From NCBI GenBank assembly GCA_022402525.1, contig JAKRSB010000126.1:1-64000 (forward strand): a stretch of DNA of 64,000 nt. Reading direction: 5' to 3'. The DNA comes from Thermosynechococcaceae cyanobacterium MS004 (GTDB lineage: Bacteria; Cyanobacteriota; Cyanobacteriia; Thermosynechococcales; Thermosynechococcaceae). The position numbers were made by a program, and so were the translations under genes. Shown here in pieces: positions 1-64,000 of the stretch (within the stretch, counting starts at the first letter, position 1; each line of letters opens with the position of its first letter). The notes beneath the pieces are model-generated. The model had not been told where the DNA came from, did no database searches, and was given only the letters and a program-made list of their open reading frames with translations.

Positions 1-38
1 GAAACCACGCCTCCGGTTACGAATACAAATTTGGTCAT
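1..38 (-). CDS. pyrG: CTP synthase, N-terminal tip only (runs off the left edge)
   Basis: Reading the minus strand from an ATG at position 38 gives MTKFVFVTGGVV, the characteristic start of CTP synthase, which aminates UTP to CTP. Only 12 codons lie in the window. The P-loop-like GG of the synthetase domain is just visible. The gene lies downstream of pyk on the same strand, with about 125 bases between them. The call rests on 12 residues, but they are very distinctive. Confidence 0.8.
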   Translation of the reverse strand, partial: MTKFVFVTGGVV

Positions 39-164
39 AACGCCCCTCTAACGCTTTCCTGGATTGCCTCGCCCCGTGAACAAGGCTTAAAGGCCAGCTT
101 TAGGAGGTAGCTTTAGGAGAAACCCTAGCCTAAAACTCTACCTAAAAGCCTAATGCACACAGAC

Positions 165-1958
165 CTATCCTAGAAGACTAGATACTTTTTGGTAGTTGTC
201 CAAGCTTCCTGAATACACCAATCCCTTTTGGATATCTAGGGTCAAAATCGTGCCGTCCCGAATCATCGATACCGCATTCTTAACCCCGACAATGACCGGA
301 ATATTGAGCCTCAGTCCTAAGACCGCTGCGTGACCATTGCGATCGTCATCTTCCGTCACGATCGCCGACGCCTTGCGAATGGCATCCACATGAATGGCCT
401 CAGTGTGGGCCGCAACCAAAATTTCGCCTGCATTAAAGTTTTTGAGGCTGTTGGCACCATTGGCAATCCTTGCCCGTCCGCTGACGGCCCCTTGACCAAT
501 GCCAGTCCCTTTGCCCATCACCGCTGTCACCAGCTCGACCTTAATCAAATCCGTTGAGCCAGACACATTTTGCAGGGTGCCTGCGGTCATCACGACGAGA
601 TCCCCTTCGGAGACATAGCCCCGCTCGATTGCCTGATTGATAGAGGCCTGAAAGGTTTGGCTCACAGCAGGCAGATTGAGCACCAAGAGGGGCTGCACCC
701 CCCATACCATCTGAAGCTGCCGCGCAATTTCAACGTGGGGCGTAATGGCCAAAATGGGGATATTGGGGCGAAACTTTGAGACGTTGCGCGCCGTTGCGCC
801 AGTTTTGGTCAAACTGAGGATGGCCTTGGCATTGAGCTGAACTGCAATCTGGCCGACGGCAGCGCTAATGGCGTTAGGAATTGAGCGCTCTGAGGCGGTT
901 TCAGTCATCCAGTTTGGCCAGAGGTGACGCTCTTGGTCAATGCGAGCCGCAATCCGCGCCATGGTGGCGATCGCCTCAATGGGATAGTTGCCCACTGCGG
1001 CCTCATTAGAGAGCATCACCGCATCGGTGCCGTCCAGAATGGCATTGGCAACGTCTGAAATTTCGGCACGGGTGGGGCGGGGGCTATTTACCATGCTGTC
1101 TAGCATTTGGGTGGCGGTGATCACCGGAATGCCTAAGCGGTTGGCGGTGGCAATCAGCCGCTTTTGCAGCATGGGCACATCTTCTGCCGGTAGCTCTACC
1201 CCCAAGTCGCCCCGCGCCACCATGACACCATCACAGAGCCGCAGAATCTCTTCCATCTGCTCGATGGCTTCGTGTTTTTCAATCTTGGCAATGACCGGGG
1301 TAGATTTGCCCGCCGCCGCGATGAGATCTTTGATTTCACGGATGTCGTCGGGATTGCGCACAAAGCTGAGGGCAATCCAGTCCACGCCTTGGTCTAGACC
1401 AAACTCAAGATCCCGCCGATCTTTGTCGGTTAGCGCCCGAATGGAAAGATAGACCCCAGGAAAATTAACGCCCTTGGCATTGGAAAGGGGGCCGCCCACC
1501 ACCACGCGACAGTGGAGCGATCGTGTGGCCAAGTCCACTTCCTCGACCTTCATTTCGACCCGTCCATCATCAAGCATGATGGTGGCATCACAGGGCACCT
1601 CCTCCGCGAGGGTGTCATAGGTGACGGAGCTAGCTGTTTGAGAGCCTGGAATATCGTTACTGGTCAGGGTAAAGCGATCGCCTTTTTTCAGGACAATTGG
1701 GCCATCTGCAAACTTCCCCAGCCGAATTTTAGGCCCCTGTAAATCTTGCAAAATGCCCACGGGCTGATTCAGTTCGTAGGAAAGCTGCCGAATTAAGCGA
1801 ATGGACTTCTTATGGTCTTCATGGGTTCCGTGGGAAAAATTGAGTCGCAGCGTCGTTGCGCCTGCTTCAATAGCCGCTCGCATCATTTCTGGGCTAGAAA
1901 TCGCGGGGCCAACGGTGGCGACAATTTTAGTGCGACGAAAGGAGTCTGGCGATGGCAT
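165..1958 (-). CDS. pyk: Pyruvate kinase with extra C-terminal swivel domain
   Basis: Catalyses phosphoenolpyruvate plus ADP to pyruvate plus ATP, the last step of glycolysis, in the cytosol. The N-terminal TIM-barrel motifs are clear: RTKIVATVGPA near residue 9, RLNFSHG near 38, the active-site AKIEKHE stretch, ARGDLGVE and TATQMLDSM. At about 597 residues it is longer than the usual 470-480. The extra C-terminal part (from about residue 480, GAVSGRARI to GHAAVLGLRLNIPVIVGV) resembles the PEP-utilising mobile domain found in many cyanobacterial and Bacillus enzymes. A TTG six bases upstream (1964) is possible, but the ATG at 1958 is preferred. The usual SGETA is LSNEAAVG here. Confidence 0.95.
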   Translation of the reverse strand: MPSPDSFRRTKIVATVGPAISSPEMMRAAIEAGATTLRLNFSHGTHEDHKKSIRLIRQLSYELNQPVGILQDLQGPKIRLGKFADGPIVLKKGDRFTLTSNDIPGSQTASSVTYDTLAEEVPCDATIMLDDGRVEMKVEEVDLATRSLHCRVVVGGPLSNAKGVNFPGVYLSIRALTDKDRRDLEFGLDQGVDWIALSFVRNPDDIREIKDLIAAAGKSTPVIAKIEKHEAIEQMEEILRLCDGVMVARGDLGVELPAEDVPMLQKRLIATANRLGIPVITATQMLDSMVNSPRPTRAEISDVANAILDGTDAVMLSNEAAVGNYPIEAIATMARIAARIDQERHLWPNWMTETASERSIPNAISAAVGQIAVQLNAKAILSLTKTGATARNVSKFRPNIPILAITPHVEIARQLQMVWGVQPLLVLNLPAVSQTFQASINQAIERGYVSEGDLVVMTAGTLQNVSGSTDLIKVELVTAVMGKGTGIGQGAVSGRARIANGANSLKNFNAGEILVAAHTEAIHVDAIRKASAIVTEDDDRNGHAAVLGLRLNIPVIVGVKNAVSMIRDGTILTLDIQKGLVYSGSLDNYQKVSSLLG

Positions 1959-2025
1959 GAACAATAGGATTAGCGCTCAAGAACAAAACGGTACAATAAA
2001 CAATAAAGAAGCTTCAAAAAAGAAG

Positions 2026-2067
2026 TTAAAAGCGTTGAATTAAAAGCATTGAGTTAAAAGCGTTGAA
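2026..2067. repeat. 14-bp tandem repeat, 3 copies, in the pyk/Rrf2 spacer
   Basis: Three consecutive 14-base units of the form TTAAAAGCGTTGAA lie in the 360-base spacer between the divergent pyk and Rrf2 genes. The middle copy has two changes. Further on (about 2124-2170) a second, looser repeat of CCTAATTTTAGGAA type is visible. No gene was seen in the spacer, which must hold both promoters. Confidence 0.8.
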
Positions 2068-2317
2068 TTAGAAAGTTTGAAAACAGGTGAGGCGTTAACG
2101 CTCTCTGAGGGTTAGAGATCTGTTTTAGGAGCCTAAGTTTAGAAACCTAATTTTAGGAACCTAATTTTGGAAATCCAACCTACAACCCTCGTTTTTACAA
2201 AGCCCCATTCAGCCGTCTCTTGTGGCTTGGTTGTGGCTCGTTTTAATCGAAATCTCAAGCAATTGTAATCTTAAGTCATCACTTCGCACTGCAAATTTAT
2301 TGATATGAAGTATTGAT

Positions 2318-2764
2318 ATGAAGCTGACCACCCGTGGCCATTACAGCGTAAAAGCGCTTTTAGATCTCAGTCTTCAGAAGAACTACGGGCCAGCTTCTGT
2401 GAACGATATTGCGCGGCGGCAGTCCCTCCCAGCTCCCTATCTAGAGAAGCTTCTCATTGAACTACGTCGTGCAAACCTAGTGCGCTCTGTCCGTGGCTCT
2501 CAGGGTGGCTATCAGCTGGCGCGATCGCCCAACCAGATTTCGGTGGGACAGGTGCTAGAAGCGCTTGGCGAATGGATTGAGCCATTTCCTCAAAACGCGA
2601 CAGCGGAGACGCAAAAGGCAGAGGACTGGGTTACTATAGCAGTCTGGAAACGGCTAGAACAACACTTGAAGACAGTTTTGTATGCCATCACTCTAGAAGA
2701 CCTGTATTACGATGCCCGCAGTTGGAAGGCAGCTCAGGGTGCTGAAGCAAGCTTCATGATTTAG
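2318..2764 (+). CDS. Rrf2-family transcriptional regulator without cluster cysteines
   Basis: Winged-helix DNA-binding protein of the Rrf2/IscR family, 148 residues. The N-terminus MKLTTRGHYSVKALLDLS, the recognition-helix region LPAPYLEKLLIELRRANLV and the wing VRSVRGSQGGYQLAR (about residues 1-72) are typical. IscR-type members bind an Fe-S cluster through three cysteines around residues 90-105. This protein has no cysteine at all, so a cluster bound in that way is excluded. It is divergent from pyk. Target genes are unknown. The start ATG at 2318 follows a near-duplicate TATGAAG at 2305. Confidence 0.85.
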   Translation: MKLTTRGHYSVKALLDLSLQKNYGPASVNDIARRQSLPAPYLEKLLIELRRANLVRSVRGSQGGYQLARSPNQISVGQVLEALGEWIEPFPQNATAETQKAEDWVTIAVWKRLEQHLKTVLYAITLEDLYYDARSWKAAQGAEASFMI

Positions 2765-2985
2765 CTCAATTTCCAATCTAGCCAAATTTGAAACCTTCTC
2801 TTGAGAATCATCTTAAGAACCTTTTCTTGAGAACCCATCTTGAGACCCTACTCTTGAGGCCTTAACCCGATGGGTCAACCTTGCGATGAGCCAGTCTTGC
2901 TCTAATGTGGCGGATGGTGTAGAGGATTATCGTATTAAAAAATACAATTAAAAATCCTAAAGTCCCTGGGGTATGGTCGGGCCTG

Positions 2986-4782
2986 CTATCCCATAACGGC
3001 TGCGGCGATGACGGCGGCGAGGGTCTGTACCTTGGGGTTCTGCTCAAAGGCAATCAGACGGCGACCGACTTTATGTAGGGTCTGGTGCTGGGCAAACCAG
3101 GCGGGTGTGGGCCAGGTCAAAAACGGCGCAGACACCACGGCTTTTTGCGTATTGCCCAGGAGGGAGGTATTGTGTACGGTTCCTTGGCCAGAGCCAATCT
3201 CTGCAAGCGAATGTCCAGGAAAGGCACCCCAAGGCACTTCTGGCATGTTAAAGAGTGCTCCTGACCAAAGGTTGACGCCGATGGTGCCGTACCGGAGCTG
3301 GGCGATCGCCTGGTCAAAAGCGGCTTGATGCTGTCGCTGCGTCTGGGGATCGATCAAGATGGTGCAGGATAGGGTGCCGTAGACCTTGTCATTCACAACC
3401 TGGGTTGCCTGCCCTAAAAAGTCTGTGGGGTCTGCTGCATCTAAACTCCCTTCGGCCAAAATACCGCAGAAGGCTTCTGCGGTGAGGGCATATTCCCCCG
3501 CCCTAGGGGGCACGTTGGGGATAAGCGTCCAGGGAATGCAGCCTTTAGCCCTTTGTCCCAAAATTTCTGCATTGGGGTACTGTTCTAGGAAATTTTGATA
3601 CCGCTCTTGAGCGCCAGGATAGTAGGCAAATCGAGGCGGAATCTGGCGAAGCTGCTGCCGCACGGCTTCTAAAAACTGCGATCGCTGCTCCCAAGATTTA
3701 GACAAAATTAAAAGCTTGCCTGCCACGCAGTTAAAGCTAGCGTTATGGACGACCATGCTGGCTACATGCCGCGCCTGAAAGGCGATCGCTCGGTCTGACC
3801 ATTGCCCCGGCACAACCAGAATGGGGGTTACGCCGCCCAGTTCTGAGGTAATGGGTTTATGGAGGCGCGGAGAATGGGCAGCTTTCCGCGACGTTTGCTC
3901 TGCCCCAGCGCCCCATACGATCGCATCATGGGTCTGCTGTGCGCCGGTGATATGCACCGCATCTACTCCAGGGTGCTGGCATAGGTAAGACCCCAGGTCT
4001 GCTCCCCCGTAGGCGATCGTCATAAAGCCCTCTGCAATCAGTTGGGCAAAGGCTTGGGCAATCCAGGGGCCAACCGCCGCGTTGACGGGGTTCATTTTGA
4101 GCACCACCACCCGCTGCTCCACAAAAAGCTGATGTAAGGCATCCAGAGGCCCAATGGCAGAAATATTGCCAGCCCCTAGCACCAAGGCAACCTCTGCGGT
4201 CTTGCGTTCGGAGACCCCCTGCACAATTGTCTTGCCCGGAAGTGACCAGACTTGAGCTGTGGTGCCTAGCAGCAGCAGCCGATCAAATAAATCCTGCGGA
4301 AAGATTTGCACCACCTCTTGCACGACCTCTTGTCCCGTCTCTTGTCCGGCCTCCTGCTCCAGTCCTTGAGGCTGGGTCGAGGGCGATCGCCTTTTGGGAA
4401 GCGGCCTTGCCTGTCCTGACAGAGTTCGCATCAATAGCCGAAGGTAGCGCATGATGGCAAAGGGGCCGGTCAGCCACTCCTCCCCAGCGATCGGCGCGCT
4501 GGGATCTAGTCCCTTTCCATGACAGGCCGCTGCCACCCAATGCTCAGAAACTGCGGCCACATTGTCCAGACAGTGTGCTAGGTACTTCAGCCGAGTATCC
4601 ATTGGCATCGTCAGCCAAGCTTGTTTCTGCTGATTCAGCCGACAAAGCTGGTCATCTGCTTCCTGGATAGAAGTTTCCGAGGGTAGCTCAGGACAGGACA
4701 CAGCGCAAAAATTCCCTAACGCAAAATTTGAAAGGCTTGCTGACAAAAGGTCTACTGACAAAAGACTTGCTGGCACAGCCAC
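2986..4782 (-). CDS. Aldehyde dehydrogenase superfamily protein, divergent
   Basis: NAD(P)-dependent aldehyde dehydrogenase fold, 598 residues against the usual 450-500. Visible landmarks are the Rossmann-like stretch VALVLGAGNISAIGPLDAL, the general-base motif SELGGVTP and the catalytic cysteine in NASFNCVAGK. The spacing between the last two is normal. The N-terminal 100 residues are poorly conserved. A low-complexity insert of repeated Gln-Glu-Val/Gly units (about residues 142-160) separates them from the dinucleotide domain. The substrate is not predictable. The minus-strand order is unknown gene, DUF1361 gene, then this gene. The first in-frame candidate start at 4782 is not backed by a strong ribosome site, so the true start may be further in. 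Confidence 0.8.
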   Translation of the reverse strand: MAVPASLLSVDLLSASLSNFALGNFCAVSCPELPSETSIQEADDQLCRLNQQKQAWLTMPMDTRLKYLAHCLDNVAAVSEHWVAAACHGKGLDPSAPIAGEEWLTGPFAIMRYLRLLMRTLSGQARPLPKRRSPSTQPQGLEQEAGQETGQEVVQEVVQIFPQDLFDRLLLLGTTAQVWSLPGKTIVQGVSERKTAEVALVLGAGNISAIGPLDALHQLFVEQRVVVLKMNPVNAAVGPWIAQAFAQLIAEGFMTIAYGGADLGSYLCQHPGVDAVHITGAQQTHDAIVWGAGAEQTSRKAAHSPRLHKPITSELGGVTPILVVPGQWSDRAIAFQARHVASMVVHNASFNCVAGKLLILSKSWEQRSQFLEAVRQQLRQIPPRFAYYPGAQERYQNFLEQYPNAEILGQRAKGCIPWTLIPNVPPRAGEYALTAEAFCGILAEGSLDAADPTDFLGQATQVVNDKVYGTLSCTILIDPQTQRQHQAAFDQAIAQLRYGTIGVNLWSGALFNMPEVPWGAFPGHSLAEIGSGQGTVHNTSLLGNTQKAVVSAPFLTWPTPAWFAQHQTLHKVGRRLIAFEQNPKVQTLAAVIAAAVMG

Positions 4783-4817
4783 CCCGAAGCTCGTGCCTCA
4801 GAAAACGTCATTAGCCC

Positions 4818-4856
4818 GTATAGCCAGTTTGTATAGCCAGCTTGTATAGCCAGCCC
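4818..4856. repeat. 13-bp tandem repeat, 3 copies, downstream of the DUF1361 gene
   Basis: Three units of GTATAGCCAG followed by TTT, CTT or CCC lie 20 bases past the stop codon of the minus-strand DUF1361 gene and before the aldehyde dehydrogenase start. It is one of the locus-specific spacer repeats seen across the window. Confidence 0.8.
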
Positions 4857-4875
4857 GTCTGTTCAGCCTATCGAG

Positions 4876-5514
4876 TCAATCAACGGAATGCTCTTGGGCG
4901 CGCAGTTCTCTAAAGCGCAGCAGCAGGCCAATGGTGACTTGCTTCATAATCCAATAGAGAATTCCTAGAATAAAAGCCGTCAGCGCAATGACAATCAATG
5001 GCCGTTTATCGGTCAAATCATTCAGCGTCGATAATAGGACATTTTGCGGGGCCGTGATGATATCCCAGCTATTGAGCCGCCGAAAACGTCCTAAATAAAT
5101 CCCAACGGCACAGAGACTATGGGTTAGCCATTCTAGGGGAATAATGAAGCGCTGTAGACCAGATCGGCGCAGATAAAAGCTTTGGTTAATGAGTGAAACC
5201 ACGTAAGCCTCAAACCCCAAAAGAATTGCGCCCACATGAATTGGAATATAAAATAGCGTGATAATCCAGACCGATGGAATTGACCAGCTTGCCTCAATTA
5301 AATGCACCACATCCGTCAAGAGGTAGGGGGCATTGGGCAAGAACGCCGCGTAGATGGCCAGTCCAATCCACCATTGAGCAGACCTCGCCGTTGAAGACCG
5401 CCGAAATAGATAAAAGCTGAGCAGAAGTGGAATAGCGGCCAAAAATAAATTCCAGGCAATCCAGGTATTATGTTGATGTAAATAGCTCCATTTCTGGTAG
5501 GTAGATCTCAACAT
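4876..5514 (-). CDS. DUF1361 family integral membrane protein
   Basis: A 212-residue polytopic membrane protein of the DUF1361 family, whose function is unknown. Hydrophobic segments lie near residues 19-37, 47-60, 78-105, 122-142 and 172-195. The motif WWIGLAIYAAFLPNAPYLLTD followed by a conserved His (VVHLIE) is the family hallmark. It probably sits in the plasma or thylakoid membrane. The next gene downstream on the same strand is the aldehyde dehydrogenase, about 95 bases away across a tandem repeat. Confidence 0.8.
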   Translation of the reverse strand: MLRSTYQKWSYLHQHNTWIAWNLFLAAIPLLLSFYLFRRSSTARSAQWWIGLAIYAAFLPNAPYLLTDVVHLIEASWSIPSVWIITLFYIPIHVGAILLGFEAYVVSLINQSFYLRRSGLQRFIIPLEWLTHSLCAVGIYLGRFRRLNSWDIITAPQNVLLSTLNDLTDKRPLIVIALTAFILGILYWIMKQVTIGLLLRFRELRAQEHSVD

Positions 5515-5577
5515 TACAATATGCCTAAGGAAGTTATTTGAGGTAATAATCCTATCGATACTTAAGTCATAAAATGT

Positions 5578-6231
5578 CTAGATTAAGTGTTTTACTTTAT
5601 CCTTATTTAACATATTTTCAAAGCTAGAAATAATGAGAGAACATTTATCTAGAAATGCTTTGACCCAGAGCTTTAGGTCATCTAGGGCTTGCCCCGAAAT
5701 TTTTTCGTCCTGAGCGCCGTACCAGGCCAGTTGATACTTATCTTCAAGCCTAAAAGACTTTAGCCACTCAATCTCAGGCTGGGAAGCAGCCCAGTACTCG
5801 CTGGCAATTTTAGGGCCTAAGTAGCTTGATGCGGTTTGGAGCAGGCTTTGGAGACTTGCGAGGACTTCCTGAACCGAGAGGGCGATCGCCACATCCCCAT
5901 CAGTTGAGGCGACCTCAGGTGTTTTGGCGGCTAGAGAAGGTAGCCCCAGGGCGACAAAAATTTGCTGCTCCAGCTCCCGTGACTCGCCTTGGTGCAGGCC
6001 ATCTTTTGAGAAGCTTTGGTAGGCGCGAGCCAAGACTTCCAGGGTGCTAATTCTTTGTTGATACTCTAAATCCTGTAGGGCTTGACGGGTTAAGAGGGTT
6101 TCTGGTTCCAAGAGTATCGTCTCTAGCAAGACTGGATCTTGGATCTCCTGCACAAGTAAGTCCTTATGGCTTTGCACCAAGCGACGCACATAGTAGCTAG
6201 CCATTGGAGAAAGTCTTGTGGACATGCCCAT
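5578..6231 (-). CDS. Hypothetical helical protein
   Basis: I do not recognise this protein of about 217 residues. It is soluble, predicted mostly helical and rich in Leu, Gln and Glu, with no signal peptide or membrane segment. The N-terminal half (to about 100) resembles a helical bundle. A Trp-containing stretch (EYWAASQPEIEWLKSF, about 163-178) is the most distinctive part. Candidate starts are TTG 6237, ATG 6231 and ATG 6225. It is divergent from the Pap-like operon. It could be a lineage-specific cyanobacterial protein. Confidence 0.6.
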   Translation of the reverse strand: MGMSTRLSPMASYYVRRLVQSHKDLLVQEIQDPVLLETILLEPETLLTRQALQDLEYQQRISTLEVLARAYQSFSKDGLHQGESRELEQQIFVALGLPSLAAKTPEVASTDGDVAIALSVQEVLASLQSLLQTASSYLGPKIASEYWAASQPEIEWLKSFRLEDKYQLAWYGAQDEKISGQALDDLKLWVKAFLDKCSLIISSFENMLNKDKVKHLI

Positions 6232-6237
6232 ACTCAA

Positions 6238-6778
6238 TTGAAACCAAATCTTGCAAACGTATTAATTCATTTGGCTTTGATGCCCAGCCACCGCCCCCAA
6301 CAGCTGTATCTAGTCGCTGTGTCCAACATACAGCTCATGAATAGCTAAGCGCATCAATAAAGGCGCGTCAATCAAAGGAGCTCTAAGTTTCCTGTGTTTC
6401 TCAGCGCTAAGGTTTTGAGCATCTATCTCTACAGCGAAGGCTCACGCCTCTCTCTTAGTAATCCCACACTTAGTAAACCCACAAATCCTCATTTCCACAT
6501 CACAGATCGTAAAAAAACATGAAAAAGATAGGTAAAAATACGGAGTCCATTTGTGACTAATTCTGACGGGTAGGGGGGCATTCTGAGTAGAGGGTAAGGC
6601 AGTGAGACTGAGCGCCTTGACTCATGCTCCTTTCTTTCCTTTTATTTGTGAGTCGCGTCCACTGAGCAATTTTATACAGGTAGATAGCCCTTGAGGGCTG
6701 TTTACTTCCGCAGCATAACTGGCGATCGCCAACCTGACCCACCCATCAAAACATCTGCACCCTGGAGGCATACCGGCT
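6238..6778. other. 540-base divergent intergenic region upstream of the Pap-like operon
   Basis: No convincing gene is seen here. The 61-codon minus-strand reading frame at 6557-6742 has no recognisable content. The stretch must hold the operon promoter. A TATACA hexamer near 6672 is a possible -10 box. A short palindrome AGCCCTTGAGGGCT lies at about 6686-6699, downstream of it. A HIP1 octamer is at 6722-6729. Confidence 0.4.
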
Positions 6779-7498
6779 GTGGTTTTAACAACCTCTGAAA
6801 GTTCTAGCCCTTTACTGGGCTATTCTCATAAAGTCGATCACATTCTTAAAAAGAAATATCCAAAACGCCACCATCACTACCGATTCAGCGATTTCTTTTC
6901 CTTCGATACACCATCGGGGAGCGTCGTGGACTGGAATGACTCGCGCAATATTTTTGCAGGTGAGGACTTCATTGTGGCCCTCATCGAGGGCTTAGAAGAA
7001 GAAGTCGGCAGTGCCTCCTCCGTCGTGATGTACAGCATGGGTCGCCAGTGGGGTCAGCGCGATGCAGAGTCGTTCAAAATTTGGTTTGAACAAGAGTTTG
7101 GCTTTAGCGTGAAGCAGTCCAGCCTCTCCTTCATTTTAGAAACCTGGTGGTGGCCGTTTGCGAGTCAGGGCTGGGGCAACTGGGAAGTTGACCTGAATGA
7201 GCAAAAGAATGGATTCATGTTCATTAATGTGTTTGACTCCGCTGTGGCCCGCACCTTAGGGGACGTGGGCAAGCCCGTTTGCCACATTTATGCCGGACTC
7301 TTTTCTGGGTTCTTCAGCGGACTGATTCAAAAGCAGCTGAACTGCATCGAAATTCAGTGCTACGCCATGGGCGAAACCTACTGTAAGTTCTTGCTGGGTA
7401 AGCAAGACCGTATTGACGCTGCAACCTTTTGGCAAACCGAAGGCGGTACCGCCCGTGATATTGAAAAACGCCTGCAAAACGGGGAGTACCTGGGATGA
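6779..7498 (+). CDS. V4R-domain protein, Slr0144-like (Pap operon)
   Basis: 239 residues. The C-terminal two thirds form a V4R (4-vinyl reductase/BchJ-type) small-molecule-binding domain. Family features are GLEEEVGSASSVVMYSMGRQWG, the Gly-Trp-Gly-Asn-Trp stretch near 136-141 and the Cys-bearing end (HIYAGLFSGFFSGL, IEIQCYAMGETYCKFLLG). By gene order it corresponds to Synechocystis slr0144, first gene of the photosystem II assembly proficiency operon. The start is a GTG at 6779, preceded by TGGAGG at 6763-6768. The stop overlaps the next gene's start, which implies translational coupling. The ligand is unknown; a tetrapyrrole is an inference from the family. Confidence 0.85.
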   Translation: MVLTTSESSSPLLGYSHKVDHILKKKYPKRHHHYRFSDFFSFDTPSGSVVDWNDSRNIFAGEDFIVALIEGLEEEVGSASSVVMYSMGRQWGQRDAESFKIWFEQEFGFSVKQSSLSFILETWWWPFASQGWGNWEVDLNEQKNGFMFINVFDSAVARTLGDVGKPVCHIYAGLFSGFFSGLIQKQLNCIEIQCYAMGETYCKFLLGKQDRIDAATFWQTEGGTARDIEKRLQNGEYLG

Positions 7499-7842
7499 TG
7501 GATCGCGCCCAGTGGCCCGTCACAACGGTAGGCTACTTTTTCAGTGCGCTGCCTTGGCGAGGTAGTGCGATCGCCTCTGCCCCACCAGAGCGTAAGCAGT
7601 CCATCGACTTTCGACTCCTGAGCGTGCAGGACTTCTTTGCCAGCATGGCCTGGGACGGTCAACCCCAGGTGGTGACAACGGCTGAAAAAGGACGTGGATT
7701 GTCTTACCAAATGTCCGTCCGTCAGTTTTTTGGCCACATTGCTTGGCAGGGACGCCCCAACATTGGCGTAGTGCCGCAGATTCGCCACAACCCAACAAAA
7801 GCGCCAGACCTAGACCTGAGTGATTTATCCGATTTGTTTTAA
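7495..7842 (+). CDS. Slr0145-like protein with a threefold FF-W-G motif
   Basis: A 115-residue protein whose ATG overlaps the stop of the V4R gene by four bases. It contains three copies of a short pattern, Ser/Thr-Val-x2-Phe-Phe-x4-Trp-x-Gly, at residues 11-23, 43-55 and 74-86, joined by variable linkers. It ends in an acidic Asp-Leu-Ser-Asp-Leu tail. There is no signal peptide or membrane span. Position two in the operon matches slr0145, whose biochemical role is not established. The repeats look like three docking peptides, perhaps for the V4R or phycobilisome-like partners; this is an inference. Confidence 0.75.
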   Translation: MMDRAQWPVTTVGYFFSALPWRGSAIASAPPERKQSIDFRLLSVQDFFASMAWDGQPQVVTTAEKGRGLSYQMSVRQFFGHIAWQGRPNIGVVPQIRHNPTKAPDLDLSDLSDLF

Positions 7843-7902
7843 CCCAGACTTATTTAATCCCAACCTTATTAAATCCCAGACTTATTCAAGCCCAGACCTA
7901 CC
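7841..7902. repeat. 15-16-bp tandem repeat, 4 copies, starting in the stop codon
   Basis: Units of AACCCAGACTTATTT type (7841-7855, 7856-7871, 7872-7887, 7888-7902) begin inside the TAA stop codon (7840-7842) of the Slr0145-like gene. They fill most of the 78-base spacer before the next operon gene. Confidence 0.8.
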
Positions 7903-7920
7903 TTAGGGGACGCCATATCA

Positions 7921-8406
7921 ATGGACACCGCACTTCAATCCCTGCTCTATGCAGCAGACGACCACTACCTCAGCGATGCAGATTTAGATCGCTTTCATCA
8001 AGATATTCAGTCCTTAGCGGAGCGCATTGAAACCTACGAAACCCTGCGCGATCGCGAACTGGCTATTCTACAGCCCACCGCAGATTACCTCTCCGAAGAA
8101 TTTCCCACCGCCGATCCTAAGCTCCTAGAGCGCAGCGTCATCCACTGGATCAATATTCTGCGATACAGCGCTATGGCCATGCTGCTCAACGACCAAGCCT
8201 TTTTGAGTCAGCGCATTTTGGAATGGATGCCCGATCTCGTGCAGGCTTACCAGCTTCAGGACATTGAAAAAACGCTCTATCGCTTTTTGCAAATGCAGCT
8301 TAAAAACAGCCTATCCCCCGAACAGCTGAACCTTCTCAAACCCTACCTCGAAGAAGCCCACGCTACGCTTTTGAGCGTCACCCCTGCCCTTCAGCCCGCT
8401 GCCTAG
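7921..8406 (+). CDS. Phycobilisome-like globin-fold protein, Slr0146-like
   Basis: 161 residues, all helical, with the layout of the phycobiliprotein family. The region INILRYSAMAMLLNDQAFLSQRIL (about 78-101) aligns with the bilin-lyase site of phycocyanins, where ACLRD is expected. The cysteine is replaced by Leu, so no covalent bilin is expected at this site. It is the third gene of the Pap-like cluster. In Synechocystis the corresponding operon is needed for efficient photosystem II assembly. A structural or docking role without pigment is inferred. Confidence 0.75.
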   Translation: MDTALQSLLYAADDHYLSDADLDRFHQDIQSLAERIETYETLRDRELAILQPTADYLSEEFPTADPKLLERSVIHWINILRYSAMAMLLNDQAFLSQRILEWMPDLVQAYQLQDIEKTLYRFLQMQLKNSLSPEQLNLLKPYLEEAHATLLSVTPALQPAA

Positions 8407-8436
8407 CGCATCCCGGAACTTACCAGGAGATAGTTC

Positions 8437-9120
8437 ATGATTTCTGTTAAAGAATTAATTAAAGAGTCTCGCTTTTCTGGCAATTATTTTGTGCCAGATA
8501 CCTACATCCAAGGCGATCTTGAATCTGGCCTCATTGAAAACCGCGATGGCGGTCGCCTATTGGCGCTGCCAGAATCTTTCATTCAGGCTATTTATGAAGG
8601 ACTCACGGAAGAAGTTGGGAATGCCTCTGAAGCGGTGCTTTATAAGTGTGGAGCCTGGTGGGGCAAAACATTCTATCGTCGCTTTGCTGAAGAAGTGAGC
8701 CAGCATCTGGGGCGTCCCTTGGCAGAAATTGACATGATTGAGTTTCTGCAGTCTTTTCAGCAGTGCTGGAAAACCCACGGTTGGGGCAACATTGAGCTAG
8801 ATTTTGACTTTTATCAAAATGGCTTCATTGTGGCAAAAATCTATAACTCAGCCTTTGCCAGAACTAGTCCAACCCTAGACAAACCCAAGTGCTTTGTAGA
8901 AGCTGGCCTGCTCAGTTCGTTCTTTGGCGGGCTGACGGGACAAAAGCTGCACTGCATTCAAACTACCTGTGAATCTCTGGGTGCCGACTGTAATCATTTT
9001 GTATTGGGGCTGCCGGAGCGCGTCAAGCGTGCTGAAGCTTGGCTTCAGGAAAAGCACGACCACGCCACCATCATGGAGCGCCTCAGTCATGGTCAGGCGG
9101 ATCGCTATGTCAAGCCATAA
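8437..9120 (+). CDS. V4R-domain protein, Slr0147-like
   Basis: 227 residues, a paralogue of the first operon gene. Shared features are LPESFIQAIYEGLTEEVGNAS, the Gly-Trp-Gly-Asn-Ile-Glu stretch near 112-118, AFARTSP..KPKC and GLLSSFFGGLTGQKLHCIQTTCESLGADCNHFVLG. Cysteines near 152, 175, 180 and 186 are conserved in position with many V4R proteins. AGGAGA at 8424-8429 gives a good ribosome site. Two different V4R proteins in one operon suggest a heteromer or two ligand states. Function is inferred from family and operon only. Confidence 0.85.
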   Translation: MISVKELIKESRFSGNYFVPDTYIQGDLESGLIENRDGGRLLALPESFIQAIYEGLTEEVGNASEAVLYKCGAWWGKTFYRRFAEEVSQHLGRPLAEIDMIEFLQSFQQCWKTHGWGNIELDFDFYQNGFIVAKIYNSAFARTSPTLDKPKCFVEAGLLSSFFGGLTGQKLHCIQTTCESLGADCNHFVLGLPERVKRAEAWLQEKHDHATIMERLSHGQADRYVKP

Positions 9121-9328
9121 GCCTACTAGAGAATAGGCTTGCTAGAGAATGAGTCCCCAACGGGAGCTTAGGTTGATCCAAGATGAATAGCGAAAGCAGC
9201 ACAACGAGCTTTAGCCTCACTCGCTCATGAAATATGCCCACTGGATCAGCAGATTAGTTTAGGTTAGCCCGTTTAGGTCAGTCCGTTTAAGTCAGCCCGT
9301 TAGATAAAAGAGTTCAGGAGTTTAGTTC

Positions 9329-9808
9329 GTGGCCAAAACCGTCAAAATCGACTCTATCAACGAAGAGACCGTCGTCCAAACCAACGACAATCTTCTGTCG
9401 GTGCTCTTACAGAAAGACCTAAAAGTCTCCCGTGAGTGTGGCGGACGCGGCATGTGCGCAACCTGCCACATCTTTATCAAAGGCGGGATGGAGCATCTAT
9501 CTCCCATGAGTCGCCGAGAGCAGCGCACCCTGGAAGTCATTACCACCTGCGGCACAAATTCCCGCCTTGCCTGTCAGGCTCGCGTGGTGGGAGATGGGGT
9601 CGTTGTCGAGCTGCCTGCTGGGATGTATGTCAGCGAAGTTGAGGATATTGAAGCCCTCATCGGCCAGAGAGCCTCTCAAGATATTTTGCATCCACTCTAC
9701 GGGACTGTCCTCGTTGAGACTGGCAAACTGATCACCCGCACAATGATCAGCCAGCTCAAAGAAACTCAAGGAGAGGTTTCGCAGGTTTTGGCTAGGGCTG
9801 CTGATTAG
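9329..9808 (+). CDS. 2Fe-2S ferredoxin of adrenodoxin-like spacing, Slr0148-like
   Basis: 159 residues. Cluster ligands are probably Cys37, Cys43, Cys46 (C-x5-C-x2-C in ECGGRGMCATC) and Cys82 (SRLAC). The first spacing is that of adrenodoxin-type rather than plant-type ferredoxins. About 60 residues follow the ferredoxin domain (from 100), ending in a helix; ordinary ferredoxins lack this tail. The start is GTG 9329. A 208-base spacer with HIP1-free, repeat-like GTTTAGGTCAG units separates it from the preceding V4R gene. It may carry electrons within the Pap protein set; partners are unknown. Confidence 0.85.
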   Translation: MAKTVKIDSINEETVVQTNDNLLSVLLQKDLKVSRECGGRGMCATCHIFIKGGMEHLSPMSRREQRTLEVITTCGTNSRLACQARVVGDGVVVELPAGMYVSEVEDIEALIGQRASQDILHPLYGTVLVETGKLITRTMISQLKETQGEVSQVLARAAD

Positions 9809-9874
9809 CCCGCCCTTATTTATCCTTCCCCATTTTTTCTCCCCCATTTTTTCTCCCCCGCTTTTATAGACATT

Positions 9875-10342
9875 ATGTTGACCCAACTTTCTCGCCTAAC
9901 CCAAGAAACCGATGGCCGCTACGCCACTTCTGAAGAACTACAGTTTTTGAAAGACTATATTGCAAGCACTCAGGAGCGGGTCCAGGCTTACAAGACTGTC
10001 CGAGACAATGAAGCTTTCTTGCTTGAAGACCTCTATAACCAGGTACAAACTGTTGATCGCGGATCGCTGTATAAAGGCACGGAGGATGTCTCTACCTTCT
10101 TCCGCCGCGACCAAAAAAATGTGTTGAGAGTCGCTGCGGCTTCGATGTTGTTTAACGACCTAGACTTTTTGCGGGAAGGTCTATTGCTGTGGCATCGCAC
10201 CATTATCAAAGCGTTTCGTGTTGAGCGACCGTCCCAGGTGGCCTGCCAGGTCATCAATGCGGTATTTGCTAAATATTTAGCGCCAGATCAGCTGAAGTTG
10301 ATGTCGCCCGTTTTGGGATTGTGGCGCGCAATTTTAGGCTAG
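9875..10342 (+). CDS. Phycobilisome-like globin-fold protein, Slr0149-like
   Basis: 155 residues, related to the Slr0146-like gene upstream (shared pattern RERV/IE-Y-T-VRD and AA-S-MLFND-FL). The N-terminal LTQETDGRYATSEELQFLKDYI resembles the start of allophycocyanin and phycocyanin chains. The bilin cysteine position is again non-cysteine (MLFND), and the only cysteine (VACQVINAV, near 127) lies elsewhere. By order it matches slr0149. The spacing to the next gene (111 bases) leaves no room for the slr0150-type ferredoxin found there in Synechocystis. Confidence 0.75.
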   Translation: MLTQLSRLTQETDGRYATSEELQFLKDYIASTQERVQAYKTVRDNEAFLLEDLYNQVQTVDRGSLYKGTEDVSTFFRRDQKNVLRVAAASMLFNDLDFLREGLLLWHRTIIKAFRVERPSQVACQVINAVFAKYLAPDQLKLMSPVLGLWRAILG

Positions 10343-10453
10343 GCGTCTTTAATGCAGCCTTTTTACGGCAGCCTCCTCAATGCCGTTTCTTCCCTAATTT
10401 ATAAAACCCTAACGACACGCCATTCACAGTTGACTTCAAAGAGGGATTAAGCC

Positions 10454-11263
10454 ATGACCATTTCCGAGAATACTGACGAGAGAAAGATTAAAGCAAGCTG
10501 GCGCGAGTGGGCTGAAGGCATTGCGGTGGTGGGTGCTGTGGGCGGATCTGTCGTGGCAGTCACGGCCGCTGCTACTCAGCAAATTGCGTTGTTATCTTTA
10601 TTGCCCTTATCCTTGGCTAGTGCCTTAAGTTTTGCTAATCGTCGTCAACTTCAGTCTGAGTTTCATCTGCATCGGGATGCGACCAATACGGTGCTTGATA
10701 AGCAGGTTCATCAGTTCCAACGCGAAATTAAAACGCTGATGCATGAGCTGATTGAGGCATCTTCCGCCAGACAGCAGCAGTTTGCAAGCCGCGTTGAAAA
10801 TTCTGTGGGCGATCTGAGCGATCGCCTGCAAACCCTCGATCAGCAATACCAGGTGCTCCAGGCAAATTCGGCCAAGATTGAGGCGCAGCAGACCGAGTTG
10901 CTGTCCAGCACCTTTGAAGATGGCTACTGCCGTCGGGGTCTAGAGCATGAGAAACAAGGTGAATTTAAGCAGGCGATCGCCGTTTATAGCGAGGCGCTTC
11001 GCCTGAATCCGGACTATGCCCAAGCCTATCTGTATCGCGGTTCCGCTCATGCAAAGGCTGGCCAAAAACAACAGGCGATCGCCGACCTGCGGACAGCCAC
11101 CAAACTCTTCTTTGAGGTAGGCGACCTAGACAGCTACCACAAAGCCCGCGCCCTCAGTGAAGAAGTCCATAGCGGATCTTCTCCAGCGTCGGAGGCTGCT
11201 GTCAGAGCCGCTGAGCCAGAACCCATGGCGGAACGCCTTGCTGTGGACGAACTGTTTGTTTAG
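10454..11263 (+). CDS. Membrane-anchored TPR protein, Slr0151-like
   Basis: 269 residues. A hydrophobic stretch (about 21-60, Gly/Ala/Val rich, then LLSLLPLSLASALSFA) suggests one or two membrane spans. A Gln-rich coiled coil (about 70-150) follows, then two tetratricopeptide repeats (GLEHEKQGEFKQAIAVYSEA and AYLYRGSAHAKAGQKQQAIA, about 156-225). By gene order and domain order it matches slr0151, a thylakoid protein linked to photosystem II assembly and repair in Synechocystis. The C-terminal 30 residues are Ala/Glu rich. Confidence 0.8.
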   Translation: MTISENTDERKIKASWREWAEGIAVVGAVGGSVVAVTAAATQQIALLSLLPLSLASALSFANRRQLQSEFHLHRDATNTVLDKQVHQFQREIKTLMHELIEASSARQQQFASRVENSVGDLSDRLQTLDQQYQVLQANSAKIEAQQTELLSSTFEDGYCRRGLEHEKQGEFKQAIAVYSEALRLNPDYAQAYLYRGSAHAKAGQKQQAIADLRTATKLFFEVGDLDSYHKARALSEEVHSGSSPASEAAVRAAEPEPMAERLAVDELFV

Positions 11264-11368
11264 CGCGTTCTTTGTTGGTGCGTAGTCTAGCAGAGTTATC
11301 TGACAGAGTTGCCTAGCAGAGTTGCGTAGCTGTTTGGTTTGAACAGCTTTATGAAGCTGCTTCCACCC

Positions 11369-11422
11369 AAAAGACTCGGAACCTTATGGGGCTAAATGGC
11401 CCTAGGATTCCGGGTCTTTTTT
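11369..11422 (+). terminator. Intrinsic terminator between the TPR gene and the kinase gene
   Basis: An A-rich arm reading AAAAGAC-CGGAA (from 11369) pairs with TTCCGGGTCTTTTTT ending at 11422. A smaller GGGGC/GGCCC hairpin sits in the loop, and the 3' arm ends in a run of T. It lies 106 bases after the TPR stop. It therefore separates the kinase transcript from the rest of the Pap-like operon, at least in part. The A-run on the other side could let it act in both directions. Confidence 0.75.
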
Positions 11423-11606
11423 CGTCACTTTTTAGGTTGGAGCCTGCTTGATGTCCAGGTTCATTATGCCAAGGCCGCAGATTACGCCAATCCTGCCCGC
11501 TCAGCTCCTGAAATCTTGAAAATAAGCAAGAATAGCCGTAAGGACTACGCAGCACGTGGGAACCTTAGGGTTAAGCGCTCTGCTTTTGATTCCTGCCTCC
11601 CTCAAT

Positions 11607-13634
11607 ATGACAAACTCTCGGTATCACATTTTAGGGGAAGTTGGGCAAGGACAGTTTGGACAAGTCTTTTGTGCTAGCGATCGCACCACAGGCGAGCTGG
11701 TAGCCATGAAAAAGCTAGACTCGCTTCGCTTTCCCACCCATCAGTTTTTACGAGAGCTTGCGGTGCTTGTGCGCCTAGAGCACCCCAATGTTGTCGGGCT
11801 CCAGGGCTTAGAGTACAGCAAAACCGGACGCTACCTCGTCATTGACTACTGCCAAGGCGGCACGCTGCGCAGCCTCATGGAATCTAAAGTAGACCTTAGC
11901 CTTGCCCAAAAGCTACAGCTGGTTCGCGATATTTTGCTGGGGCTAGAGCATGTCCATGAGCATCATATTATTCACTGTGACCTGAAGCCCGACAATATTT
12001 TACTCAACGTCATCGACCAAGGCTGGAGCGCGCACATTGCAGACTTTGGGATCGCCCATTTTCTAGAACCTGCTGACGGCCAAAATCCTAGCTCTGGCCA
12101 CACAGGCTCTCCCGCCTACATGGCCCCAGAACGATTCTACGGCAGCTATTCTCCGGAGTCCGATCTGTATGCGGTCGGCGTACTGCTGTTTGAGATGGTG
12201 GTGGGTCGCCGCCCGTTTTCAGGGATGCCCGCTGATATCCTCAAAGCCCACCTCAACCAGCCGCTACGCATTCCCCAGTCTATCCCGTCTATTCTCAAGA
12301 TTATTCTGCGAAAATCGCTGCAAAAGCTGCCTCAAAATCGATATAGCTCCGCAGCATCTATGCGCATGATGCTAGAAACCGTCATTGCAAATTTGACCTA
12401 TTCTGGCCCCCTATCGGACAAGGGAAACCCGATCCCTGACTGGAGAACCCAAGCCCTACTAGATCCAGAACTTTCTCTAAAAGAGATTTCAGAAGAAACT
12501 CCAGAAGAGGTTCCAGAAGAAATTCCAGAAGAGGTTTCAGACCTTACGCCAGAACCTACACCAAGCGTGACCGACCAGGGTCACCCTAAGGCGTGGCTGG
12601 CTCAGGATCAGGGGCTATCTCCGGTACGGATTATTCCCCTTCAATGCCAGCACCTCCAGCCGATCGCCACTCTAGATGGATTCGTGCATGGGCTGTGGCT
12701 TCGACCACAGGGTTGTGTGGTAGCCGCCCTTCAGGGACAGCAGACTCAGCTCTCTCTGCTTCAGAATCAACCCTTACCACAGTCCATCCAGCCCATAGGC
12801 CAATTTCAGACAGACTTCGGTCAGTCGATCGAACCTTCCGCTCCCGCACCCCATAGAATTGATCTTGATCCCAAAGGTCAATGGCTTGGCCTCCTTCAGC
12901 AGCAGTTACCGATCCCCAACGCCTGGGAGAGTTCTTCTGATGCACAGGCTAACAGTGTGCTATCTAGAAGTGCGCTACCTAAAAGTGTGCTACAGGTTTT
13001 TAATCTGAGCCAAGCTCAACCTTTATGCGATCGCGCTCTATACGATCACCCTCTGCCCTCAGCCGCACATCAACTCTGGTTCACCAGTTCTCGGCATATT
13101 TTGGTCAGTTTTCCAACGCCAGAAGCATCCCCAGAGATATCCCCAGAGCCATCCCCAGAAGCATTCCCCCAAGTACATCCAGAAGCCCCCTCTGGCACAA
13201 CGCTTCAGCTCTGGAGTCGGCGCGGCCACCAATACTGGACTTATCCACTGGGCGCGGACATTCATCAAGCCATTCAAATGAGTCCTGATCGCCTTTTTGC
13301 CCTTTGCGCTAAGCCCAGCCTCATGGGGCTATGGATTGATCTCTACCCGCTCAAGATTCGACAGATTCCCCTAAAAACTCAGGCCGACTGGGTAGGAGTG
13401 ACCCGATGGGGGTTTATCCTCGCAAGTCAGGCCGGAGAACTCACCTACCTGAACCGTCGTGGGCGCATCATGGCTGAGGCTCAACTGCCCATCCCACCAG
13501 AAACAACCCTCAGCGCGATCGCCACCAGTCCCCAATCCAGCTTGCTCTGGATCGCTACCCAGGGTAAACAAGAGAGTCACTTGTTTACCCTAGATCTCAA
13601 TCTAGAGCTTCCTAAGGTCTTGCTACGTCTCTAG
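11607..13634 (+). CDS. spkG: Serine/threonine protein kinase, SpkG-like (Slr0152)
   Basis: About 675 residues from the ATG at 11607; an upstream in-frame GTG at 11556 would add 17 residues that do not look like protein kinase sequence. The kinase domain is complete: glycine loop GEVGQGQFGQV, Lys35, HCDLKPDN with Asp125, DFG at 146-148 and GSPAYMAPE. HCD replaces the usual HRD, so it is a non-RD kinase. Two low-complexity Pro/Glu segments (about 285-315 and 500-528) flank a beta-rich region resembling a propeller. Position after the Slr0151-like gene supports SpkG. Substrates are unknown; a ferredoxin of the cluster is a reasonable candidate. Confidence 0.85.
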   Translation: MTNSRYHILGEVGQGQFGQVFCASDRTTGELVAMKKLDSLRFPTHQFLRELAVLVRLEHPNVVGLQGLEYSKTGRYLVIDYCQGGTLRSLMESKVDLSLAQKLQLVRDILLGLEHVHEHHIIHCDLKPDNILLNVIDQGWSAHIADFGIAHFLEPADGQNPSSGHTGSPAYMAPERFYGSYSPESDLYAVGVLLFEMVVGRRPFSGMPADILKAHLNQPLRIPQSIPSILKIILRKSLQKLPQNRYSSAASMRMMLETVIANLTYSGPLSDKGNPIPDWRTQALLDPELSLKEISEETPEEVPEEIPEEVSDLTPEPTPSVTDQGHPKAWLAQDQGLSPVRIIPLQCQHLQPIATLDGFVHGLWLRPQGCVVAALQGQQTQLSLLQNQPLPQSIQPIGQFQTDFGQSIEPSAPAPHRIDLDPKGQWLGLLQQQLPIPNAWESSSDAQANSVLSRSALPKSVLQVFNLSQAQPLCDRALYDHPLPSAAHQLWFTSSRHILVSFPTPEASPEISPEPSPEAFPQVHPEAPSGTTLQLWSRRGHQYWTYPLGADIHQAIQMSPDRLFALCAKPSLMGLWIDLYPLKIRQIPLKTQADWVGVTRWGFILASQAGELTYLNRRGRIMAEAQLPIPPETTLSAIATSPQSSLLWIATQGKQESHLFTLDLNLELPKVLLRL

Positions 13635-13675
13635 TCGGATTAAATCTAGTCGGATTAAACCTAGTCGGATTAAAT
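13631..13675. repeat. 15-bp tandem repeat, 3 copies, containing the kinase stop codon
   Basis: Three units of CTAGTCGGATTAAAT/C lie head to tail. The TAG in the first unit (13632-13634) is the kinase stop codon, and the following units repeat the same sequence downstream. Confidence 0.9.
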
Positions 13676-13702
13676 TAAGAACCGTAAACCAGATCTGAGC
13701 GG

Positions 13703-15049
13703 CTACCCCTGGAGAATCTGAGCTGCCAGAGCCAAGCTCTCCTCAAACAAAATATCTCGTCCCCATCGCTGAAGCTGCTGACTCATCAAACTTTCAGCGC
13801 TGCGATCGTCAAGCGGCGTAACATGCTGTACCCGACAAGACTGGGCACCCCCACCTGCTTCCATCCGCATGCAGCCACGAGTTTCTGAGCAAATGACCGT
13901 ACAGCAGTCCGCCTCAAGATTGGTCGAGGATAGCTTAAGGTCAATCAAGTCTCCAACCACATCCCCCGGATCTCCGACCGGTACAGCGGCAAGCTCTGCC
14001 TCAATGCTGAGCTGAGCCTCGTTGGTAAATTTGACCCGGCGCAGATCATAGTCTCCACCTTCTTCGGTGTAGGAGACCGGATACCACTTTAAGCGACTGG
14101 CGATCCAGCCCAAAAATAAAATACCCTGGGCTGAATTTCCAGCCTCATGATCTAGGACAAAGCGATCCACTTCCGCTAGTGCAGCTCGTCGCGTGGGTGG
14201 GTCAAAGGCTTCGGCGGTCAACTCCTGCCAGGCCGCCAGCCGCCGCCAGTTGAGGTCTGAAATATTAATGCCTTTTTGGTGCAGTTCGTGGATATGAAGC
14301 AGCGCTGAAGTCGCGTTTTCAAAGGTGCTAGAGTCCACAATGGTCATATTGACAAAGGCCGATAGCTTTCGGAATAGCTCCTGGTCAAAATCTGGAACCG
14401 CTTTCCACCAGAGAAACTTGGGCAGGTCACCAATAACCAGGGACTGAATAAAGCCCGAAACCTCTGCCAGCTCAGCTTCAGTGCCTTTGAGGGTGATATA
14501 TTCGGAACAAATTAGGCTGCTGCCGTTTTTCTGTACTGGACAATAGGCTGATACCTGCGCCCGCACGCCCCCGGTAGATTCGCTGACGGGGCTGAGCGCA
14601 ATAATTCGAGATGGGCTTTGGCGTGCCACATCATCTGCAACCCCAGCCCCCCCCGCATCTAGGACATAGGGCAACCCGTCAGAAGCTGCCTGCGATCGCT
14701 TGTTAGCGCGCTCTTCTCGGAGCTTTTGCAGCAGTTCCGGCGAAGCCTTACCGTCCACAGGTAGGCCAAATTTGGACTGTGCTACCTTAATGGCCGCTTT
14801 TGTGCGGGAGCCGCCAATGCCGTCTACAGGCCCCGTGTAGTAGCCAAGATCGGCCAAAAGCTGCTGAATTTCGGAAGGCTCGTACACGATCAGGCTAAAG
14901 GTTGCAGCTCGCGTGACGCCAGACAGCATCGAGCCATCTTCAAGCAGAGAATCCCCGGCCCAAAGCTTACTGAGTTCGACATTAACCTCTTCAAGAGAAA
15001 CATCCGTCGGGGTCTGTAGGGCAATCAGTGAAGCGGAAGAAGTTGACAT
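13703..15049 (-). CDS. opcA: Glucose-6-phosphate dehydrogenase assembly protein OpcA
   Basis: 448 residues. OpcA is the cyanobacterial activator of Zwf; it favours the oligomeric, active dehydrogenase under oxidising (dark) conditions. An N-terminal peptidoglycan-binding-like module is visible (LLADLGYYTGPVDGIGGSRT, about 63-112). The OpcA domains follow (ALSPVSESTGGVRAQVSAYC, then PKFLWWKAVPDF and LFLGWIASRLKWYPV). Cysteines near 169, 181 and 371-386 are candidates for redox control. It is last in the minus-strand order fbp, tal, zwf, opcA, known from heterocystous and other cyanobacteria. Confidence 0.93.
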   Translation of the reverse strand: MSTSSASLIALQTPTDVSLEEVNVELSKLWAGDSLLEDGSMLSGVTRAATFSLIVYEPSEIQQLLADLGYYTGPVDGIGGSRTKAAIKVAQSKFGLPVDGKASPELLQKLREERANKRSQAASDGLPYVLDAGGAGVADDVARQSPSRIIALSPVSESTGGVRAQVSAYCPVQKNGSSLICSEYITLKGTEAELAEVSGFIQSLVIGDLPKFLWWKAVPDFDQELFRKLSAFVNMTIVDSSTFENATSALLHIHELHQKGINISDLNWRRLAAWQELTAEAFDPPTRRAALAEVDRFVLDHEAGNSAQGILFLGWIASRLKWYPVSYTEEGGDYDLRRVKFTNEAQLSIEAELAAVPVGDPGDVVGDLIDLKLSSTNLEADCCTVICSETRGCMRMEAGGGAQSCRVQHVTPLDDRSAESLMSQQLQRWGRDILFEESLALAAQILQG

Positions 15050-15244
15050 AGCGCTTATTCTCGATAGAAATTACAGAACATCCCAGAACATCGCGAAAGA
15101 TCGTAGTTGTCAGGTATTTCGATGGTGAGGTATCTCGACTCTTGGCATTTGATTAAGCCAAATCATTAAGTTACAACGGGGCATTTTCAGTCAGTTAACG
15201 CGATAAATTTATTGCGTTAACTTTTTCGCGCTAACTTTATTGCA

Positions 15245-16774
15245 TTAAAGTCGTCGCCAGCGCCGCCCGTCTCGGTTGAGTAGCTGTTCCGCAGCCTCTG
15301 GCTCCCAGGTGCCTGCTTCGTAGGTTGGAATCGCCGCCGGATCGGTATAAGATTCCCACACCGTCAGCGCAGGCGTGACCACTCGCCAAGCCGCTTCGAC
15401 CTCATCCGCACGGGTAAAGAGGGTTTGATCGCCCATCATGCAGTCTAAAAGTAGGCGATCGTAAGCGTCTGAATTGGAGCTACCAAAGGCCGCACCATAG
15501 CCAAAATCCATATCCACCGAGCGCGTCCGCAGATCAGGCCCCGGCATCTTGACCTCAAAGTGCAGAGAAATGCCTTCATTGGGCTGAATTCGCATGGTCA
15601 GAATATTGGGACTGACCTGCTGCGCCGCAGACTGAAAAATCAAAAAGGGGACTTCGCGGAAGTGAATGGAAATTTCGCTGACCTTCTTGGGCAAACGCTT
15701 GCCAGTCCGCAAGTAAAAGGGCACGCCCTGCCAGCGCCAGGTATCAATCAGCAGCTTCATGGCCACAAAGGTGGGTGTCGTTGAGTTGGGGTCAACACCA
15801 GGGGCCTCACGGTAGCCTTCCACGGGCTTTCCTTTCATCCAGCCGCTAGTGTACTGTCCCCGAATGGCGGAATATTCTAGGTTGTGAATATCTGCAAGGC
15901 GCATGGCCTGAAGTACCTTGACCTTTTCAGTCCGAATGCTGTCGGCATCTAGGGCGTTGGGGGGCTCCATCGCGGTCAGGCACAGGAGCTGTAGGATATG
16001 GTTTTGCACCATATCTCGGAGCGCCCCGGCGGTTTCGTAGTAGCCCGCACGATCTTCAACGCCGACGGTTTCCGCCACCGTAATTTGGACGTGATCCACA
16101 AACTGACGATTCCAGAGGGGTTCAAAAATAGCGTTAGCAAACCGAAAGACCAGCAGGTTTTGAACCGTTTCTTTGCCCAGGTAGTGATCAATCCGATAGA
16201 CCTGGTTTTCGCGGCAGACCTTTTGCACAATCTTGTTGAGGGACTGGGCGGACTGTAAATCTCGGCCAAAGGGCTTTTCAATCACCAGCCGCGTTTTAGA
16301 CCGCTCTTTCAGCATGCCTGCTGCGCCAAGCTGCTGAATTGCTTCAGCAAAAAATTTAGGGGATACGGACAGGTAAAACATCCGGTTGCCAAAGGTGCCC
16401 CGTCGTCCATCTAGCTCGCCTAAGAATAGATTGAGCTTTTGATAGAAGGCGGGGTCATCCATGTCCCCAGCGCAGTAAAAAATGCCTTCTGCAAAGCTTT
16501 TCCAGGTTTCCTCTGAGTGAATGCCATCGGAAAACTCTTCTATTCCTTGGCGCAGGTGCTCTCGAAAAAAGTCGTGGCTCCAGTCGCGGCGAGCAACGCC
16601 CACAATCGTCAACTCGGCGGGGAGACGACGATCCTGCATCAGATGGTAGATGGCGGGAATCAGCTTCCGCTGGGTGAGGTCGCCAGAGGCACCAAAAATC
16701 ACGATAATTTGTGGCTCAGGAATGCGCTCTTGTTGAAGACCAACGCGCAGTGGATTTTCGAGTAGTGCAACCAT
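15245..16774 (-). CDS. zwf: Glucose-6-phosphate 1-dehydrogenase
   Basis: First enzyme of the oxidative pentose phosphate pathway: glucose 6-phosphate plus NADP+ to 6-phosphogluconolactone. The length of 509 residues is standard. The coenzyme motif [19 protein letters not shown] lies near residues 28-46, and the substrate/active-site motif [19 protein letters not shown] near 194-212. The start [13 protein letters not shown] is cyanobacteria-like. An AT-rich spacer of 195 bases with imperfect AAAGTTAACGC repeats separates it from opcA. It provides night-time NADPH together with tal and opcA. Confidence 0.96.
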
Positions 16775-16817
16775 AGGCTTGAGTGAGACTCACGGGTATT
16801 AGATTAAGCTGTAGCAG

Positions 16818-16883
16818 ATTCGGTCAGCTAATTCGGTCAGCCAATTCGGTCAGCCAATTCGGTCAGCCAATTCGGTCAGGCTA
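16818..16883. repeat. 13-bp tandem repeat, 5 copies, containing the tal stop codon
   Basis: Units of ATTCGGTCAGCCA run from 16818 to 16883; the last has one extra base. The CTA at 16881-16883 is the complement of the tal TAG stop, so on the coding strand the array starts at the stop codon. It fills most of the tal-zwf spacer. The element recurs five times with almost no change, so it is young. Confidence 0.9.
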
Positions 16884-18029
16884 AACCGCAGCGAGGCGCT
16901 GTACTTTTTCTTCGAGGGATTTAAGCAGCGACTCAAAGGGCTGCACAAACTTTACGATGCCGTCTTCGAGGAGTTCTGTCATGACCTGCTGGAGATCAAT
17001 ATAGATATCTGGGTCGTTGAGGGTGGCGATCGCCTGCTGGGCTTCTTCCACCCCTGTTGCGACTCGATTTTCTACATTGCAGTGATCGGCACAGGCGGTA
17101 ATGGTGCTAGGGGGAAGTGTATTCACCGTATCGGGGCCAATCAGCTCATCCACATACATCACATCGCTGTAGGCTGGATTTTTGGTGCCGGTGCTGGCCC
17201 ACAGCAGCCGCTGCACCCGCGCACCCTTCGCTGAAAGCGCTTTCCAGCGATCGCTCTGAATAATTTTGAGGTACTTCTGGTAGGCTACCTTCGCGTTTGC
17301 AACGGCAATTTTGCCCTTAATGGACAGCAGCCGCTGGGCTAAATTGGGGTTGCTATCCCCAATTTCTTTGAGCTGAGCATCAATCAGGTCATCAATTTTG
17401 CTGTCAATCCGGCTTAAGAAAAAGCTGGCGACCGAGGCCACGTTGCTGATGTCTTGACCCGCCGCTACCCGCGCCTCTAGTCCTCGAATATAGGCCCAAG
17501 CCGTATCGATATAGCTTTGCACCGAGAACAGCAGCGTGACGTTCACGCTGATCCCGTCTGCAATGACCTGCTCCACGGCGGGCAGTCCTTCTGGCGTACC
17601 GGGGATTTTAATCATCACGTTGGGGCGATCGATCACCTTGTGGTAGCGCCTCGCTTCGCTGATGGTGCTTTGAGTATCCTTGGCGATCGTCGGCGGCACT
17701 TCAATGCTGATGTAGCCATCTAGGCCATCCGTCTGGTCATAGACAGGCCGAAAAATATCGCAGGCGTCCCGAATATCGTCAAAGGTCAGGGATTCATAGA
17801 TTTCTAAAACCGACTTTTTGGCGCGAATGCCTGCTTCAATGTCCGCGTCGTAGATGGCATTTCCGGCGATCGCCTTTTCAAAAATCGCGGGATTTGAGGT
17901 CACGCCGCGAATGCCCAAGGTTTCGATCAGGGACTTAAGCTCGCCCGATTTAATCAGGTCGCGGCTGAGGTTATCCATCCAGATGCTTTGGCCAACATCT
18001 GTAATTTCAAGGAGGTGGTTTGTGGTCAT
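16881..18029 (-). CDS. tal: Transaldolase
   Basis: Transfers a dihydroxyacetone unit between sedoheptulose 7-phosphate and glyceraldehyde 3-phosphate in the pentose phosphate pathway. The ATG at 18029 (MTTNHLLEI) is chosen because GGAGA lies just upstream; the reading frame stays open to 18101 without family-like sequence. From the ATG it is 382 residues, the length of the bacterial/cyanobacterial long form. IRGVTSNPAIFEKAI marks the N-terminus, and the Schiff-base lysine is expected in VMIKIPGTPEGLPA. It lies between fbp and zwf. Confidence 0.95.
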   Translation of the reverse strand: MTTNHLLEITDVGQSIWMDNLSRDLIKSGELKSLIETLGIRGVTSNPAIFEKAIAGNAIYDADIEAGIRAKKSVLEIYESLTFDDIRDACDIFRPVYDQTDGLDGYISIEVPPTIAKDTQSTISEARRYHKVIDRPNVMIKIPGTPEGLPAVEQVIADGISVNVTLLFSVQSYIDTAWAYIRGLEARVAAGQDISNVASVASFFLSRIDSKIDDLIDAQLKEIGDSNPNLAQRLLSIKGKIAVANAKVAYQKYLKIIQSDRWKALSAKGARVQRLLWASTGTKNPAYSDVMYVDELIGPDTVNTLPPSTITACADHCNVENRVATGVEEAQQAIATLNDPDIYIDLQQVMTELLEDGIVKFVQPFESLLKSLEEKVQRLAAV

Positions 18030-18232
18030 CGGTTGTTCTCCAACGCAGCAATCAAGGGGGTAGGCAAAAATTCTGGGTTTAGCAAGCTCTGGATCTAGCA
18101 AGCTCTGGATTTAATAAATTCTGGGGGTATTTAGACGCTACTCCAGACTTGGGTATTTTCAGACTTGAGTATTTTCAGACTGGAGCAGGAATCAAGCATC
18201 AGTTGAGCGGATAGCGCCTAGCAACAAATCCC

Positions 18233-19306
18233 TTATGAATTAACCATCAAACGGTCTTCATCCATGCGGACTTTTTCTTGAATAAAAGACACCGCAAGTG
18301 CCACATCATCCTTACTGCCAATAATGAGCGGCGTCCGCTGATGCAGATGGGTTGGCACCACACTCATCAGCGGCTCCAGTCCCGTACTGGCTGATCCCCC
18401 AGCCTGCTCAATTAAAAACGCAAGAGGGGCTGACTCATAGAGTAGGCGTAGTTTCCCCTCCGGTTGCTTCAGCGTGCCGGGATACAAAAAGACTCCCCCC
18501 TGCAGCAAGATCCGGTGGATATCGCCCACCAGTGCGCCACTGTAGCGCGCCGTATAGCCTTCATGGCGATGGACATAGCGAATAAAGTCACGAATGGCTT
18601 CATCACACTGCCAAAAATTCCCCTCATTGACGCTGTAGACCGACCCGTGGGCTGGAATTTGAATATTCTCTGCGGACAAAATAAATTCCCCCAGGCTGGG
18701 ATCTAGGGTAAAGGTATGAACACCCGTCCCAATGGAATAAACCAGCACCGTACTTGGCCCATAAAGCACGTAGCCAGATGCTAACTGACGATGACCAGAC
18801 TGCAGCAAATCCAACCCAGTTTGTTCGGGATCATTGCCGACTTGTTGACGAATGGAAAAAATTGACCCCACGTTGAGGTTGATATCGACGTTAGAAGACC
18901 CGTCAATGGGGTCGTAGAGTAGGGTGTAGCGACCCACCGGACAATTTTCTGGGATGTAGTATGGCTTCTCCATTTCCTCGGAGGCCAACTGGCAGACGAG
19001 GCCACTCTGCTTAAAAACCGCAATAAACACCTCATTTGCAAACAAGTCCATCTTTTTGACGGCTTCACCCTGCACGTTGATGTCTCCCGTGAAGCCCAGC
19101 GCACCCTCCACAAGCCCTGCGCGGCTGAGGCGACGGGCAATAATCTTGGCCGCCAAAGCAATGCGGCTCATGATGGCGCTGAGGTCTTGGGCTTCGGATC
19201 CAAAGCTCTGAAGCTGCTGAAGGACATGCCGCGAAAGGGTAGTACAGTCTCGATCTAGCGCGTAGTCATAGGATAAATCCATGGGCGCTGTCTCTAAATT
19301 TTGCAT
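18233..19306 (-). CDS. fbp: Fructose-1,6-bisphosphatase, class I
   Basis: Hydrolyses fructose 1,6-bisphosphate to fructose 6-phosphate, for gluconeogenesis and possibly the Calvin cycle. At 357 residues it is a standard class I enzyme. The metal-binding motif [20 protein letters not shown] is intact, as are the preceding LASEEMEKP and the later [13 protein letters not shown]. It is first in the minus-strand cluster with tal, zwf and opcA. The 200-base spacer to tal has imperfect GTATTTTCAGACTTGA repeats. Confidence 0.95.
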
Positions 19307-19566
19307 GGTTCCCTGCTTTTCTTTACCTAAAGTATCTGCATAAAACCCCTGCTGCGGTGTCGCGCACTACGGCTGCTTTTATGGTTGGGCTTTTAATTGG
19401 TGGGCTTTTATGACGCGATCGCATTCCTCAATGACTTGAATAGACTGTTCAGATAGATTGCACAGATAGATTGTTCAGACCTCCCTTACATCTTAGGAAG
19501 CTTGCCAAAAAAGCGTCGGATGCTGCGCTGGAATTACAGAAATGCTTTAGATTTTATGGATTGGAT

Positions 19567-20250
19567 TTAGGGAAATCGCTGCTGCAAAATCAGCGCTGCG
19601 ATCGCCAAGTCTGCGGGAGTCGTCACTTTTAGATTCGTTTCTTCTCCCATCACAATATGGACGGGCAGATTAAACCGCTCAAACAACGCCGCATCATCCG
19701 TGACTTCCCATCCCTGGCGCTGGCCTTCGGCATGACAGGCCTTGAGCTTTTCTACATCAAATCCTTGGGGGGTCTGAGCCGCCCAGAGCTGAGCGCGATC
19801 GGGTGTCGCGCAAATTTGCCGATTAGCGTCCACGACTTTAATGGTGTCCTTGACTGGGACTGCCGCTACAAATCCTAGATATTCATTCAGCGCCGCAGCA
19901 CAGCGATCAATCAGCGCTGGGGTCACTAGGCAGCGCGCCCCATCGTGGATCAAGACATGGGCTGCATCCGTCGGCAACGCCTGTAGCCCGTTATAAACCG
20001 ACTCCTGACGGGTGGCCCCTCCCACAATCATTTCAACTGGTTTAGAAAGCTGTAAGTCCTGGAGCAGAGCTTCCCAAATCTCACGATCCTCCGGCTGTCC
20101 AATGAGGCCAATCCAATGAATCGAGGTCGCCGCCTCTGCCGCCAGTAGCGTCCAGGCCAAAATGGGCTTTTCCAGGAGACTCAGACGAAGTTTATTGTGG
20201 CTGCTGCCCATCCGTTTACCCATCCCCGCCGCTGGAATCAGAAGGTGCAT
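19567..20250 (-). CDS. ispD: 2-C-methyl-D-erythritol 4-phosphate cytidylyltransferase
   Basis: Couples CTP to methylerythritol phosphate in the MEP isoprenoid pathway, which supplies carotenoids and the phytyl tail of chlorophyll. The length of 227 residues is standard. Motifs are the nucleotide loop PAAGMGKRMGSSHNKLRL at the N-terminus, GGATRQESVYNGLQAL near 77-92 and HDGARCLVTPALID near 101-114. It stands alone and is divergent from the GT9 gene. Confidence 0.94.
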   Translation of the reverse strand: MHLLIPAAGMGKRMGSSHNKLRLSLLEKPILAWTLLAAEAATSIHWIGLIGQPEDREIWEALLQDLQLSKPVEMIVGGATRQESVYNGLQALPTDAAHVLIHDGARCLVTPALIDRCAAALNEYLGFVAAVPVKDTIKVVDANRQICATPDRAQLWAAQTPQGFDVEKLKACHAEGQRQGWEVTDDAALFERFNLPVHIVMGEETNLKVTTPADLAIAALILQQRFP

Positions 20251-20581
20251 TCGCCTTAACCTCGCCTCACATTAACCTTGTGTTGTCAGTTCTTAAAGTA
20301 TCATTCTCCCTAAGCACACTCTGAAGTAGGCATGTCTCTGATGTAGGCATGTGGAAGTCGGCATGTGTCGTGGTCGCCTGCTCCACCGCTACCTGCTCCA
20401 TTGCTATGGGATAACATTCTGGTCGCAGTGAGTCTCCGGTATTCCACTACAATAAGAGCGACAGCGCCCAGGCAGGTTGTGCCAGTTTAGTTGCTAGCTG
20501 CCGCTGTAGCCAGACTGTTAGGCGTGTTTTAATCCTGAGCCGATTGATCGAGATCCCCTATTACCCATCGTAGAGACCTCA
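20251..20581. promoter_or_regulatory. 331-base divergent spacer ispD / GT9 gene
   Basis: No gene is seen. Repeated GTAGGCATGT and CTGCTCCA fragments lie at about 20325-20400. A TACAAT hexamer at 20448-20453 is a plausible -10 box for the rightward GT9 gene, but no good -35 is visible. Confidence 0.35.
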
Positions 20582-21553
20582 ATGACTCGCTTACTAGCCC
20601 TGATACCCGGTGGAATTGGCGATCAGTTTTTGTGCTTTCCCATGCTGGAAAGCCTTCAGCAACAGTATCCGCAAGCAAAAATTGATGTGGTTGTCGAACC
20701 TCGCGCAAAGGCGGCCTACCGCGTCAATCGCGTGGTGCAGACCGTTTTGATCTATAACTTTCAGGGGAATACAGGGCCTGCGGACTGGGGAAACCTCGTC
20801 GGTGCGGTGCGAGAACGAGAATATGATGCCCTTGTGACGCTGGATCAAAAATGGTTTGGCGGCATCTTACTCTGGCTAATGGCCGTGCCTAAGCGAATCG
20901 GCTATGCGGGCTTGCCAAACTCTAAGTTTTTAACCCACGCGATCGCGCCAACGTCCCAGCCGTACTTGGCCGCGAGGTATCACGATGATTTACTTAAGCC
21001 TCTAGGCGTGACGCGGGAATGTCCGGCGCTCTCGATTAATGTGCCGCGCAAAGATATTGAATGGACGGAGGGCGAGATCAAGCGCTTAGAGCTAAGTCCA
21101 GAAGCAGGCTACGTCCTGATTCATGGGGGGCTGCTCAGCGATCGCGAGTCCAAGGGTCTGAGCAATACCTATTCTGTGTCAAGCTGGCAAGCGCTGATTA
21201 AAGGATTCCAGGATCGTCAGCCGGACTTACCTGTGGTGCTGGTGCAGGCTCCCAATGATCGCCCCTGGTTCCAGCCCATTGTGGAAGACTGTCCTGGCCT
21301 TAAGGTCAGTACCCCAGAGGATTTGGGCAAGACGGCGGCGCTGATTGCGGGGGCGAAGCTGATGGTTTGTACCGACAGCAATGCCATGCATCTTGCGGTG
21401 GCGCTTGGAACCTACTTGTTTGCGCTGTTTGGCTCGACTGCCCCAGAGCGGGTGCTGCCCCAAGATGAGCGATTTGTTGCCCTGCGATCGCAGACGGGTC
21501 AAGTGACAGATATCCCACCTATTCAGGTACTAGAGAAAATTTGGGGCAAGTGA
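20582..21553 (+). CDS. Glycosyltransferase family 9 (heptosyltransferase-like)
   Basis: 323 residues with the two Rossmann-like halves of GT-B enzymes. The N-terminal LLALIPGGIGDQFLCFPMLESL is the GT9 signature, and the C-terminal KLMVCTDSNAMHLAVALG with LFGSTAPERVLP marks the nucleotide-sugar pocket. GT9 enzymes add heptose or other sugars to lipopolysaccharide core. Cyanobacteria often lack heptose, so the donor sugar is open. The next small gene starts 42 bases downstream and may be co-transcribed. Confidence 0.85.
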   Translation: MTRLLALIPGGIGDQFLCFPMLESLQQQYPQAKIDVVVEPRAKAAYRVNRVVQTVLIYNFQGNTGPADWGNLVGAVREREYDALVTLDQKWFGGILLWLMAVPKRIGYAGLPNSKFLTHAIAPTSQPYLAARYHDDLLKPLGVTRECPALSINVPRKDIEWTEGEIKRLELSPEAGYVLIHGGLLSDRESKGLSNTYSVSSWQALIKGFQDRQPDLPVVLVQAPNDRPWFQPIVEDCPGLKVSTPEDLGKTAALIAGAKLMVCTDSNAMHLAVALGTYLFALFGSTAPERVLPQDERFVALRSQTGQVTDIPPIQVLEKIWGK

Positions 21554-21595
21554 ATCGCGATCGCCATTCACTTAGCAGATCGTGAGCAGCAGGCC

Positions 21596-21937
21596 GTGAG
21601 AGCAAGACTAAACGATCAGATTATTTTTGTGCATCAAGACGATGTTCCACCCTTTAAAAAGGGCGGTTCTGTTGTGCGCAACAGCTACTTTTGGGCGCTC
21701 AAGGCGATCGCCGCCCATGCCCCCCGCTACGGGGACTGGGAATATGACGAAGAAGTGTGGACGGCCTTAAGGCGAGTTTTGATGGCGTTTCAAACCTCTG
21801 GCTACCTAGGGCTTCAGGAAACCCAGCTAGAGTTTCCGGTGGATCAGTTTGAGATCCCAGAGGCGGTTCGAGATGTGTCAACTTGGCAGTCTTTAGAGCA
21901 GTCTTTGGAACAGTCCTCAGAGCACTCCTTGGAGTAG
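21596..21937 (+). CDS. Small conserved cyanobacterial protein, unknown function
   Basis: 113 residues from a GTG start. The core (IIFVHQDDVPPFKKGGSVVR to QTSGYLGLQETQ) is soluble, with several aromatic residues, and matches no family I can name. The last 16 residues are four near-copies of Gln-Ser-Leu-Glu. They are encoded by a 12-base tandem repeat (21887-21934) that directly abuts the stop codon. The tail is therefore probably a recent extension. Confidence 0.6.
   Translation: MRARLNDQIIFVHQDDVPPFKKGGSVVRNSYFWALKAIAAHAPRYGDWEYDEEVWTALRRVLMAFQTSGYLGLQETQLEFPVDQFEIPEAVRDVSTWQSLEQSLEQSSEHSLE
21887..21934. repeat. 12-bp in-frame tandem repeat, 4 copies, ending at a stop codon
   Basis: Units of CAGTCTTTAGAG type at 21887, 21899, 21911 and 21923 are followed at once by TAG (21935-21937). 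Being a multiple of three, the array lengthens the protein by a Gln-Ser-Leu-Glu unit per copy. Confidence 0.85.
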
Positions 21938-21977
21938 GTGATCGCCAGATAGACGGCGGGAAAGCCAGCGGCCCAGA

Positions 21978-22733
21978 TCAGGCCATAAACTCACCCACGG
22001 CCTGGTAGACCGTTTCCCGCTCTCGATCCAGGGTAATGATGTGGTCTGACTTCTCTAGCCAGAGCAGCCGTTTTTCAGAAGTCCCCAGGCGATCGTAAAG
22101 GTACGACGCCCCAGCAGGGTCAACCACACGGTCTAAGCGAGATTGAATAATCAAGGTGGGATTCTGAATCGTCGGCAGCTTGGGTTTGACCTGCTCTATC
22201 AGCTCCATAGCGCTCCGCACCGACGCCATATTAAAAGTCTGGAAAAAAGCGGTATCTACGGCTTGCCGCTGCATGATCGGATCAAAAATGGGGAGCCCTC
22301 TGCGGGGCACGTCTGGAATTAACCTGCCCAAAGTCTGTACATAAGCTTCTAGGGGCAGGCCGTAGTACCACCTAGAGCGCAGCCGAAAGTAGGGTGCCAG
22401 CATGACCAGCTTATGGACGGGATACTCAGCCGCTAGGTTTAACCCTAGGGGGCATCCGGTAGAAAAGCCAATGAGCGATACCTGTTCGTAAGTCTGAGCC
22501 AGAGTTTTGTACGTTTCCACGCTGTAGGCATACCAATCCTGCCAGCGCGATCGCGGCATGTTGCCAGGCCGATCGTGGCCGGGATATAGAATCCCCTGTA
22601 CCGTCAGCCCTTGCTGGTGCAGTCGCTCACCGAGGGTCTGCATCTCGTAGACTCCACCGCCTAGTCCGTGGAGAAAAAGACAGGCGTGGGAAGGACTTCC
22701 CTTGAGAAAAAAGGGCTTATTTTGTAGCGTCAT
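21978..22733 (-). CDS. Alpha/beta hydrolase, carboxylesterase type
   Basis: 251 residues of the alpha/beta hydrolase fold. The oxyanion region is HACLFLHGLGGGVYEMQTL, the nucleophile elbow is GFSTG (Ser near 95), and the acid and base are suggested by QSRLDRVVDP and KSDHIITLDRE. The overall pattern (LGERLHQQGLTVQGILYPGHD) resembles Est30-type carboxylesterases or monoacylglycerol lipases. The substrate is unknown. There is no signal peptide, so it is probably cytosolic. Confidence 0.85.
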   Translation of the reverse strand: MTLQNKPFFLKGSPSHACLFLHGLGGGVYEMQTLGERLHQQGLTVQGILYPGHDRPGNMPRSRWQDWYAYSVETYKTLAQTYEQVSLIGFSTGCPLGLNLAAEYPVHKLVMLAPYFRLRSRWYYGLPLEAYVQTLGRLIPDVPRRGLPIFDPIMQRQAVDTAFFQTFNMASVRSAMELIEQVKPKLPTIQNPTLIIQSRLDRVVDPAGASYLYDRLGTSEKRLLWLEKSDHIITLDRERETVYQAVGEFMA

Positions 22734-22879
22734 AGGAGTCTAGGAAGACGGGAGACGGTGAACGCAGCCCCAGGAGGCAGAAGCTCAATGAGCAGAGCCC
22801 CAATAAGCACAACTCCAGTGAGTTGAATCCCATTAGAAGCGATCGCCCTCTGCATCAGCAAGTATCGCTAGACCGTGGG

Positions 22880-23335
22880 CTAGGCCGCCGTCAGTAAAGA
22901 CTGGAGTGGCTTCCATTCAAAATCTCTAGCACCCCCCAGCTCAACCACGACCTTTAGGCGAGGCTCCGCCTGGGTAAGGTCGTAAAGGTAGGCCAACTCT
23001 TGCTTAGAGAGGCGCTGCCCATCATAGAGCCAGATCACGAGCCCCTTTGCGCCCACGGCCAGATGCTCAAGGTGAGAGCTGACAAAGGGCGGAATAAAGT
23101 AGGTGCGGATGGCATTTTTGCCGACGTGGGGTGGCCGCACACCGTGAACTTGGGTGAGATAGGAGGCTAAATCGCCCAGCCCAGGTGCAGAGACAAACAC
23201 TGTGGCATACCCCGCCGCCCGCAGACGACGTTTGTATCTGCCTTCAAAGCCGCCCTCTAGGGGTGCATAAACCCCTACTGCACCGGAAGCTTCCACTTCC
23301 CGAATAAATTTTTTACCCGTGACGATTAGCGCCAT
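22880..23335 (-). CDS. ndhN: NDH-1 complex subunit N
   Basis: A peripheral subunit of the cyanobacterial NADPH/ferredoxin-plastoquinone oxidoreductase, which serves respiration and cyclic electron flow at the thylakoid membrane. MALIVTGKKFIREVEASGAV is the family's start, so the ATG at 23335 is chosen (151 residues). The open frame upstream to 23431 is not NdhN-like. FEGRYKRRLRAAGYATVFVSA and the end DFEWKPLQSLL are further landmarks. GAGAGA upstream is the likely ribosome site. It stands alone, as usual for this subunit. Confidence 0.93.
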   Translation of the reverse strand: MALIVTGKKFIREVEASGAVGVYAPLEGGFEGRYKRRLRAAGYATVFVSAPGLGDLASYLTQVHGVRPPHVGKNAIRTYFIPPFVSSHLEHLAVGAKGLVIWLYDGQRLSKQELAYLYDLTQAEPRLKVVVELGGARDFEWKPLQSLLTAA

Positions 23336-23701
23336 GACTGTCTCTCGCGTAGTTCGGTTGCTGGGGAGTTGGATTCCTAAAGGCTGTTGGAGATAAACCC
23401 TGAGCCCACATGAACGATGCCTATTGCCCAACCTATTTGCCTAACCTATTGCCCATAGCTCAGGCTGGAAATGGCCTAGGGTGACTCTGGCGTTTATTCC
23501 ACCGCCATATTCTACCGTCTTAACCCCTTGAATGTAACTTTTCATCATGTTTCATCGGCACTCGGTTCCTAGGGACGCTCAATTTGCCATGATCGGATTG
23601 TCATGTTCGGGTTGTCATGATCGATACAAGATGATCATCGATACAAAATGATCAATTCTGGATCGTGCCTTGACCGTGAATCCTTTTGGAAGGGGTGCAT
23701 C

Positions 23702-25084
23702 ATGGGAATTGCCAGTATCAACCCCGCGACGGGTCTTTTAATAAAGTCCTTTGAGGCGCTTGAGCCAGATGCGCTTCAGGCCAAAATTGAAGCTGCTGCC
23801 CTCGCATTTGATCACTACCGAAACACCTCCTTTGAGCAGCGGGGTGATTGGCTCCGCCGTGCTGCTGCTGACCTCCGTGAGCGCTCTACGGATTTTGCTA
23901 AGCTGATGACCTTAGAAATGGGTAAACCCATCACTCAGGCGATCGCAGAAGTGGAGAAATGCGCCTGGGTTTGTGATTACTATGCAGAGCATGCTGCTGC
24001 CTTCTTAGCCCCAGAGTCTGTCGAAACCGATGCCAGCCAGTCCTGGGTGATGTATCAGCCCTTGGGCGTTATTTTAGCCGTCATGCCCTGGAATTTTCCC
24101 TTTTGGCAGGTGTTTCGCTTTGCCGCACCAGCGCTGATGGCGGGCAATACAGCGCTGCTTAAGCACGCCTCCAATGTGCCCCAGTGTGCCCTTGCCATTG
24201 AGTCTATTTTGGCGAGTGCCGGTTTCCCGGAGGCGGTGTTTCAGACCCTGCTGATTCCGGCGGCAGACGTGGAGCGCGTGGTGCGATCTCCTCAGGTTAA
24301 AGCGGCCACCCTCACAGGCAGCGAGATCGCTGGGGCTAGTTTGGCAAAAGCGGCGGGGGAATGTCTCAAAAAGACGGTTTTGGAGCTAGGGGGAAGCGAC
24401 CCGTTTATTGTGACCGCCAGTGCAGATCTCGACGAAGCCGTGGCCGTCGCAACCAAGGCGCGGATGCTGAATAATGGGCAGTCCTGCATCGCGGCGAAGC
24501 GCTTCATCGTGCTGGAGCCTGTAGCAGAAGCCTTTGCCGAAAAATTTGTCCAGGCCTTTGCGGCGCTGCACATTGGCGACCCTACTCAAGACAGCACCGA
24601 CCTGGGACCTTTGGCCACGGCAAAGATTCGAGAGCAGCTTCATCATCAGGTTGAGGTGTCGATCGCAGCAGGGGCGGACTGCTTAATTGGCGGTCAGCTT
24701 TGGACAGGAGAGGCCACAGACGATCGATCGGGCTATTTCTACGAACCCACTATCCTTAAGAATATTCCCGAAGCCTGCCCCACCTATCGAGAAGAGTTTT
24801 TTGGCCCCGTTGCGCTTTTGTTTACAGTGCCGAGCCTGGACGCAGCGATCGCCCTAGCCAACGACAGCCCCTTTGGACTGGGCGCTAGCGCCTGGACCCA
24901 GGATGAATCAGAACGCGATCGCCTGATCCAAGAACTAGAGGCTGGGTCTGTTTTCATTAACGGCATGGTGAAATCCGATCCGCGACTGCCCTTTGGGGGC
25001 ATCAAGCATTCCGGCTACGGTCGAGAACTCGGCCGTCCTGGAATTTTAGAGTTCGTGAATGTAAAAACCGTCTGGGTCAAGTAA
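23702..25084 (+). CDS. gabD: Succinate-semialdehyde dehydrogenase
   Basis: Oxidises succinic semialdehyde to succinate with NAD(P)+. From the ATG at 23702, preceded by GGAAGGGG, it is 460 residues; an upstream in-frame start at 23648 is less likely. Motifs are PWNFPFWQVFRF, the general base in LELGGSDPF and the catalytic Cys in NNGQSCIAAKR. It is followed after 80 bases by a ThDP enzyme in the order known for the cyanobacterial pathway that converts 2-oxoglutarate to succinate without 2-oxoglutarate dehydrogenase. That neighbour makes this assignment firm within the aldehyde dehydrogenase family. Confidence 0.92.
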   Translation: MGIASINPATGLLIKSFEALEPDALQAKIEAAALAFDHYRNTSFEQRGDWLRRAAADLRERSTDFAKLMTLEMGKPITQAIAEVEKCAWVCDYYAEHAAAFLAPESVETDASQSWVMYQPLGVILAVMPWNFPFWQVFRFAAPALMAGNTALLKHASNVPQCALAIESILASAGFPEAVFQTLLIPAADVERVVRSPQVKAATLTGSEIAGASLAKAAGECLKKTVLELGGSDPFIVTASADLDEAVAVATKARMLNNGQSCIAAKRFIVLEPVAEAFAEKFVQAFAALHIGDPTQDSTDLGPLATAKIREQLHHQVEVSIAAGADCLIGGQLWTGEATDDRSGYFYEPTILKNIPEACPTYREEFFGPVALLFTVPSLDAAIALANDSPFGLGASAWTQDESERDRLIQELEAGSVFINGMVKSDPRLPFGGIKHSGYGRELGRPGILEFVNVKTVWVK

Positions 25085-25164
25085 AGGCCAATACGTTAAA
25101 GTCCAATGCGTGAGCTTCACGTTCGGGAGATTGAATCGGGAAAGTTTGAGTTGGGACAATTGCC

Positions 25165-26838
25165 ATGAACACCGCAGAGCTTCTCATCCAGTGCTTAGAA
25201 AACGAGGGCGTCGAGTATATTTTTGGGCTACCTGGTGAAGAAAATCTGCACATCCTAGAAGCGCTCAAAAACTCCTCCATTCAGTTTGTGACCTGCCGCC
25301 ACGAACAGGGCGCAGCCTTTATGGCTGATGTCTATGGACGGCTCACGGGGCAGGCTGGAGTCTGTCTCTCGACCCTTGGCCCTGGCGCAACCAACCTCAT
25401 GACTGGCGTTGCGGACGCCAACCTAGATGGTGCCCCCCTCGTGGCCATTACTGGGCAGGTGGGTACGGATCGGATGCACAACGAGTCCCATCAGTACCTT
25501 GATTTGGTCGCCATGTTTTCCCCGGTGACCAAGTGGGGCAAACAAATTGTGCGGCCTGATATTACCGCCGAGATTGTGCGCAAGGCGTTTAAGGTGGCTC
25601 AGGCAGAGAAGCCGGGTGCGGTGCATATTGACCTGCCAGAAAACGTCGCGGCGATGGAGGTGGCCGCGACGACTCAGCCGCTCCGCAAAAATATCCGGGA
25701 TACGGTCTACGCCTCGTTCAAAAGTCTAGAACAAGCCGCGATCGCGATCGCCCAAGCCAAAAATCCAATTGTGCTGGTGGGCAACGGAGCCATCCGCGAT
25801 CACGCCAGTGCAGCCCTCACCGACTTTGCGACCCAGCTTCACCTTCCCGTCGTCAATACCTTTATGGGCAAAGGCGTCTTGCCCTATACCCATCCCCTGG
25901 CCCTGTGGAGCGTTGGTCTTCAGCAGCGCGACTACATTAGCTGCGGGTTTGACCAGACCGACTTAGTGATTGCCATTGGCTATGACCTGATTGAATATTC
26001 CCCCAAAAAGTGGAATGCTGCTGGCGAAATTCCCATCCTTCACATCAGCACCACTCCCGCTGAAGTTGACAGTAGCTATAGCCCTTTCGTGGAGGTGGTT
26101 GGCGATATTTCAGACTCGCTTCAAGAAATTCTGAAGCGCTGCGATCGCACGGGCAAACCTGCGCCCTACGCGCTCTCGCTGCGCCCTGAAATTTTGGCCG
26201 ACTACGAACATTACGCCCAAGATGATGGCTTTCCCCTTCGCCCTCAAAAGATTATTTACGATCTGCGCCAAGTGCTCGGAGATGAAGATATTCTCATTTC
26301 AGATGTGGGAGCCCACAAAATGTGGATCGCACGGCACTACCACTGCATGACCCCCAACACCTGCCTCATTTCTAATGGATTTGCGGCCATGGGCATTGCC
26401 ATTCCAGGGGCGATCGCTGCCAAACTGGTCTATCCAGACCGTCATATCATTGCCGCAACCGGAGATGGCGGCTTTATGATGAATATGCAGGAACTTGAAA
26501 CCGCCGTTCGTCTTAAAACCCCCTTCGTCACGCTCATTTTTAACGATGGCGGCTATGGATTAATTGAATGGAAACAGCTTCAGCACTTTGGCAGTGCCAG
26601 CAACGTCCACTTCGGGAACCCCGACTTTGTTCGCCTAGCCGAGAGCATGGGACTGAAAGGCTACCGAATTTCCACCTGCGCTGAACTTTTGCCAACGCTC
26701 AAAGAAGCCTTAGCCCAAACCGTACCTGCCGTGATTGATTGTCCCGTAGATTACCGAGAAAATATGCTGTTCAGTCAGCGATCCGGGGCGCTAGCCTGCC
26801 AGATAGACCCCAACCCCAATCCAGGGAATTCACGCTAG
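25165..26838 (+). CDS. 2-oxoglutarate decarboxylase (acetolactate-synthase-like ThDP enzyme)
   Basis: 557 residues of the ThDP-dependent acetolactate synthase superfamily. The N-terminal GLPGEENLHILEAL and TCRHEQGAAFMADVYGR hold the activating Glu. The cofactor motif is GDGGFMMNMQELETAV to IFNDGGYG (about 433-465). Such genes are often labelled ilvB. The close partner next door is succinate-semialdehyde dehydrogenase. Together they match the pair shown in Synechococcus sp. PCC 7002 to decarboxylate 2-oxoglutarate to succinic semialdehyde and close the TCA cycle. No small regulatory ilvN-like gene is adjacent, which argues against acetolactate synthase. Confidence 0.88.
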   Translation: MNTAELLIQCLENEGVEYIFGLPGEENLHILEALKNSSIQFVTCRHEQGAAFMADVYGRLTGQAGVCLSTLGPGATNLMTGVADANLDGAPLVAITGQVGTDRMHNESHQYLDLVAMFSPVTKWGKQIVRPDITAEIVRKAFKVAQAEKPGAVHIDLPENVAAMEVAATTQPLRKNIRDTVYASFKSLEQAAIAIAQAKNPIVLVGNGAIRDHASAALTDFATQLHLPVVNTFMGKGVLPYTHPLALWSVGLQQRDYISCGFDQTDLVIAIGYDLIEYSPKKWNAAGEIPILHISTTPAEVDSSYSPFVEVVGDISDSLQEILKRCDRTGKPAPYALSLRPEILADYEHYAQDDGFPLRPQKIIYDLRQVLGDEDILISDVGAHKMWIARHYHCMTPNTCLISNGFAAMGIAIPGAIAAKLVYPDRHIIAATGDGGFMMNMQELETAVRLKTPFVTLIFNDGGYGLIEWKQLQHFGSASNVHFGNPDFVRLAESMGLKGYRISTCAELLPTLKEALAQTVPAVIDCPVDYRENMLFSQRSGALACQIDPNPNPGNSR

Positions 26839-27587
26839 CCGTGATCCTACTTTCATTCGCTGTATTTCGCCTTCCTCGTTTCCCGTGCCCTAGAGACTGC
26901 CCTTGGAAGGGTAGCTGTGCTTTGAGTTCCTAGCGTGCGACTAATGCTGCCTAGGGAGATGCTGTCAAGCACAATGTTTTGCGAACAATGTTGTCTAGAA
27001 TGGGCATCTTAGACCTAGAGATAGGCTTGGGAACTGTGGGCTGAGGAAAAGGCCACAATCATTGATCTATGGTCAAACTAAAGCTGTCAAACTAAAGCCA
27101 TCAAAGGCTCAGGGTTGCAGTATACCCATCTAACAGCATGGGAATTTAACGGGACATTAATTTAATAATTTTTCTGGGAATAAAAAACTTAAACCGCTGT
27201 TTTTCGTCCCAAAAGCGTAGACAATCGCTAAAAGAGTCTAAAAACAAACAAGAATCGTTGATATGTTGATTTTATGGCAGTTGCTTTATATTGCTGGTCT
27301 GGGTTTCTCCTAAACTATTTTGAGTCATGTGAATTGATGGTCGAGTATGATCCAGGGACTGTCCCTACAAACCGCCTTTTCTAAAAAACTGAATGGACTC
27401 TCTATCTTTGGATTCGTTGTGGTCTTGTCACTTTGATCTTTTCATTTTTGCATTGTCAGATTGATTGGGATGCGCGAGCGTCTTGTTGAGATGAGAAGTA
27501 GCTTGAATCCAGACTTGCCCCAATGAACTGATTTTACGGACTGATTTAGCTTAAATTAGATTTTTCTGGCCCCAACGTCGCAAGCCC
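26839..27587. other. 750-base intergenic region, no supported gene
   Basis: The base composition shifts to AT-rich after about 27130. I see a GTCAAACTAAAGC direct repeat (about 27062-27090) and a short AGGGAC-GTCCCT palindrome near 27354. A 36-codon frame at 27274-27384 has no family-like content. The stretch may hold the promoter of the next gene, or a decayed gene or RNA that I cannot identify. Confidence 0.4.
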
Positions 27588-28670
27588 ATGCCTAAACCTA
27601 ACAACTCTCGCCCGCAATCGGGCCAAGACCTCCCACCTGTGGACGATGCTTCCCCAGCCAACCTTGAGCAAGAGGTTGTCGAAATAGTGGCTGCCGAAGG
27701 TTCTGCTCAGTCCCCTGCCAGCACGATTACCCTGAGTAGTGGCCGTCAACAGCCCATTTCTCCCCCCAGCGAGCCCATGCAGTTTAGGGCCATTGGGCTG
27801 GTTCAGGGAAAATATCAGCCCTCAAAGGATCGGTTTAACCGGGGCACGCTGACCGTAGAAGATGGCACCCAAATTGATGCGGTGCTGCTGGGGCAGGTCA
27901 TGAGTTTAGTGAGAAACTATATCAAACTAGAGCGCTCATACTTTTGGGTGGTTTACCCACGTACTCGCGAGAAGGAGCAGACCCTACATCTACAGGTTGT
28001 GGGCGTGTGGTCAGAAGATGGTTTTACACCCATTACTGGGGCTGAAGATGCCCCAGCCGCCGAGGATAGCGCGGAAAAAAACACGGCTTCCCAGGCTGAT
28101 GGTCAAAATCTAGACTCCGCTAAGGTTGCCCCAGATGAAGCAGGCTCCGATGAAGTAGCTTCAGATGAAGTAGTCCTAGACGGATCCACTTCAGATGGTC
28201 TCATTGAGGACGGCTATTTTTCTGTTCGAGGGCAGGTTGTCTATCAGGCCCAGGATAAAGAGCTGCTCTACGTCAAAATTCAGCAGACTTCCCGCAGCGG
28301 ATCTAAAAAAGCAAAGGGGTCTAAAGCACAAGGCAAAGACCGAGGCGATCGCGATAAGTCCTTTAAGCTCAAAATCTTAGGCACCCTTCCCCAAAAGGCG
28401 ATCGGCTATTTTTGGGATCTGCACGTCAAACGTCAAGGCAACGACCTGGTGCTTCAGAACGGCACCTCTATTGCACTCATGCCGGTGCAGAAAAATAAGC
28501 GGCCCCAAGGACGGCCCAGCCGACCCTTTTCTAAAGTTCCTGTTCCCAACTCCGCTAGACCTAATCGCGCCTATCGTCCGCCCGAACCTAAGCCGCGCCC
28601 AGATCGAGAATCCCGCCCCGTTCCTAAACCCATCAAGCGTCAGTCTAATTCTTCTAATCCTTCCGAATAG
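27588..28670 (+). CDS. Hypothetical protein with two beta-rich modules and charged linkers
   Basis: 360 residues, not assigned to a named family. A disordered N-terminus (1-60) precedes a first module (about 64-135: QFRAIGLVQGKYQPSKDRFN to LHLQVVGVWS). An acidic linker with repeated Asp-Glu-Val-Ala/Val-Ser units (about 150-205) follows, then a second, related module (about 207-300: GYFSVRGQVVYQAQDKELLYVKI to LVLQNGTSIALM). The tail is basic and Arg/Pro rich. The two modules both open with xFxxxGxVxxx and look like a duplicated OB-like domain. The basic tail suggests nucleic-acid contact, as an inference. Confidence 0.65.
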   Translation: MPKPNNSRPQSGQDLPPVDDASPANLEQEVVEIVAAEGSAQSPASTITLSSGRQQPISPPSEPMQFRAIGLVQGKYQPSKDRFNRGTLTVEDGTQIDAVLLGQVMSLVRNYIKLERSYFWVVYPRTREKEQTLHLQVVGVWSEDGFTPITGAEDAPAAEDSAEKNTASQADGQNLDSAKVAPDEAGSDEVASDEVVLDGSTSDGLIEDGYFSVRGQVVYQAQDKELLYVKIQQTSRSGSKKAKGSKAQGKDRGDRDKSFKLKILGTLPQKAIGYFWDLHVKRQGNDLVLQNGTSIALMPVQKNKRPQGRPSRPFSKVPVPNSARPNRAYRPPEPKPRPDRESRPVPKPIKRQSNSSNPSE

Positions 28671-28796
28671 CAGCCGCAGAAAAATTCCAGGCAAGCGGTC
28701 TGGACGCAGCCGCTCTACTTTCAGCCGCTCTATTGATGGATGGCTGATGATGGTAATGGCTGGCGATCGCTAGGCGAATCCTTGTCCGTCGCCGAG

Positions 28797-29684
28797 CTAA
28801 TGTTGATTTTCTGAAAAAATCCCCGTGCCGCGCAGTAGATCTAAAAAGGTAAAGACGGCGGGAGAATGCCACAGATTGGTCAGCACCGCAGCCCCAATGC
28901 AGCGCATCAGCGGCACTGGAAGCGATCGCACCTGTACACCCTCTGGAATCGGCATCGCGGCTAGTTTTGGCAGTACCGCAGCACCCAGCCCCTTGGCCAC
29001 CATGTTCACAATGGTAGAGTCTTCTTTGATTTCATAAGCCACCTTCAGGGACTGCCCTGACTGGTGCCAGTGCTGACGCACCACCGAAGTGCATTCAGCA
29101 TAGTTGTACAAAATAAAGGCATAGCGCCCCAAGTCTTTCCAAGTCAGCATCGCAGGGGCTTTCTGCTTCCCCGGCGGCAGCAGCACCACAAACTCATCCT
29201 GTAAAATCTCCCAGGTTTCAAAATCATCCGACGTGCGCGGTAGAGGCACCAAGCCAATATCCACCCGATTTTCCCGCAGTGCCTGCTCGACCGCCGTGGG
29301 ATCGGCTTCGACTAGACTCACCTCAACTTGGGGGAACCTTGCGCTAAATTCAGCGATGCGCTCTGGCAAAATATGGGTCGCCACGCTCCGAAAAGAAGCA
29401 ATCCGCACCCGCCCCCCATACAGATTTTTCTCCCGATTCGATTCGGCCTCAATCTGAGCGTAGGCCTTCAGCAAACTCATGGCGTGGGGAACCATCCGCT
29501 CTCCGACGTTGGTTAGGTAAGCCCCAAATCGCCCCCGCGCCAGCAGCGAAACCCCTAGCTCCTCCTCCAGAGAGGCGATCGCGCGGCTCACAGCAGACTG
29601 GGAAACCCCTAAAGAAAGCGCCGCCTGGGAAAAACTGCCCTGCTCCGCCACCGCCAAGAGCGTTTTAAGGTGTGAAATGTTCAT
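28797..29684 (-). CDS. LysR-family transcriptional regulator
   Basis: About 295 residues from ATG 29684; GTG 29693 is the alternative. The N-terminal winged helix is textbook: MNISHLKTLLAVAEQGSFSQAALSLGVSQSAVSRAI, LEEELGVSLLARG. The periplasmic-binding-like effector domain follows from about 90 (VRIASFRSVATHILP). Effector and targets are unknown. It is divergent from the cupin-like gene 230 bases away, and an inverted repeat lies between them, so the cupin gene is a natural candidate target. Confidence 0.9.
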   Translation of the reverse strand: MNISHLKTLLAVAEQGSFSQAALSLGVSQSAVSRAIASLEEELGVSLLARGRFGAYLTNVGERMVPHAMSLLKAYAQIEAESNREKNLYGGRVRIASFRSVATHILPERIAEFSARFPQVEVSLVEADPTAVEQALRENRVDIGLVPLPRTSDDFETWEILQDEFVVLLPPGKQKAPAMLTWKDLGRYAFILYNYAECTSVVRQHWHQSGQSLKVAYEIKEDSTIVNMVAKGLGAAVLPKLAAMPIPEGVQVRSLPVPLMRCIGAAVLTNLWHSPAVFTFLDLLRGTGIFSENQH

Positions 29685-29737
29685 TCCGGACACCTATTCG
29701 GTTCGCGCATGTATAGAAATCGATTTTGTTTTTGTTT

Positions 29738-29759
29738 CCTAACAAAGTCATCGGTTAGG
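29738..29759. promoter_or_regulatory. Inverted repeat CCTAAC-N10-GTTAGG, candidate LysR operator
   Basis: Perfect 6-base arms (29738-29743 and 29754-29759) lie in the divergent spacer, 54 bases upstream of the regulator start. The size and symmetry suit a LysR-type site. A role is inferred only from position. Confidence 0.45.
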
Positions 29760-29914
29760 TTGACTGTATTCAAAAGTAACGAGTGCACACTGCAAGTACA
29801 AAGGTCGGGAGCGATTTAGCCCCCATCAGGAAAGCAGCTCACCGCTCATAAGCATCGCCTATAGTCACCGCGCATCAATTTAGCACCATCGGCCGCCATT
29901 AAAAAATAGCCATC

Positions 29915-30406
29915 ATGTTTGACCTGATCAACTATCGCAAGTTCCGCGATACCCCCCAAGTCCGCTTTTTTGATATCACCGTGAATAGCTCCAACGCGCG
30001 GGATCTGGTTTATCACGAAGGCCCCGCTACCAGCCCCAACAACGACGATAACGACTTTTGGCAATTTTATCTCCATCCCCACCAAGAAGATAACTTGCTG
30101 GCTGTCAGCGGTGGCCGTACCTTCTACCTCGTCAACTTCACCTGGGAGCACCCTTACCACATGGTGCGCCTAGAAGCGGGTGGCGAAATTTTGAGAATTC
30201 CACCCGGCACGTTTCATCGCTCCGTCTCCGACCCCAAAGGTTCCTTGGTGCTTAATCAAGCCGTCCGCACCGCTGCAGCGACTGTCGAGCGAGAGTTCCG
30301 GGTGTATAACAGTGCAGATATTCCGCGCCTACGCTGGGTCACCTCCAGAGATGGCCTTAAGCCTCGGCTTCACGGGTTTACAGGCCCCATTTGCCGAGCA
30401 GCGTAA
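29915..30406 (+). CDS. Cupin-like protein
   Basis: 163 residues. The middle has a cupin-type pattern: LHPHQEDNLLAVSGGRTFYLV (motif 1 with His-x-His and Glu-like ligands), then LRIPPGTFHRSVSDPKGSLVL (motif 2 with PPGTFHR). The fold suits metal-dependent oxygenases, isomerases or sugar-binding proteins; the substrate cannot be told. It has no signal peptide. It is divergent from a LysR regulator and followed at 30593 by a strong terminator. Confidence 0.65.
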   Translation: MFDLINYRKFRDTPQVRFFDITVNSSNARDLVYHEGPATSPNNDDNDFWQFYLHPHQEDNLLAVSGGRTFYLVNFTWEHPYHMVRLEAGGEILRIPPGTFHRSVSDPKGSLVLNQAVRTAAATVEREFRVYNSADIPRLRWVTSRDGLKPRLHGFTGPICRAA

Positions 30407-30592
30407 TCGCAAGCACACTGCTTAAAGGCCGGGCAATCCTGGCTAGATAGAGGCTTGCCAGAATTCTTGCCGCCAGAAGGATTGCTTTTTTCTCGGCTAC
30501 AACATCTCTCGGCCATAGCAAACGACAAGGTTTAAAAAAGCTTAAAGCGAACGGCTCTAACTTCTTTCTTCATCCATAATGGCCAGTAGTAA

Positions 30593-30631
30593 ACGAGAGT
30601 TGAATCTAGACAACTCTCGTTTTTGTTTTTT
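30593..30631 (+). terminator. Intrinsic terminator upstream of gap1
   Basis: A perfect 10-base stem ACGAGAGTTG / CAACTCTCGT with an 8-base loop is followed by TTTTGTTTTTT. It lies 187 bases after the cupin stop. It either ends that transcript or closes a separate small RNA encoded in 30410-30590. The rest of the 397-base spacer (30632-30803) holds a 13-base direct repeat (30748-30773) and the gap1 leader. Confidence 0.85.
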
Positions 30632-30794
30632 CAGGGCTGTTTTTTTAAGCTTGGCTGTCCAATCTTTCCAAGCTTGTTTTGCCAAGCCTACTGTCTCTAG
30701 CCTGTCAAGCGCAGCGCTGGCTGAAAGCATAGTTTCACAATAGCTTCACACAATAACTCCACACAATAACTCCACAGCTAATCCAAGATCGTGA

Positions 30795-31829
<1,035 letters not shown>

Positions 31830-31888
31830 CTTTGAGGCGATCGTTCCTTCCTTTGACAGCATCATTCAGCTTTTGTTAGGCTAGCTAG

Positions 31889-33076
31889 ATGGTTCTGGAA
31901 TGGGTGAAGCGCGTGGATATTGTGATTGGCCGTGGTAAGAGCGCTCGCAGAGCGTACGGAATAGATGAAATAGCCCTCGTTCCAGGCCGTCGGACACTAG
32001 ATCCGCAGTTGGCCGATACAAGCTGGGAAATTGGCGGAATTCAGCGAGAAATTCCAATGATTGCCAGCGCGATGGACGGGGTCGTGGATGTAGAAATGGC
32101 AGTGCGCCTCTCAGAGATGGGCGCACTGGGTGTCTTGAACTTAGAGGGGATTCAGACCCGCTATGAAGACCCCAATCCAATTCTGGATCAGATTTCGAAG
32201 GTAGAGGTGACGGGCTTTGTCACCCTCATGCAGAAGCTCTATGCGGAACCCATCAAGCCAGAGTTGATTCAGCGACGGATTCAAGAAATCAAAGCGCGGG
32301 GCGGCATTGCGGCCGTGAGTGCAACGCCCGCCGGAGCCAGTCAGTTTGGGCAGGCGGTGGCAGCAGCCGGAGCCGATTTATTTTTTATTCAGGCAACGGT
32401 TGTTTCAACAGCTCACCTGGCACCAGAGGCCATTGCCCCCCTTGACCTTGCCCAGTTTTGTCAGGATATGCCGATTCCGGTCATTTTGGGCAACTGTGTG
32501 ACCTACGATGTGACCCTAGACCTTCTGCAGGCGGGTGCGGCTGCGGTTCTTGTGGGAATTGGGCCAGGGGCGGCCTGTACTTCACGAGGGGTTTTGGGGG
32601 TGGGGGTTCCCCAAGCCACTGCGATCGCAGACTGTGCGGCTGCCCGCGACGAATTTTTTGCCCAGACCGGACGCTATATTCCGATAATTGCCGATGGCGG
32701 ACTAGTCACGGGTGGAGATGTGTGTAAATGCATCGCCTGCGGAGCTGACGCCATTATGATGGGTTCCCCCTTTGCTCGTGCCCAAGAAGCACCGGGTCGT
32801 GGCTTCCACTGGGGCATGGCAACCCCCAGCCCCGTCCTGCCCAGAGGCACCCGCATTAACGTTGGGACAACCGGCACCCTAGAGCAAATCTTGAGAGGCC
32901 CAGCCCAGCTTGACGACGGCACCCACAACTTTTTAGGGGCGCTCAAGACTAGCATGGGCACCTTGGGCGCAAAAGATCTGCGTGAAATGCAGCAGGTTGA
33001 AGTGATTATTGCGCCCTCCTTGCTGACGGAAGGCAAGGTTTATCAAAAGGCTCAAAAGCTGGGGATGGGAAAATAG
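31889..33076 (+). CDS. guaB: IMP dehydrogenase, GuaB3 family
   Basis: 395 residues or fewer. The TIM barrel carries [25 protein letters not shown], the catalytic-loop region [20 protein letters not shown] and [28 protein letters not shown]. The CBS pair of classical GuaB is absent, which defines the GuaB3 subfamily typical of cyanobacteria and actinobacteria. It converts IMP to XMP for GTP synthesis. Homologues begin near VDIVIGRGK, so the GTG at 31913 may be the real start rather than ATG 31889. Yfr1 and trxA follow, as in many cyanobacteria. Confidence 0.92.
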
Positions 33077-33165
33077 TTTTCTCTTCAACGGCCAGCGTTA
33101 GGGTCGGTGCCGCCAATCCGCAAGAAATATATAAGGGAGAAGGTGGCAAAGTGTGAATGCTTGCC

Positions 33166-33171
33166 TACAAT
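33166..33171 (+). promoter_or_regulatory. -10 box of the Yfr1 promoter
   Basis: TACAAT ends about ten bases before the first stem of Yfr1 at 33181. The -35 region (about 33143, GTGGCA) is weak. Confidence 0.55.
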
Positions 33172-33180
33172 GAGGATAGC

Positions 33181-33252
33181 GGAGACGCAAGTTTCCGTTC
33201 ACTCCTCACACCACACTCCGCCTGGACGTTCGTTCGGGCGGCTTCCTGTTTT
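33181..33252 (+). ncRNA. yfr1: Yfr1 small regulatory RNA
   Basis: The invariant single-stranded core ACTCCTCACAC is present at 33201-33211. It is flanked by a 5' hairpin GGAGAC-GCAA-GTTTCC (33181-33196) and a 3' hairpin CCGCCTGGAC/GTTCGGGCGG (33218-33241) followed by a T-rich end. This two-hairpin layout and the position between guaB and trxA are those of cyanobacterial Yfr1. Yfr1 binds target mRNAs by its core, notably outer-membrane porin leaders in marine strains. The exact ends are estimated from the stems. Confidence 0.93.
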
Positions 33253-33444
33253 AGGGGATTTAGCAAAGCATAAAAATCACTTTCAGCGATTTAGATAGCG
33301 CTGAAGGCATCAGAAAAAACCTTAGGCAAACGTTAAGCAAAGCATTAAGCAGACGTTAAGTTTACTCTCGAAGGTAAGACAGATCGATCTTAAAGACTGC
33401 TATGGTAGGTACTGTAGAGCATCTATCATTAAGGTCTTGCAGGC

Positions 33445-33765
33445 ATGGCAGCAACTGCGGTCACAGATTCAACATTTAAACCAGAAGTCATCGACAGTGA
33501 CGTTCCAGTGCTGGTGGATTTTTGGGCACCTTGGTGCGGGCCTTGCCGAATGGTCGCGCCTGTCGTTGAGGAAATTTCAGAGCAGTACCAAGGGCAGATT
33601 AAGGTGGTCAAGGTCAATACAGACGAAAACCCAAATGTTGCCAGTCAGTATGGGATTCGCAGCATTCCCACGCTCATGATTTTTAAGGGCGGTCAACGCG
33701 TCGATATGGTGGTGGGTGCTGTGCCTAAAACGACGCTTGCCAATACCCTTGAGAAGTATTTATAA
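33445..33765 (+). CDS. trxA: Thioredoxin, m-type
   Basis: 106 residues with the redox site WCGPC (Cys31, Cys34), the cis-proline motif SIPTLMIFK and the buried Asp25 in VDFWAPW. It reduces disulfides of Calvin-cycle and other enzymes using electrons from ferredoxin-thioredoxin reductase or NADPH. Gene order guaB-yfr1-trxA is conserved. A strong bidirectional terminator follows 41 bases after the stop. Confidence 0.97.
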
Positions 33766-33805
33766 GAGATATTGTTCAAAATGCCGAAGCTTAGTTTAGC
33801 TCGGA

Positions 33806-33844
33806 AACAAAAAGGCCTCACCCAAGTGGTGAGGCCTTTTTGTT
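33806..33844 (+). terminator. Strong intrinsic terminator after trxA
   Basis: A perfect 17-base stem AACAAAAAGGCCTCACC / GGTGAGGCCTTTTTGTT with a 5-base loop. The A-run and T-run on opposite sides let it work for trxA on the plus strand and for the tRNA on the minus strand. Confidence 0.93.
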
Positions 33845-33856
33845 GATCAAAACTAA

Positions 33857-33937
33857 TGCGGATGGCGAGATTCGAACTCGCACAGCGTTAGCCACACGCC
33901 CCTCAAGCGTGCGTGTCTACCGTTCCACCACATCCGC
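33857..33937 (-). tRNA. tRNA-Leu (anticodon GAG)
   Basis: The minus strand folds into a class II tRNA of 81 bases. The acceptor GCGGATG pairs with CATCCGC. The D-arm region is TGGTGGAACGGTAGACACG. The anticodon stem CACGC/GCGTG closes the loop TTGAGGG with anticodon GAG. A long variable arm and the T-arm GCGAGTTCGAATCTCGC follow, and the discriminator is A. CCA is not encoded. It is placed tail to tail with trxA. Confidence 0.95.
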
Positions 33938-34170
33938 TGGATTGAATGACACACTGGAGCAACCTAAACATTCCCTAAAGCTGTGAGGTCAACTTTTCGA
34001 GCTGAGATTCTAGGCTTAACCAATATAACAGGTTCTTTAACCTCTGCAATAGGGGTTTCTCCGACTCAGCGGATGCTTGATGAGTCGTTATGCCCTTTCT
34101 CCGCTCGCAATCACTAGATCCACGAAGCAGGTTCTGGATCTGAAGAGATGAAACCTTGGATCCTGAAAAG

Positions 34171-34215
34171 CTGAATTCCAAAAAGCTGAATTCTAAAAAG
34201 CTGAATTCTAAAAAA
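34171..34215. repeat. 15-bp tandem repeat, 3 copies, in the lipA leader
   Basis: Units of CTGAATTCTAAAAAG at 34171, 34186 and 34201 lie about 60 bases before lipA. They could be read as Leu-Asn-Ser-Lys-Lys repeats, but in a frame different from lipA, so they are treated as leader sequence. The remaining 230 bases back to the tRNA show no gene. Confidence 0.85.
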
Positions 34216-34274
34216 CCTGATCCTGAAGAACTTGATAGAATCATTTCAGCCAATCTAAAGGGTCAAAAGCATCT

Positions 34275-35189
34275 GTGGTCGCTAAACCAGAATGGTTACG
34301 GGTCAAAGCTCCTCAGTGGGAGCGGGTCGGGTCGGTGAAAGAGGTGCTGCGCGATCTGCATCTGAATACGGTCTGTGAAGAAGCTTCTTGCCCCAATATT
34401 GGGGAGTGTTTTAGCCACGGAACGGCTACGTTTTTGATCATGGGGCCAGCCTGCACCAGAGCCTGCCCCTACTGCGATATTGACTTTGAAAAGAAGCCCG
34501 TCGCCCTAGACCCTACAGAACCCCAGCGTTTGGCTGAGGCGGTGCGCCGCATGGGGCTGAAGCATGTGGTGATTACGTCGGTGAACCGAGATGACTTACC
34601 CGATGGCGGTGCGGGACAGTTTGTAGCGTGCATTCAGCAGGTGCGATCGCATTCTCCACAGACCACGATTGAAGTGCTGATTCCTGACCTATGCAGCAAT
34701 TGGGATGCCTTGGCCCAAATTTTGAGTGCTGCCCCAGAGGTGCTGAACCACAACACTGAAACCGTTCCTCGTCTCTATCGACGGGTGCGGCCTCAGGGAG
34801 ACTATGGGCGATCGCTGGAGCTACTGCGTCGAGCCAGGGAGATTGCGCCCTGGGTCTTCACTAAGTCTGGCGTGATGGTGGGTTTGGGCGAAACCGCTGC
34901 TGAAATTGAGCAGGTGATGGCCGACCTGCGCGATGTGGACTGCGACATTGTGACCATTGGCCAGTATCTTCAGCCCACCCCTAAGCATTTGCCCGTCCAG
35001 GACTTTGTGACCCCAGCGCAGTTTGCACAGTGGCAGTCCGTGGGTGAGGGCATGGGCTTTTTGCAGGTGGTTTCTTCTCCCCTCACCCGAAGCTCCTACC
35101 ACGCTGAAGAAGTGCAGCGGTTGATGATAGAGCATCCACGGCCTATTCCTCGACCTATTCCTCAGACCACTTTGGCGGCACAGGTATAA
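34275..35189 (+). CDS. lipA: Lipoyl synthase
   Basis: Radical SAM enzyme that inserts two sulfurs into the octanoyl chain of lipoyl domains (pyruvate dehydrogenase, glycine cleavage H protein). The auxiliary cluster cysteines are Cys34, Cys39, Cys45 ([12 protein letters not shown]). The SAM cluster cysteines are Cys60, Cys64, Cys67 (CTRACPYC). [17 protein letters not shown] is a further family motif. The 304 residues start at GTG. The C-terminus has a duplicated Arg-Pro-Ile-Pro unit, and the stop lies in a 16-base tandem repeat. Confidence 0.95.
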
Positions 35190-35221
35190 GGCGGCACAGG
35201 TATAAGGCGGCACAGGCATAA
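35174..35221. repeat. 16-bp tandem repeat, 3 copies, containing the lipA stop codon
   Basis: Three units of GGCGGCACAGGTATAA (the last with one change) run at 35174, 35190 and 35206. The TAA ending the first unit is the lipA stop. The third unit ends one base before the stop codon of the opposing lipoprotein gene, so the array is the whole convergent spacer. Confidence 0.92.
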
Positions 35222-36652
35222 TCAGTTTTTTTGGATGGCGTAGCAGAAACGGGCGATCGCCACGTTTTGCTGCTTCATTTGGGCTGTGGTGGCAAGGCGA
35301 AGTCCCCTTAAAAAGGGGAGAAGGTTATTGGTTTTAGAGCCATCTAGGCTGCCTTCGGTGGCCGTCCAGGCTTTCCACCAGTCGGGCTCTTGGAGTTCCG
35401 TGGGTTTGGCTTCAAAGGTAAATCGATAGATACTTTTTTCAAGCTTGTCGGCTTGAACTTGCGCCTGAAACTGAAGGGTATTGTCTTTGACCTGCCAATT
35501 CTTGAGCTGAAAGGCGTCTGTTTGCAGCGGCTGAAAACCTTTTGCTTTACTTTGATAGCGCTCTGCAAGGGTGGTGAGGCCAATCTCTTGAGGCTGGATG
35601 GGCAAGGTATGGGGGAGGGGTGTATAGGCGACTTGGGTCGAGAACGGCTCGGCGGTGGTGTTGCGCGTGAGGGCAAAAAACTGTACGGGGTCTGATGGAG
35701 ATTTTTTGCGGACTGCAACCGTGCCGTTGTTCAGCGCTTTTGGCTGCTGAATGGTTTTGGGCAGCGCTTGCGTCGCGTTGGCGTCTAGGACTGAGACTTG
35801 GCGGACGGGCTGCGGGTAAAAGACATCAAATTGATGCTCAATATCGTCTAGGCCATTTTTTTGAAGCTGCTCGTAGTAGTGCTGAATATTGCCATAGCTG
35901 CCCAGCACCATGACGTAAAAGGGGTGAAAACGCTGGGGTGATTTGCCAGCGGTGGAATAGTTAAACTGCTGTCCCGTCAGGCCCACATCATAAATGGTGC
36001 CGTTGAATTCACTTTTGACGGCCAGAATCCCCACGCCATACCCCTGCTCTAGATAGCGATCTTTGAGCAGGTTTTGGACAAGCCGAACGTCTGCGTCTTT
36101 CTGGTACAGGTCGGTGACGACAATATCTAGCCGATCTGGGGCGGGCTTATTTAAGACCGCATCAATCCGGCTCACGCTATAGTTTACGCCCCCTTGGTAA
36201 AAGGCTGGAAGCTGCGATCGCACGTAGGTTTCTCGATCAATGGCCTGTTTTTGGGTGCCGAAGCGATAGTACTTGACCGATGATTTTGCGCTAGTCCATC
36301 CACTGGAAGAAGCTCCATCAATGAACTGAAGGGTTTTGGCGTAGCGGCTATTGGGCAAGTTATTGACATAGCCCTGCATCGAAGGCGTTCCGTCAATGAG
36401 TATCGAGAGCTGAATGGACTCGGTGGGGGTCAGCCCTTTTGAGGCGGGGGCGGTGGCCGCTGTAGGTGCGCAAGAGATGGTCTGCTGATCGGGGCCGCAG
36501 GCGGTCAGCAAAAGGGCAGTGGCGATCGCGCTAAGCTTGGCTAATTGCGAGGACAAACGGCAGTGAAAGGCTTTAGAACGCTGTAGGTTATTCAGCTGTA
36601 GGTTATTCAACAGTTTAATCTTCAACGGTTTTATGCTTCGCAAGGAGTACAT
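35222..36652 (-). CDS. Lipoprotein with a von Willebrand A-like domain
   Basis: 476 residues. The lipobox LLTAC places Cys52 as the lipidation site after an unusually long, basic N-region (an internal start nearer the hydrophobic core is possible). SIQLSILIDGTPSMQGYV (about 81-98) resembles the first VWA strand, with Asp-Gly-Thr-Pro-Ser in place of the metal-site DxSxS. Later DRLDIVVTDLYQKDADVRLV suits the fourth strand. The C-terminal half is beta-rich and unassigned. It probably faces the periplasm. It is downstream of the pentapeptide/WD40 gene on the same strand; a joint role is not known. Confidence 0.75.
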   Translation of the reverse strand: MYSLRSIKPLKIKLLNNLQLNNLQRSKAFHCRLSSQLAKLSAIATALLLTACGPDQQTISCAPTAATAPASKGLTPTESIQLSILIDGTPSMQGYVNNLPNSRYAKTLQFIDGASSSGWTSAKSSVKYYRFGTQKQAIDRETYVRSQLPAFYQGGVNYSVSRIDAVLNKPAPDRLDIVVTDLYQKDADVRLVQNLLKDRYLEQGYGVGILAVKSEFNGTIYDVGLTGQQFNYSTAGKSPQRFHPFYVMVLGSYGNIQHYYEQLQKNGLDDIEHQFDVFYPQPVRQVSVLDANATQALPKTIQQPKALNNGTVAVRKKSPSDPVQFFALTRNTTAEPFSTQVAYTPLPHTLPIQPQEIGLTTLAERYQSKAKGFQPLQTDAFQLKNWQVKDNTLQFQAQVQADKLEKSIYRFTFEAKPTELQEPDWWKAWTATEGSLDGSKTNNLLPFLRGLRLATTAQMKQQNVAIARFCYAIQKN

Positions 36653-36724
36653 GGATCAGGGGTACGCTCAGCACAAGATAGCTCCAAAAGGGGGCTTCTC
36701 AGGAAACCCAATCTTAGAAATAGC

Positions 36725-38209
36725 TTACCCTAGAGTGCTGGATTCCAAAGCCTCTGGATGACACAGCCTCAGCCCGCCATCCTCTCCCCCTGTGATCAAT
36801 GTTTTGCCATCGGGCGCGAAGGTGACGGGGTTACAGCCTTCTAGAGTTTGAAGCAGACTGCCCGTGGGCAGATGCCAGAGCTTGACCGTGCGATCGCTAC
36901 TGGCGCTGGCGATGAGCAGGTTATCGGGGCTGATGGCTACCGAAATCATGCCCTTGGAGTGCGCTGCTTTTACATAGAGTGCCAGACCCGTCTCTAAGTT
37001 CCAGACCATCAGCGTGCCGTGGGTACAGCCACTGACCAGTCGCGTCCCATCTTGACTAAGGGCGAGGGTATAAATCCAGCCCGGATGGCCGCTCAGCGTT
37101 TGGTATTTGTGCCCTGTCCCTAGATGCCATAATCCAATAGTTTTATCGCTACTGCCGCTGAATAGGATATTGCCGTCGGCATTGAGCGCGATCGCCGTGA
37201 CCGCCTCAGAATGTCCGTGCAGCGTCCTCAGCAGTCGACCTGTCTTAACATCCCAGAGCTTGATGGTTCGGTCTGCCCCAGCGCTGATGAGCTGCTGTCC
37301 TGAAGGAGTAAAGCGCACTGCATAAACTGGCCCTAGGTGGCTGGCCTTGATACGCGGTTCTAGGAAGGTGCGAAGCAAGCGCTTTGTCTCTAGATTCCAG
37401 GCCGTTATTTTTTGGTCAAAGCAGCCGCTCGCAATAAATTTGCTGTCGGGGCTGATGGCAAGGGAGGTAACATCCTGGGACTGCCCCAGAAATGAAAATT
37501 CATGACGATGGGTTTTTAAATTCCAAAGATTCACAATCCGGTCAGTGCCGCCGCTTGCCAGCCACGCCCCATCGCCACTAAAAGCGATCGCCTGGACTAA
37601 GCCTTGATGCCTCCTCAGAATTTGAACACAGCGCCATTGGGGGAGTTTGATGTCCAAAGATAGGCGTTCTTCCAGGGGTAACGGCTGGATGCTTGTCCAT
37701 TCCACTTCAAGCGGTGGTGTTAAAGTCTGAGCGGGATCTGGCGGACTGGGGGGTAAGGAGGCGATCGATTCTGCTGGGTTAGGTATTGGCTCAAGGGGTA
37801 AGTCTTGATTGGGCTGATCCTGATTGGGCAAGCCTTGATTGAGCTGATCCTGATTGGGTAGAGCTGGTGAATTCCCCCTTGGCGGCTGAAAGTTTTTCGG
37901 GAAGAGGGTGGTTTGATTAAAACTAGCTCCCCTAAGATTTACATCTGCCAGATTGGCACCCTCTAAATTGGCTCCTGTTAAGTTGGCCTCACTCAAATCC
38001 GCTCGGCTCAAATCTGCAAAGGCTAAGTTAGTCCCGCTTAAGTCAACCCGATGCAAGATGGCACCGCTCAGGACAGCACCCTGTAGATTGCATCCTCTCA
38101 GCGCGGCATCCGAGAGTATAGCCCAGGTTAAGTTGATGCCCGCTAGGTCAAGGTCATGAAACGCCCGCTGCCCGCTTTGATACTGCTGAAGCAGCTCCTT
38201 TCCGTTCAT
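36725..38209 (-). CDS. Pentapeptide-repeat and WD40-repeat protein
   Basis: 494 residues. The N-terminus (20-112) is a pentapeptide repeat run (ADLSRADLSEANLTGANLEGANL). A Pro/Asn/Gln linker (115-175) contains near-identical Leu-Pro-Asn-Gln-Asp-Gln repeats. Seven WD40 repeats (about 200-490; LASGGTDRIVNLWNL, LISAGADRTIKLWDV, LIASASSDRTVKLWHL) complete a propeller. Such fusions are common in cyanobacteria and are thought to be scaffolds. No catalytic part is seen. The lipoprotein gene follows 72 bases later on the same strand. Confidence 0.88.
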   Translation of the reverse strand: MNGKELLQQYQSGQRAFHDLDLAGINLTWAILSDAALRGCNLQGAVLSGAILHRVDLSGTNLAFADLSRADLSEANLTGANLEGANLADVNLRGASFNQTTLFPKNFQPPRGNSPALPNQDQLNQGLPNQDQPNQDLPLEPIPNPAESIASLPPSPPDPAQTLTPPLEVEWTSIQPLPLEERLSLDIKLPQWRCVQILRRHQGLVQAIAFSGDGAWLASGGTDRIVNLWNLKTHRHEFSFLGQSQDVTSLAISPDSKFIASGCFDQKITAWNLETKRLLRTFLEPRIKASHLGPVYAVRFTPSGQQLISAGADRTIKLWDVKTGRLLRTLHGHSEAVTAIALNADGNILFSGSSDKTIGLWHLGTGHKYQTLSGHPGWIYTLALSQDGTRLVSGCTHGTLMVWNLETGLALYVKAAHSKGMISVAISPDNLLIASASSDRTVKLWHLPTGSLLQTLEGCNPVTFAPDGKTLITGGEDGGLRLCHPEALESSTLG

Positions 38210-38266
38210 ATCCTTCGCCTATTCTCACAGCAGGTTATTTCACAGCAGACTATCAAAAAGCCGAGC

Positions 38267-38833
38267 TTATCCAGCCGGATTCATTTTGAGCCAGCCAAAG
38301 AGTTGCTCACAGGTGAGTTCTAGGGGAATGGGGTCTAGCACCGGAAGGCGATCGCTCCCCTCAAAAAAAGTGGGGAGCTGGTTGGGGACGAAGACCAGGG
38401 TTGAGCGATCGTGAGGGTCTACCATCCACCCCAGTTTTGTTCCGTGCTGGAGACTGTAGAGAATTTTTTGCGTCACCCGATTAGCGCTTTGATCTGGTGA
38501 GAGAATTTCGATGATCCAATCAGGGGGCAGGAGAAAATCATCAGGAACTTCACCGTCCGCATCAAAGGGAATACGCGCCCATTCAAACACAGCAATATCC
38601 GGCACGATGGAGCGATCGCCAAAGCTGCATCTCAGCTCAGGCAAAGCATAGGCAAGTTTTGCATTGCCAACCACCTGATTAATGGCAAGAGAGAGACTGA
38701 GCTTTAGGTGACTATGTTTTCCCTTGGGCACGGGTTTTTGAAGGATTTCTCCATCAATATACTCACTCGCAGGTTCGGTTTCGGGGCGCTCCAGAAACTC
38801 TGCGAGGGTGAGTGAGGCTTTGGCGAGAGTCAT
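38267..38833 (-). CDS. Uma2-family (DUF820) putative nuclease
   Basis: 188 residues. The PD-(D/E)xK-like core is recognisable: EPASEYIDGEILQKPVPKG near the N-terminus, then RSIVPDIAVFEW (Asp), DWIIEILSPDQSANRV (Glu), KILYSLQHGTKLGWMVDP. Families of this type are greatly expanded in cyanobacteria, and their targets are unknown. It is 57 bases upstream of the WD40 gene on the same strand. A second, more distant member is at 62147. Confidence 0.8.
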   Translation of the reverse strand: MTLAKASLTLAEFLERPETEPASEYIDGEILQKPVPKGKHSHLKLSLSLAINQVVGNAKLAYALPELRCSFGDRSIVPDIAVFEWARIPFDADGEVPDDFLLPPDWIIEILSPDQSANRVTQKILYSLQHGTKLGWMVDPHDRSTLVFVPNQLPTFFEGSDRLPVLDPIPLELTCEQLFGWLKMNPAG

Positions 38834-39007
38834 TGCACTTTTTCACAACGCTGGCTTTAGTCTATCAAGGGAGGGAAGGGTTCTGGGGCGGCTCATCTCA
38901 ATCGTTCAATCTATGGCCATCTTCCCTGACCCCGCCCCATCATGGGCACAGCGACTGGACAACAAGTCGAGGGTATTATTTTATTCGAGGGTATTGTTTT
39001 GTTCTAA

Positions 39008-39083
39008 AGACTTAGCAGTGACTGAAGATGGCGGCTTTTCATCCTCAGGATGCGACGGGCAAAATCGCGATCGCGCTTAGAAG
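39008..39083 (-). pseudogene. Fragment duplicated from the 3' end of the polyferredoxin/cNMP gene
   Basis: The minus strand reads KRDRDFARRILRMKSRHLQ before a stop, close to the last residues of the large protein at 41486-44440 (RDRDFARRVLEMESRRLQ). At the DNA level 39022-39076 and 41504-41558 agree at 48 of 55 bases. Nothing of the rest of the gene is present. It marks a duplication or rearrangement that now brackets sbtA-sbtB. Confidence 0.75.
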
Positions 39084-39107
39084 CGTTAAGCGGGAACGGA
39101 AAGTTTG

Positions 39108-39339
39108 AGAGGCTGTTTGAAAAGTTTTAGGTAGCATCAGCAAACTTGCGAATCATGAGTCGAACCATGGCAAGGAAAACAAACGCTTCAGCAGTTTTGA
39201 GTAAACCCTCATCATCTTTGCTGAGACGACGAGCCCAAAGCAACCATCCAAAGGTTTTCCTTACAATCCATCGCTTTGAAACTCGATCCAGCTAAATTAT
39301 CTGAGCGCTTGACTCTTCTTGACTTTTCAAACAGCCTCT
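39108..39339 (-). mobile_element. 232-bp internally deleted IS5-like element
   Basis: Perfect 18-base terminal inverted repeats AGAGGCTGTTTGAAAAGT (39108-39125) and its complement (39322-39339) enclose the last 49 codons of an IS5-family transposase on the minus strand (RWIVRKTFGWLLWARRLSKD to AMVRLMIRKFADAT, stop at 39127-39129). The N-terminal part is deleted, so it cannot move alone. With both ends intact it could be moved in trans like a MITE. No clear target duplication is visible. Confidence 0.88.
39127..39273 (-). pseudogene. C-terminal remnant of an IS5-family transposase
   Basis: About 49 codons in one open frame, carrying the C-terminal W-V/I-V-x-R-T-F-G-W-L and Arg-Arg-Leu-Ser-Lys-Asp motifs of the IS5 group. 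It lacks the catalytic DDE residues except the region around the last Glu. It lies inside the 232-bp element. Confidence 0.8.
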
Positions 39340-39368
39340 ACCAGATTTTAGATTTTCGCCGTCTTGGT

Positions 39369-40887
<1,519 letters not shown>

Positions 40888-41170
40888 GTATTCCTCCTTG
40901 TATTCCCTCTCATGAGGGGTATTGAAAGTGAACTAAATGAGCTGAATGAACTTCAAAAAATCACTAAAGAGTGTCGTGGATTGTGGAATCAAGACATTCC
41001 CAGAAAAGAATTTTTCAGGACGATCACCGATCTAGTTTAGATTTTGAAAAATTCAAATTATTTGATTCTTTAACAATACTCTAAGCGAATAGCAATATGT
41101 CATTGAGAGAAGAAGAAGATATGAATGATTAGCATAGGAAAATTCTTATGATTTCTAAATGACTTAATCT

Positions 41171-41197
41171 GTCAATCCAGTGGTAGGACTGATTGAC
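41171..41197. promoter_or_regulatory. Inverted repeat GTCAATC-N13-GATTGAC upstream of sbtA
   Basis: Perfect 7-base arms at 41171-41177 and 41191-41197, about 285 bases before the sbtA start in a 598-base spacer. The arms resemble the TCAAT/ATTGA half-sites reported for the low-carbon LysR regulator NdhR (CcmR), but the spacing differs. The rest of the spacer is AT-rich and shows no gene apart from the repeat array at 41367-41451. Confidence 0.4.
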
Positions 41198-41366
41198 TGA
41201 CAAAACTTTTCACTTGGCGATTGAAACCGCAGCTACAAGAACGAAATCCACGCAGGCGGACTGCTGAAACCCTTGATGCATTTAGTCTGCCTACGCAGAC
41301 TTTGTTTTTGCGGGCCCGTTGGCATAGCCTGTCCACAGGACTTATTCATTCGCTGACTCCAGTAAC

Positions 41367-41451
41367 TTATTGCCATAGAATTATCATCAAAAAATTATCA
41401 TCAAAAAATTATCGCCACAGAATTATTGCCACAGAATTGTTGCCAGCAGAA
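41367..41451. repeat. 14-bp imperfect tandem repeat, 6 copies
   Basis: Units TTATTGCCATAGAA, TTATCATCAAAAAA (twice, identical), TTATCGCCACAGAA, TTATTGCCACAGAA and a 15-base TTGTTGCCAGCAGAA follow each other. The array ends 34 bases beyond the stop codon of the minus-strand polyferredoxin/cNMP gene. Confidence 0.85.
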
Positions 41452-41485
41452 TTGCCGTCCATCAACGTTGCTATGATGGCCTCGA

Positions 41486-44440
41486 TTATCGGTGAAGAAT
41501 CTGCTGAAGACGACGGCTTTCCATTTCCAGGACGCGACGGGCAAAATCGCGATCGCGCGCTAATAGATCATCAAAGGCATCAACAGGAATCGCTAAAATG
41601 CGCGTGGGTTGAGCCGTTGCCACAATCGTGCTGGTCTGCTGAGCGTGGGAGAGTACCTCTAGCTCATCCAGTACCTGACCCGGCACCAAGTCTTGAACCA
41701 AGCTTTGATCCAAGTCTTGATCCAAGTCTTGATCCAAGTCTTGAGTTGTCATGCTGGGGTCAGCAGCCGTTGGGGTAATCTGAGTTTGGTCACTCTGAGT
41801 TTGGGTACTCTGAATGTGAGCACTCCCCTCCATGAGTAGCAGGAGTTCTCGGCAGGTATCACCTTCTTCTGTAATCAATTGCTGAGGCTGATAAACCTTT
41901 ACTGTGGCAAGATTCGCCAAGTCAATCAGTGTTTCACTGTGGATGCCGCCAAAAAAGTCACTGTTCGATAGGTAGACTAACTTTTCTAGGGTCGTAAAGG
42001 GCGCTAGACCCTCAGTTGCTTGAGTGGCTGGGTCGAGAATGGTTTTGGCAATCTCCTGCACTAGCGGATTAGGTTTGGGTTTTGCGGCAAGCTTCTGTTT
42101 TGCTCGCTCTTGACCTCGGTTTGGATCAAGCCTGTACAGCATAAAGAGGCTAACGCCTTGAATGAGCGGGTTAGGTTCAAAGGCTAGGGCATCCAACTGA
42201 GTGGCAATCTCACCCAAGGACAATGTCAGAGAGCAGGCGGCAGGAATTTCGGCAGGCTGGGTTAAGAGGTTCAGGAGGTCTGGGTGAAGCCGCTGGTGCC
42301 AGCTTGAGGGGCTGGCCCGTCGCTGGGCACTTTCTGCCAAGATGTCTTGCAAAACGCCTGGAGAGAGTTGCTCAAGGGCACGGGTGATAGAAAGTGCAGG
42401 TGACTCAGTATCATCGGTGGGCGCGGGTTCTTTGCTCAGATGCTCAATGATTTCGAGTAGCCCTGTCACGAGTAGCTGCTGTTTATTCAGAACGGTGGTT
42501 CGGAGCAGCGCCAACAGATCTCCTTGATTTTGGAGCAAAGGCTGATTGAGGGCATGGTAGCGCTGAATCAGATTCTCTAATTGGTGCAGCAATACCTCAG
42601 CACGATGAACGATAACGGCAGTCGGGTTCAGGTTATCTAAGATTTCTTGTTCTTCCCGCTGGGTAATGGAATATTCTCGCCGGAGTAGGGTTAGGGTTTC
42701 GGACTCCTGAACAACAGAGGTTTCCGTGGGATTGCTAGAGTTTATTTCCTGTTGCTGAAGCATCAGCATTCGCTCTAAGGCTTTACGGTAGCCCGTCAGA
42801 CGCACTAGGTTTTCCCGCGAACGCTGCCGATTGGGATCTAATAAGTCTGGGTCTTCTACCCCCAGTTGTTCGAGGACTTTTCGGTGTTCATCTTCGCTAA
42901 TGTCTAGCTCTGAGCGCATTTGCTGCAAGACTTCTAGACTACTGGCGGTGTTGACATAGCCTTCTTCCAAGGCCTCTCGCAATACGCCTTTGTAGGCTTC
43001 GTGGCGTTTTTCTTGGGTAAATCCCGGCAGTACCTTGGCTAAGACATAGACTTCATCGGTGGTCAGGTTTTCGAGCGATCGCCCTTCTACAAACTGCGCC
43101 ACATTCAGCGCAAGGCGACTCAGTTGTCGCCGGAGACGACTGGCTAATCCTTCACGGGCGTAGCGGTCTGGATTCCGTTGCCAGGTGCGGTATAGCCAAA
43201 GGGTGCTCAGTCCCACAATCAGACCTTCGTAAAAAAATTGCAGCGATAGCGGCATTAAAAGAATTAGGGGCCGCCCTGCAAAAATGAAAAAGAAGTTAAA
43301 CACACCAAACGTGCAAACGGTAAAAATCCGGTGCTGGATCATGACGGGTGTGATGACGACCTGCGTGCGATTCAGGGTGGTCAAAATCTTGGACTCTATG
43401 CCTTGCCCCAGGAGGTAGCCCGTGACGCTAAATAACCCCAACGTGAGGGGCACAGCCACAACTTTAGGCACGGGAATTGGCGTATTGAAGAGGTATAGGC
43501 CGGGATTGAGGAGAGACTCTCGCAGGTTTTCTTGGTGGGCCCATGCTCCAGAAAAATAGTAGTCCCAACTGCCTGCATAGAGGTAGTAGTAGCAAAAGTA
43601 GCCCACGACTAGACCCACATAGCCGTAGTACAGCACCTTTTGATTGGCTTCGGTGACGCTATTCCAGTAGACTCGCTCGGCATCAATATCAATGCAGGGG
43701 TTTTGGCAAGCCACACAGGCGCTTTGCTCTTTACCCTCATCTGTAACCGTCCGACACATGGACTGGGTAATTTGCTGATCGCCAATGTGGGCTTTACTCC
43801 CAAGGAGAGCGTTGGGTTCACTATAAATGCTCTGGACTGGAGCCATGGGGCAAAAGTATTGGCACCAGGATTTACCGCCGTAGAGATAGCCCACGGCGAT
43901 CGCTCCTGCAATCGTGAGGCCAAACCAAGCGGCCAGCGCCAAGCGGTCAGCGTTAATCAACAATATACGGGCGCATAATCCCAAGTACAGCAGCCCAAAC
44001 TGAAGGTATTGGTAGTTCCGCCCTAGCCAAGAACCTGGTTTGACCTTCACCAATTCATAGCGCACCTTTCCTGTTGTAGAATTCTGACGCTTAACTTGAC
44101 GCTGCCAGCCTAGCGCGCGCGGAATTTGTGAGAGAAACGATAGCGGACAAATTCGCCGCCATAGCTCATGGCCAAAAATCAGCAAAATAAAAATTGAACT
44201 GGGCACCACGATGCCCCAAAAGATCGTAGTTCCCAGGGTATAGGGCTGCTCTTTTAGACAAACCCCCTGCACTTTGACACAAAGGCTAGGGTCAATGCGC
44301 AGCGGACTCCAGGTATTTTCTGGTTCGGTGAGACTAGGCGAAAAGGGGTCGTAAAAAAGTGAAGCAATCAGAAGCAGCCAGCCGCTGGTCAATACCCAGC
44401 GAGCAAGATGCATCTGTCGTTCTGGAATTTGGCCGAACAT
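41486..44440 (-). CDS. Membrane polyferredoxin fused to a cyclic-nucleotide-binding domain
   Basis: 984 residues. The N-terminal 420 form a multi-span membrane domain with cysteines like NapH/CcoG/NosR-type 4Fe-4S proteins: ICPLSF (Cys98), SWCQYFCPMAPVQ (Cys193, Cys197), Cys229 and CVACQNPC (Cys242, 245, 249). A long soluble helical region (about 430-830) includes a part resembling a tellurite-resistance-like or scaffold bundle; I do not recognise it. The C-terminus (about 835-975) is a cNMP-binding barrel (ITEEGDTCRELLLLMEGSAHI to VDELEVLSH-like). It is interrupted by a Gln/Thr/Asp-rich insert with repeated Asp-Leu-Asp-Gln units. This suggests a redox protein gated by cAMP or cGMP; function unproven. 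Confidence 0.8.
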   Translation of the reverse strand: MFGQIPERQMHLARWVLTSGWLLLIASLFYDPFSPSLTEPENTWSPLRIDPSLCVKVQGVCLKEQPYTLGTTIFWGIVVPSSIFILLIFGHELWRRICPLSFLSQIPRALGWQRQVKRQNSTTGKVRYELVKVKPGSWLGRNYQYLQFGLLYLGLCARILLINADRLALAAWFGLTIAGAIAVGYLYGGKSWCQYFCPMAPVQSIYSEPNALLGSKAHIGDQQITQSMCRTVTDEGKEQSACVACQNPCIDIDAERVYWNSVTEANQKVLYYGYVGLVVGYFCYYYLYAGSWDYYFSGAWAHQENLRESLLNPGLYLFNTPIPVPKVVAVPLTLGLFSVTGYLLGQGIESKILTTLNRTQVVITPVMIQHRIFTVCTFGVFNFFFIFAGRPLILLMPLSLQFFYEGLIVGLSTLWLYRTWQRNPDRYAREGLASRLRRQLSRLALNVAQFVEGRSLENLTTDEVYVLAKVLPGFTQEKRHEAYKGVLREALEEGYVNTASSLEVLQQMRSELDISEDEHRKVLEQLGVEDPDLLDPNRQRSRENLVRLTGYRKALERMLMLQQQEINSSNPTETSVVQESETLTLLRREYSITQREEQEILDNLNPTAVIVHRAEVLLHQLENLIQRYHALNQPLLQNQGDLLALLRTTVLNKQQLLVTGLLEIIEHLSKEPAPTDDTESPALSITRALEQLSPGVLQDILAESAQRRASPSSWHQRLHPDLLNLLTQPAEIPAACSLTLSLGEIATQLDALAFEPNPLIQGVSLFMLYRLDPNRGQERAKQKLAAKPKPNPLVQEIAKTILDPATQATEGLAPFTTLEKLVYLSNSDFFGGIHSETLIDLANLATVKVYQPQQLITEEGDTCRELLLLMEGSAHIQSTQTQSDQTQITPTAADPSMTTQDLDQDLDQDLDQSLVQDLVPGQVLDELEVLSHAQQTSTIVATAQPTRILAIPVDAFDDLLARDRDFARRVLEMESRRLQQILHR

Positions 44441-44504
44441 AGGCTTCTGATATGGGGTTGGACGTTAATCACTGTATTTATTAGCCCACAATTTGACCGA
44501 TACG

Positions 44505-44880
44505 TTAGCCCACATCGTCATGGGCAAAACGGTTGTACAGAAAGTCGAGGGCATCGTTGCGGAGTTTGTAGTATTGCGGGTCTTCCATAATCCGAGCGCG
44601 ATCGCGGGGTCGAGCAAAAGGAATGGTCATAATCTCGCCCACCTTGGCGGCGGGGCCATTGGTCATCATCACCAGGCGATCGGCGAGAAACAATGCCTCA
44701 TCGATATCGTGGGCGATCATTCAGTACCTTACAGTGATGGTCGTTCCAGATTTTGAGCAGCTCTTCCTGCAGATCCTCTTTGGTGATGGCATCCAGCGCG
44801 CCAAAGGGTTTGTCCAAAATCAGGACTTCAGGACGGATGGCTAGGGCACGGGCGATCGCCAGAGACTGACTGGCAATAGG
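44505..44880 (-). pseudogene. Degraded NrtD/CmpD-type ABC transporter ATPase
   Basis: The minus strand shows QSLAIARALAIRPEVLILDKPFG then, after one extra base near 44728-44731, the frame shifts to MIAHDIDEALFLADRLVMM and the family's end NRFAHDDVG. Walker A and the signature loop are missing, and the Walker B glutamate is replaced by Lys (LDKP for LDEP). It matches the C-terminal 120 residues of nitrate (NrtD) or bicarbonate (CmpD) importer ATPases; these two cannot be told apart here. It is clearly non-functional. Confidence 0.85.
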
Positions 44881-44916
44881 TGGATGGCAATAGGTGGATG
44901 AGCGAAGGCTTAGGTC

Positions 44917-45018
44917 TTAAAGGTCAGACTCCAGAGATCGGCCTTGTCTGAGCACAAAAGAAAAAATCAAAAGTCCGAAGTAGCCTGTAATCACGATGGG
45001 CAACACAAGTTCAAACAT
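44917..45018 (-). CDS. Putative 33-residue single-span membrane protein
   Basis: An ATG at 45018 opens a 33-codon frame with a short acidic N-terminus, one hydrophobic helix (LVLPIVITGYFGLLIFSFVL) and a polar, charged tail (RQGRSLESDL). AAGAG lies about nine bases upstream of the start. The layout is that of low-mass subunits of photosystems, cytochrome b6f or NDH-1, but I cannot name the family with certainty. Neighbours are the ABC ATPase remnant and a spacer of about 430 bases with no other gene seen. Confidence 0.5.
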   Translation of the reverse strand: MFELVLPIVITGYFGLLIFSFVLRQGRSLESDL

Positions 45019-45452
45019 GGGGAAACTCTTTTAGTAAGGGGGAAGGGTTAGTTCAAAGGCTCGTACTTAGTGACATTGATGTTTTCAAGAAAAATCTCAA
45101 TAAACATTGATTTCAAGAATCTATCTGAACTTAGCCAACGAAACCTGTCTTGACTCTATTATGCTCAAAGTCCCTTTTCTGAGTCGCTTTAGGCAATTGA
45201 GCTTTAAATACTGAATTGATAGTATCTTGTAATTTAGATAGATAAAAGCCTAATTTTTTAATCTATTTAATAGATATCTTCTATTAAAAATAAAATTTCC
45301 TACAGCCACTCAGTCGTTTGAGGTTCGGATGAACAGGTCACAAGCGATAACGCTGCGAGCCGCTGTTTCGGGGTATGGTGTATGGGTTTCCATGACGATG
45401 GGCTGGCAGTCCGTTAAGCTTGGGTCGTAAGCGGGGAGGGAGGAATAAGCGA

Positions 45453-45860
45453 ATGAGCGCAGCACAAGCAGCAGGAGCTCCTGTGAACATCTTGAATGTG
45501 TTGAAGGCTGATTATGCTCAGTTTCCCCGGAACCAGACCTATGCTTTGTATGACCCTCAGGTGTACTTTAAAGACCCCTGGATTTCGTTTCGCGGGGTAA
45601 CGCAGTACCGATGGATGATTGGTTTTATTGAGCGCTCGTTTCTAGATGTGCGGATGGAGCTGCACGATATTCGACAGGTGGATGATCTTATTCAGTCAGA
45701 CTGGACGCTGTCTTGGATTGCGCCCCTGCCCTGGAAGCCTGCTCTAAGTATTTCGGGCCGAAGTGAGCTTACGCTCAATGCAGCGGGGCTGATTCAGTCT
45801 CATGTTGATTTCTGGAACTGTTCTCGATGGGATGTTGTGAAGCAGCTCTTTTCCCGATAG
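45453..45860 (+). CDS. DUF2358 family protein
   Basis: 135 residues from ATG 45453; GGGAGGGAGGAA just upstream decides this start over the frame opening at 45420. The core VLKADYAQFPRNQTYALYDPQVYFKDP and FRGVTQYRWMIGFI is the DUF2358 pattern, shared by cyanobacteria and plant plastids and resembling an NTF2-like fold. Its function is unknown. It lies 80 bases before ald on the same strand. Confidence 0.82.
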   Translation: MSAAQAAGAPVNILNVLKADYAQFPRNQTYALYDPQVYFKDPWISFRGVTQYRWMIGFIERSFLDVRMELHDIRQVDDLIQSDWTLSWIAPLPWKPALSISGRSELTLNAAGLIQSHVDFWNCSRWDVVKQLFSR

Positions 45861-45940
45861 TTGCGCGCTACTCTACAATCGATGCAGAGTGAATGGATGC
45901 TGATGTCTCAGCAAACCCCAGAGGAGAAAGGGTAATAAGC

Positions 45941-47032
45941 ATGGAAATTGGCGTTCCTAAAGAAGTGAAGGATCAGGAGTTTCGAGTGGGACTCACGCCA
46001 AGTAGTGTGCGGGTGCTGCGCGATCGCGGGCATCAGGTGTGGGTGGAGACGGGGGCAGGTCTTGGCTCTGGCTTTACGGATGCAGACTATCTTCAGGCCG
46101 GTGCGGTGATTGAAGCCAGTGCAGCAGCCATCTGGAAGCGAGAGCTGATCGTAAAGGTGAAGGAGCCACTGGAGTCGGAGTATCCGCTGCTGCTGAGCGA
46201 TCAAATTTTGTTTACGTACCTGCACCTTGCGGCAAATCGCGGCCTCACAGAGCGTCTGATTGCGTCGGGGGTCAGCGCGATCGCCTATGAGTCGGTGGAG
46301 GTGGAGTCTAATGGGCGATCGCAATTTCCGCTGCTCGCACCCATGAGCGTCATTGCAGGGCGGCTTTCGGTACAGTTTGGGGCGCGTTTTTTGGAGCGCC
46401 AGCAGGGGGGGCGCGGCGTCCTGCTGAGCGGGATTCCTGGGGTGAAACCTGGAAAGGTTGTGATTTTAGGCGGCGGGGTAGTAGGGACAGAAGCGGCACG
46501 CATTGCCGTAGGGATGGGTGCCCAAGTGACGCTGCTGGATATCAATGTGGATCGATTGAGCGAGCTAGAGGGCATTTTTGGGTCGCGAGTGGAGCTGCTT
46601 CACAGTCAGTCGGCGGCGATCGCTGAGACAGTGCCCACCGCCGACTTACTTATTGGGGCAGTTTTGGTGCCAGGGAAGCGCCCTCCCACCTTAGTCAGTC
46701 GTGACTTAGTGCGTCAGATGCATCCTGGCTCTGTGATTGTGGATGTCGCGGTGGATCAAGGCGGCTGCATCGAAACCCTCCGTGCCACCTCCCATACCGC
46801 TCCGGTCTATACCGAAGAAGGCGTCGTGCATTATGGCGTCCCCAATATGCCGGGGGCAGTGCCCTGGACATCCACCCAGGCGCTCAACAACAGCACGTTG
46901 CCCTTTGTGGTTAAGCTGGCAAATCAGGGTCTAGAGGCGCTGGCTTCGGATGCTGCTCTGGCCAAAGGACTCAACGTAAAGCGTCACAGCCTCATTCATC
47001 CAGCGGTGCAGCAAAGCTTCCCCGATTTGTAG
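45941..47032 (+). CDS. ald: Alanine dehydrogenase
   Basis: Reversibly deaminates L-alanine to pyruvate and ammonia with NAD+. From ATG 45941 (GAGGAGAAAGGG upstream) it has 363 residues, a standard length. The substrate-side motifs are EIGVPKEVKDQEFRVGLTP and LFTYLHLAANRGLTERL; the NAD-binding fold is KVVILGGGVVGTEAARIAVGMGA. IVDVAVDQGGCIE and VYTEEGVVHYGVPNMPGAVP complete the family pattern. Its product links to pyruvate metabolism. Confidence 0.95.
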   Translation: MEIGVPKEVKDQEFRVGLTPSSVRVLRDRGHQVWVETGAGLGSGFTDADYLQAGAVIEASAAAIWKRELIVKVKEPLESEYPLLLSDQILFTYLHLAANRGLTERLIASGVSAIAYESVEVESNGRSQFPLLAPMSVIAGRLSVQFGARFLERQQGGRGVLLSGIPGVKPGKVVILGGGVVGTEAARIAVGMGAQVTLLDINVDRLSELEGIFGSRVELLHSQSAAIAETVPTADLLIGAVLVPGKRPPTLVSRDLVRQMHPGSVIVDVAVDQGGCIETLRATSHTAPVYTEEGVVHYGVPNMPGAVPWTSTQALNNSTLPFVVKLANQGLEALASDAALAKGLNVKRHSLIHPAVQQSFPDL

Positions 47033-47560
47033 TCTCGGAGTGAGGCGGCGCTGGGAGGCAAGGTTAACGATTTACAGCCGATCCTTGCACCGCCGATCTT
47101 TGCACCTTGAAACCTTTGAGTCAGTAACCTTGGGCATCTGACGGATGCGTGCGATCGCCCTTTTTGCCTTCGACTCAACGATATTCTGCTGGGTGGAGTG
47201 CAGCTTTGCTGAATATATACTCATATGCAGAACAGCAATTCTAACGTTCCTGGGGTAAAATCCTGCACTAAAGTCTTGTCTAGATGATGCGATGGCTGAA
47301 AGCTGGCAAGAAGCTAAGGATTGGGCGATCGCAGAGACAGCCTTACCCGATGAACAGTTTCCTGAGAGTTACCTTTTTTTGTCTATCAGGCTTTAAGTCC
47401 TGATTTTTGGCCAGAACCCTGATTGGGGAGAGAGTTGCTTGGGCATACTTAGGCATGAGGTGTATTTATCTCTCACAGAAGCTATATACGCTTGAGATAT
47501 CTTGATGATTGTGTGAATACTGAAGCGAATGAGCTTAAGGCTAATAGCCAGACTTCTAGG

Positions 47561-47611
47561 ATGGAAACGATTATTTCAGTCCAAGGGTTGGGCAAGGCTT
47601 ACCAGGTTTGA
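47561..47611 (+). pseudogene. Start of a decayed ABC transporter ATPase (Wzt-like)
   Basis: An ATG opens METIISVQGLGKAYQV and then hits a stop. The string is the usual opening of polysaccharide-export ABC ATPases (strand plus Leu-Gly/Ser-Lys-x-Tyr). Position at the edge of a glycan cluster fits. Only 16 codons remain, so the call is tentative. Confidence 0.45.
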
Positions 47612-47635
47612 TCGGGTGAATGAAAGCCCAATCGA

Positions 47636-47728
47636 ATGCCACGCAATGATATTACGTATTTTGTTGAGGGTTTGCTGAAAGAGTACTGGAGGAGATCGTA
47701 TTTTTATCTGGCTTGGGTATTCTTTTAG
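47636..47728 (+). pseudogene. Possible remnant of an export permease (Wzm-like)
   Basis: A 30-codon frame ends LLKEYWRRSYFYLAWVFF before a stop. The string suggests the entry to the first membrane helix of an ABC-2 permease. It follows the ATPase-like scrap, as the permease/ATPase pair of O-antigen export would. Weak evidence because of the short length. Confidence 0.3.
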
Positions 47729-47834
47729 AAAATGCATACAAACAGGATAAAAAATGATTTTTGTCATGATGCAAAAATCCTAAACTAAACGCTTCATGAC
47801 AATTTTCTCTTGTATTACACTGCGGGCCCCTTGA

Positions 47835-48783
47835 ATGACTGCATCTATTGACCTTTACATAAGCAGCAAGCCTCAGTCACTACAAAGCCCCGTGAGCTAT
47901 AAAGATCGCTTTTTAATGGGTGAACCAGCCATTGAAGAACCAGAAATTGAGAAAGTTATTGATTGTTTATATAGTGAATGCTTAGAGACAGGCTCAAAGA
48001 TTGCTCGATTTGAAGACAATTTTAGGCAATATAAAGACGCCCAGTATTCGATTGGCGTAAATTCCTGCACTACAGGATTACGTTTAAGCACCTTAATAAC
48101 AGATATTCAGACATGGGATGAGGCGATCACCATGCCGATCACATTTTGTGCGACAGTAAACGCCATCCGACATGCAGATGCAAAACCTATTTTTCTTGAT
48201 GTTGATCCACACATAGCTAACATTAATCCAAATTTAATTGAAGCAGCGATTACTTCTAAAGCTAAAGCAGATTTGCTCGTACATTTTGCAGGACGACCTT
48301 GTGAAATGGATGATATTATCAATATTACTAAGCGTCATAATCTTAAGCTCATTGGAGATTGTGCCCATGTGATCAAAACTGAATATAAAGATTGTAAGGA
48401 AGATACCTAATTGGCCTCGACGACAGGGAATTTGACCCCACTATAGCGAAGCATTTGCTGATTTACCGCTTAAATTACCAGCAGCAGTCGCTCCAAATAC
48501 CCGCTATTCCTATCATTTATACACGGTTCTTATGGATGAAGCGAAGACAGGGATTAGTCGAGATAAATTTTTAGATGCTATGACCTATCACAACATTGGA
48601 GTGGGAGTGCATTCTCTAAGCCTTCCTGAACAAATTTATCAAAATATTTGGAGTTGGCAGAGCAAAGACTACCCTAATGCTATGAACCTAAGTCGGCAGA
48701 GTGTCAGTGTCAGTTTACCAACTTCTTCACAATTAACGAATGAAGATGTAATTGAAGCAATACATCAGATCGCGACAATATGA
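47835..48783 (+). pseudogene. DegT/DnrJ/EryC1 aminotransferase, broken in the middle
   Basis: A PLP-dependent sugar aminotransferase is split. The N-terminal part (47835-48410, 191 residues: FLMGEPAIEEPEIEKVIDCL, GVNSCTTGLRL, IGDCAHVIKTEY) ends at TAA. The C-terminal part, in another frame from about 48418 (HYSEAFADLPLKLPAAV, NTRYSYHLYTVLMDEAKTG) to 48783, continues the homology. The segment between, with the Schiff-base lysine, is deleted (about 100 residues), so it cannot be active. The C-terminal reading frame from ATG 48532 would give only 83 residues. The next gene overlaps its stop by four bases. Confidence 0.88.
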
Positions 48784-49388
48784 AAAGCTTTTTAAAACGA
48801 ATTATCCCCAGTCAAATTCGCTCAGCTTTGCGTGAAAATCAGAATTTTATTATTCGCAAACTTAAAGCGCCTAGAATGATATGGGGCTATAGAGACTCGT
48901 CAGGCATTTGGAGGCCGCGAACAAGAATTAGTGATACAGTTTTTCTATATCACCCAGAGAAAGTATTAATTCAAGATAACGTTTTTGTTTGGCACTACAC
49001 GATTTTAGATGGAACCGGTGGTTTAGAAATTGGGGAGGGTACGCAAATAGGAGCTTGGGTTGGCATATTTACTCATAGCTCTCATATTTCTATTCGAATA
49101 TATGGTAGTCACTATCAGGAAATTTCAGAGACCGAAAAAAAAGGTTATAAAATTTCTCCAGTTTCAATTGGAAAATATTCTTTTATTGGAGCTGGATCAA
49201 AGATTTTGCCAGGAGTAAAGATAGGAAAAGGAGCAATAGTATCCGCAGGATCAATCGTTAGCAAAAATGTTGAAGACTTCGAAATCGTTTCAGGAAATCC
49301 TGCTGAAGTTATAGGAAATACGAAAAATTTAGATAAAAGATATTTAAAAGATGAACAACTATTGACATGGTATAACGAATGGCAATAA
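48780..49388 (+). CDS. Left-handed beta-helix acyltransferase
   Basis: 202 residues with hexapeptide repeats (LIQDNVFVWHYTILDGTGGLEIGEGTQIG, SIGKYSFIGAGSKILPGVKIGKGAIVSAGSIV) typical of WbbJ/LpxA-type O-acetyltransferases. The C-terminal end VSGNPAEVIG is the common signature. It probably acetylates a sugar of the surface glycan in the cytosol. The region is AT-rich and free of HIP1 sites, in contrast to the housekeeping genes, which suggests transfer. Confidence 0.85.
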   Translation: MKSFLKRIIPSQIRSALRENQNFIIRKLKAPRMIWGYRDSSGIWRPRTRISDTVFLYHPEKVLIQDNVFVWHYTILDGTGGLEIGEGTQIGAWVGIFTHSSHISIRIYGSHYQEISETEKKGYKISPVSIGKYSFIGAGSKILPGVKIGKGAIVSAGSIVSKNVEDFEIVSGNPAEVIGNTKNLDKRYLKDEQLLTWYNEWQ

Positions 49389-49397
49389 AACTAATAG

Positions 49398-50123
49398 ATG
49401 TCACAGATAAAATCCTTATTTTTGCTATTTTTTTTCAAAATAAAAATAATGGCACTACAAATAAAGAATTTACTAATTAATTGGATACATGATCGTCAAC
49501 TCAAAAAATATGCATCTATACACTTTAAAAAATCACTTATTGATATTGGCTGTGGAATAAAACCATACAAAAAACTGATAGCTCCTTATGTTGAAAAGCA
49601 TATTGGAGTTGATCACATGGATACGCTACATAGTCAATTGGAGATTGATCTGTTTGGGACAGCATATGAAATCCCAGTTGAGAATCAAAGCTTTGAGTCG
49701 GCAATCTGTACAGCAGTTTTAGAGCATTTAGAAGAGCCAGAACTAGCCTTAAGGGAATGCTATCGAGTGCTAAAGCCAGAAGGAATAGCAATTTATTCGG
49801 TACCGTTTATCTGGCATTTGCATGAAGAGCCGCGAGACTTTTACCGATTTTCTAAATATGGCTTAATGTATTTATTTGAAAAAGTTGGATTTGAAATTTT
49901 AGAGCTTAAAGCACTCTCTGGATTTTGGGTTACATTTGGCCAGCTATTGGTCTATAACCTATATCGTCTGAATAAAGGGCCATTGCGCTGGTTTCATATC
50001 ATAGATGGCATCGGATTAATTATGCAGGCGATCGCCTATATCTTAGATTGCTTTGATAAAACAGAGCAATGGACTTGGATGTATATGATTGTTGTGAGGA
50101 AAAATGGAATTCGAGCAAATTAA
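49398..50123 (+). CDS. SAM-dependent methyltransferase, class I
   Basis: 241 residues. Motif I SLIDIGCGIKPYKKLI (about 46-61), an acidic end of strand two (GVDHMDTLHSQLEIDL) and motif ALRECYRVLKPEGIAIYSVPF near 120-140 identify a Methyltransf_11-type enzyme. The C-terminus is hydrophobic (FGQLLVYNLYRL, GLIMQAIAYIL), so it may associate with the membrane. The target in glycan synthesis is unknown. Its end overlaps the next gene by 20 bases. Confidence 0.83.
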   Translation: MSQIKSLFLLFFFKIKIMALQIKNLLINWIHDRQLKKYASIHFKKSLIDIGCGIKPYKKLIAPYVEKHIGVDHMDTLHSQLEIDLFGTAYEIPVENQSFESAICTAVLEHLEEPELALRECYRVLKPEGIAIYSVPFIWHLHEEPRDFYRFSKYGLMYLFEKVGFEILELKALSGFWVTFGQLLVYNLYRLNKGPLRWFHIIDGIGLIMQAIAYILDCFDKTEQWTWMYMIVVRKNGIRAN

Positions 50124-50970
50124 ATATTTTTTAAAAGAAAATATAAATAATGAGTTAAATACTTATTTTGGCATTAAAAATGAAAAACTTGTAAATCAAG
50201 TTGCAGAAGAATGGTTTAACGAAAACTATAACTTTGATGGAAGATGGGCTATTATTCAAGAGAAAGGTAGATCTGCAAGGAAAATTCTTGACTTGGCTGC
50301 TGGTTGCGGTACTTTCCTATTATTTGGTCTACGAAGCGGCTATGATGTCTGGGGTATTGAACCTGAGCCTTGGAAGCTAGAGTTTTTTAGAAAAAAGGTT
50401 ATTTGTTCTGAATACCCATCAGAATTTTTGAATCATATGCTGGAAGGAAAAGGAGAATCTTTGCCTTTTGAAGATAATTCATTTGATCTTATAACATCTT
50501 ATCAAACTTTAGAGCATGTCGAATCTGTCTCTGAATGTTTAAAGGAAATGACTCGAGTTTTAAGACCAGGAGGTTTTCTATATTTAAAGTGTCCTGACTA
50601 TGATTCTTTCTTTGAACCGCATTATAAATTACCATTTATGCCAGTTATGAATAAAAATATAGCTGAAAAATATATTAAATTTATGGGCAGACCAACCCTT
50701 GGATTAAAAACCTTGAACTGGACAACTGAAAAGAACATTATTAATGATTTGAATCATTGCTTGCATTCTCTTGAAATAGAAAGAATGTCACAGCATTATG
50801 CTTCCATAAGAAAAAATAAAATCAGAAGTATCTTGCCCGATTTGTTGAAAATATCTTTTTTAATAAATAACATTAATTCTACTTATGAAATCTTGAAAGG
50901 TTTTAAAAAAATAGTAAGGATTTTTTCTGAAGAATCAGAAGTTGATCTCTGGATTACTAAGCTGTCTTAA
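50104..50970 (+). CDS. SAM-dependent methyltransferase, class I
   Basis: 288 residues, AT-rich. Motif I is KILDLAAGCGTFLLFGLRSG (about 60-79) and the acidic loop is VWGIEPEPWKLEFF. LPFEDNSFDLITSYQTLEHVESV and MTRVLRPGGFLYLKCPDYDS complete the Methyltransf_11 pattern. The pattern is common in O-antigen and glycan clusters. It overlaps both neighbours, which points to a single operon. Confidence 0.83.
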   Translation: MEFEQIKYFLKENINNELNTYFGIKNEKLVNQVAEEWFNENYNFDGRWAIIQEKGRSARKILDLAAGCGTFLLFGLRSGYDVWGIEPEPWKLEFFRKKVICSEYPSEFLNHMLEGKGESLPFEDNSFDLITSYQTLEHVESVSECLKEMTRVLRPGGFLYLKCPDYDSFFEPHYKLPFMPVMNKNIAEKYIKFMGRPTLGLKTLNWTTEKNIINDLNHCLHSLEIERMSQHYASIRKNKIRSILPDLLKISFLINNINSTYEILKGFKKIVRIFSEESEVDLWITKLS

Positions 50971-50986
50971 TCTCGCATTTTTATTG

Positions 50987-52429
50987 ATGTCCACAAAACA
51001 ACAGACGGCTTCAGGTGTATTTTGGACAAGCATTTCTACCTTTACTATAGCTGTCATTCAGTTTTTCCAACTAGCTTTGCTTGCACGCCTTCTTGAACCT
51101 AATGACTTTGGCTTGATGGCGATGTTGATGGTTGTAATTGGCTTTGCCAATGCATTTGCAGATATGGGCATTAGCAACGCGATTATTCACCATCAATCGG
51201 TGAGTCGAACCCAGCTTTCTAGCTTATATTGGCTGAATATTCTTGCGGGGATTGTAGTCTGCCTGCTGGTTATTGCACTCTCTCCCATCATCGCACAATT
51301 TTATCATGAGCCTCGTTTAACTCGATTGATGCTTTGGGCTGCATTGATTTTTTTAATTACGCCTTTTGGGCAACAATTTCAAGTTCTGTTCCAGAAAAAT
51401 CTAAAATTTCAGCTTTTGGCTGTCTCAGACGTGATTTCAGCCATTATAGGGTTTGTTGTTTCTGTTCTTGCAGCGCTTCATGGGCAAGGTGTTCTTGCTT
51501 TGATCTGGGGACAGCTGACCACTGCAGCTTGTCGATCAGGGCTACTAATGTTTCTGGGATGGTCTACGTGGCGACCTTCCTTATATTTGAATTTGAGAGA
51601 CTTAGGAGGGTTTGTAAGTTTTGGTTTATACCAGATGGCTGAACGCAGCATTAATTACTTTGCTTGGAATATGGATAAACTGCTGATTGGGCGGCTCCTT
51701 GGTGCTACATCTTTAGGTGTTTATAACGTTGCCTATCAGCTCATGGTGCGCCCCTTTATGGTGCTTAACCCCATCTTAACGAGAGTCGCTTTTCCAGTCT
51801 TTGCTAGTATTCAAAATGATAATCGGCGCTTAAGTCGAGGCTATATTAAGCTCAGTCAAATCATTGCATTTGCCAATTGCCCAATTTACTTTTGTATGTT
51901 TGCCTTGGCCCAGCCTTTGATCTTGCTATTACTGGGATCACAGTGGCAGCCTGCAATCCCTGTGTTTCAAATTTTGGTGTGGTTAGGTGCTTTATATAGC
52001 CTGGGCAACCCTCTTGGAAGTCTTCTTTTGGCCAAAGGTCGCGCAGATCTTGGGTTTTGGATCAACTTAAGTGGCTTAATTGTTTATGCGATCGCCATCT
52101 TAGTCGGATCCCAGTGGGGCATCATGGGAGTGACATGGGCATTGCTGCTTTCTAATGCATTAATCCTTATTCCCATAGATTTTTGGATTCGCTGGGTTTT
52201 GGTCAAGATGCGCCCTGATGATTACATGATCCGCATTGCCCCGTTTGTTTTGCTTTCAACAGTGCTCATGTTGGGCATGATGACGATATATCCAGTCTTG
52301 CCAGGAGTTCTTTGGTTGAAACTTGTTTTCAGTGTTGTCTTTGGCGGAATGTTTTACCTTGGCAGTACCTGGCTATTTCAACGTCAATTTGTATTGGAAC
52401 TGATTTCAGTAGCGCGGACAAAAGACTGA
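50987..52429 (+). CDS. Wzx-like polysaccharide flippase (MOP superfamily)
   Basis: 480 residues from ATG 50987; the open frame upstream to 50942 overlaps the previous gene and is less likely. About 12-14 membrane helices are visible. The N-terminus TASGVFWTSISTFTIAVIQFFQLALLARLL and LLEPNDFGLMAMLMVVIGFANAFADMG are typical of the PST/Wzx family. It moves lipid-linked oligosaccharides across the membrane. Its stop overlaps the AsnB start (ATGA-type). Confidence 0.88.
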   Translation: MSTKQQTASGVFWTSISTFTIAVIQFFQLALLARLLEPNDFGLMAMLMVVIGFANAFADMGISNAIIHHQSVSRTQLSSLYWLNILAGIVVCLLVIALSPIIAQFYHEPRLTRLMLWAALIFLITPFGQQFQVLFQKNLKFQLLAVSDVISAIIGFVVSVLAALHGQGVLALIWGQLTTAACRSGLLMFLGWSTWRPSLYLNLRDLGGFVSFGLYQMAERSINYFAWNMDKLLIGRLLGATSLGVYNVAYQLMVRPFMVLNPILTRVAFPVFASIQNDNRRLSRGYIKLSQIIAFANCPIYFCMFALAQPLILLLLGSQWQPAIPVFQILVWLGALYSLGNPLGSLLLAKGRADLGFWINLSGLIVYAIAILVGSQWGIMGVTWALLLSNALILIPIDFWIRWVLVKMRPDDYMIRIAPFVLLSTVLMLGMMTIYPVLPGVLWLKLVFSVVFGGMFYLGSTWLFQRQFVLELISVARTKD

Positions 52430-54354
52430 TGTGTGGAATTGCAGGCTATATCCTCACTCAAAGTTATGAATGCACGTCTCAACGTATTTTGAGAATGACG
52501 CGTTCTATCGCCCATCGTGGCCCCGACGATGAGGGATTGACGCTGATTTGCTCACTTTCTGGTGAATCTATCGATCTAGCGACTCAAGATACGGTTAGAG
52601 GTTTAGGTGAATTATCTATTGCACATGAAATAGAAGCATTTCGCCACGATATTGCCTTGGGTCATCGACGGTTTTCCATTATCGACGTTTCTCCTGCGGG
52701 CCATCAACCCTTTTGGTCCCCCGACCGCCAGGTTTGCGTTGTGTTTAACGGCGAAATTTATAACTATCTGGAGCTGAGGCAAGCGCTCGAAAAAGAGGGG
52801 TATACCTTTCACACACAGTCCGATACGGAAGTTTTAGTGACGGCGTACCAACAGTGGGGAACTGAGTGTTTTCAACGCTTTAATGGGTTTTGGGCGATAA
52901 GTCTATACGATGCTCGTAAAAAATCGGTTTTGCTAGCCCGCGATCGCCTAGGTGTTGCGCCCTTGTATATTGCCAAAACGGAGACAGGTTTATTTTGGTC
53001 ATCGGAAATTAAAGGCCATTTAATAGACCACTCCTTTTCCGTCAATGAGCAAGCGGTGGGCGACTTTGTATTACGCGGCTGGCGAGATTTATTCAACACC
53101 ACATTTTATAACGGTATCAATACATTTCCAAAAGCTTCTTTTGCCTGGGTTCAAGAAGATGGGCATTACGAACCAAAAACCTATTGGCAATTACCAAGCA
53201 ATAGGTTAACTGAAGCAGAACTAAATATTCCAGATGCGATTGCCAAAGCCCGATTTTTGCTTACAGATGCCATGAAGTTAAGGCTGCGAGCCGATGTCCC
53301 CGTTGGTCTTAGTCTGAGTGGGGGGCTAGATTCTTCCGCACTGGTCGCCCTTGCTGCCCAATTAGGGATACCTTTAAACACTTTTACTGTTTCATTTCCT
53401 GGAACCTTAGTTGACGAAGAGCCATTTGCAAGAAGTGTGGCTAAAACCTACCCCAATCTCGTAAATTACCAAGTGATTCATCCCCAAGATACAGATCTTT
53501 TAGAAAGTGCTGATCGCTACGTTGCACTGCTGGATGAACCCTTTCATTCGCCTACCTTGTTTACAGATCAAGGTGTTGTCCGTACCATGACTCAAGCAGG
53601 GATTCGAGTCTGCATCACAGGTGCTGCCGGAGATGAAACCTTGGCGGGATATGGCGGTGAATACCATGGACGATATCTCAGAGAGTTACTGAGCACAGGA
53701 CAATTCCGTCGTGGATTCAAAGAGTTTGTTCAATTTAGCGAACATCAAACCTGGAAAGACTATTGTCACACCCTTTATCGCACGCTGCCTTCTAGCGTAA
53801 AGTTGCTGTCGAGTCCAACTCAAAGCATTCCGGCCCCCCTCAATCCTTTTATCTGCCCCAACCCCTTTCTTCAGCAAACAGGGGCGGCTGACGAGCTGCG
53901 GCAGCGACTGATAGACAATATGGGCAACTGGTTGATGAATTACTGGCTCAGATCTGGAAATACCTCGTACATGGAGGTTCCAATCGAAGGCCGTGCCCCT
54001 TACTTAGATTATCGATTTGTTGAATTTGCCTTCACCTTGCCACCAAGCTATCTGATTCGGAATGGGTGGCTCAAGTGGATTTTAAGAGAATCTGTCAAAG
54101 ATTCATTGCCATCAGATATCGTCTATCGCAAGAAAAAGGCAGGGTTTCCCTTTCCTTTATCCAGTTGGTTACTACAATCTAAAGCAAAACTTTTCTTACT
54201 GCTAGATGGATTAGATTGCCCTTATCTCAATCTGAAGCACTTAAAGTCTGAAAGCTATGATACCCTAGCGCACCGTTATCCAGCCTATCTATGGCGACTC
54301 ATATCTTTAGCGCTGTGGTGGAAAAAATGCGTTCAAGGAGCAAGCTTATTGTGA
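52429..54354 (+). CDS. asnB: Asparagine synthetase, glutamine-hydrolysing (AsnB family)
   Basis: 641 residues from ATG 52429, giving MCGIAGYI, so Cys2 is the glutaminase nucleophile after Met removal. The glutaminase domain (2-230) has RSIAHRGPDDEG, GHRRFSIIDVSPAGHQPF and FNGEIYNYLELR. The synthetase PP-loop is SLSGGLDSSALVALA (about 305-319). In glycan clusters such enzymes often amidate sugar acids rather than make asparagine; this is an inference. The start is coupled to the flippase stop. Confidence 0.88.
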   Translation: MCGIAGYILTQSYECTSQRILRMTRSIAHRGPDDEGLTLICSLSGESIDLATQDTVRGLGELSIAHEIEAFRHDIALGHRRFSIIDVSPAGHQPFWSPDRQVCVVFNGEIYNYLELRQALEKEGYTFHTQSDTEVLVTAYQQWGTECFQRFNGFWAISLYDARKKSVLLARDRLGVAPLYIAKTETGLFWSSEIKGHLIDHSFSVNEQAVGDFVLRGWRDLFNTTFYNGINTFPKASFAWVQEDGHYEPKTYWQLPSNRLTEAELNIPDAIAKARFLLTDAMKLRLRADVPVGLSLSGGLDSSALVALAAQLGIPLNTFTVSFPGTLVDEEPFARSVAKTYPNLVNYQVIHPQDTDLLESADRYVALLDEPFHSPTLFTDQGVVRTMTQAGIRVCITGAAGDETLAGYGGEYHGRYLRELLSTGQFRRGFKEFVQFSEHQTWKDYCHTLYRTLPSSVKLLSSPTQSIPAPLNPFICPNPFLQQTGAADELRQRLIDNMGNWLMNYWLRSGNTSYMEVPIEGRAPYLDYRFVEFAFTLPPSYLIRNGWLKWILRESVKDSLPSDIVYRKKKAGFPFPLSSWLLQSKAKLFLLLDGLDCPYLNLKHLKSESYDTLAHRYPAYLWRLISLALWWKKCVQGASLL

Positions 54355-55535
54355 TAGAGCGCTCTAAGGCTAGTTCGTGCGTCGTTTTACATAGTGCCTA
54401 TCAGTGGTTGCCGATCACCCAAAGTTGGCTCTACAACCAGATTCGCTATTTGCCAGCTAGTATCACCAGCTATGTTGCCTGCGAAGAGACTTGTAATTTA
54501 GAGCAATTTCCAATACAAAATCTCCATAGCTTAAGTCAGGAAGCTCGGTGGCGATGGGGGTTAGAAAAACTATTCCGCAAGGTGGGCATCTGGAGAGCAC
54601 TCCCTTTTTTAGGACGACAAGTAAGGCGCTCCCAGGCACAAATTTTGCATTCGCATTTTGGGAATTATGGTTGGGCTAATCTTAGTGTTGCTCAAAAATA
54701 CCAGCTCAAACACCTGGTCACGTTTTATGGATTGGATGTTAATCAACTTCCTCAACAGGATAGCCGTTGGCGATCGCGTTACCAAGATATGTTTCAGCAG
54801 ATCGACCGTGTATTGTGTGAAGGGCCTCACATGGCGCAATGTATTGTGCAGCTTGGCTGCCCTGCCGAGAAAGTCAGCGTCCATCACCTTGGTGTGGATC
54901 TGAGCAAACTGCCGTTTCAACCCAGAGAGTGGCATCCAGAAAAACCTTTACGAGTTTTGATGGCCGCCTCGTTCCGAGAAAAAAAAGGGCTTACCTATGC
55001 CCTTGAAGCGCTAAGGAAGCTGAATACAGATGTGTCCTTAGAGATTACGCTGATTGGAGATTCAGGCTCTGATATAGAGAGTCAGCAAGAAAAGCAGCGT
55101 ATTGTCGATATCATTCGCCAATATAGCCTAAAAGTAGAGCTTTTAGGCTATCAGCCCCATCGCCGTTTTCTCCAAGAAGCCTATCAACATCACCTGTTTC
55201 TGTCTCCCAGCGTGACCGCTAGGAATGGCGATACAGAAGGGGGTGCCCCTGTCTCGATTATTGAAGCTGCTGCCAGTGGGATGCCTGTTATCAGTACCGA
55301 TCATTGTGATATTCCTGAAGTCTTGCAGCCATACCCCATAGAACTATGCGCGCAAGAACGGAACGTGGAGGATCTGGTTCGTATTTTAAAGTGGTGGATA
55401 GGGCATCCTAGAGAGTGGCAAGGAGTGCTGTCAACAACGAGAACCTATATTGAAACAGAATTTGGTGCAAAGATCCAAGGCCAGAAATTGGGCGCAATTT
55501 ACCGAGATGTGATGGAGACCGAAAAATGTTGTTAA
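54327..55535 (+). CDS. Glycosyltransferase family 4
   Basis: About 402 residues from ATG 54327, overlapping the asnB end; 54291 is an alternative start. The GT-B C-terminal half is clear: PLRVLMAASFREKKGLTYALEAL, ITLIGDSGSD, and the donor site HHLFLSPSVTARNGDTEGGAPVSIIEAAASGMPVISTDHCDIPEVL with the Glu-x7-Glu motif. The N-terminal half (LHSHFGNYGWANLSVAQKY) fits the acceptor domain. Donor and acceptor sugars are unknown. Confidence 0.88.
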   Translation: MRSRSKLIVIERSKASSCVVLHSAYQWLPITQSWLYNQIRYLPASITSYVACEETCNLEQFPIQNLHSLSQEARWRWGLEKLFRKVGIWRALPFLGRQVRRSQAQILHSHFGNYGWANLSVAQKYQLKHLVTFYGLDVNQLPQQDSRWRSRYQDMFQQIDRVLCEGPHMAQCIVQLGCPAEKVSVHHLGVDLSKLPFQPREWHPEKPLRVLMAASFREKKGLTYALEALRKLNTDVSLEITLIGDSGSDIESQQEKQRIVDIIRQYSLKVELLGYQPHRRFLQEAYQHHLFLSPSVTARNGDTEGGAPVSIIEAAASGMPVISTDHCDIPEVLQPYPIELCAQERNVEDLVRILKWWIGHPREWQGVLSTTRTYIETEFGAKIQGQKLGAIYRDVMETEKCC

Positions 55536-56227
55536 ACCCCCTCATTAAACAGGTCAGGTCTCAACTTTTAAGAGGCGATCGCTATTATTGCCCACTCTGC
55601 GATCGCCACTTTCGTTCATTTCTGGTAGGAGGAACAGATCGTCGCCCTCATGTTCGTTGTCCAAACTGCGATTCTCTCGAACGACATCGTTTACTCTGGT
55701 TAGCGCTACAGTCAGTTATGGCTGCTTCTAATACAAAGGGCCAAAAACTATTGCATGTGGCACCAGAAGTCTGTATTGCCTCTCCTCTCAAGACACAATA
55801 CGATTACCTATCGGTTGATATGGATCCAGCCAAAGCCATGCAACAAATGGATATTTGCCAAATTCCATTGCCTGGTGAAAGCTTTGATGCCATTATTTGC
55901 AATCATGTTTTAGAACATATCCCCGATGATATGAAAGCATTACACGAACTATACAGAGTGCTTAAACCTAATGGATGGGCCAGTATTCAAGTTCCAATGG
56001 TGGGCGAAGAAACTCAAGAAGATTTAACTATTACCGACCCTAGCATGCGGGCAAGGTTATATGGTCAATCAGATCACGTTCGTCAGTATGGTCGAGATTT
56101 TCGGCAACGCTTAGAATCTACAGGATTTCAAGTTGCGATCATTTTAAAAAGTGAATTAGTTCAGTCTGAGGATTTAAAGAAATTGTCTTTAGATTGTGAA
56201 TCTGAAGTTTGGCTTTGCCATAAATAA
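55526..56227 (+). CDS. Zinc-ribbon methyltransferase
   Basis: 233 residues. An N-terminal zinc-ribbon-like part (YYCPLCDRHFRSF, RCPNCDSLERHRLL, four Cys in pairs, residues 21-55) precedes a class I methyltransferase fold (LLHVAPEVCIASPLK, FDAIICNHVLEHIPDDMKALHELYRVLKPNG). Homologues are frequent in cyanobacterial glycan clusters. The first ten bases overlap the preceding gene. Confidence 0.83.
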   Translation: MLLNPLIKQVRSQLLRGDRYYCPLCDRHFRSFLVGGTDRRPHVRCPNCDSLERHRLLWLALQSVMAASNTKGQKLLHVAPEVCIASPLKTQYDYLSVDMDPAKAMQQMDICQIPLPGESFDAIICNHVLEHIPDDMKALHELYRVLKPNGWASIQVPMVGEETQEDLTITDPSMRARLYGQSDHVRQYGRDFRQRLESTGFQVAIILKSELVQSEDLKKLSLDCESEVWLCHK

Positions 56228-56275
56228 GAGGCACAAATATTGATTTAGCTATTTTTATATTCAATTTCATAAATT

Positions 56276-57267
56276 ATGTTTAATAATTGGATTAATCACG
56301 AAGAAATATTTTATCTTTTTAATAAAATTCGTAATGATCCGCAAAGATTTCTGAAATTTGCCTCAAAGCTTTATGCAAGTGATTCTGAAAAAGTAAGAAA
56401 TACTTGGTCAATGACAAATATCCCTCCAACCAATTGGTGGGATATTCCGGCTGTGCAATCCAGATGGAATTATCTTGTATCTGGAGATAAAGATATTGAT
56501 TATAACGACTATATTTCTGAAAAATTTCTTAAAGAAAAGCACTCATTACAAGCCTTATCGCTTGGTTGTGGTGGAGGTGAACGAGAGTTCAGATGGGCTG
56601 AGACGAATAAATTTAGTCTTATTGATGCTTATGACCTTTCTCCAGAACGAGTTGACTATGCAACTAAAATTGCAAATCAAAGCCGCTATAACAAACAACT
56701 CAACTATCAAGTTTGCAATATTTATGAAGTTGATATAAAAGATTATTATTATGATGTTATTTTGCAGAACAATCTTTACATCATTTCTCACCTCTGAAAG
56801 ATATATTGCTGAAAATCGATAGGACGCTTAAGCCAGATGGATGTTTTGTCTTGAATGAATTTGTAGGGCCTACACGTTTTCAATGGACGAATAGACAGTT
56901 GGAAATTGTGAATTCTCTTTTATGTATTTTCCCTGATAAATATAAGAAAATTTGGCACTCTAACTCAATAAAGCCAAATGTCATCAAACATAGTCAATTG
57001 AGTATGATTTTGAGAGATCCTTCAGAAGCGATCGAATCATCCAATATATTACCGTTATTGCATGAAATATTTGACGTAGTGGAACTCAAGGGATATGGTG
57101 GCTCTCTTTTACATTTGCTTTTTGGAGGAATCGCACACCATTTTTTGACGCCGGATAATGAAGGCCAGGAGTTATTAAGAATTTGTTTTGAGATGGAAGA
57201 TTTATTGATCGAGGCTGGGGAGATCGATCATGATTTTGTGGTTAGTGTTTGTAAGAAACGAAGCTAA
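56276..57267 (+). pseudogene. SAM-dependent methyltransferase with a single-base frameshift
   Basis: Two frames together make one Methyltransf_11-type enzyme. The first (56276-56797) contains QALSLGCGGGEREFRWAET and IDAYDLSPERVDYA; the second (to 57267) contains LKIDRTLKPDGCFVLNEFVGP. Adding one T to the TTTT run at 56760-56763 restores a continuous reading through EQSLHHFSPLKDILLKIDR. The gene is AT-rich. It is either a recent pseudogene, a sequencing error in a homopolymer, or a phase-variable run. Confidence 0.85.
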
Positions 57268-57318
57268 ACCTGAGAATTTTTAACTTTCTCTTCAAAGCTG
57301 TTGTAGTAAGAAAAAAGC

Positions 57319-58278
57319 ATGGTGGTTGTCAGTGTCGTTATTCCCACTCGAAATCGTTCATCCTTGGTCGGTGTTGCAGTAGAAAGCGTTCTGCAACAAA
57401 CCTGGATGGACTTAGAGGTAATTGTCGTTATTGATGGCCCAGATCCAGATACCGCAGCGGCTTTAGAGCAACTGACCGACCCACGACTACGGACGATTGC
57501 CTTGCCTCAAAGTAGTGGTGCGCCCAAGGCCAGAAATACAGGTGTTCAGGCTGCTCAAGGAGATTGGGTTGCATTCTTGGATGACGACGACGAGTGGTAT
57601 CCGAATAAGTTAGAAACTCAGCTTCAATTGATCCAAACCCTCACTTGTCCATCTCCGATCACGGCTTGTCGGATGACGGTCAAAACACCCCGTGGAGAAT
57701 TTAGGGTGCCGCGTCGTTTTCCTGAAGTAAGCGAGCCCATCAGCAATTATCTTTTCCTGAGGCCCAATTTAATTCAAGGAGATGGATTTTTTCTGACTTC
57801 AATGTTGCTCACCCGTCGGCAACTGATGTTGGATGTCCCCTTTCAAGAAGGACTCAAGATGTGTCAAGACCTAGATTGGTTGTTGCGGGCAATACAGGTT
57901 CCAGGTACCGAATTACATTTTGCAGATGCAGCTCTGGGCACTTGGAATTTAGATGAGGATCGACCTCGAATTGGAACGACGGGACAATGGCACACGCTCT
58001 TTGATTGGATTCAATCTTGCCGACAGCACAATCTTGTTACCCCAGAAGCCTACGCAGCGTTCCTGATGACCCAAGTCAATTCCTTAGCCTCGGCCAGTAA
58101 GGATTGGCAGGGCTTAAAGACTATCCTGATATCTGCTTGGACAGATGGGAAAGCCTCTTTCAAAAGCTATGCTTTGTTGCTGAGTATGTGGGTGATTCCA
58201 CCCACCCCACGTCGCATTCTCCGCGATGCGATTTTACAAAGTCCCCTCAAGCGTTGGAGCGTCCGCCATGAGTCTTGA
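57319..58278 (+). CDS. Glycosyltransferase family 2
   Basis: 319 residues of the GT-A fold. The start VVSVVIPTRNRSSLVGVAVESVLQQTWMDLEVIVVIDG, the KARNTGVQAAQGDWVAFLDDDDEWYP stretch holding the metal-binding DDD, and RPNLIQGDGFFLTSML are typical. The donor is unknown. Its 3' end overlaps the next glycosyltransferase by 11 bases. Confidence 0.9.
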   Translation: MVVVSVVIPTRNRSSLVGVAVESVLQQTWMDLEVIVVIDGPDPDTAAALEQLTDPRLRTIALPQSSGAPKARNTGVQAAQGDWVAFLDDDDEWYPNKLETQLQLIQTLTCPSPITACRMTVKTPRGEFRVPRRFPEVSEPISNYLFLRPNLIQGDGFFLTSMLLTRRQLMLDVPFQEGLKMCQDLDWLLRAIQVPGTELHFADAALGTWNLDEDRPRIGTTGQWHTLFDWIQSCRQHNLVTPEAYAAFLMTQVNSLASASKDWQGLKTILISAWTDGKASFKSYALLLSMWVIPPTPRRILRDAILQSPLKRWSVRHES

Positions 58279-59197
58279 TATTGTCTTGGCTACCTACAAT
58301 GGCGATCGCTTTCTAGATGCCCAAATAAAGTCGATTCTGGCGCAAGACTATCCTGATTGGCGTCTCCTGATTCGGGATGATGGTTCCTGTGATCGTACTC
58401 ATGAAATTATTCAAACTTACCTACAACGAGAGCCACACCGCCTGCAATGGATCGACGCAGGAGAACCTGAGAACGTTGGTGTCACTCTAAATTTTAATCG
58501 CTTGCTTGAGCAATCTTCAGAAGACTATACATTTTTATGCGATCAAGACGATAGTTGGTTACCTCATAAAATATCGAATACTCTAGAGACTATGCAGCGC
58601 CTTGAATTACAGTGGGGGGCAGAGACACCTATTTTAGTTCATAGCGACCTTAGCGTAGCAAACGAACACCTCGAAGTATTGCATTCCTCATTTTGGCGAT
58701 CACAAAATCTCGACCCTGCTTGCAATTCCTTACAGCATTTACTGATACGGAATCACATTACAGGCTGCACTGTTTTGATTAATAAAGCCTTGCGAGAGCT
58801 TGCATTACCCATTCCCAAATCCGTGTTTATGCACGACTGGTGGCTAGGTCTAGTTGCAGCAGCCTTTGGCCAAGCTGCTTACTTAAAGCAACCCACTGTC
58901 TTATATCGACAACATCAGCACAATCAAGTGGGAGCACACAGCCAAAAACTGCGCTACATTGCTTCACTCTTGCAACGGCCTCAGAGAATCCGGGAATATT
59001 ACAGGAAGACACAAAAACAAGCCCGAGTGTTTTTTGAGCGCTATGGTACTCGACTCTCTGATAAGGATAGACAAATTATATCTACTTATATTGATTTAGA
59101 GAAATTGACCTTTTTCCGCAAAAGACAATTAATCCTTCAGCATGGACTTTTTGATACAGGTCTAGCTCGAAACCTAGCACTCCTGAGCTTAATCTAA
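58268..59197 (+). CDS. Glycosyltransferase family 2 (rhamnosyltransferase-like)
   Basis: 309 residues from ATG 58268. The motifs MSLDIVLATYNGDRFLDAQIKSILAQDYPDWRLL... are split here as LDIVLATYNGDRFL and YPDWRLLIRDDGSCDRTHEII. FLCDQDDSWLPHKI supplies the metal-binding Asp residues, and FMHDWWLGLVAAAFG is the later motif usual in rhamnosyltransferase-annotated members. It is coupled to the gene before it. Confidence 0.88.
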   Translation: MSLDIVLATYNGDRFLDAQIKSILAQDYPDWRLLIRDDGSCDRTHEIIQTYLQREPHRLQWIDAGEPENVGVTLNFNRLLEQSSEDYTFLCDQDDSWLPHKISNTLETMQRLELQWGAETPILVHSDLSVANEHLEVLHSSFWRSQNLDPACNSLQHLLIRNHITGCTVLINKALRELALPIPKSVFMHDWWLGLVAAAFGQAAYLKQPTVLYRQHQHNQVGAHSQKLRYIASLLQRPQRIREYYRKTQKQARVFFERYGTRLSDKDRQIISTYIDLEKLTFFRKRQLILQHGLFDTGLARNLALLSLI

Positions 59198-59202
59198 ATA
59201 TC

Positions 59203-59403
59203 GTGCCTGAATTACCCCTATCTGTTATTACCGTTACTCACAACCACGCCAGCTATATCGGTCGCTGCCTGGATGCCCTTGTCCCTGAAGTGAGTCGGAT
59301 TGGTGGCGAAGTGATTGTTGTCGATAATCGCTCGGATGATGATAGTGCGGCGATCGCCCGTCAGTACCCCACCGTCAACCTCCGTATCAATACCCAGATC
59401 TAG
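59203..59403 (+). pseudogene. Truncated 5' end of a family 2 glycosyltransferase
   Basis: A GTG-started frame of 66 codons (LSVITVTHNHASYIGRCLDAL, GGEVIVVDNRSDDDSAAIA) stops just after the first strands of a GT2 domain. It is closely similar to the start of the intact gene at 61248. A stretch of 61 bases (59323-59383 and 61368-61428) is identical. The rest of the gene is absent and replaced by the AbiE-type pair. Confidence 0.88.
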
Positions 59404-59431
59404 GCACTTTAGGCGGATTGCTTAGCATTGT

Positions 59432-59459
59432 GTCAAGTTATTTGACTAAAAAACTTGAC
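59432..59459. promoter_or_regulatory. Inverted repeat upstream of the AbiEi-like gene
   Basis: Perfect 8-base arms GTCAAGTT (59432-59439) and AACTTGAC (59452-59459). The right arm overlaps a TTGACG hexamer (59455-59460) that could be the -35 box. AbiEi antitoxins of other systems repress their own operon through such repeats, so this is a candidate operator. Confidence 0.55.
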
Positions 59460-59513
59460 GAATAGCTCTTAACTAGCGAAAATATAAGTTAGATTGATCT
59501 ATGGTTTGGAGGC

Positions 59514-60230
59514 ATGAAAAACCATCGAATTGCAACCGCTAGACAGATACGCCATCGTATCGAACAAGAGGATAGTAGTTATTGGCGGCAAAGCGACTTC
59601 CCTGAACTGCCGCCCTTTGCCGTCAGTCAAGCCCTCTCACGGCTTGTTAAAACCGGATTTTTGGAGCGAGTGAGCAAAGGCTTATACTACCGACCTCGTA
59701 TTACTCGCTTTGGTCGCAGCCGCCCCAGCGAGAGTGAAATTCAAGCACTACCGATACGCCATAAGGTCGTGCCTGCTGGGATCAGCGCAGCAAATTTGTT
59801 GGGTTTCAGCACCCAAAACGTAAGTCAAGGGGAATTTGCCACCGTAGCTGCCAGCGTACCGAGAAAAATTATGGGTTACAGTGCCCGTCTTCATACCCGT
59901 AGACCGGAAACCTGGAACTCACTTTCCCCCACAGAAGCGGCCCTGCTAGATTTACTCAGAACACGAGGAAAATTTAGCGAACTATCTGAGGAAGAAACCC
60001 TAAAACGGCTGCTGCTATACCTCAGTGAAAGCGATCGCTATGAGCGCTTAGTCGCTGTGGCCAGCGCTGAGCCACCACGAGTACGAGCCATGTTAGGCGC
60101 GCTCGGTCAAGAACTCAAAAAGAGCGCTAAACAACTTGTCCCGCTTCGTCAATCCTTGAATCCCCTCACGCGCTTTGACTTTGGAAAACTGCGAACCTTG
60201 CGCTATGCCAAGGAATGGCAAGCCAAGTGA
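59514..60230 (+). CDS. AbiEi-type antitoxin (DUF6088-like)
   Basis: 238 residues. The N-terminal winged helix is recognisable (AVSQALSRLVKTGFLERVSKGLYYRPRITRFG, about 39-70). A C-terminal AbiEi-like region follows (PAGISAANLLGFSTQNVSQGEFAT). It is the usual partner of the AbiEii nucleotidyltransferase toxin encoded next. The GGAGG at 59508-59512 is only one base from the ATG, an unusually short spacing. Together with the next gene it forms a type IV-like toxin-antitoxin or phage-defence pair. Confidence 0.82.
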   Translation: MKNHRIATARQIRHRIEQEDSSYWRQSDFPELPPFAVSQALSRLVKTGFLERVSKGLYYRPRITRFGRSRPSESEIQALPIRHKVVPAGISAANLLGFSTQNVSQGEFATVAASVPRKIMGYSARLHTRRPETWNSLSPTEAALLDLLRTRGKFSELSEEETLKRLLLYLSESDRYERLVAVASAEPPRVRAMLGALGQELKKSAKQLVPLRQSLNPLTRFDFGKLRTLRYAKEWQAK

Positions 60231-61201
60231 AGCTATTTGAATCCCCCGACTTTTACGATGCGATCCTAGCGGCGACAGCGCATTTTACGGGGACTGGCCT
60301 TACCGCCCAGTTAATCGAGAAAGACTATTTCGTGACGGAAGCCCTGCGAGTCATTGCAATTCATTGGCCTAACCAAATTATCTTCAAAGGGGGCACAAGC
60401 CTGTCTAAAGGCTGGAAACTCATTAACCGTTTCTCAGAAGACCTCGACCTATTTCTAAACCAAAATGCCTTCGAGCCACCTCTAGGGGCAAGTCGCACCG
60501 ATAAAATGCTCAAAAGCATTGAGGAGAGCGTAGGGACGCATCCAGTCCTGCGCTACCTATCCAAAGCAGAGAAAAGCCGTAGTCGATATGAAAGAGGTCT
60601 ATCGCGCACCAGCGATTTTGAGTACCCTATGCAGTTTTCAGGGAGTGGAGCGATTCAAAATCGAGTGCTTTTAGAGATGGGTATTCGCAGTGGCGATTTT
60701 CCCATAGAATCGGTTGAGCTAACCTCATTTCTGGCTGATTTTTTGCAGAGTACAGGTGAGTCGCTAGGTACAGAAGATGAAGCTCCCTTCTCCATGCCCC
60801 TACTGCATTTTCGCAGAACGTTTGTAGAAAAGCTGTTCAGCTTGCATGCCAAGATCATTCAGTATCAGTTAGACGGCACCTCATTTTCTAACTACACGCG
60901 GCATTACTATGACCTCATGTGCCTAGCACAGCGCCCCGAAGTCAGAACCATGCTTGAGTCAGAAGAGTACATTGACATCAAGCGTGACTGCGATCGCATC
61001 AGCCAGAAATATTTCAAAGCGCAGTACTATCGTCCGCCAGACCTTAAGTTTTCAGAGAGCATCGCTTTTTTCCCCACAGGCGAATTGAGACAGGCGATCG
61101 CCAAAGCGTATAAGCAACAGTGTGACAACCTCTGCCTTAGTCCCTATCCATCTTGGGAAGCGGTTGAACAATGTTTTGAAGACCTGCGCGAGTGGCTATG
61201 A
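60215..61201 (+). CDS. AbiEii-type nucleotidyltransferase toxin
   Basis: 328 residues of the AbiEii/AbiGii family. The nucleotidyltransferase signature is present: IIFKGGTSLSKGWKLI (Gly-Ser-like loop), then RFSEDLDLFL with two Asp ligands, and later VLLEMGIRSGDFP. FVEKLFSLHAKI and NYTRHYYDLMCL are typical of the C-terminal helices. All visible catalytic residues are retained, so it is probably active. It starts at ATG 60215, or at GTG 60227, which would give a 4-base overlap with the antitoxin stop. Confidence 0.85.
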   Translation: MASQVKLFESPDFYDAILAATAHFTGTGLTAQLIEKDYFVTEALRVIAIHWPNQIIFKGGTSLSKGWKLINRFSEDLDLFLNQNAFEPPLGASRTDKMLKSIEESVGTHPVLRYLSKAEKSRSRYERGLSRTSDFEYPMQFSGSGAIQNRVLLEMGIRSGDFPIESVELTSFLADFLQSTGESLGTEDEAPFSMPLLHFRRTFVEKLFSLHAKIIQYQLDGTSFSNYTRHYYDLMCLAQRPEVRTMLESEEYIDIKRDCDRISQKYFKAQYYRPPDLKFSESIAFFPTGELRQAIAKAYKQQCDNLCLSPYPSWEAVEQCFEDLREWL

Positions 61202-61247
61202 ACAGCGGCAACATTGAACGATTGCACTTAAAACTTGTGGCAAGGTT

Positions 61248-62099
61248 ATGAATTCTCTACCCTTATCAACCATTACAGTCACCCATAACCACGCCAGCTA
61301 TATCGGTCGTTGTCTGGATGCTCTTGTGCCAGAAGTGACTCAGCTTGGAGGTGAAGTCATTGTGGTTGATAATCGCTCGGATGATGATAGTGCGGCGATC
61401 GCCCGTCAGTACCCCACCGTCAACCTCCACGTCAACGCCCAGCGCCAAGGTTTTTCAGCCAATAATAACTACGGAATGGCGCTTGCAAAAGGCCGCTATC
61501 TACTGCTACTCAACCCAGATACAGAAGTCAAATCGGGTGCTCTAGAAACCCTCATCCAGTTTATGGATAATCATCCACAGGTTGGGATGTGCGGTGCTCA
61601 ACTTTTATTCCCCGATGGAAGCATTCAGCCCTCCCCCCGTCGCTTCCCAACCATTGGCTCTGTCATTGCCAGACGAACCCCGCTCCGACGTTTTTTGCGC
61701 CATTCTTCCCTAAATCAGCAACACTTGATGGGCGACATAGATCACAGCAAAATCCAGGCTGTAGAGTGGCTGCTAGGAGCCTGCATGTTTATCCGTCGTG
61801 AAGTCTTAGAAACGGTTGGCCCTTTAGATGAAGGCTACTTTCTCTACGTTGAAGATATTGACTGGGCCAGACGAATGCACAAAGCAAATTGGCAAATCTA
61901 CTACGTCCCAAGCGCCCAGATCATTCATCACCACATTGCCGTTAGCGATAAAAAGCTCATCAGTCGATATATGTGGCTTCACTTCAAAAGTATGGTGCGC
62001 TATACCCGTAAATATATCTTGCCCCCCATTCCAGGACTATCTATTCATTCCATCCGTGATCAAGTTTGGCAGACAGCCCAAGGACAGACGGTAAACTGA
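61248..62099 (+). CDS. Glycosyltransferase family 2 (rhamnosyl-type, WbbL-like)
   Basis: 283 residues, GT-A fold. STITVTHNHASYIGRCLDAL, FSANNNYGMALAKGRYLLLLNPDTEV (metal-binding DxD in Pro-Asp-Thr), FPDGSIQPSPRRFPTIGSVI and AVEWLLGACMFIRREVLE to EGYFLYVEDIDWARRM are the hallmarks of WbbL-type transferases. It is intact, unlike its truncated relative at 59203. The AbiE-type pair lies directly upstream. Confidence 0.9.
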   Translation: MNSLPLSTITVTHNHASYIGRCLDALVPEVTQLGGEVIVVDNRSDDDSAAIARQYPTVNLHVNAQRQGFSANNNYGMALAKGRYLLLLNPDTEVKSGALETLIQFMDNHPQVGMCGAQLLFPDGSIQPSPRRFPTIGSVIARRTPLRRFLRHSSLNQQHLMGDIDHSKIQAVEWLLGACMFIRREVLETVGPLDEGYFLYVEDIDWARRMHKANWQIYYVPSAQIIHHHIAVSDKKLISRYMWLHFKSMVRYTRKYILPPIPGLSIHSIRDQVWQTAQGQTVN

Positions 62100-62146
62100 T
62101 GAGCATTGGGCTTGTGTGTGAATTCACAAAAAAGGCGATCGCTCAC

Positions 62147-62740
62147 CTAACGGCCACAAATTGCCTCAAGAAACGCCTTAACCGCCTGAGATTGATTGTG
62201 GGGTTGCACATACTGAGACAACAACTCAAAATCTAGCCCTGGGAAAAATTGGCTCTGGAATGCCTCTTGGTACGTTGCCTCTCGTAAAGCATAGAGGGTG
62301 AGCTGATTGCTTTGCCAGATCAGCACCTCTGGAACTCCTAACCCCTGGTAGATCCCTAATTTATTGATGCCCCCACTCATCAGATTGACCTCAATCGCAA
62401 AATCTGGTCGATCCTTTAAGGTATCCACACAGTAACATTCGTCTGGTTCTAATCCTTGAGCCTTAGCCTCGTTCCGAAAGGTCGTCGAGCCGTAGCCATG
62501 AAGCGTAATATCCATCTCCTCCGCATAACGCTCCAATAGCCTTGCGATGACCTTTTTGAGCATTTCATGTTCAGGAGATGGCATAAAGATTTCTAGTGTC
62601 CCTTCACCATAGAAAAGCCGTAGACCAGGATAATCTCCAAGCGTGTTCAATAGGCTTTCGTACTGTGGCCAAGTCACCCCAGACAAAAGAACCCGCTGTT
62701 CTTCAAGGGAAGGGGACGAAGAATCAAGGGAGAGGGTCAT
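62147..62740 (-). CDS. Uma2-family (DUF820) putative nuclease
   Basis: About 197 residues from ATG 62740; a start at 62767 is possible. The pattern VTWPQYESLLNTLGDYPGLRLFYGEGTLEIFMPSPEHEMLKKVI, then GLEPDECYCVD, RPDFAIEVNLMSGGINKLGIY and VPEVLIWQ shows the Asp-Glu-x-Asn variant of the PD-(D/E)xK core. It is convergent with the GT2 gene and of unknown target. A second copy type lies at 38267. Confidence 0.8.
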   Translation of the reverse strand: MTLSLDSSSPSLEEQRVLLSGVTWPQYESLLNTLGDYPGLRLFYGEGTLEIFMPSPEHEMLKKVIARLLERYAEEMDITLHGYGSTTFRNEAKAQGLEPDECYCVDTLKDRPDFAIEVNLMSGGINKLGIYQGLGVPEVLIWQSNQLTLYALREATYQEAFQSQFFPGLDFELLSQYVQPHNQSQAVKAFLEAICGR

Positions 62741-62873
62741 GGTTAAGGTTGCCCAGTCTAAATTCAATCCCTATTCTAACCTTGCCCATATTTTCGTCTC
62801 ACTAAAGCCAACCATCAGGACATCCCTGGGTAGGATAAACATAGTGCCTATGCATTCACCTAGCTAGCTGATT

Positions 62874-64000
62874 GTGAATCAACCCCCACCCAAAACTACC
62901 CATCGCGAAGATCTTCGGGCTATTCGGTCTGTTCGGGGCGGTGGCAAGGGTGTTCACGCTTGGCTTAATGTAGGGATTCTGGCAACTGCTGATTTGATAG
63001 CCCTTGGCAGTGCCTGGAAAATTGCCGCGCAGCTTAATCAATTTTATGCCCCTATTCCCCCGCAGTTGGTGTGGTGGACTTGGCTGGGTTTACCCAGTCT
63101 CTTCTGGATTTTTGCCTGTGTCACTCTGCTGATTTTAGGCAGTGGTGGACTCTATAACCGCGCTACTGCCTGGAAAGACTATGTGCGCTCTGCACAGTTG
63201 GTGAGTCTTGCCTACTTACTGTCTTTGGTCGCCAGCTATTGCTACGACCCTAAGCTAGATGCCCCGCGATCGCTCTTTTTTAGTGCCTGGGGGCTGAGTG
63301 TTGTTTTTATCATTGGCTTTCGGCTGATTTCAACCCTACTTTTACAGCAGCTTGAGCAGCGTCAGCCCACCGTGGGCATTTTTTTAATCGCCACCGCAGA
63401 GCGTTTACCCCGTCTGTCTAAACTGCTGGAACAGCGATCGCACTACCGTATTGTGGGAGCAGCCCTGGCCTCCACCGCCAACGCCAATACCACCCTGACC
63501 TCTATCCTCAACTCCAAAGCCCAGGAAGTGATCGTCGAAGGTCTGCCCCCCACAGAGCTGGCCTCTACCCTCTATTGGCAGCTTCGACGCTGCGGCATTA
63601 CGCTCCGCCTGATTCCATCGAGTGTGGAAGTGCTACATCGTCGCGGTATTCCTGAAATTTTTGCTGGAATGCCGACCCTCCGTGCTGCACCACCCATGCT
63701 GTTGGGTCTAGATTATCGCATCAAACGCTACATCGATATTACGGCGGCAGCGCTGGGGCTATTGGTATTGGCCCCCTTTCTGATGGGCATTGCGATCGCC
63801 ATTAAACTCACCTCCCCTGGCCCAGTTTTCTACCGCCAAGAGCGCGTGGGGCTGCATGGCAAAATCTTTCAGATGTGGAAATTTCGCACCATGGTCGTTA
63901 ATGCCGAGGCTCTCCAAGCCGCCCTAGAAGCAAAAAATGAATCCCAAGACGGCATTCTGTTTAAGATCAAAGATGACCCGCGCCGCACTAAAATCGGTAG
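62874..64000 (+). CDS. Priming glycosylphosphotransferase of exopolysaccharide synthesis (partial)
   Basis: An open frame from GTG 62874 (in-frame stop at 62865) runs off the right edge after 375 codons. An N-terminal membrane region with about four helices is followed by a nucleotide-binding-like part (ERLPRLSKLLEQRSHYRIVGAALAS) and, from about 285, the sugar transferase domain. That domain includes RIKRYIDITAAALGLLVLAPFL, SPGPVFYRQERVGLHGKIFQMWKFRTMV. These are WbaP/WcaJ-type signatures. It transfers a sugar phosphate to undecaprenyl phosphate to begin glycan assembly. The C-terminus is missing. Confidence 0.9.
   Translation, partial: MNQPPPKTTHREDLRAIRSVRGGGKGVHAWLNVGILATADLIALGSAWKIAAQLNQFYAPIPPQLVWWTWLGLPSLFWIFACVTLLILGSGGLYNRATAWKDYVRSAQLVSLAYLLSLVASYCYDPKLDAPRSLFFSAWGLSVVFIIGFRLISTLLLQQLEQRQPTVGIFLIATAERLPRLSKLLEQRSHYRIVGAALASTANANTTLTSILNSKAQEVIVEGLPPTELASTLYWQLRRCGITLRLIPSSVEVLHRRGIPEIFAGMPTLRAAPPMLLGLDYRIKRYIDITAAALGLLVLAPFLMGIAIAIKLTSPGPVFYRQERVGLHGKIFQMWKFRTMVVNAEALQAALEAKNESQDGILFKIKDDPRRTKIG

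Follow-up and report, generated by a model that had tools for sequence, protein, structure and literature searches.

The gene described here, CNB, lies in the window (the whole stretch of 64,000 nucleotides that was analysed) and encodes a protein that is best read, from its sequence and its surroundings, as a member of the low-carbon bicarbonate-uptake regulon carrying a CNB-like tail that is blind to cyclic nucleotides. We put forward, as a tentative proposal with a reasonable chance of being right, that it is a membrane Fe-S redox protein with its functional place in high-affinity bicarbonate uptake (by BCT1/CmpABCD and, secondarily, SbtA), where the tail would serve as an arm for docking or switching and transporter activity would be matched to the redox state.

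The single chain of 984 residues announced in the preliminary description was confirmed as an intact minus-strand ORF (Table 1), present as a single copy in the whole genome and with a start conserved among homologues (MFxQxPERxMH). The domain make-up described there also stood: Pfam places Fer4_5 at residues 171-205 (27.0 bits, gathering cut-off 22) and cNMP_binding, PF00027, at residues 910-963 (37.3 bits, cut-off 27.5), and both are present in 20 of the 20 homologues scanned. The helical middle, which had been left unassigned, is HEAT-like, being all-helical in the AlphaFold model (58 family sequences as input, mean pLDDT 76.5) and containing Pfam HEAT_2 in 3 of 20 homologues; the membrane part modelled alone reached a pLDDT of 80.9 and a pTM of 0.81. 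An ENT domain, under the cut-off in the window protein and weak in 6 of the 20, was set aside as chance or a helical look-alike. The 12-bp repeat coding DLDQ units looks like a strain-specific insertion, produced by replication slippage in a tolerated loop.

Homologues were sampled in 386 cyanobacterial genomes of the phylum, 50 of which contained relatives, and by a search in named genomes that gave 80 loci. Within the searches made, relatives were seen solely in cyanobacteria, at 45-75% identity to the window protein, and by this sampling the family is widespread there. The same domain order, which it had been suggested to look for elsewhere, is kept across cyanobacteria at that level of divergence, which by comparison of the sequences is more than chance. 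The gene has stayed intact and constrained, as indicated by a dN/dS of about 0.08 against the nearest relative (dS being saturated). A membrane part followed by a regulatory tail is a known kind of architecture, of which the protein would be a new variant with a new functional link.

Table 1. Location of the features and loci discussed; positions without a locus name refer to the window
Feature	Location	Strand	Evidence or remark
CNB gene (984-aa polyferredoxin-type membrane / HEAT / CNB-like protein)	41486..44440	-	intact ORF
Predicted membrane domain, residues 1-420, ~8 TM helices, Fer4_5 motif	43181..44440	-	Pfam, cysteine conservation, AlphaFold, loop charges
HEAT-like all-helical middle, residues 426-815	41996..43165	-	AlphaFold secondary structure; HEAT_2 in 3/20 members
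CNB-like domain, residues 816-984	41489..41995	-	Pfam cNMP_binding, profile search vs PDB, Foldseek
Phosphate-binding cassette position without Arg, residues 924-941, LDELEVLSHAQQTSTIVA	41618..41671	-	alignment
12-bp tandem repeat coding DLDQ-type units, loop of CNB-like domain	41686..41744	-	absent from relatives
sbtA, Na+-dependent bicarbonate transporter, 598 bp downstream of CNB	39763..40887	-	Pfam Sbt_1
sbtB, PII-like, C-terminal CGPEGC	39369..39701	-	Pfam P-II; sequence
Uma2-type gene; after sbtB in the window, directly after CNB in L031	38267..38833	-	alignment with L031
cmpD pseudogene, last ~120 codons, one frameshift near 44721	44506..44868	-	tblastn, blastn; L031 alignment
cmp promoter/leader remnant, three collinear blocks	44953..45285	-	blastn to region upstream of intact cmpA
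15-bp palindrome ATCTATTWAATAGAT	45261..45275	.	genome-wide pattern search
cmpD-CNB same-strand loci	L031, L033, L049, L052, L056, L066, L093, L122, L124, L129, L134, L140		
MinD/NUBPL-like ATPase loci	L095, L096, L099, L101, L102, L103, L107		
EF-hand paralogue	L148:7084-9252	-	Pfam EF-hand_7
EF-hand paralogue	L149:874-3054	+	Pfam EF-hand_7
EF-hand paralogue	L152:6131-8575	-	Pfam EF-hand_7
FHA + CNB paralogue	L153:6828-9995	+	cassette Arg present
FHA + CNB paralogue	L154:6144-9449	-	cassette Arg present

In the membrane domain, the seven cysteines listed in the preliminary description (C98, C193, C197, C229, C242, C245 and C249) are invariant in the 98 full-length homologues, and C54, C61 and C156 are kept in 97 of the 98. 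By the charges counted in the loops, the seven are predicted to face the cytoplasm and the C54/C61 pair to lie in a periplasmic loop; C156 lies in TM3. The loops bearing the Fe-S cysteines have low confidence in the AlphaFold model, as expected of a model without cofactors. The protein resembles the polyferredoxins of NapH, CcoG (RdxA, FixG) and NosR type in its TM helices, its CX3CP motif, its CX2CX3C-type cytoplasmic cysteine cluster and a Fer4_5 above the gathering score. Unlike NapH and CcoG, it has the invariant C54/C61 loop, extra TM helices and the long HEAT and CNB-like tail, and its scores against the curated models are low, 12.3 bits for CcoG (TIGR02745, cut-off 316.7) and 9.2 bits for NapH/MauN (TIGR02163, cut-off 213). 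The redox role rests on motif conservation, because no significant match to the membrane domain was found among solved structures, by sequence or by fold. A membrane Fe-S redox protein is the best reading, predicted from motifs, and at that level the Fe-S character first attributed to the membrane part was upheld.

The neighbours of CNB were counted over 85 loci with readable flanks. CNB lies directly downstream of cmpD on the same strand in 12 loci (Table 1; in L031 and L056 the contig ends within the cmp operon), and cmpABCD lies within 10 kb of it in three more, divergent in L058 and L133 and convergent in L132. Linkage to cmp reaches 14 of the 85 loci, or 7 of the 19 whole genomes with both genes, far above the roughly 0.6% per genome estimated for random placement, the counts not being independent. 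Mapped on the family tree, the cmp label takes at least eight state changes, spread over multiple branches; therefore, the link is not one inherited accident. By this recurrent position after cmpD, CNB is, in terms of gene order, a putative member of the cmp operon. CmpA was found in 19 of 23 sampled genomes with the subfamily and in 66 of 363 others, kinship being ignored. Membership is not obligatory, since cmpABCD often occurs without CNB (the 66 of 363 sampled genomes without the subfamily) and CNB sometimes without CmpA (4 of the 23 subfamily genomes); in 68 of the 85 loci neither cmp nor sbt genes are neighbours. A nitrate transporter as the neighbour was ruled out by the scores of the neighbouring substrate-binding protein, CmpA, 629 bits to the bicarbonate-transporter protein 2i48 versus 431 to NrtA (2g29), although NCBIfam gives nitrate-type names to subunits B, C and D. 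The protein shares an operon or neighbourhood with the CmpABCD, SbtA and SbtB systems and, in the window genome, a leader sequence; unlike their components, it is by sequence no transporter subunit, and none of the papers found lists it among the cmp genes.

As had been described, CNB adjoins sbtA and sbtB, which lie downstream on the same strand, identified by Sbt_1 and P-II; the gap of 598 bp contains a promoter-like match that is not above chance. This pairing, whose conservation had been suggested as a check, is rare: sbtA is found within 2.5 kb of CNB in 3 of the 85 loci (the window, L042 and L044), each a singleton on the tree and one beside a truncated sbtA, and sbtA-sbtB within 10 kb in one of 49 whole genomes. 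We accordingly rejected sbtAB as a conserved partner of CNB. The link to inorganic-carbon uptake held up, with a change of partner: since the sbt pairing is rare and the neighbour in the genus-mate is cmpD, the link goes through the cmpABCD operon and not through sbtAB. The truncated sbtA (L044:1270-2178) lacks an internal part and the C-terminus and looks decayed. In L066 and L093, sbtA-sbtB, cmpABCD and CNB all lie within about 12 kb; elsewhere, cmpABCD and sbtA-sbtB form one cluster (L151:4191-12222) in a genome whose CNB relative is located apart from it.

The window itself keeps traces of the cmp association. Its nearest relative, L031, of the same genus according to genome groups and 73-75% identical, has the order cmpD-CNB-Uma2, and the alignment runs continuously from the tail of cmpD through CNB and is then found again in Uma2, beyond sbtAB. 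The cmpD pseudogene is 88% identical, over 356 bp of DNA, to the intact cmpD of the same genome (contig C94), and the leader remnant consists of blocks 45285-45201, 45126-45075 and 45020-44953. The natural reading of these alignments is that the window holds the remnant of a duplicate cmp operon, from which cmpA, cmpB, cmpC and most of cmpD would have been lost while the leader and CNB stayed. With a cmpD fossil and a cmp leader upstream of CNB, the sbtAB neighbourhood looks secondary here and the cmp link older in the window lineage; sbtAB may have been either gained in the window or lost in L031.

In the 4.9-Mb genome the palindrome ATCTATTWAATAGAT has exactly two occurrences, one upstream of CNB and the other upstream of the intact cmpA. 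Its pattern was derived from those same two sites, which makes its presence at both a given; that it is absent elsewhere, and perfectly preserved inside a block of 72% identity, suggests that it is functional. The sequence TTA-N7-TAA is found in both cmp leaders and, being AT-rich and unspecific, was not counted as a clean CmpR site. The window leader also contains a small ORF of about 30 amino acids with a hydrophobic stretch (44920-45018, minus strand; MFELVLPIVITGYFGLLI.. / MLECVLPSVIAGYFGLLI..), which is found again at L146:5539-5625 and has a possible counterpart before cmpA in Prochloron (L033, about 155 bp upstream of cmpA).

Cyanobacterial bicarbonate transporters are activated by light within seconds, and the suspicion of a redox signal goes back to the 1980s, its mediator being unknown; their light activation has been tied to electron transport or redox, with signal and mechanism 'still elusive' (PMC8438413). 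In E. coli native BCT1 shows no activity, which suggests that additional factors may be required (PMC11349869, PMC13249358), an inactivity that hampers its use in crops (PMC11349869). SbtB binds CmpC, whose C-terminal domain senses nitrate (PMC13249358). In the open-access literature we found no description of CNB, of a cmp-linked Fe-S protein or of such a fifth cmp gene, which is weak evidence of absence. Encoded by an additional gene in the BCT1 operon, a conserved membrane redox protein would be a concrete candidate for a missing factor, and a testable one for the link between the redox state of the cell and carbon uptake. In the mechanism that we tentatively favour, the cytoplasmic [4Fe-4S] clusters would exchange electrons with a soluble donor, for example ferredoxin, the HEAT and CNB-like tail would be no cAMP receptor but an arm for docking or switching, directed to the transporter or to a regulator, and the protein would help to fit bicarbonate-transporter activity to the cell redox state at low carbon. 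Direct regulation of the transporter is a step that we infer, since a shared regulon would yield the same gene order.

A shared regulon is also what would be seen if the protein, when the electron chain is over-reduced at low carbon, passed surplus reductant to an acceptor in the membrane or periplasm (quinone or the C54/C61 dithiol) and left the transporters untouched, because low carbon would then be the common trigger. An operon or promoter common with cmpABCD, a pair of nearly invariant cysteines on the predicted periplasmic side and the presence of CNB in some genomes without CmpA are all consistent with such an electron valve; however, the valve would not account for the size and conservation of the cytoplasmic HEAT and CNB-like tail, neither an acceptor domain nor a partner gene was seen, and we consider it somewhat unlikely. 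Taking our preferred reading, regulation of bicarbonate uptake, to its full extent, the protein would be the missing redox sensor itself, with Fe-S clusters that read the photosynthetic electron supply and a HEAT and CNB-like arm that switches BCT1 and, in this genome, SbtA on and off, one of a modular family with varied tails; in this extended form the proposal is unlikely. Distinctly unlikely is a membrane oxidoreductase handling Fe-S or metals (a reductase or maturation factor resembling CcoG) that has nothing to do with carbon and whose cmp link would be regulon hitch-hiking. Fer4_5 in all the members scanned, the weak CcoG similarity and a NUBPL/MinD-like ATPase gene just upstream in Crocosphaera-type loci point in that direction, but the CcoG and NapH models are far under their cut-offs and no oxidase, copper or nitrate-reductase gene recurs beside CNB among the loci examined.

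The remaining alternative, that of the preliminary description, in which cAMP or cGMP gates the redox flow and the messenger is common with SbtB, would be consistent with the CNB fold, with the retained E926 and with the canonical Arg-bearing cassettes of the distant paralogues L153, L154 and L158, but is very improbable given that the cassette Arg is absent from all aligned subfamily members, where another conserved motif stands in its place, and that the sbt pairing is rare and derived here. The fold is genuine, with a Foldseek match to the CNB-B domain of PKA RI-alpha (on the target, TM-score 0.75). True receptors have a phosphate-binding cassette of the form FGELALxxxxPRxATV. The window protein has LDELEVLSHAQQTSTIVA at that position, with Q at the place of the Arg (residue 935), which is never Arg in 58 of 58 aligned homologues; the Gly preceding the Glu is replaced by Asp in 87 of 98 homologues, and E926 is the Glu that contacts the ribose. 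A loss of cNMP-binding residues, named at the outset as what would speak against gating, is therefore what the alignment gives; the second such condition, concerning the sbt pairing, likewise went against the model, and cAMP/cGMP gating was rejected for the window subfamily. The subfamily has its own conserved motif at the cassette site, LDELEVLxHSxSENTIVA, and a site conserved in its own way indicates that the domain is conserved for something; cAMP or cGMP is unlikely to be bound in the usual mode, and another ligand may be bound.

CNB-homology domains without cyclic-nucleotide binding occur, for example, in EAG/hERG channels and in CRP relatives of the FNR/NtcA type. The window tail resembles them in having a CNB fold without the cassette Arg and differs from them in its attachment to a membrane Fe-S protein and in its motif, DELEVLxHSxSENTIVA. 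The top Foldseek matches were SLC9C1, HCN and SthK, with which the protein shares the order of membrane domain, cytoplasmic helical part and C-terminal CNB; the match comes from the CNB part alone (query TM-scores of about 0.1), and unlike them the protein is no channel or exchanger. The label 'cyclic nucleotide-binding protein' should not be taken to mean that cAMP is read here; that automatic reading, however attractive, is unsupported. One paper lists Synechocystis slr0593 as a 'cAMP binding membrane protein' (PMC3516471), a candidate name only for the CNB family.

Paralogues illustrate a modular variation in which one membrane core, as recognized by sequence, is joined to different tails (EF-hands, FHA with an Arg-containing CNB, and others). 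Those with the same membrane Fe-S core ending in EF-hands (Pfam EF-hand_7) suggest a calcium-linked version of the protein. Paralogues of about 1100 amino acids carry an FHA and CNB tail (L153, L154, L155 and L156), with Tyr at the cassette Arg position in L155 and L156. L157 and L158 join the membrane core to a CNB alone, the cassette of L158 having the Arg, and L147 is a membrane core without any tail. The Arg-bearing cassettes of L153, L154 and L158 make it possible that cyclic nucleotides may have a role elsewhere in the family, outside the window branch.

Other genes accompany CNB in particular groups. In genomes of the Crocosphaera/Cyanothece type (Table 1), the genes before it code for a P-loop ATPase that is MinD/NUBPL-like and for a small protein with weak similarity to MarR; NUBPL-type ATPases elsewhere carry Fe-S clusters. 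A prokaryotic diacylglycerol kinase gene is located directly downstream on the same strand in L034, L039, L042 and L056 (DAGK_prokar by Pfam in L056), and response-regulator and histidine-kinase genes adjoin CNB in one clade (L046, L048, L051, L059 and L080). Neighbours of the NhaP antiporter, DAGK and two-component types recur, mostly within single clades.
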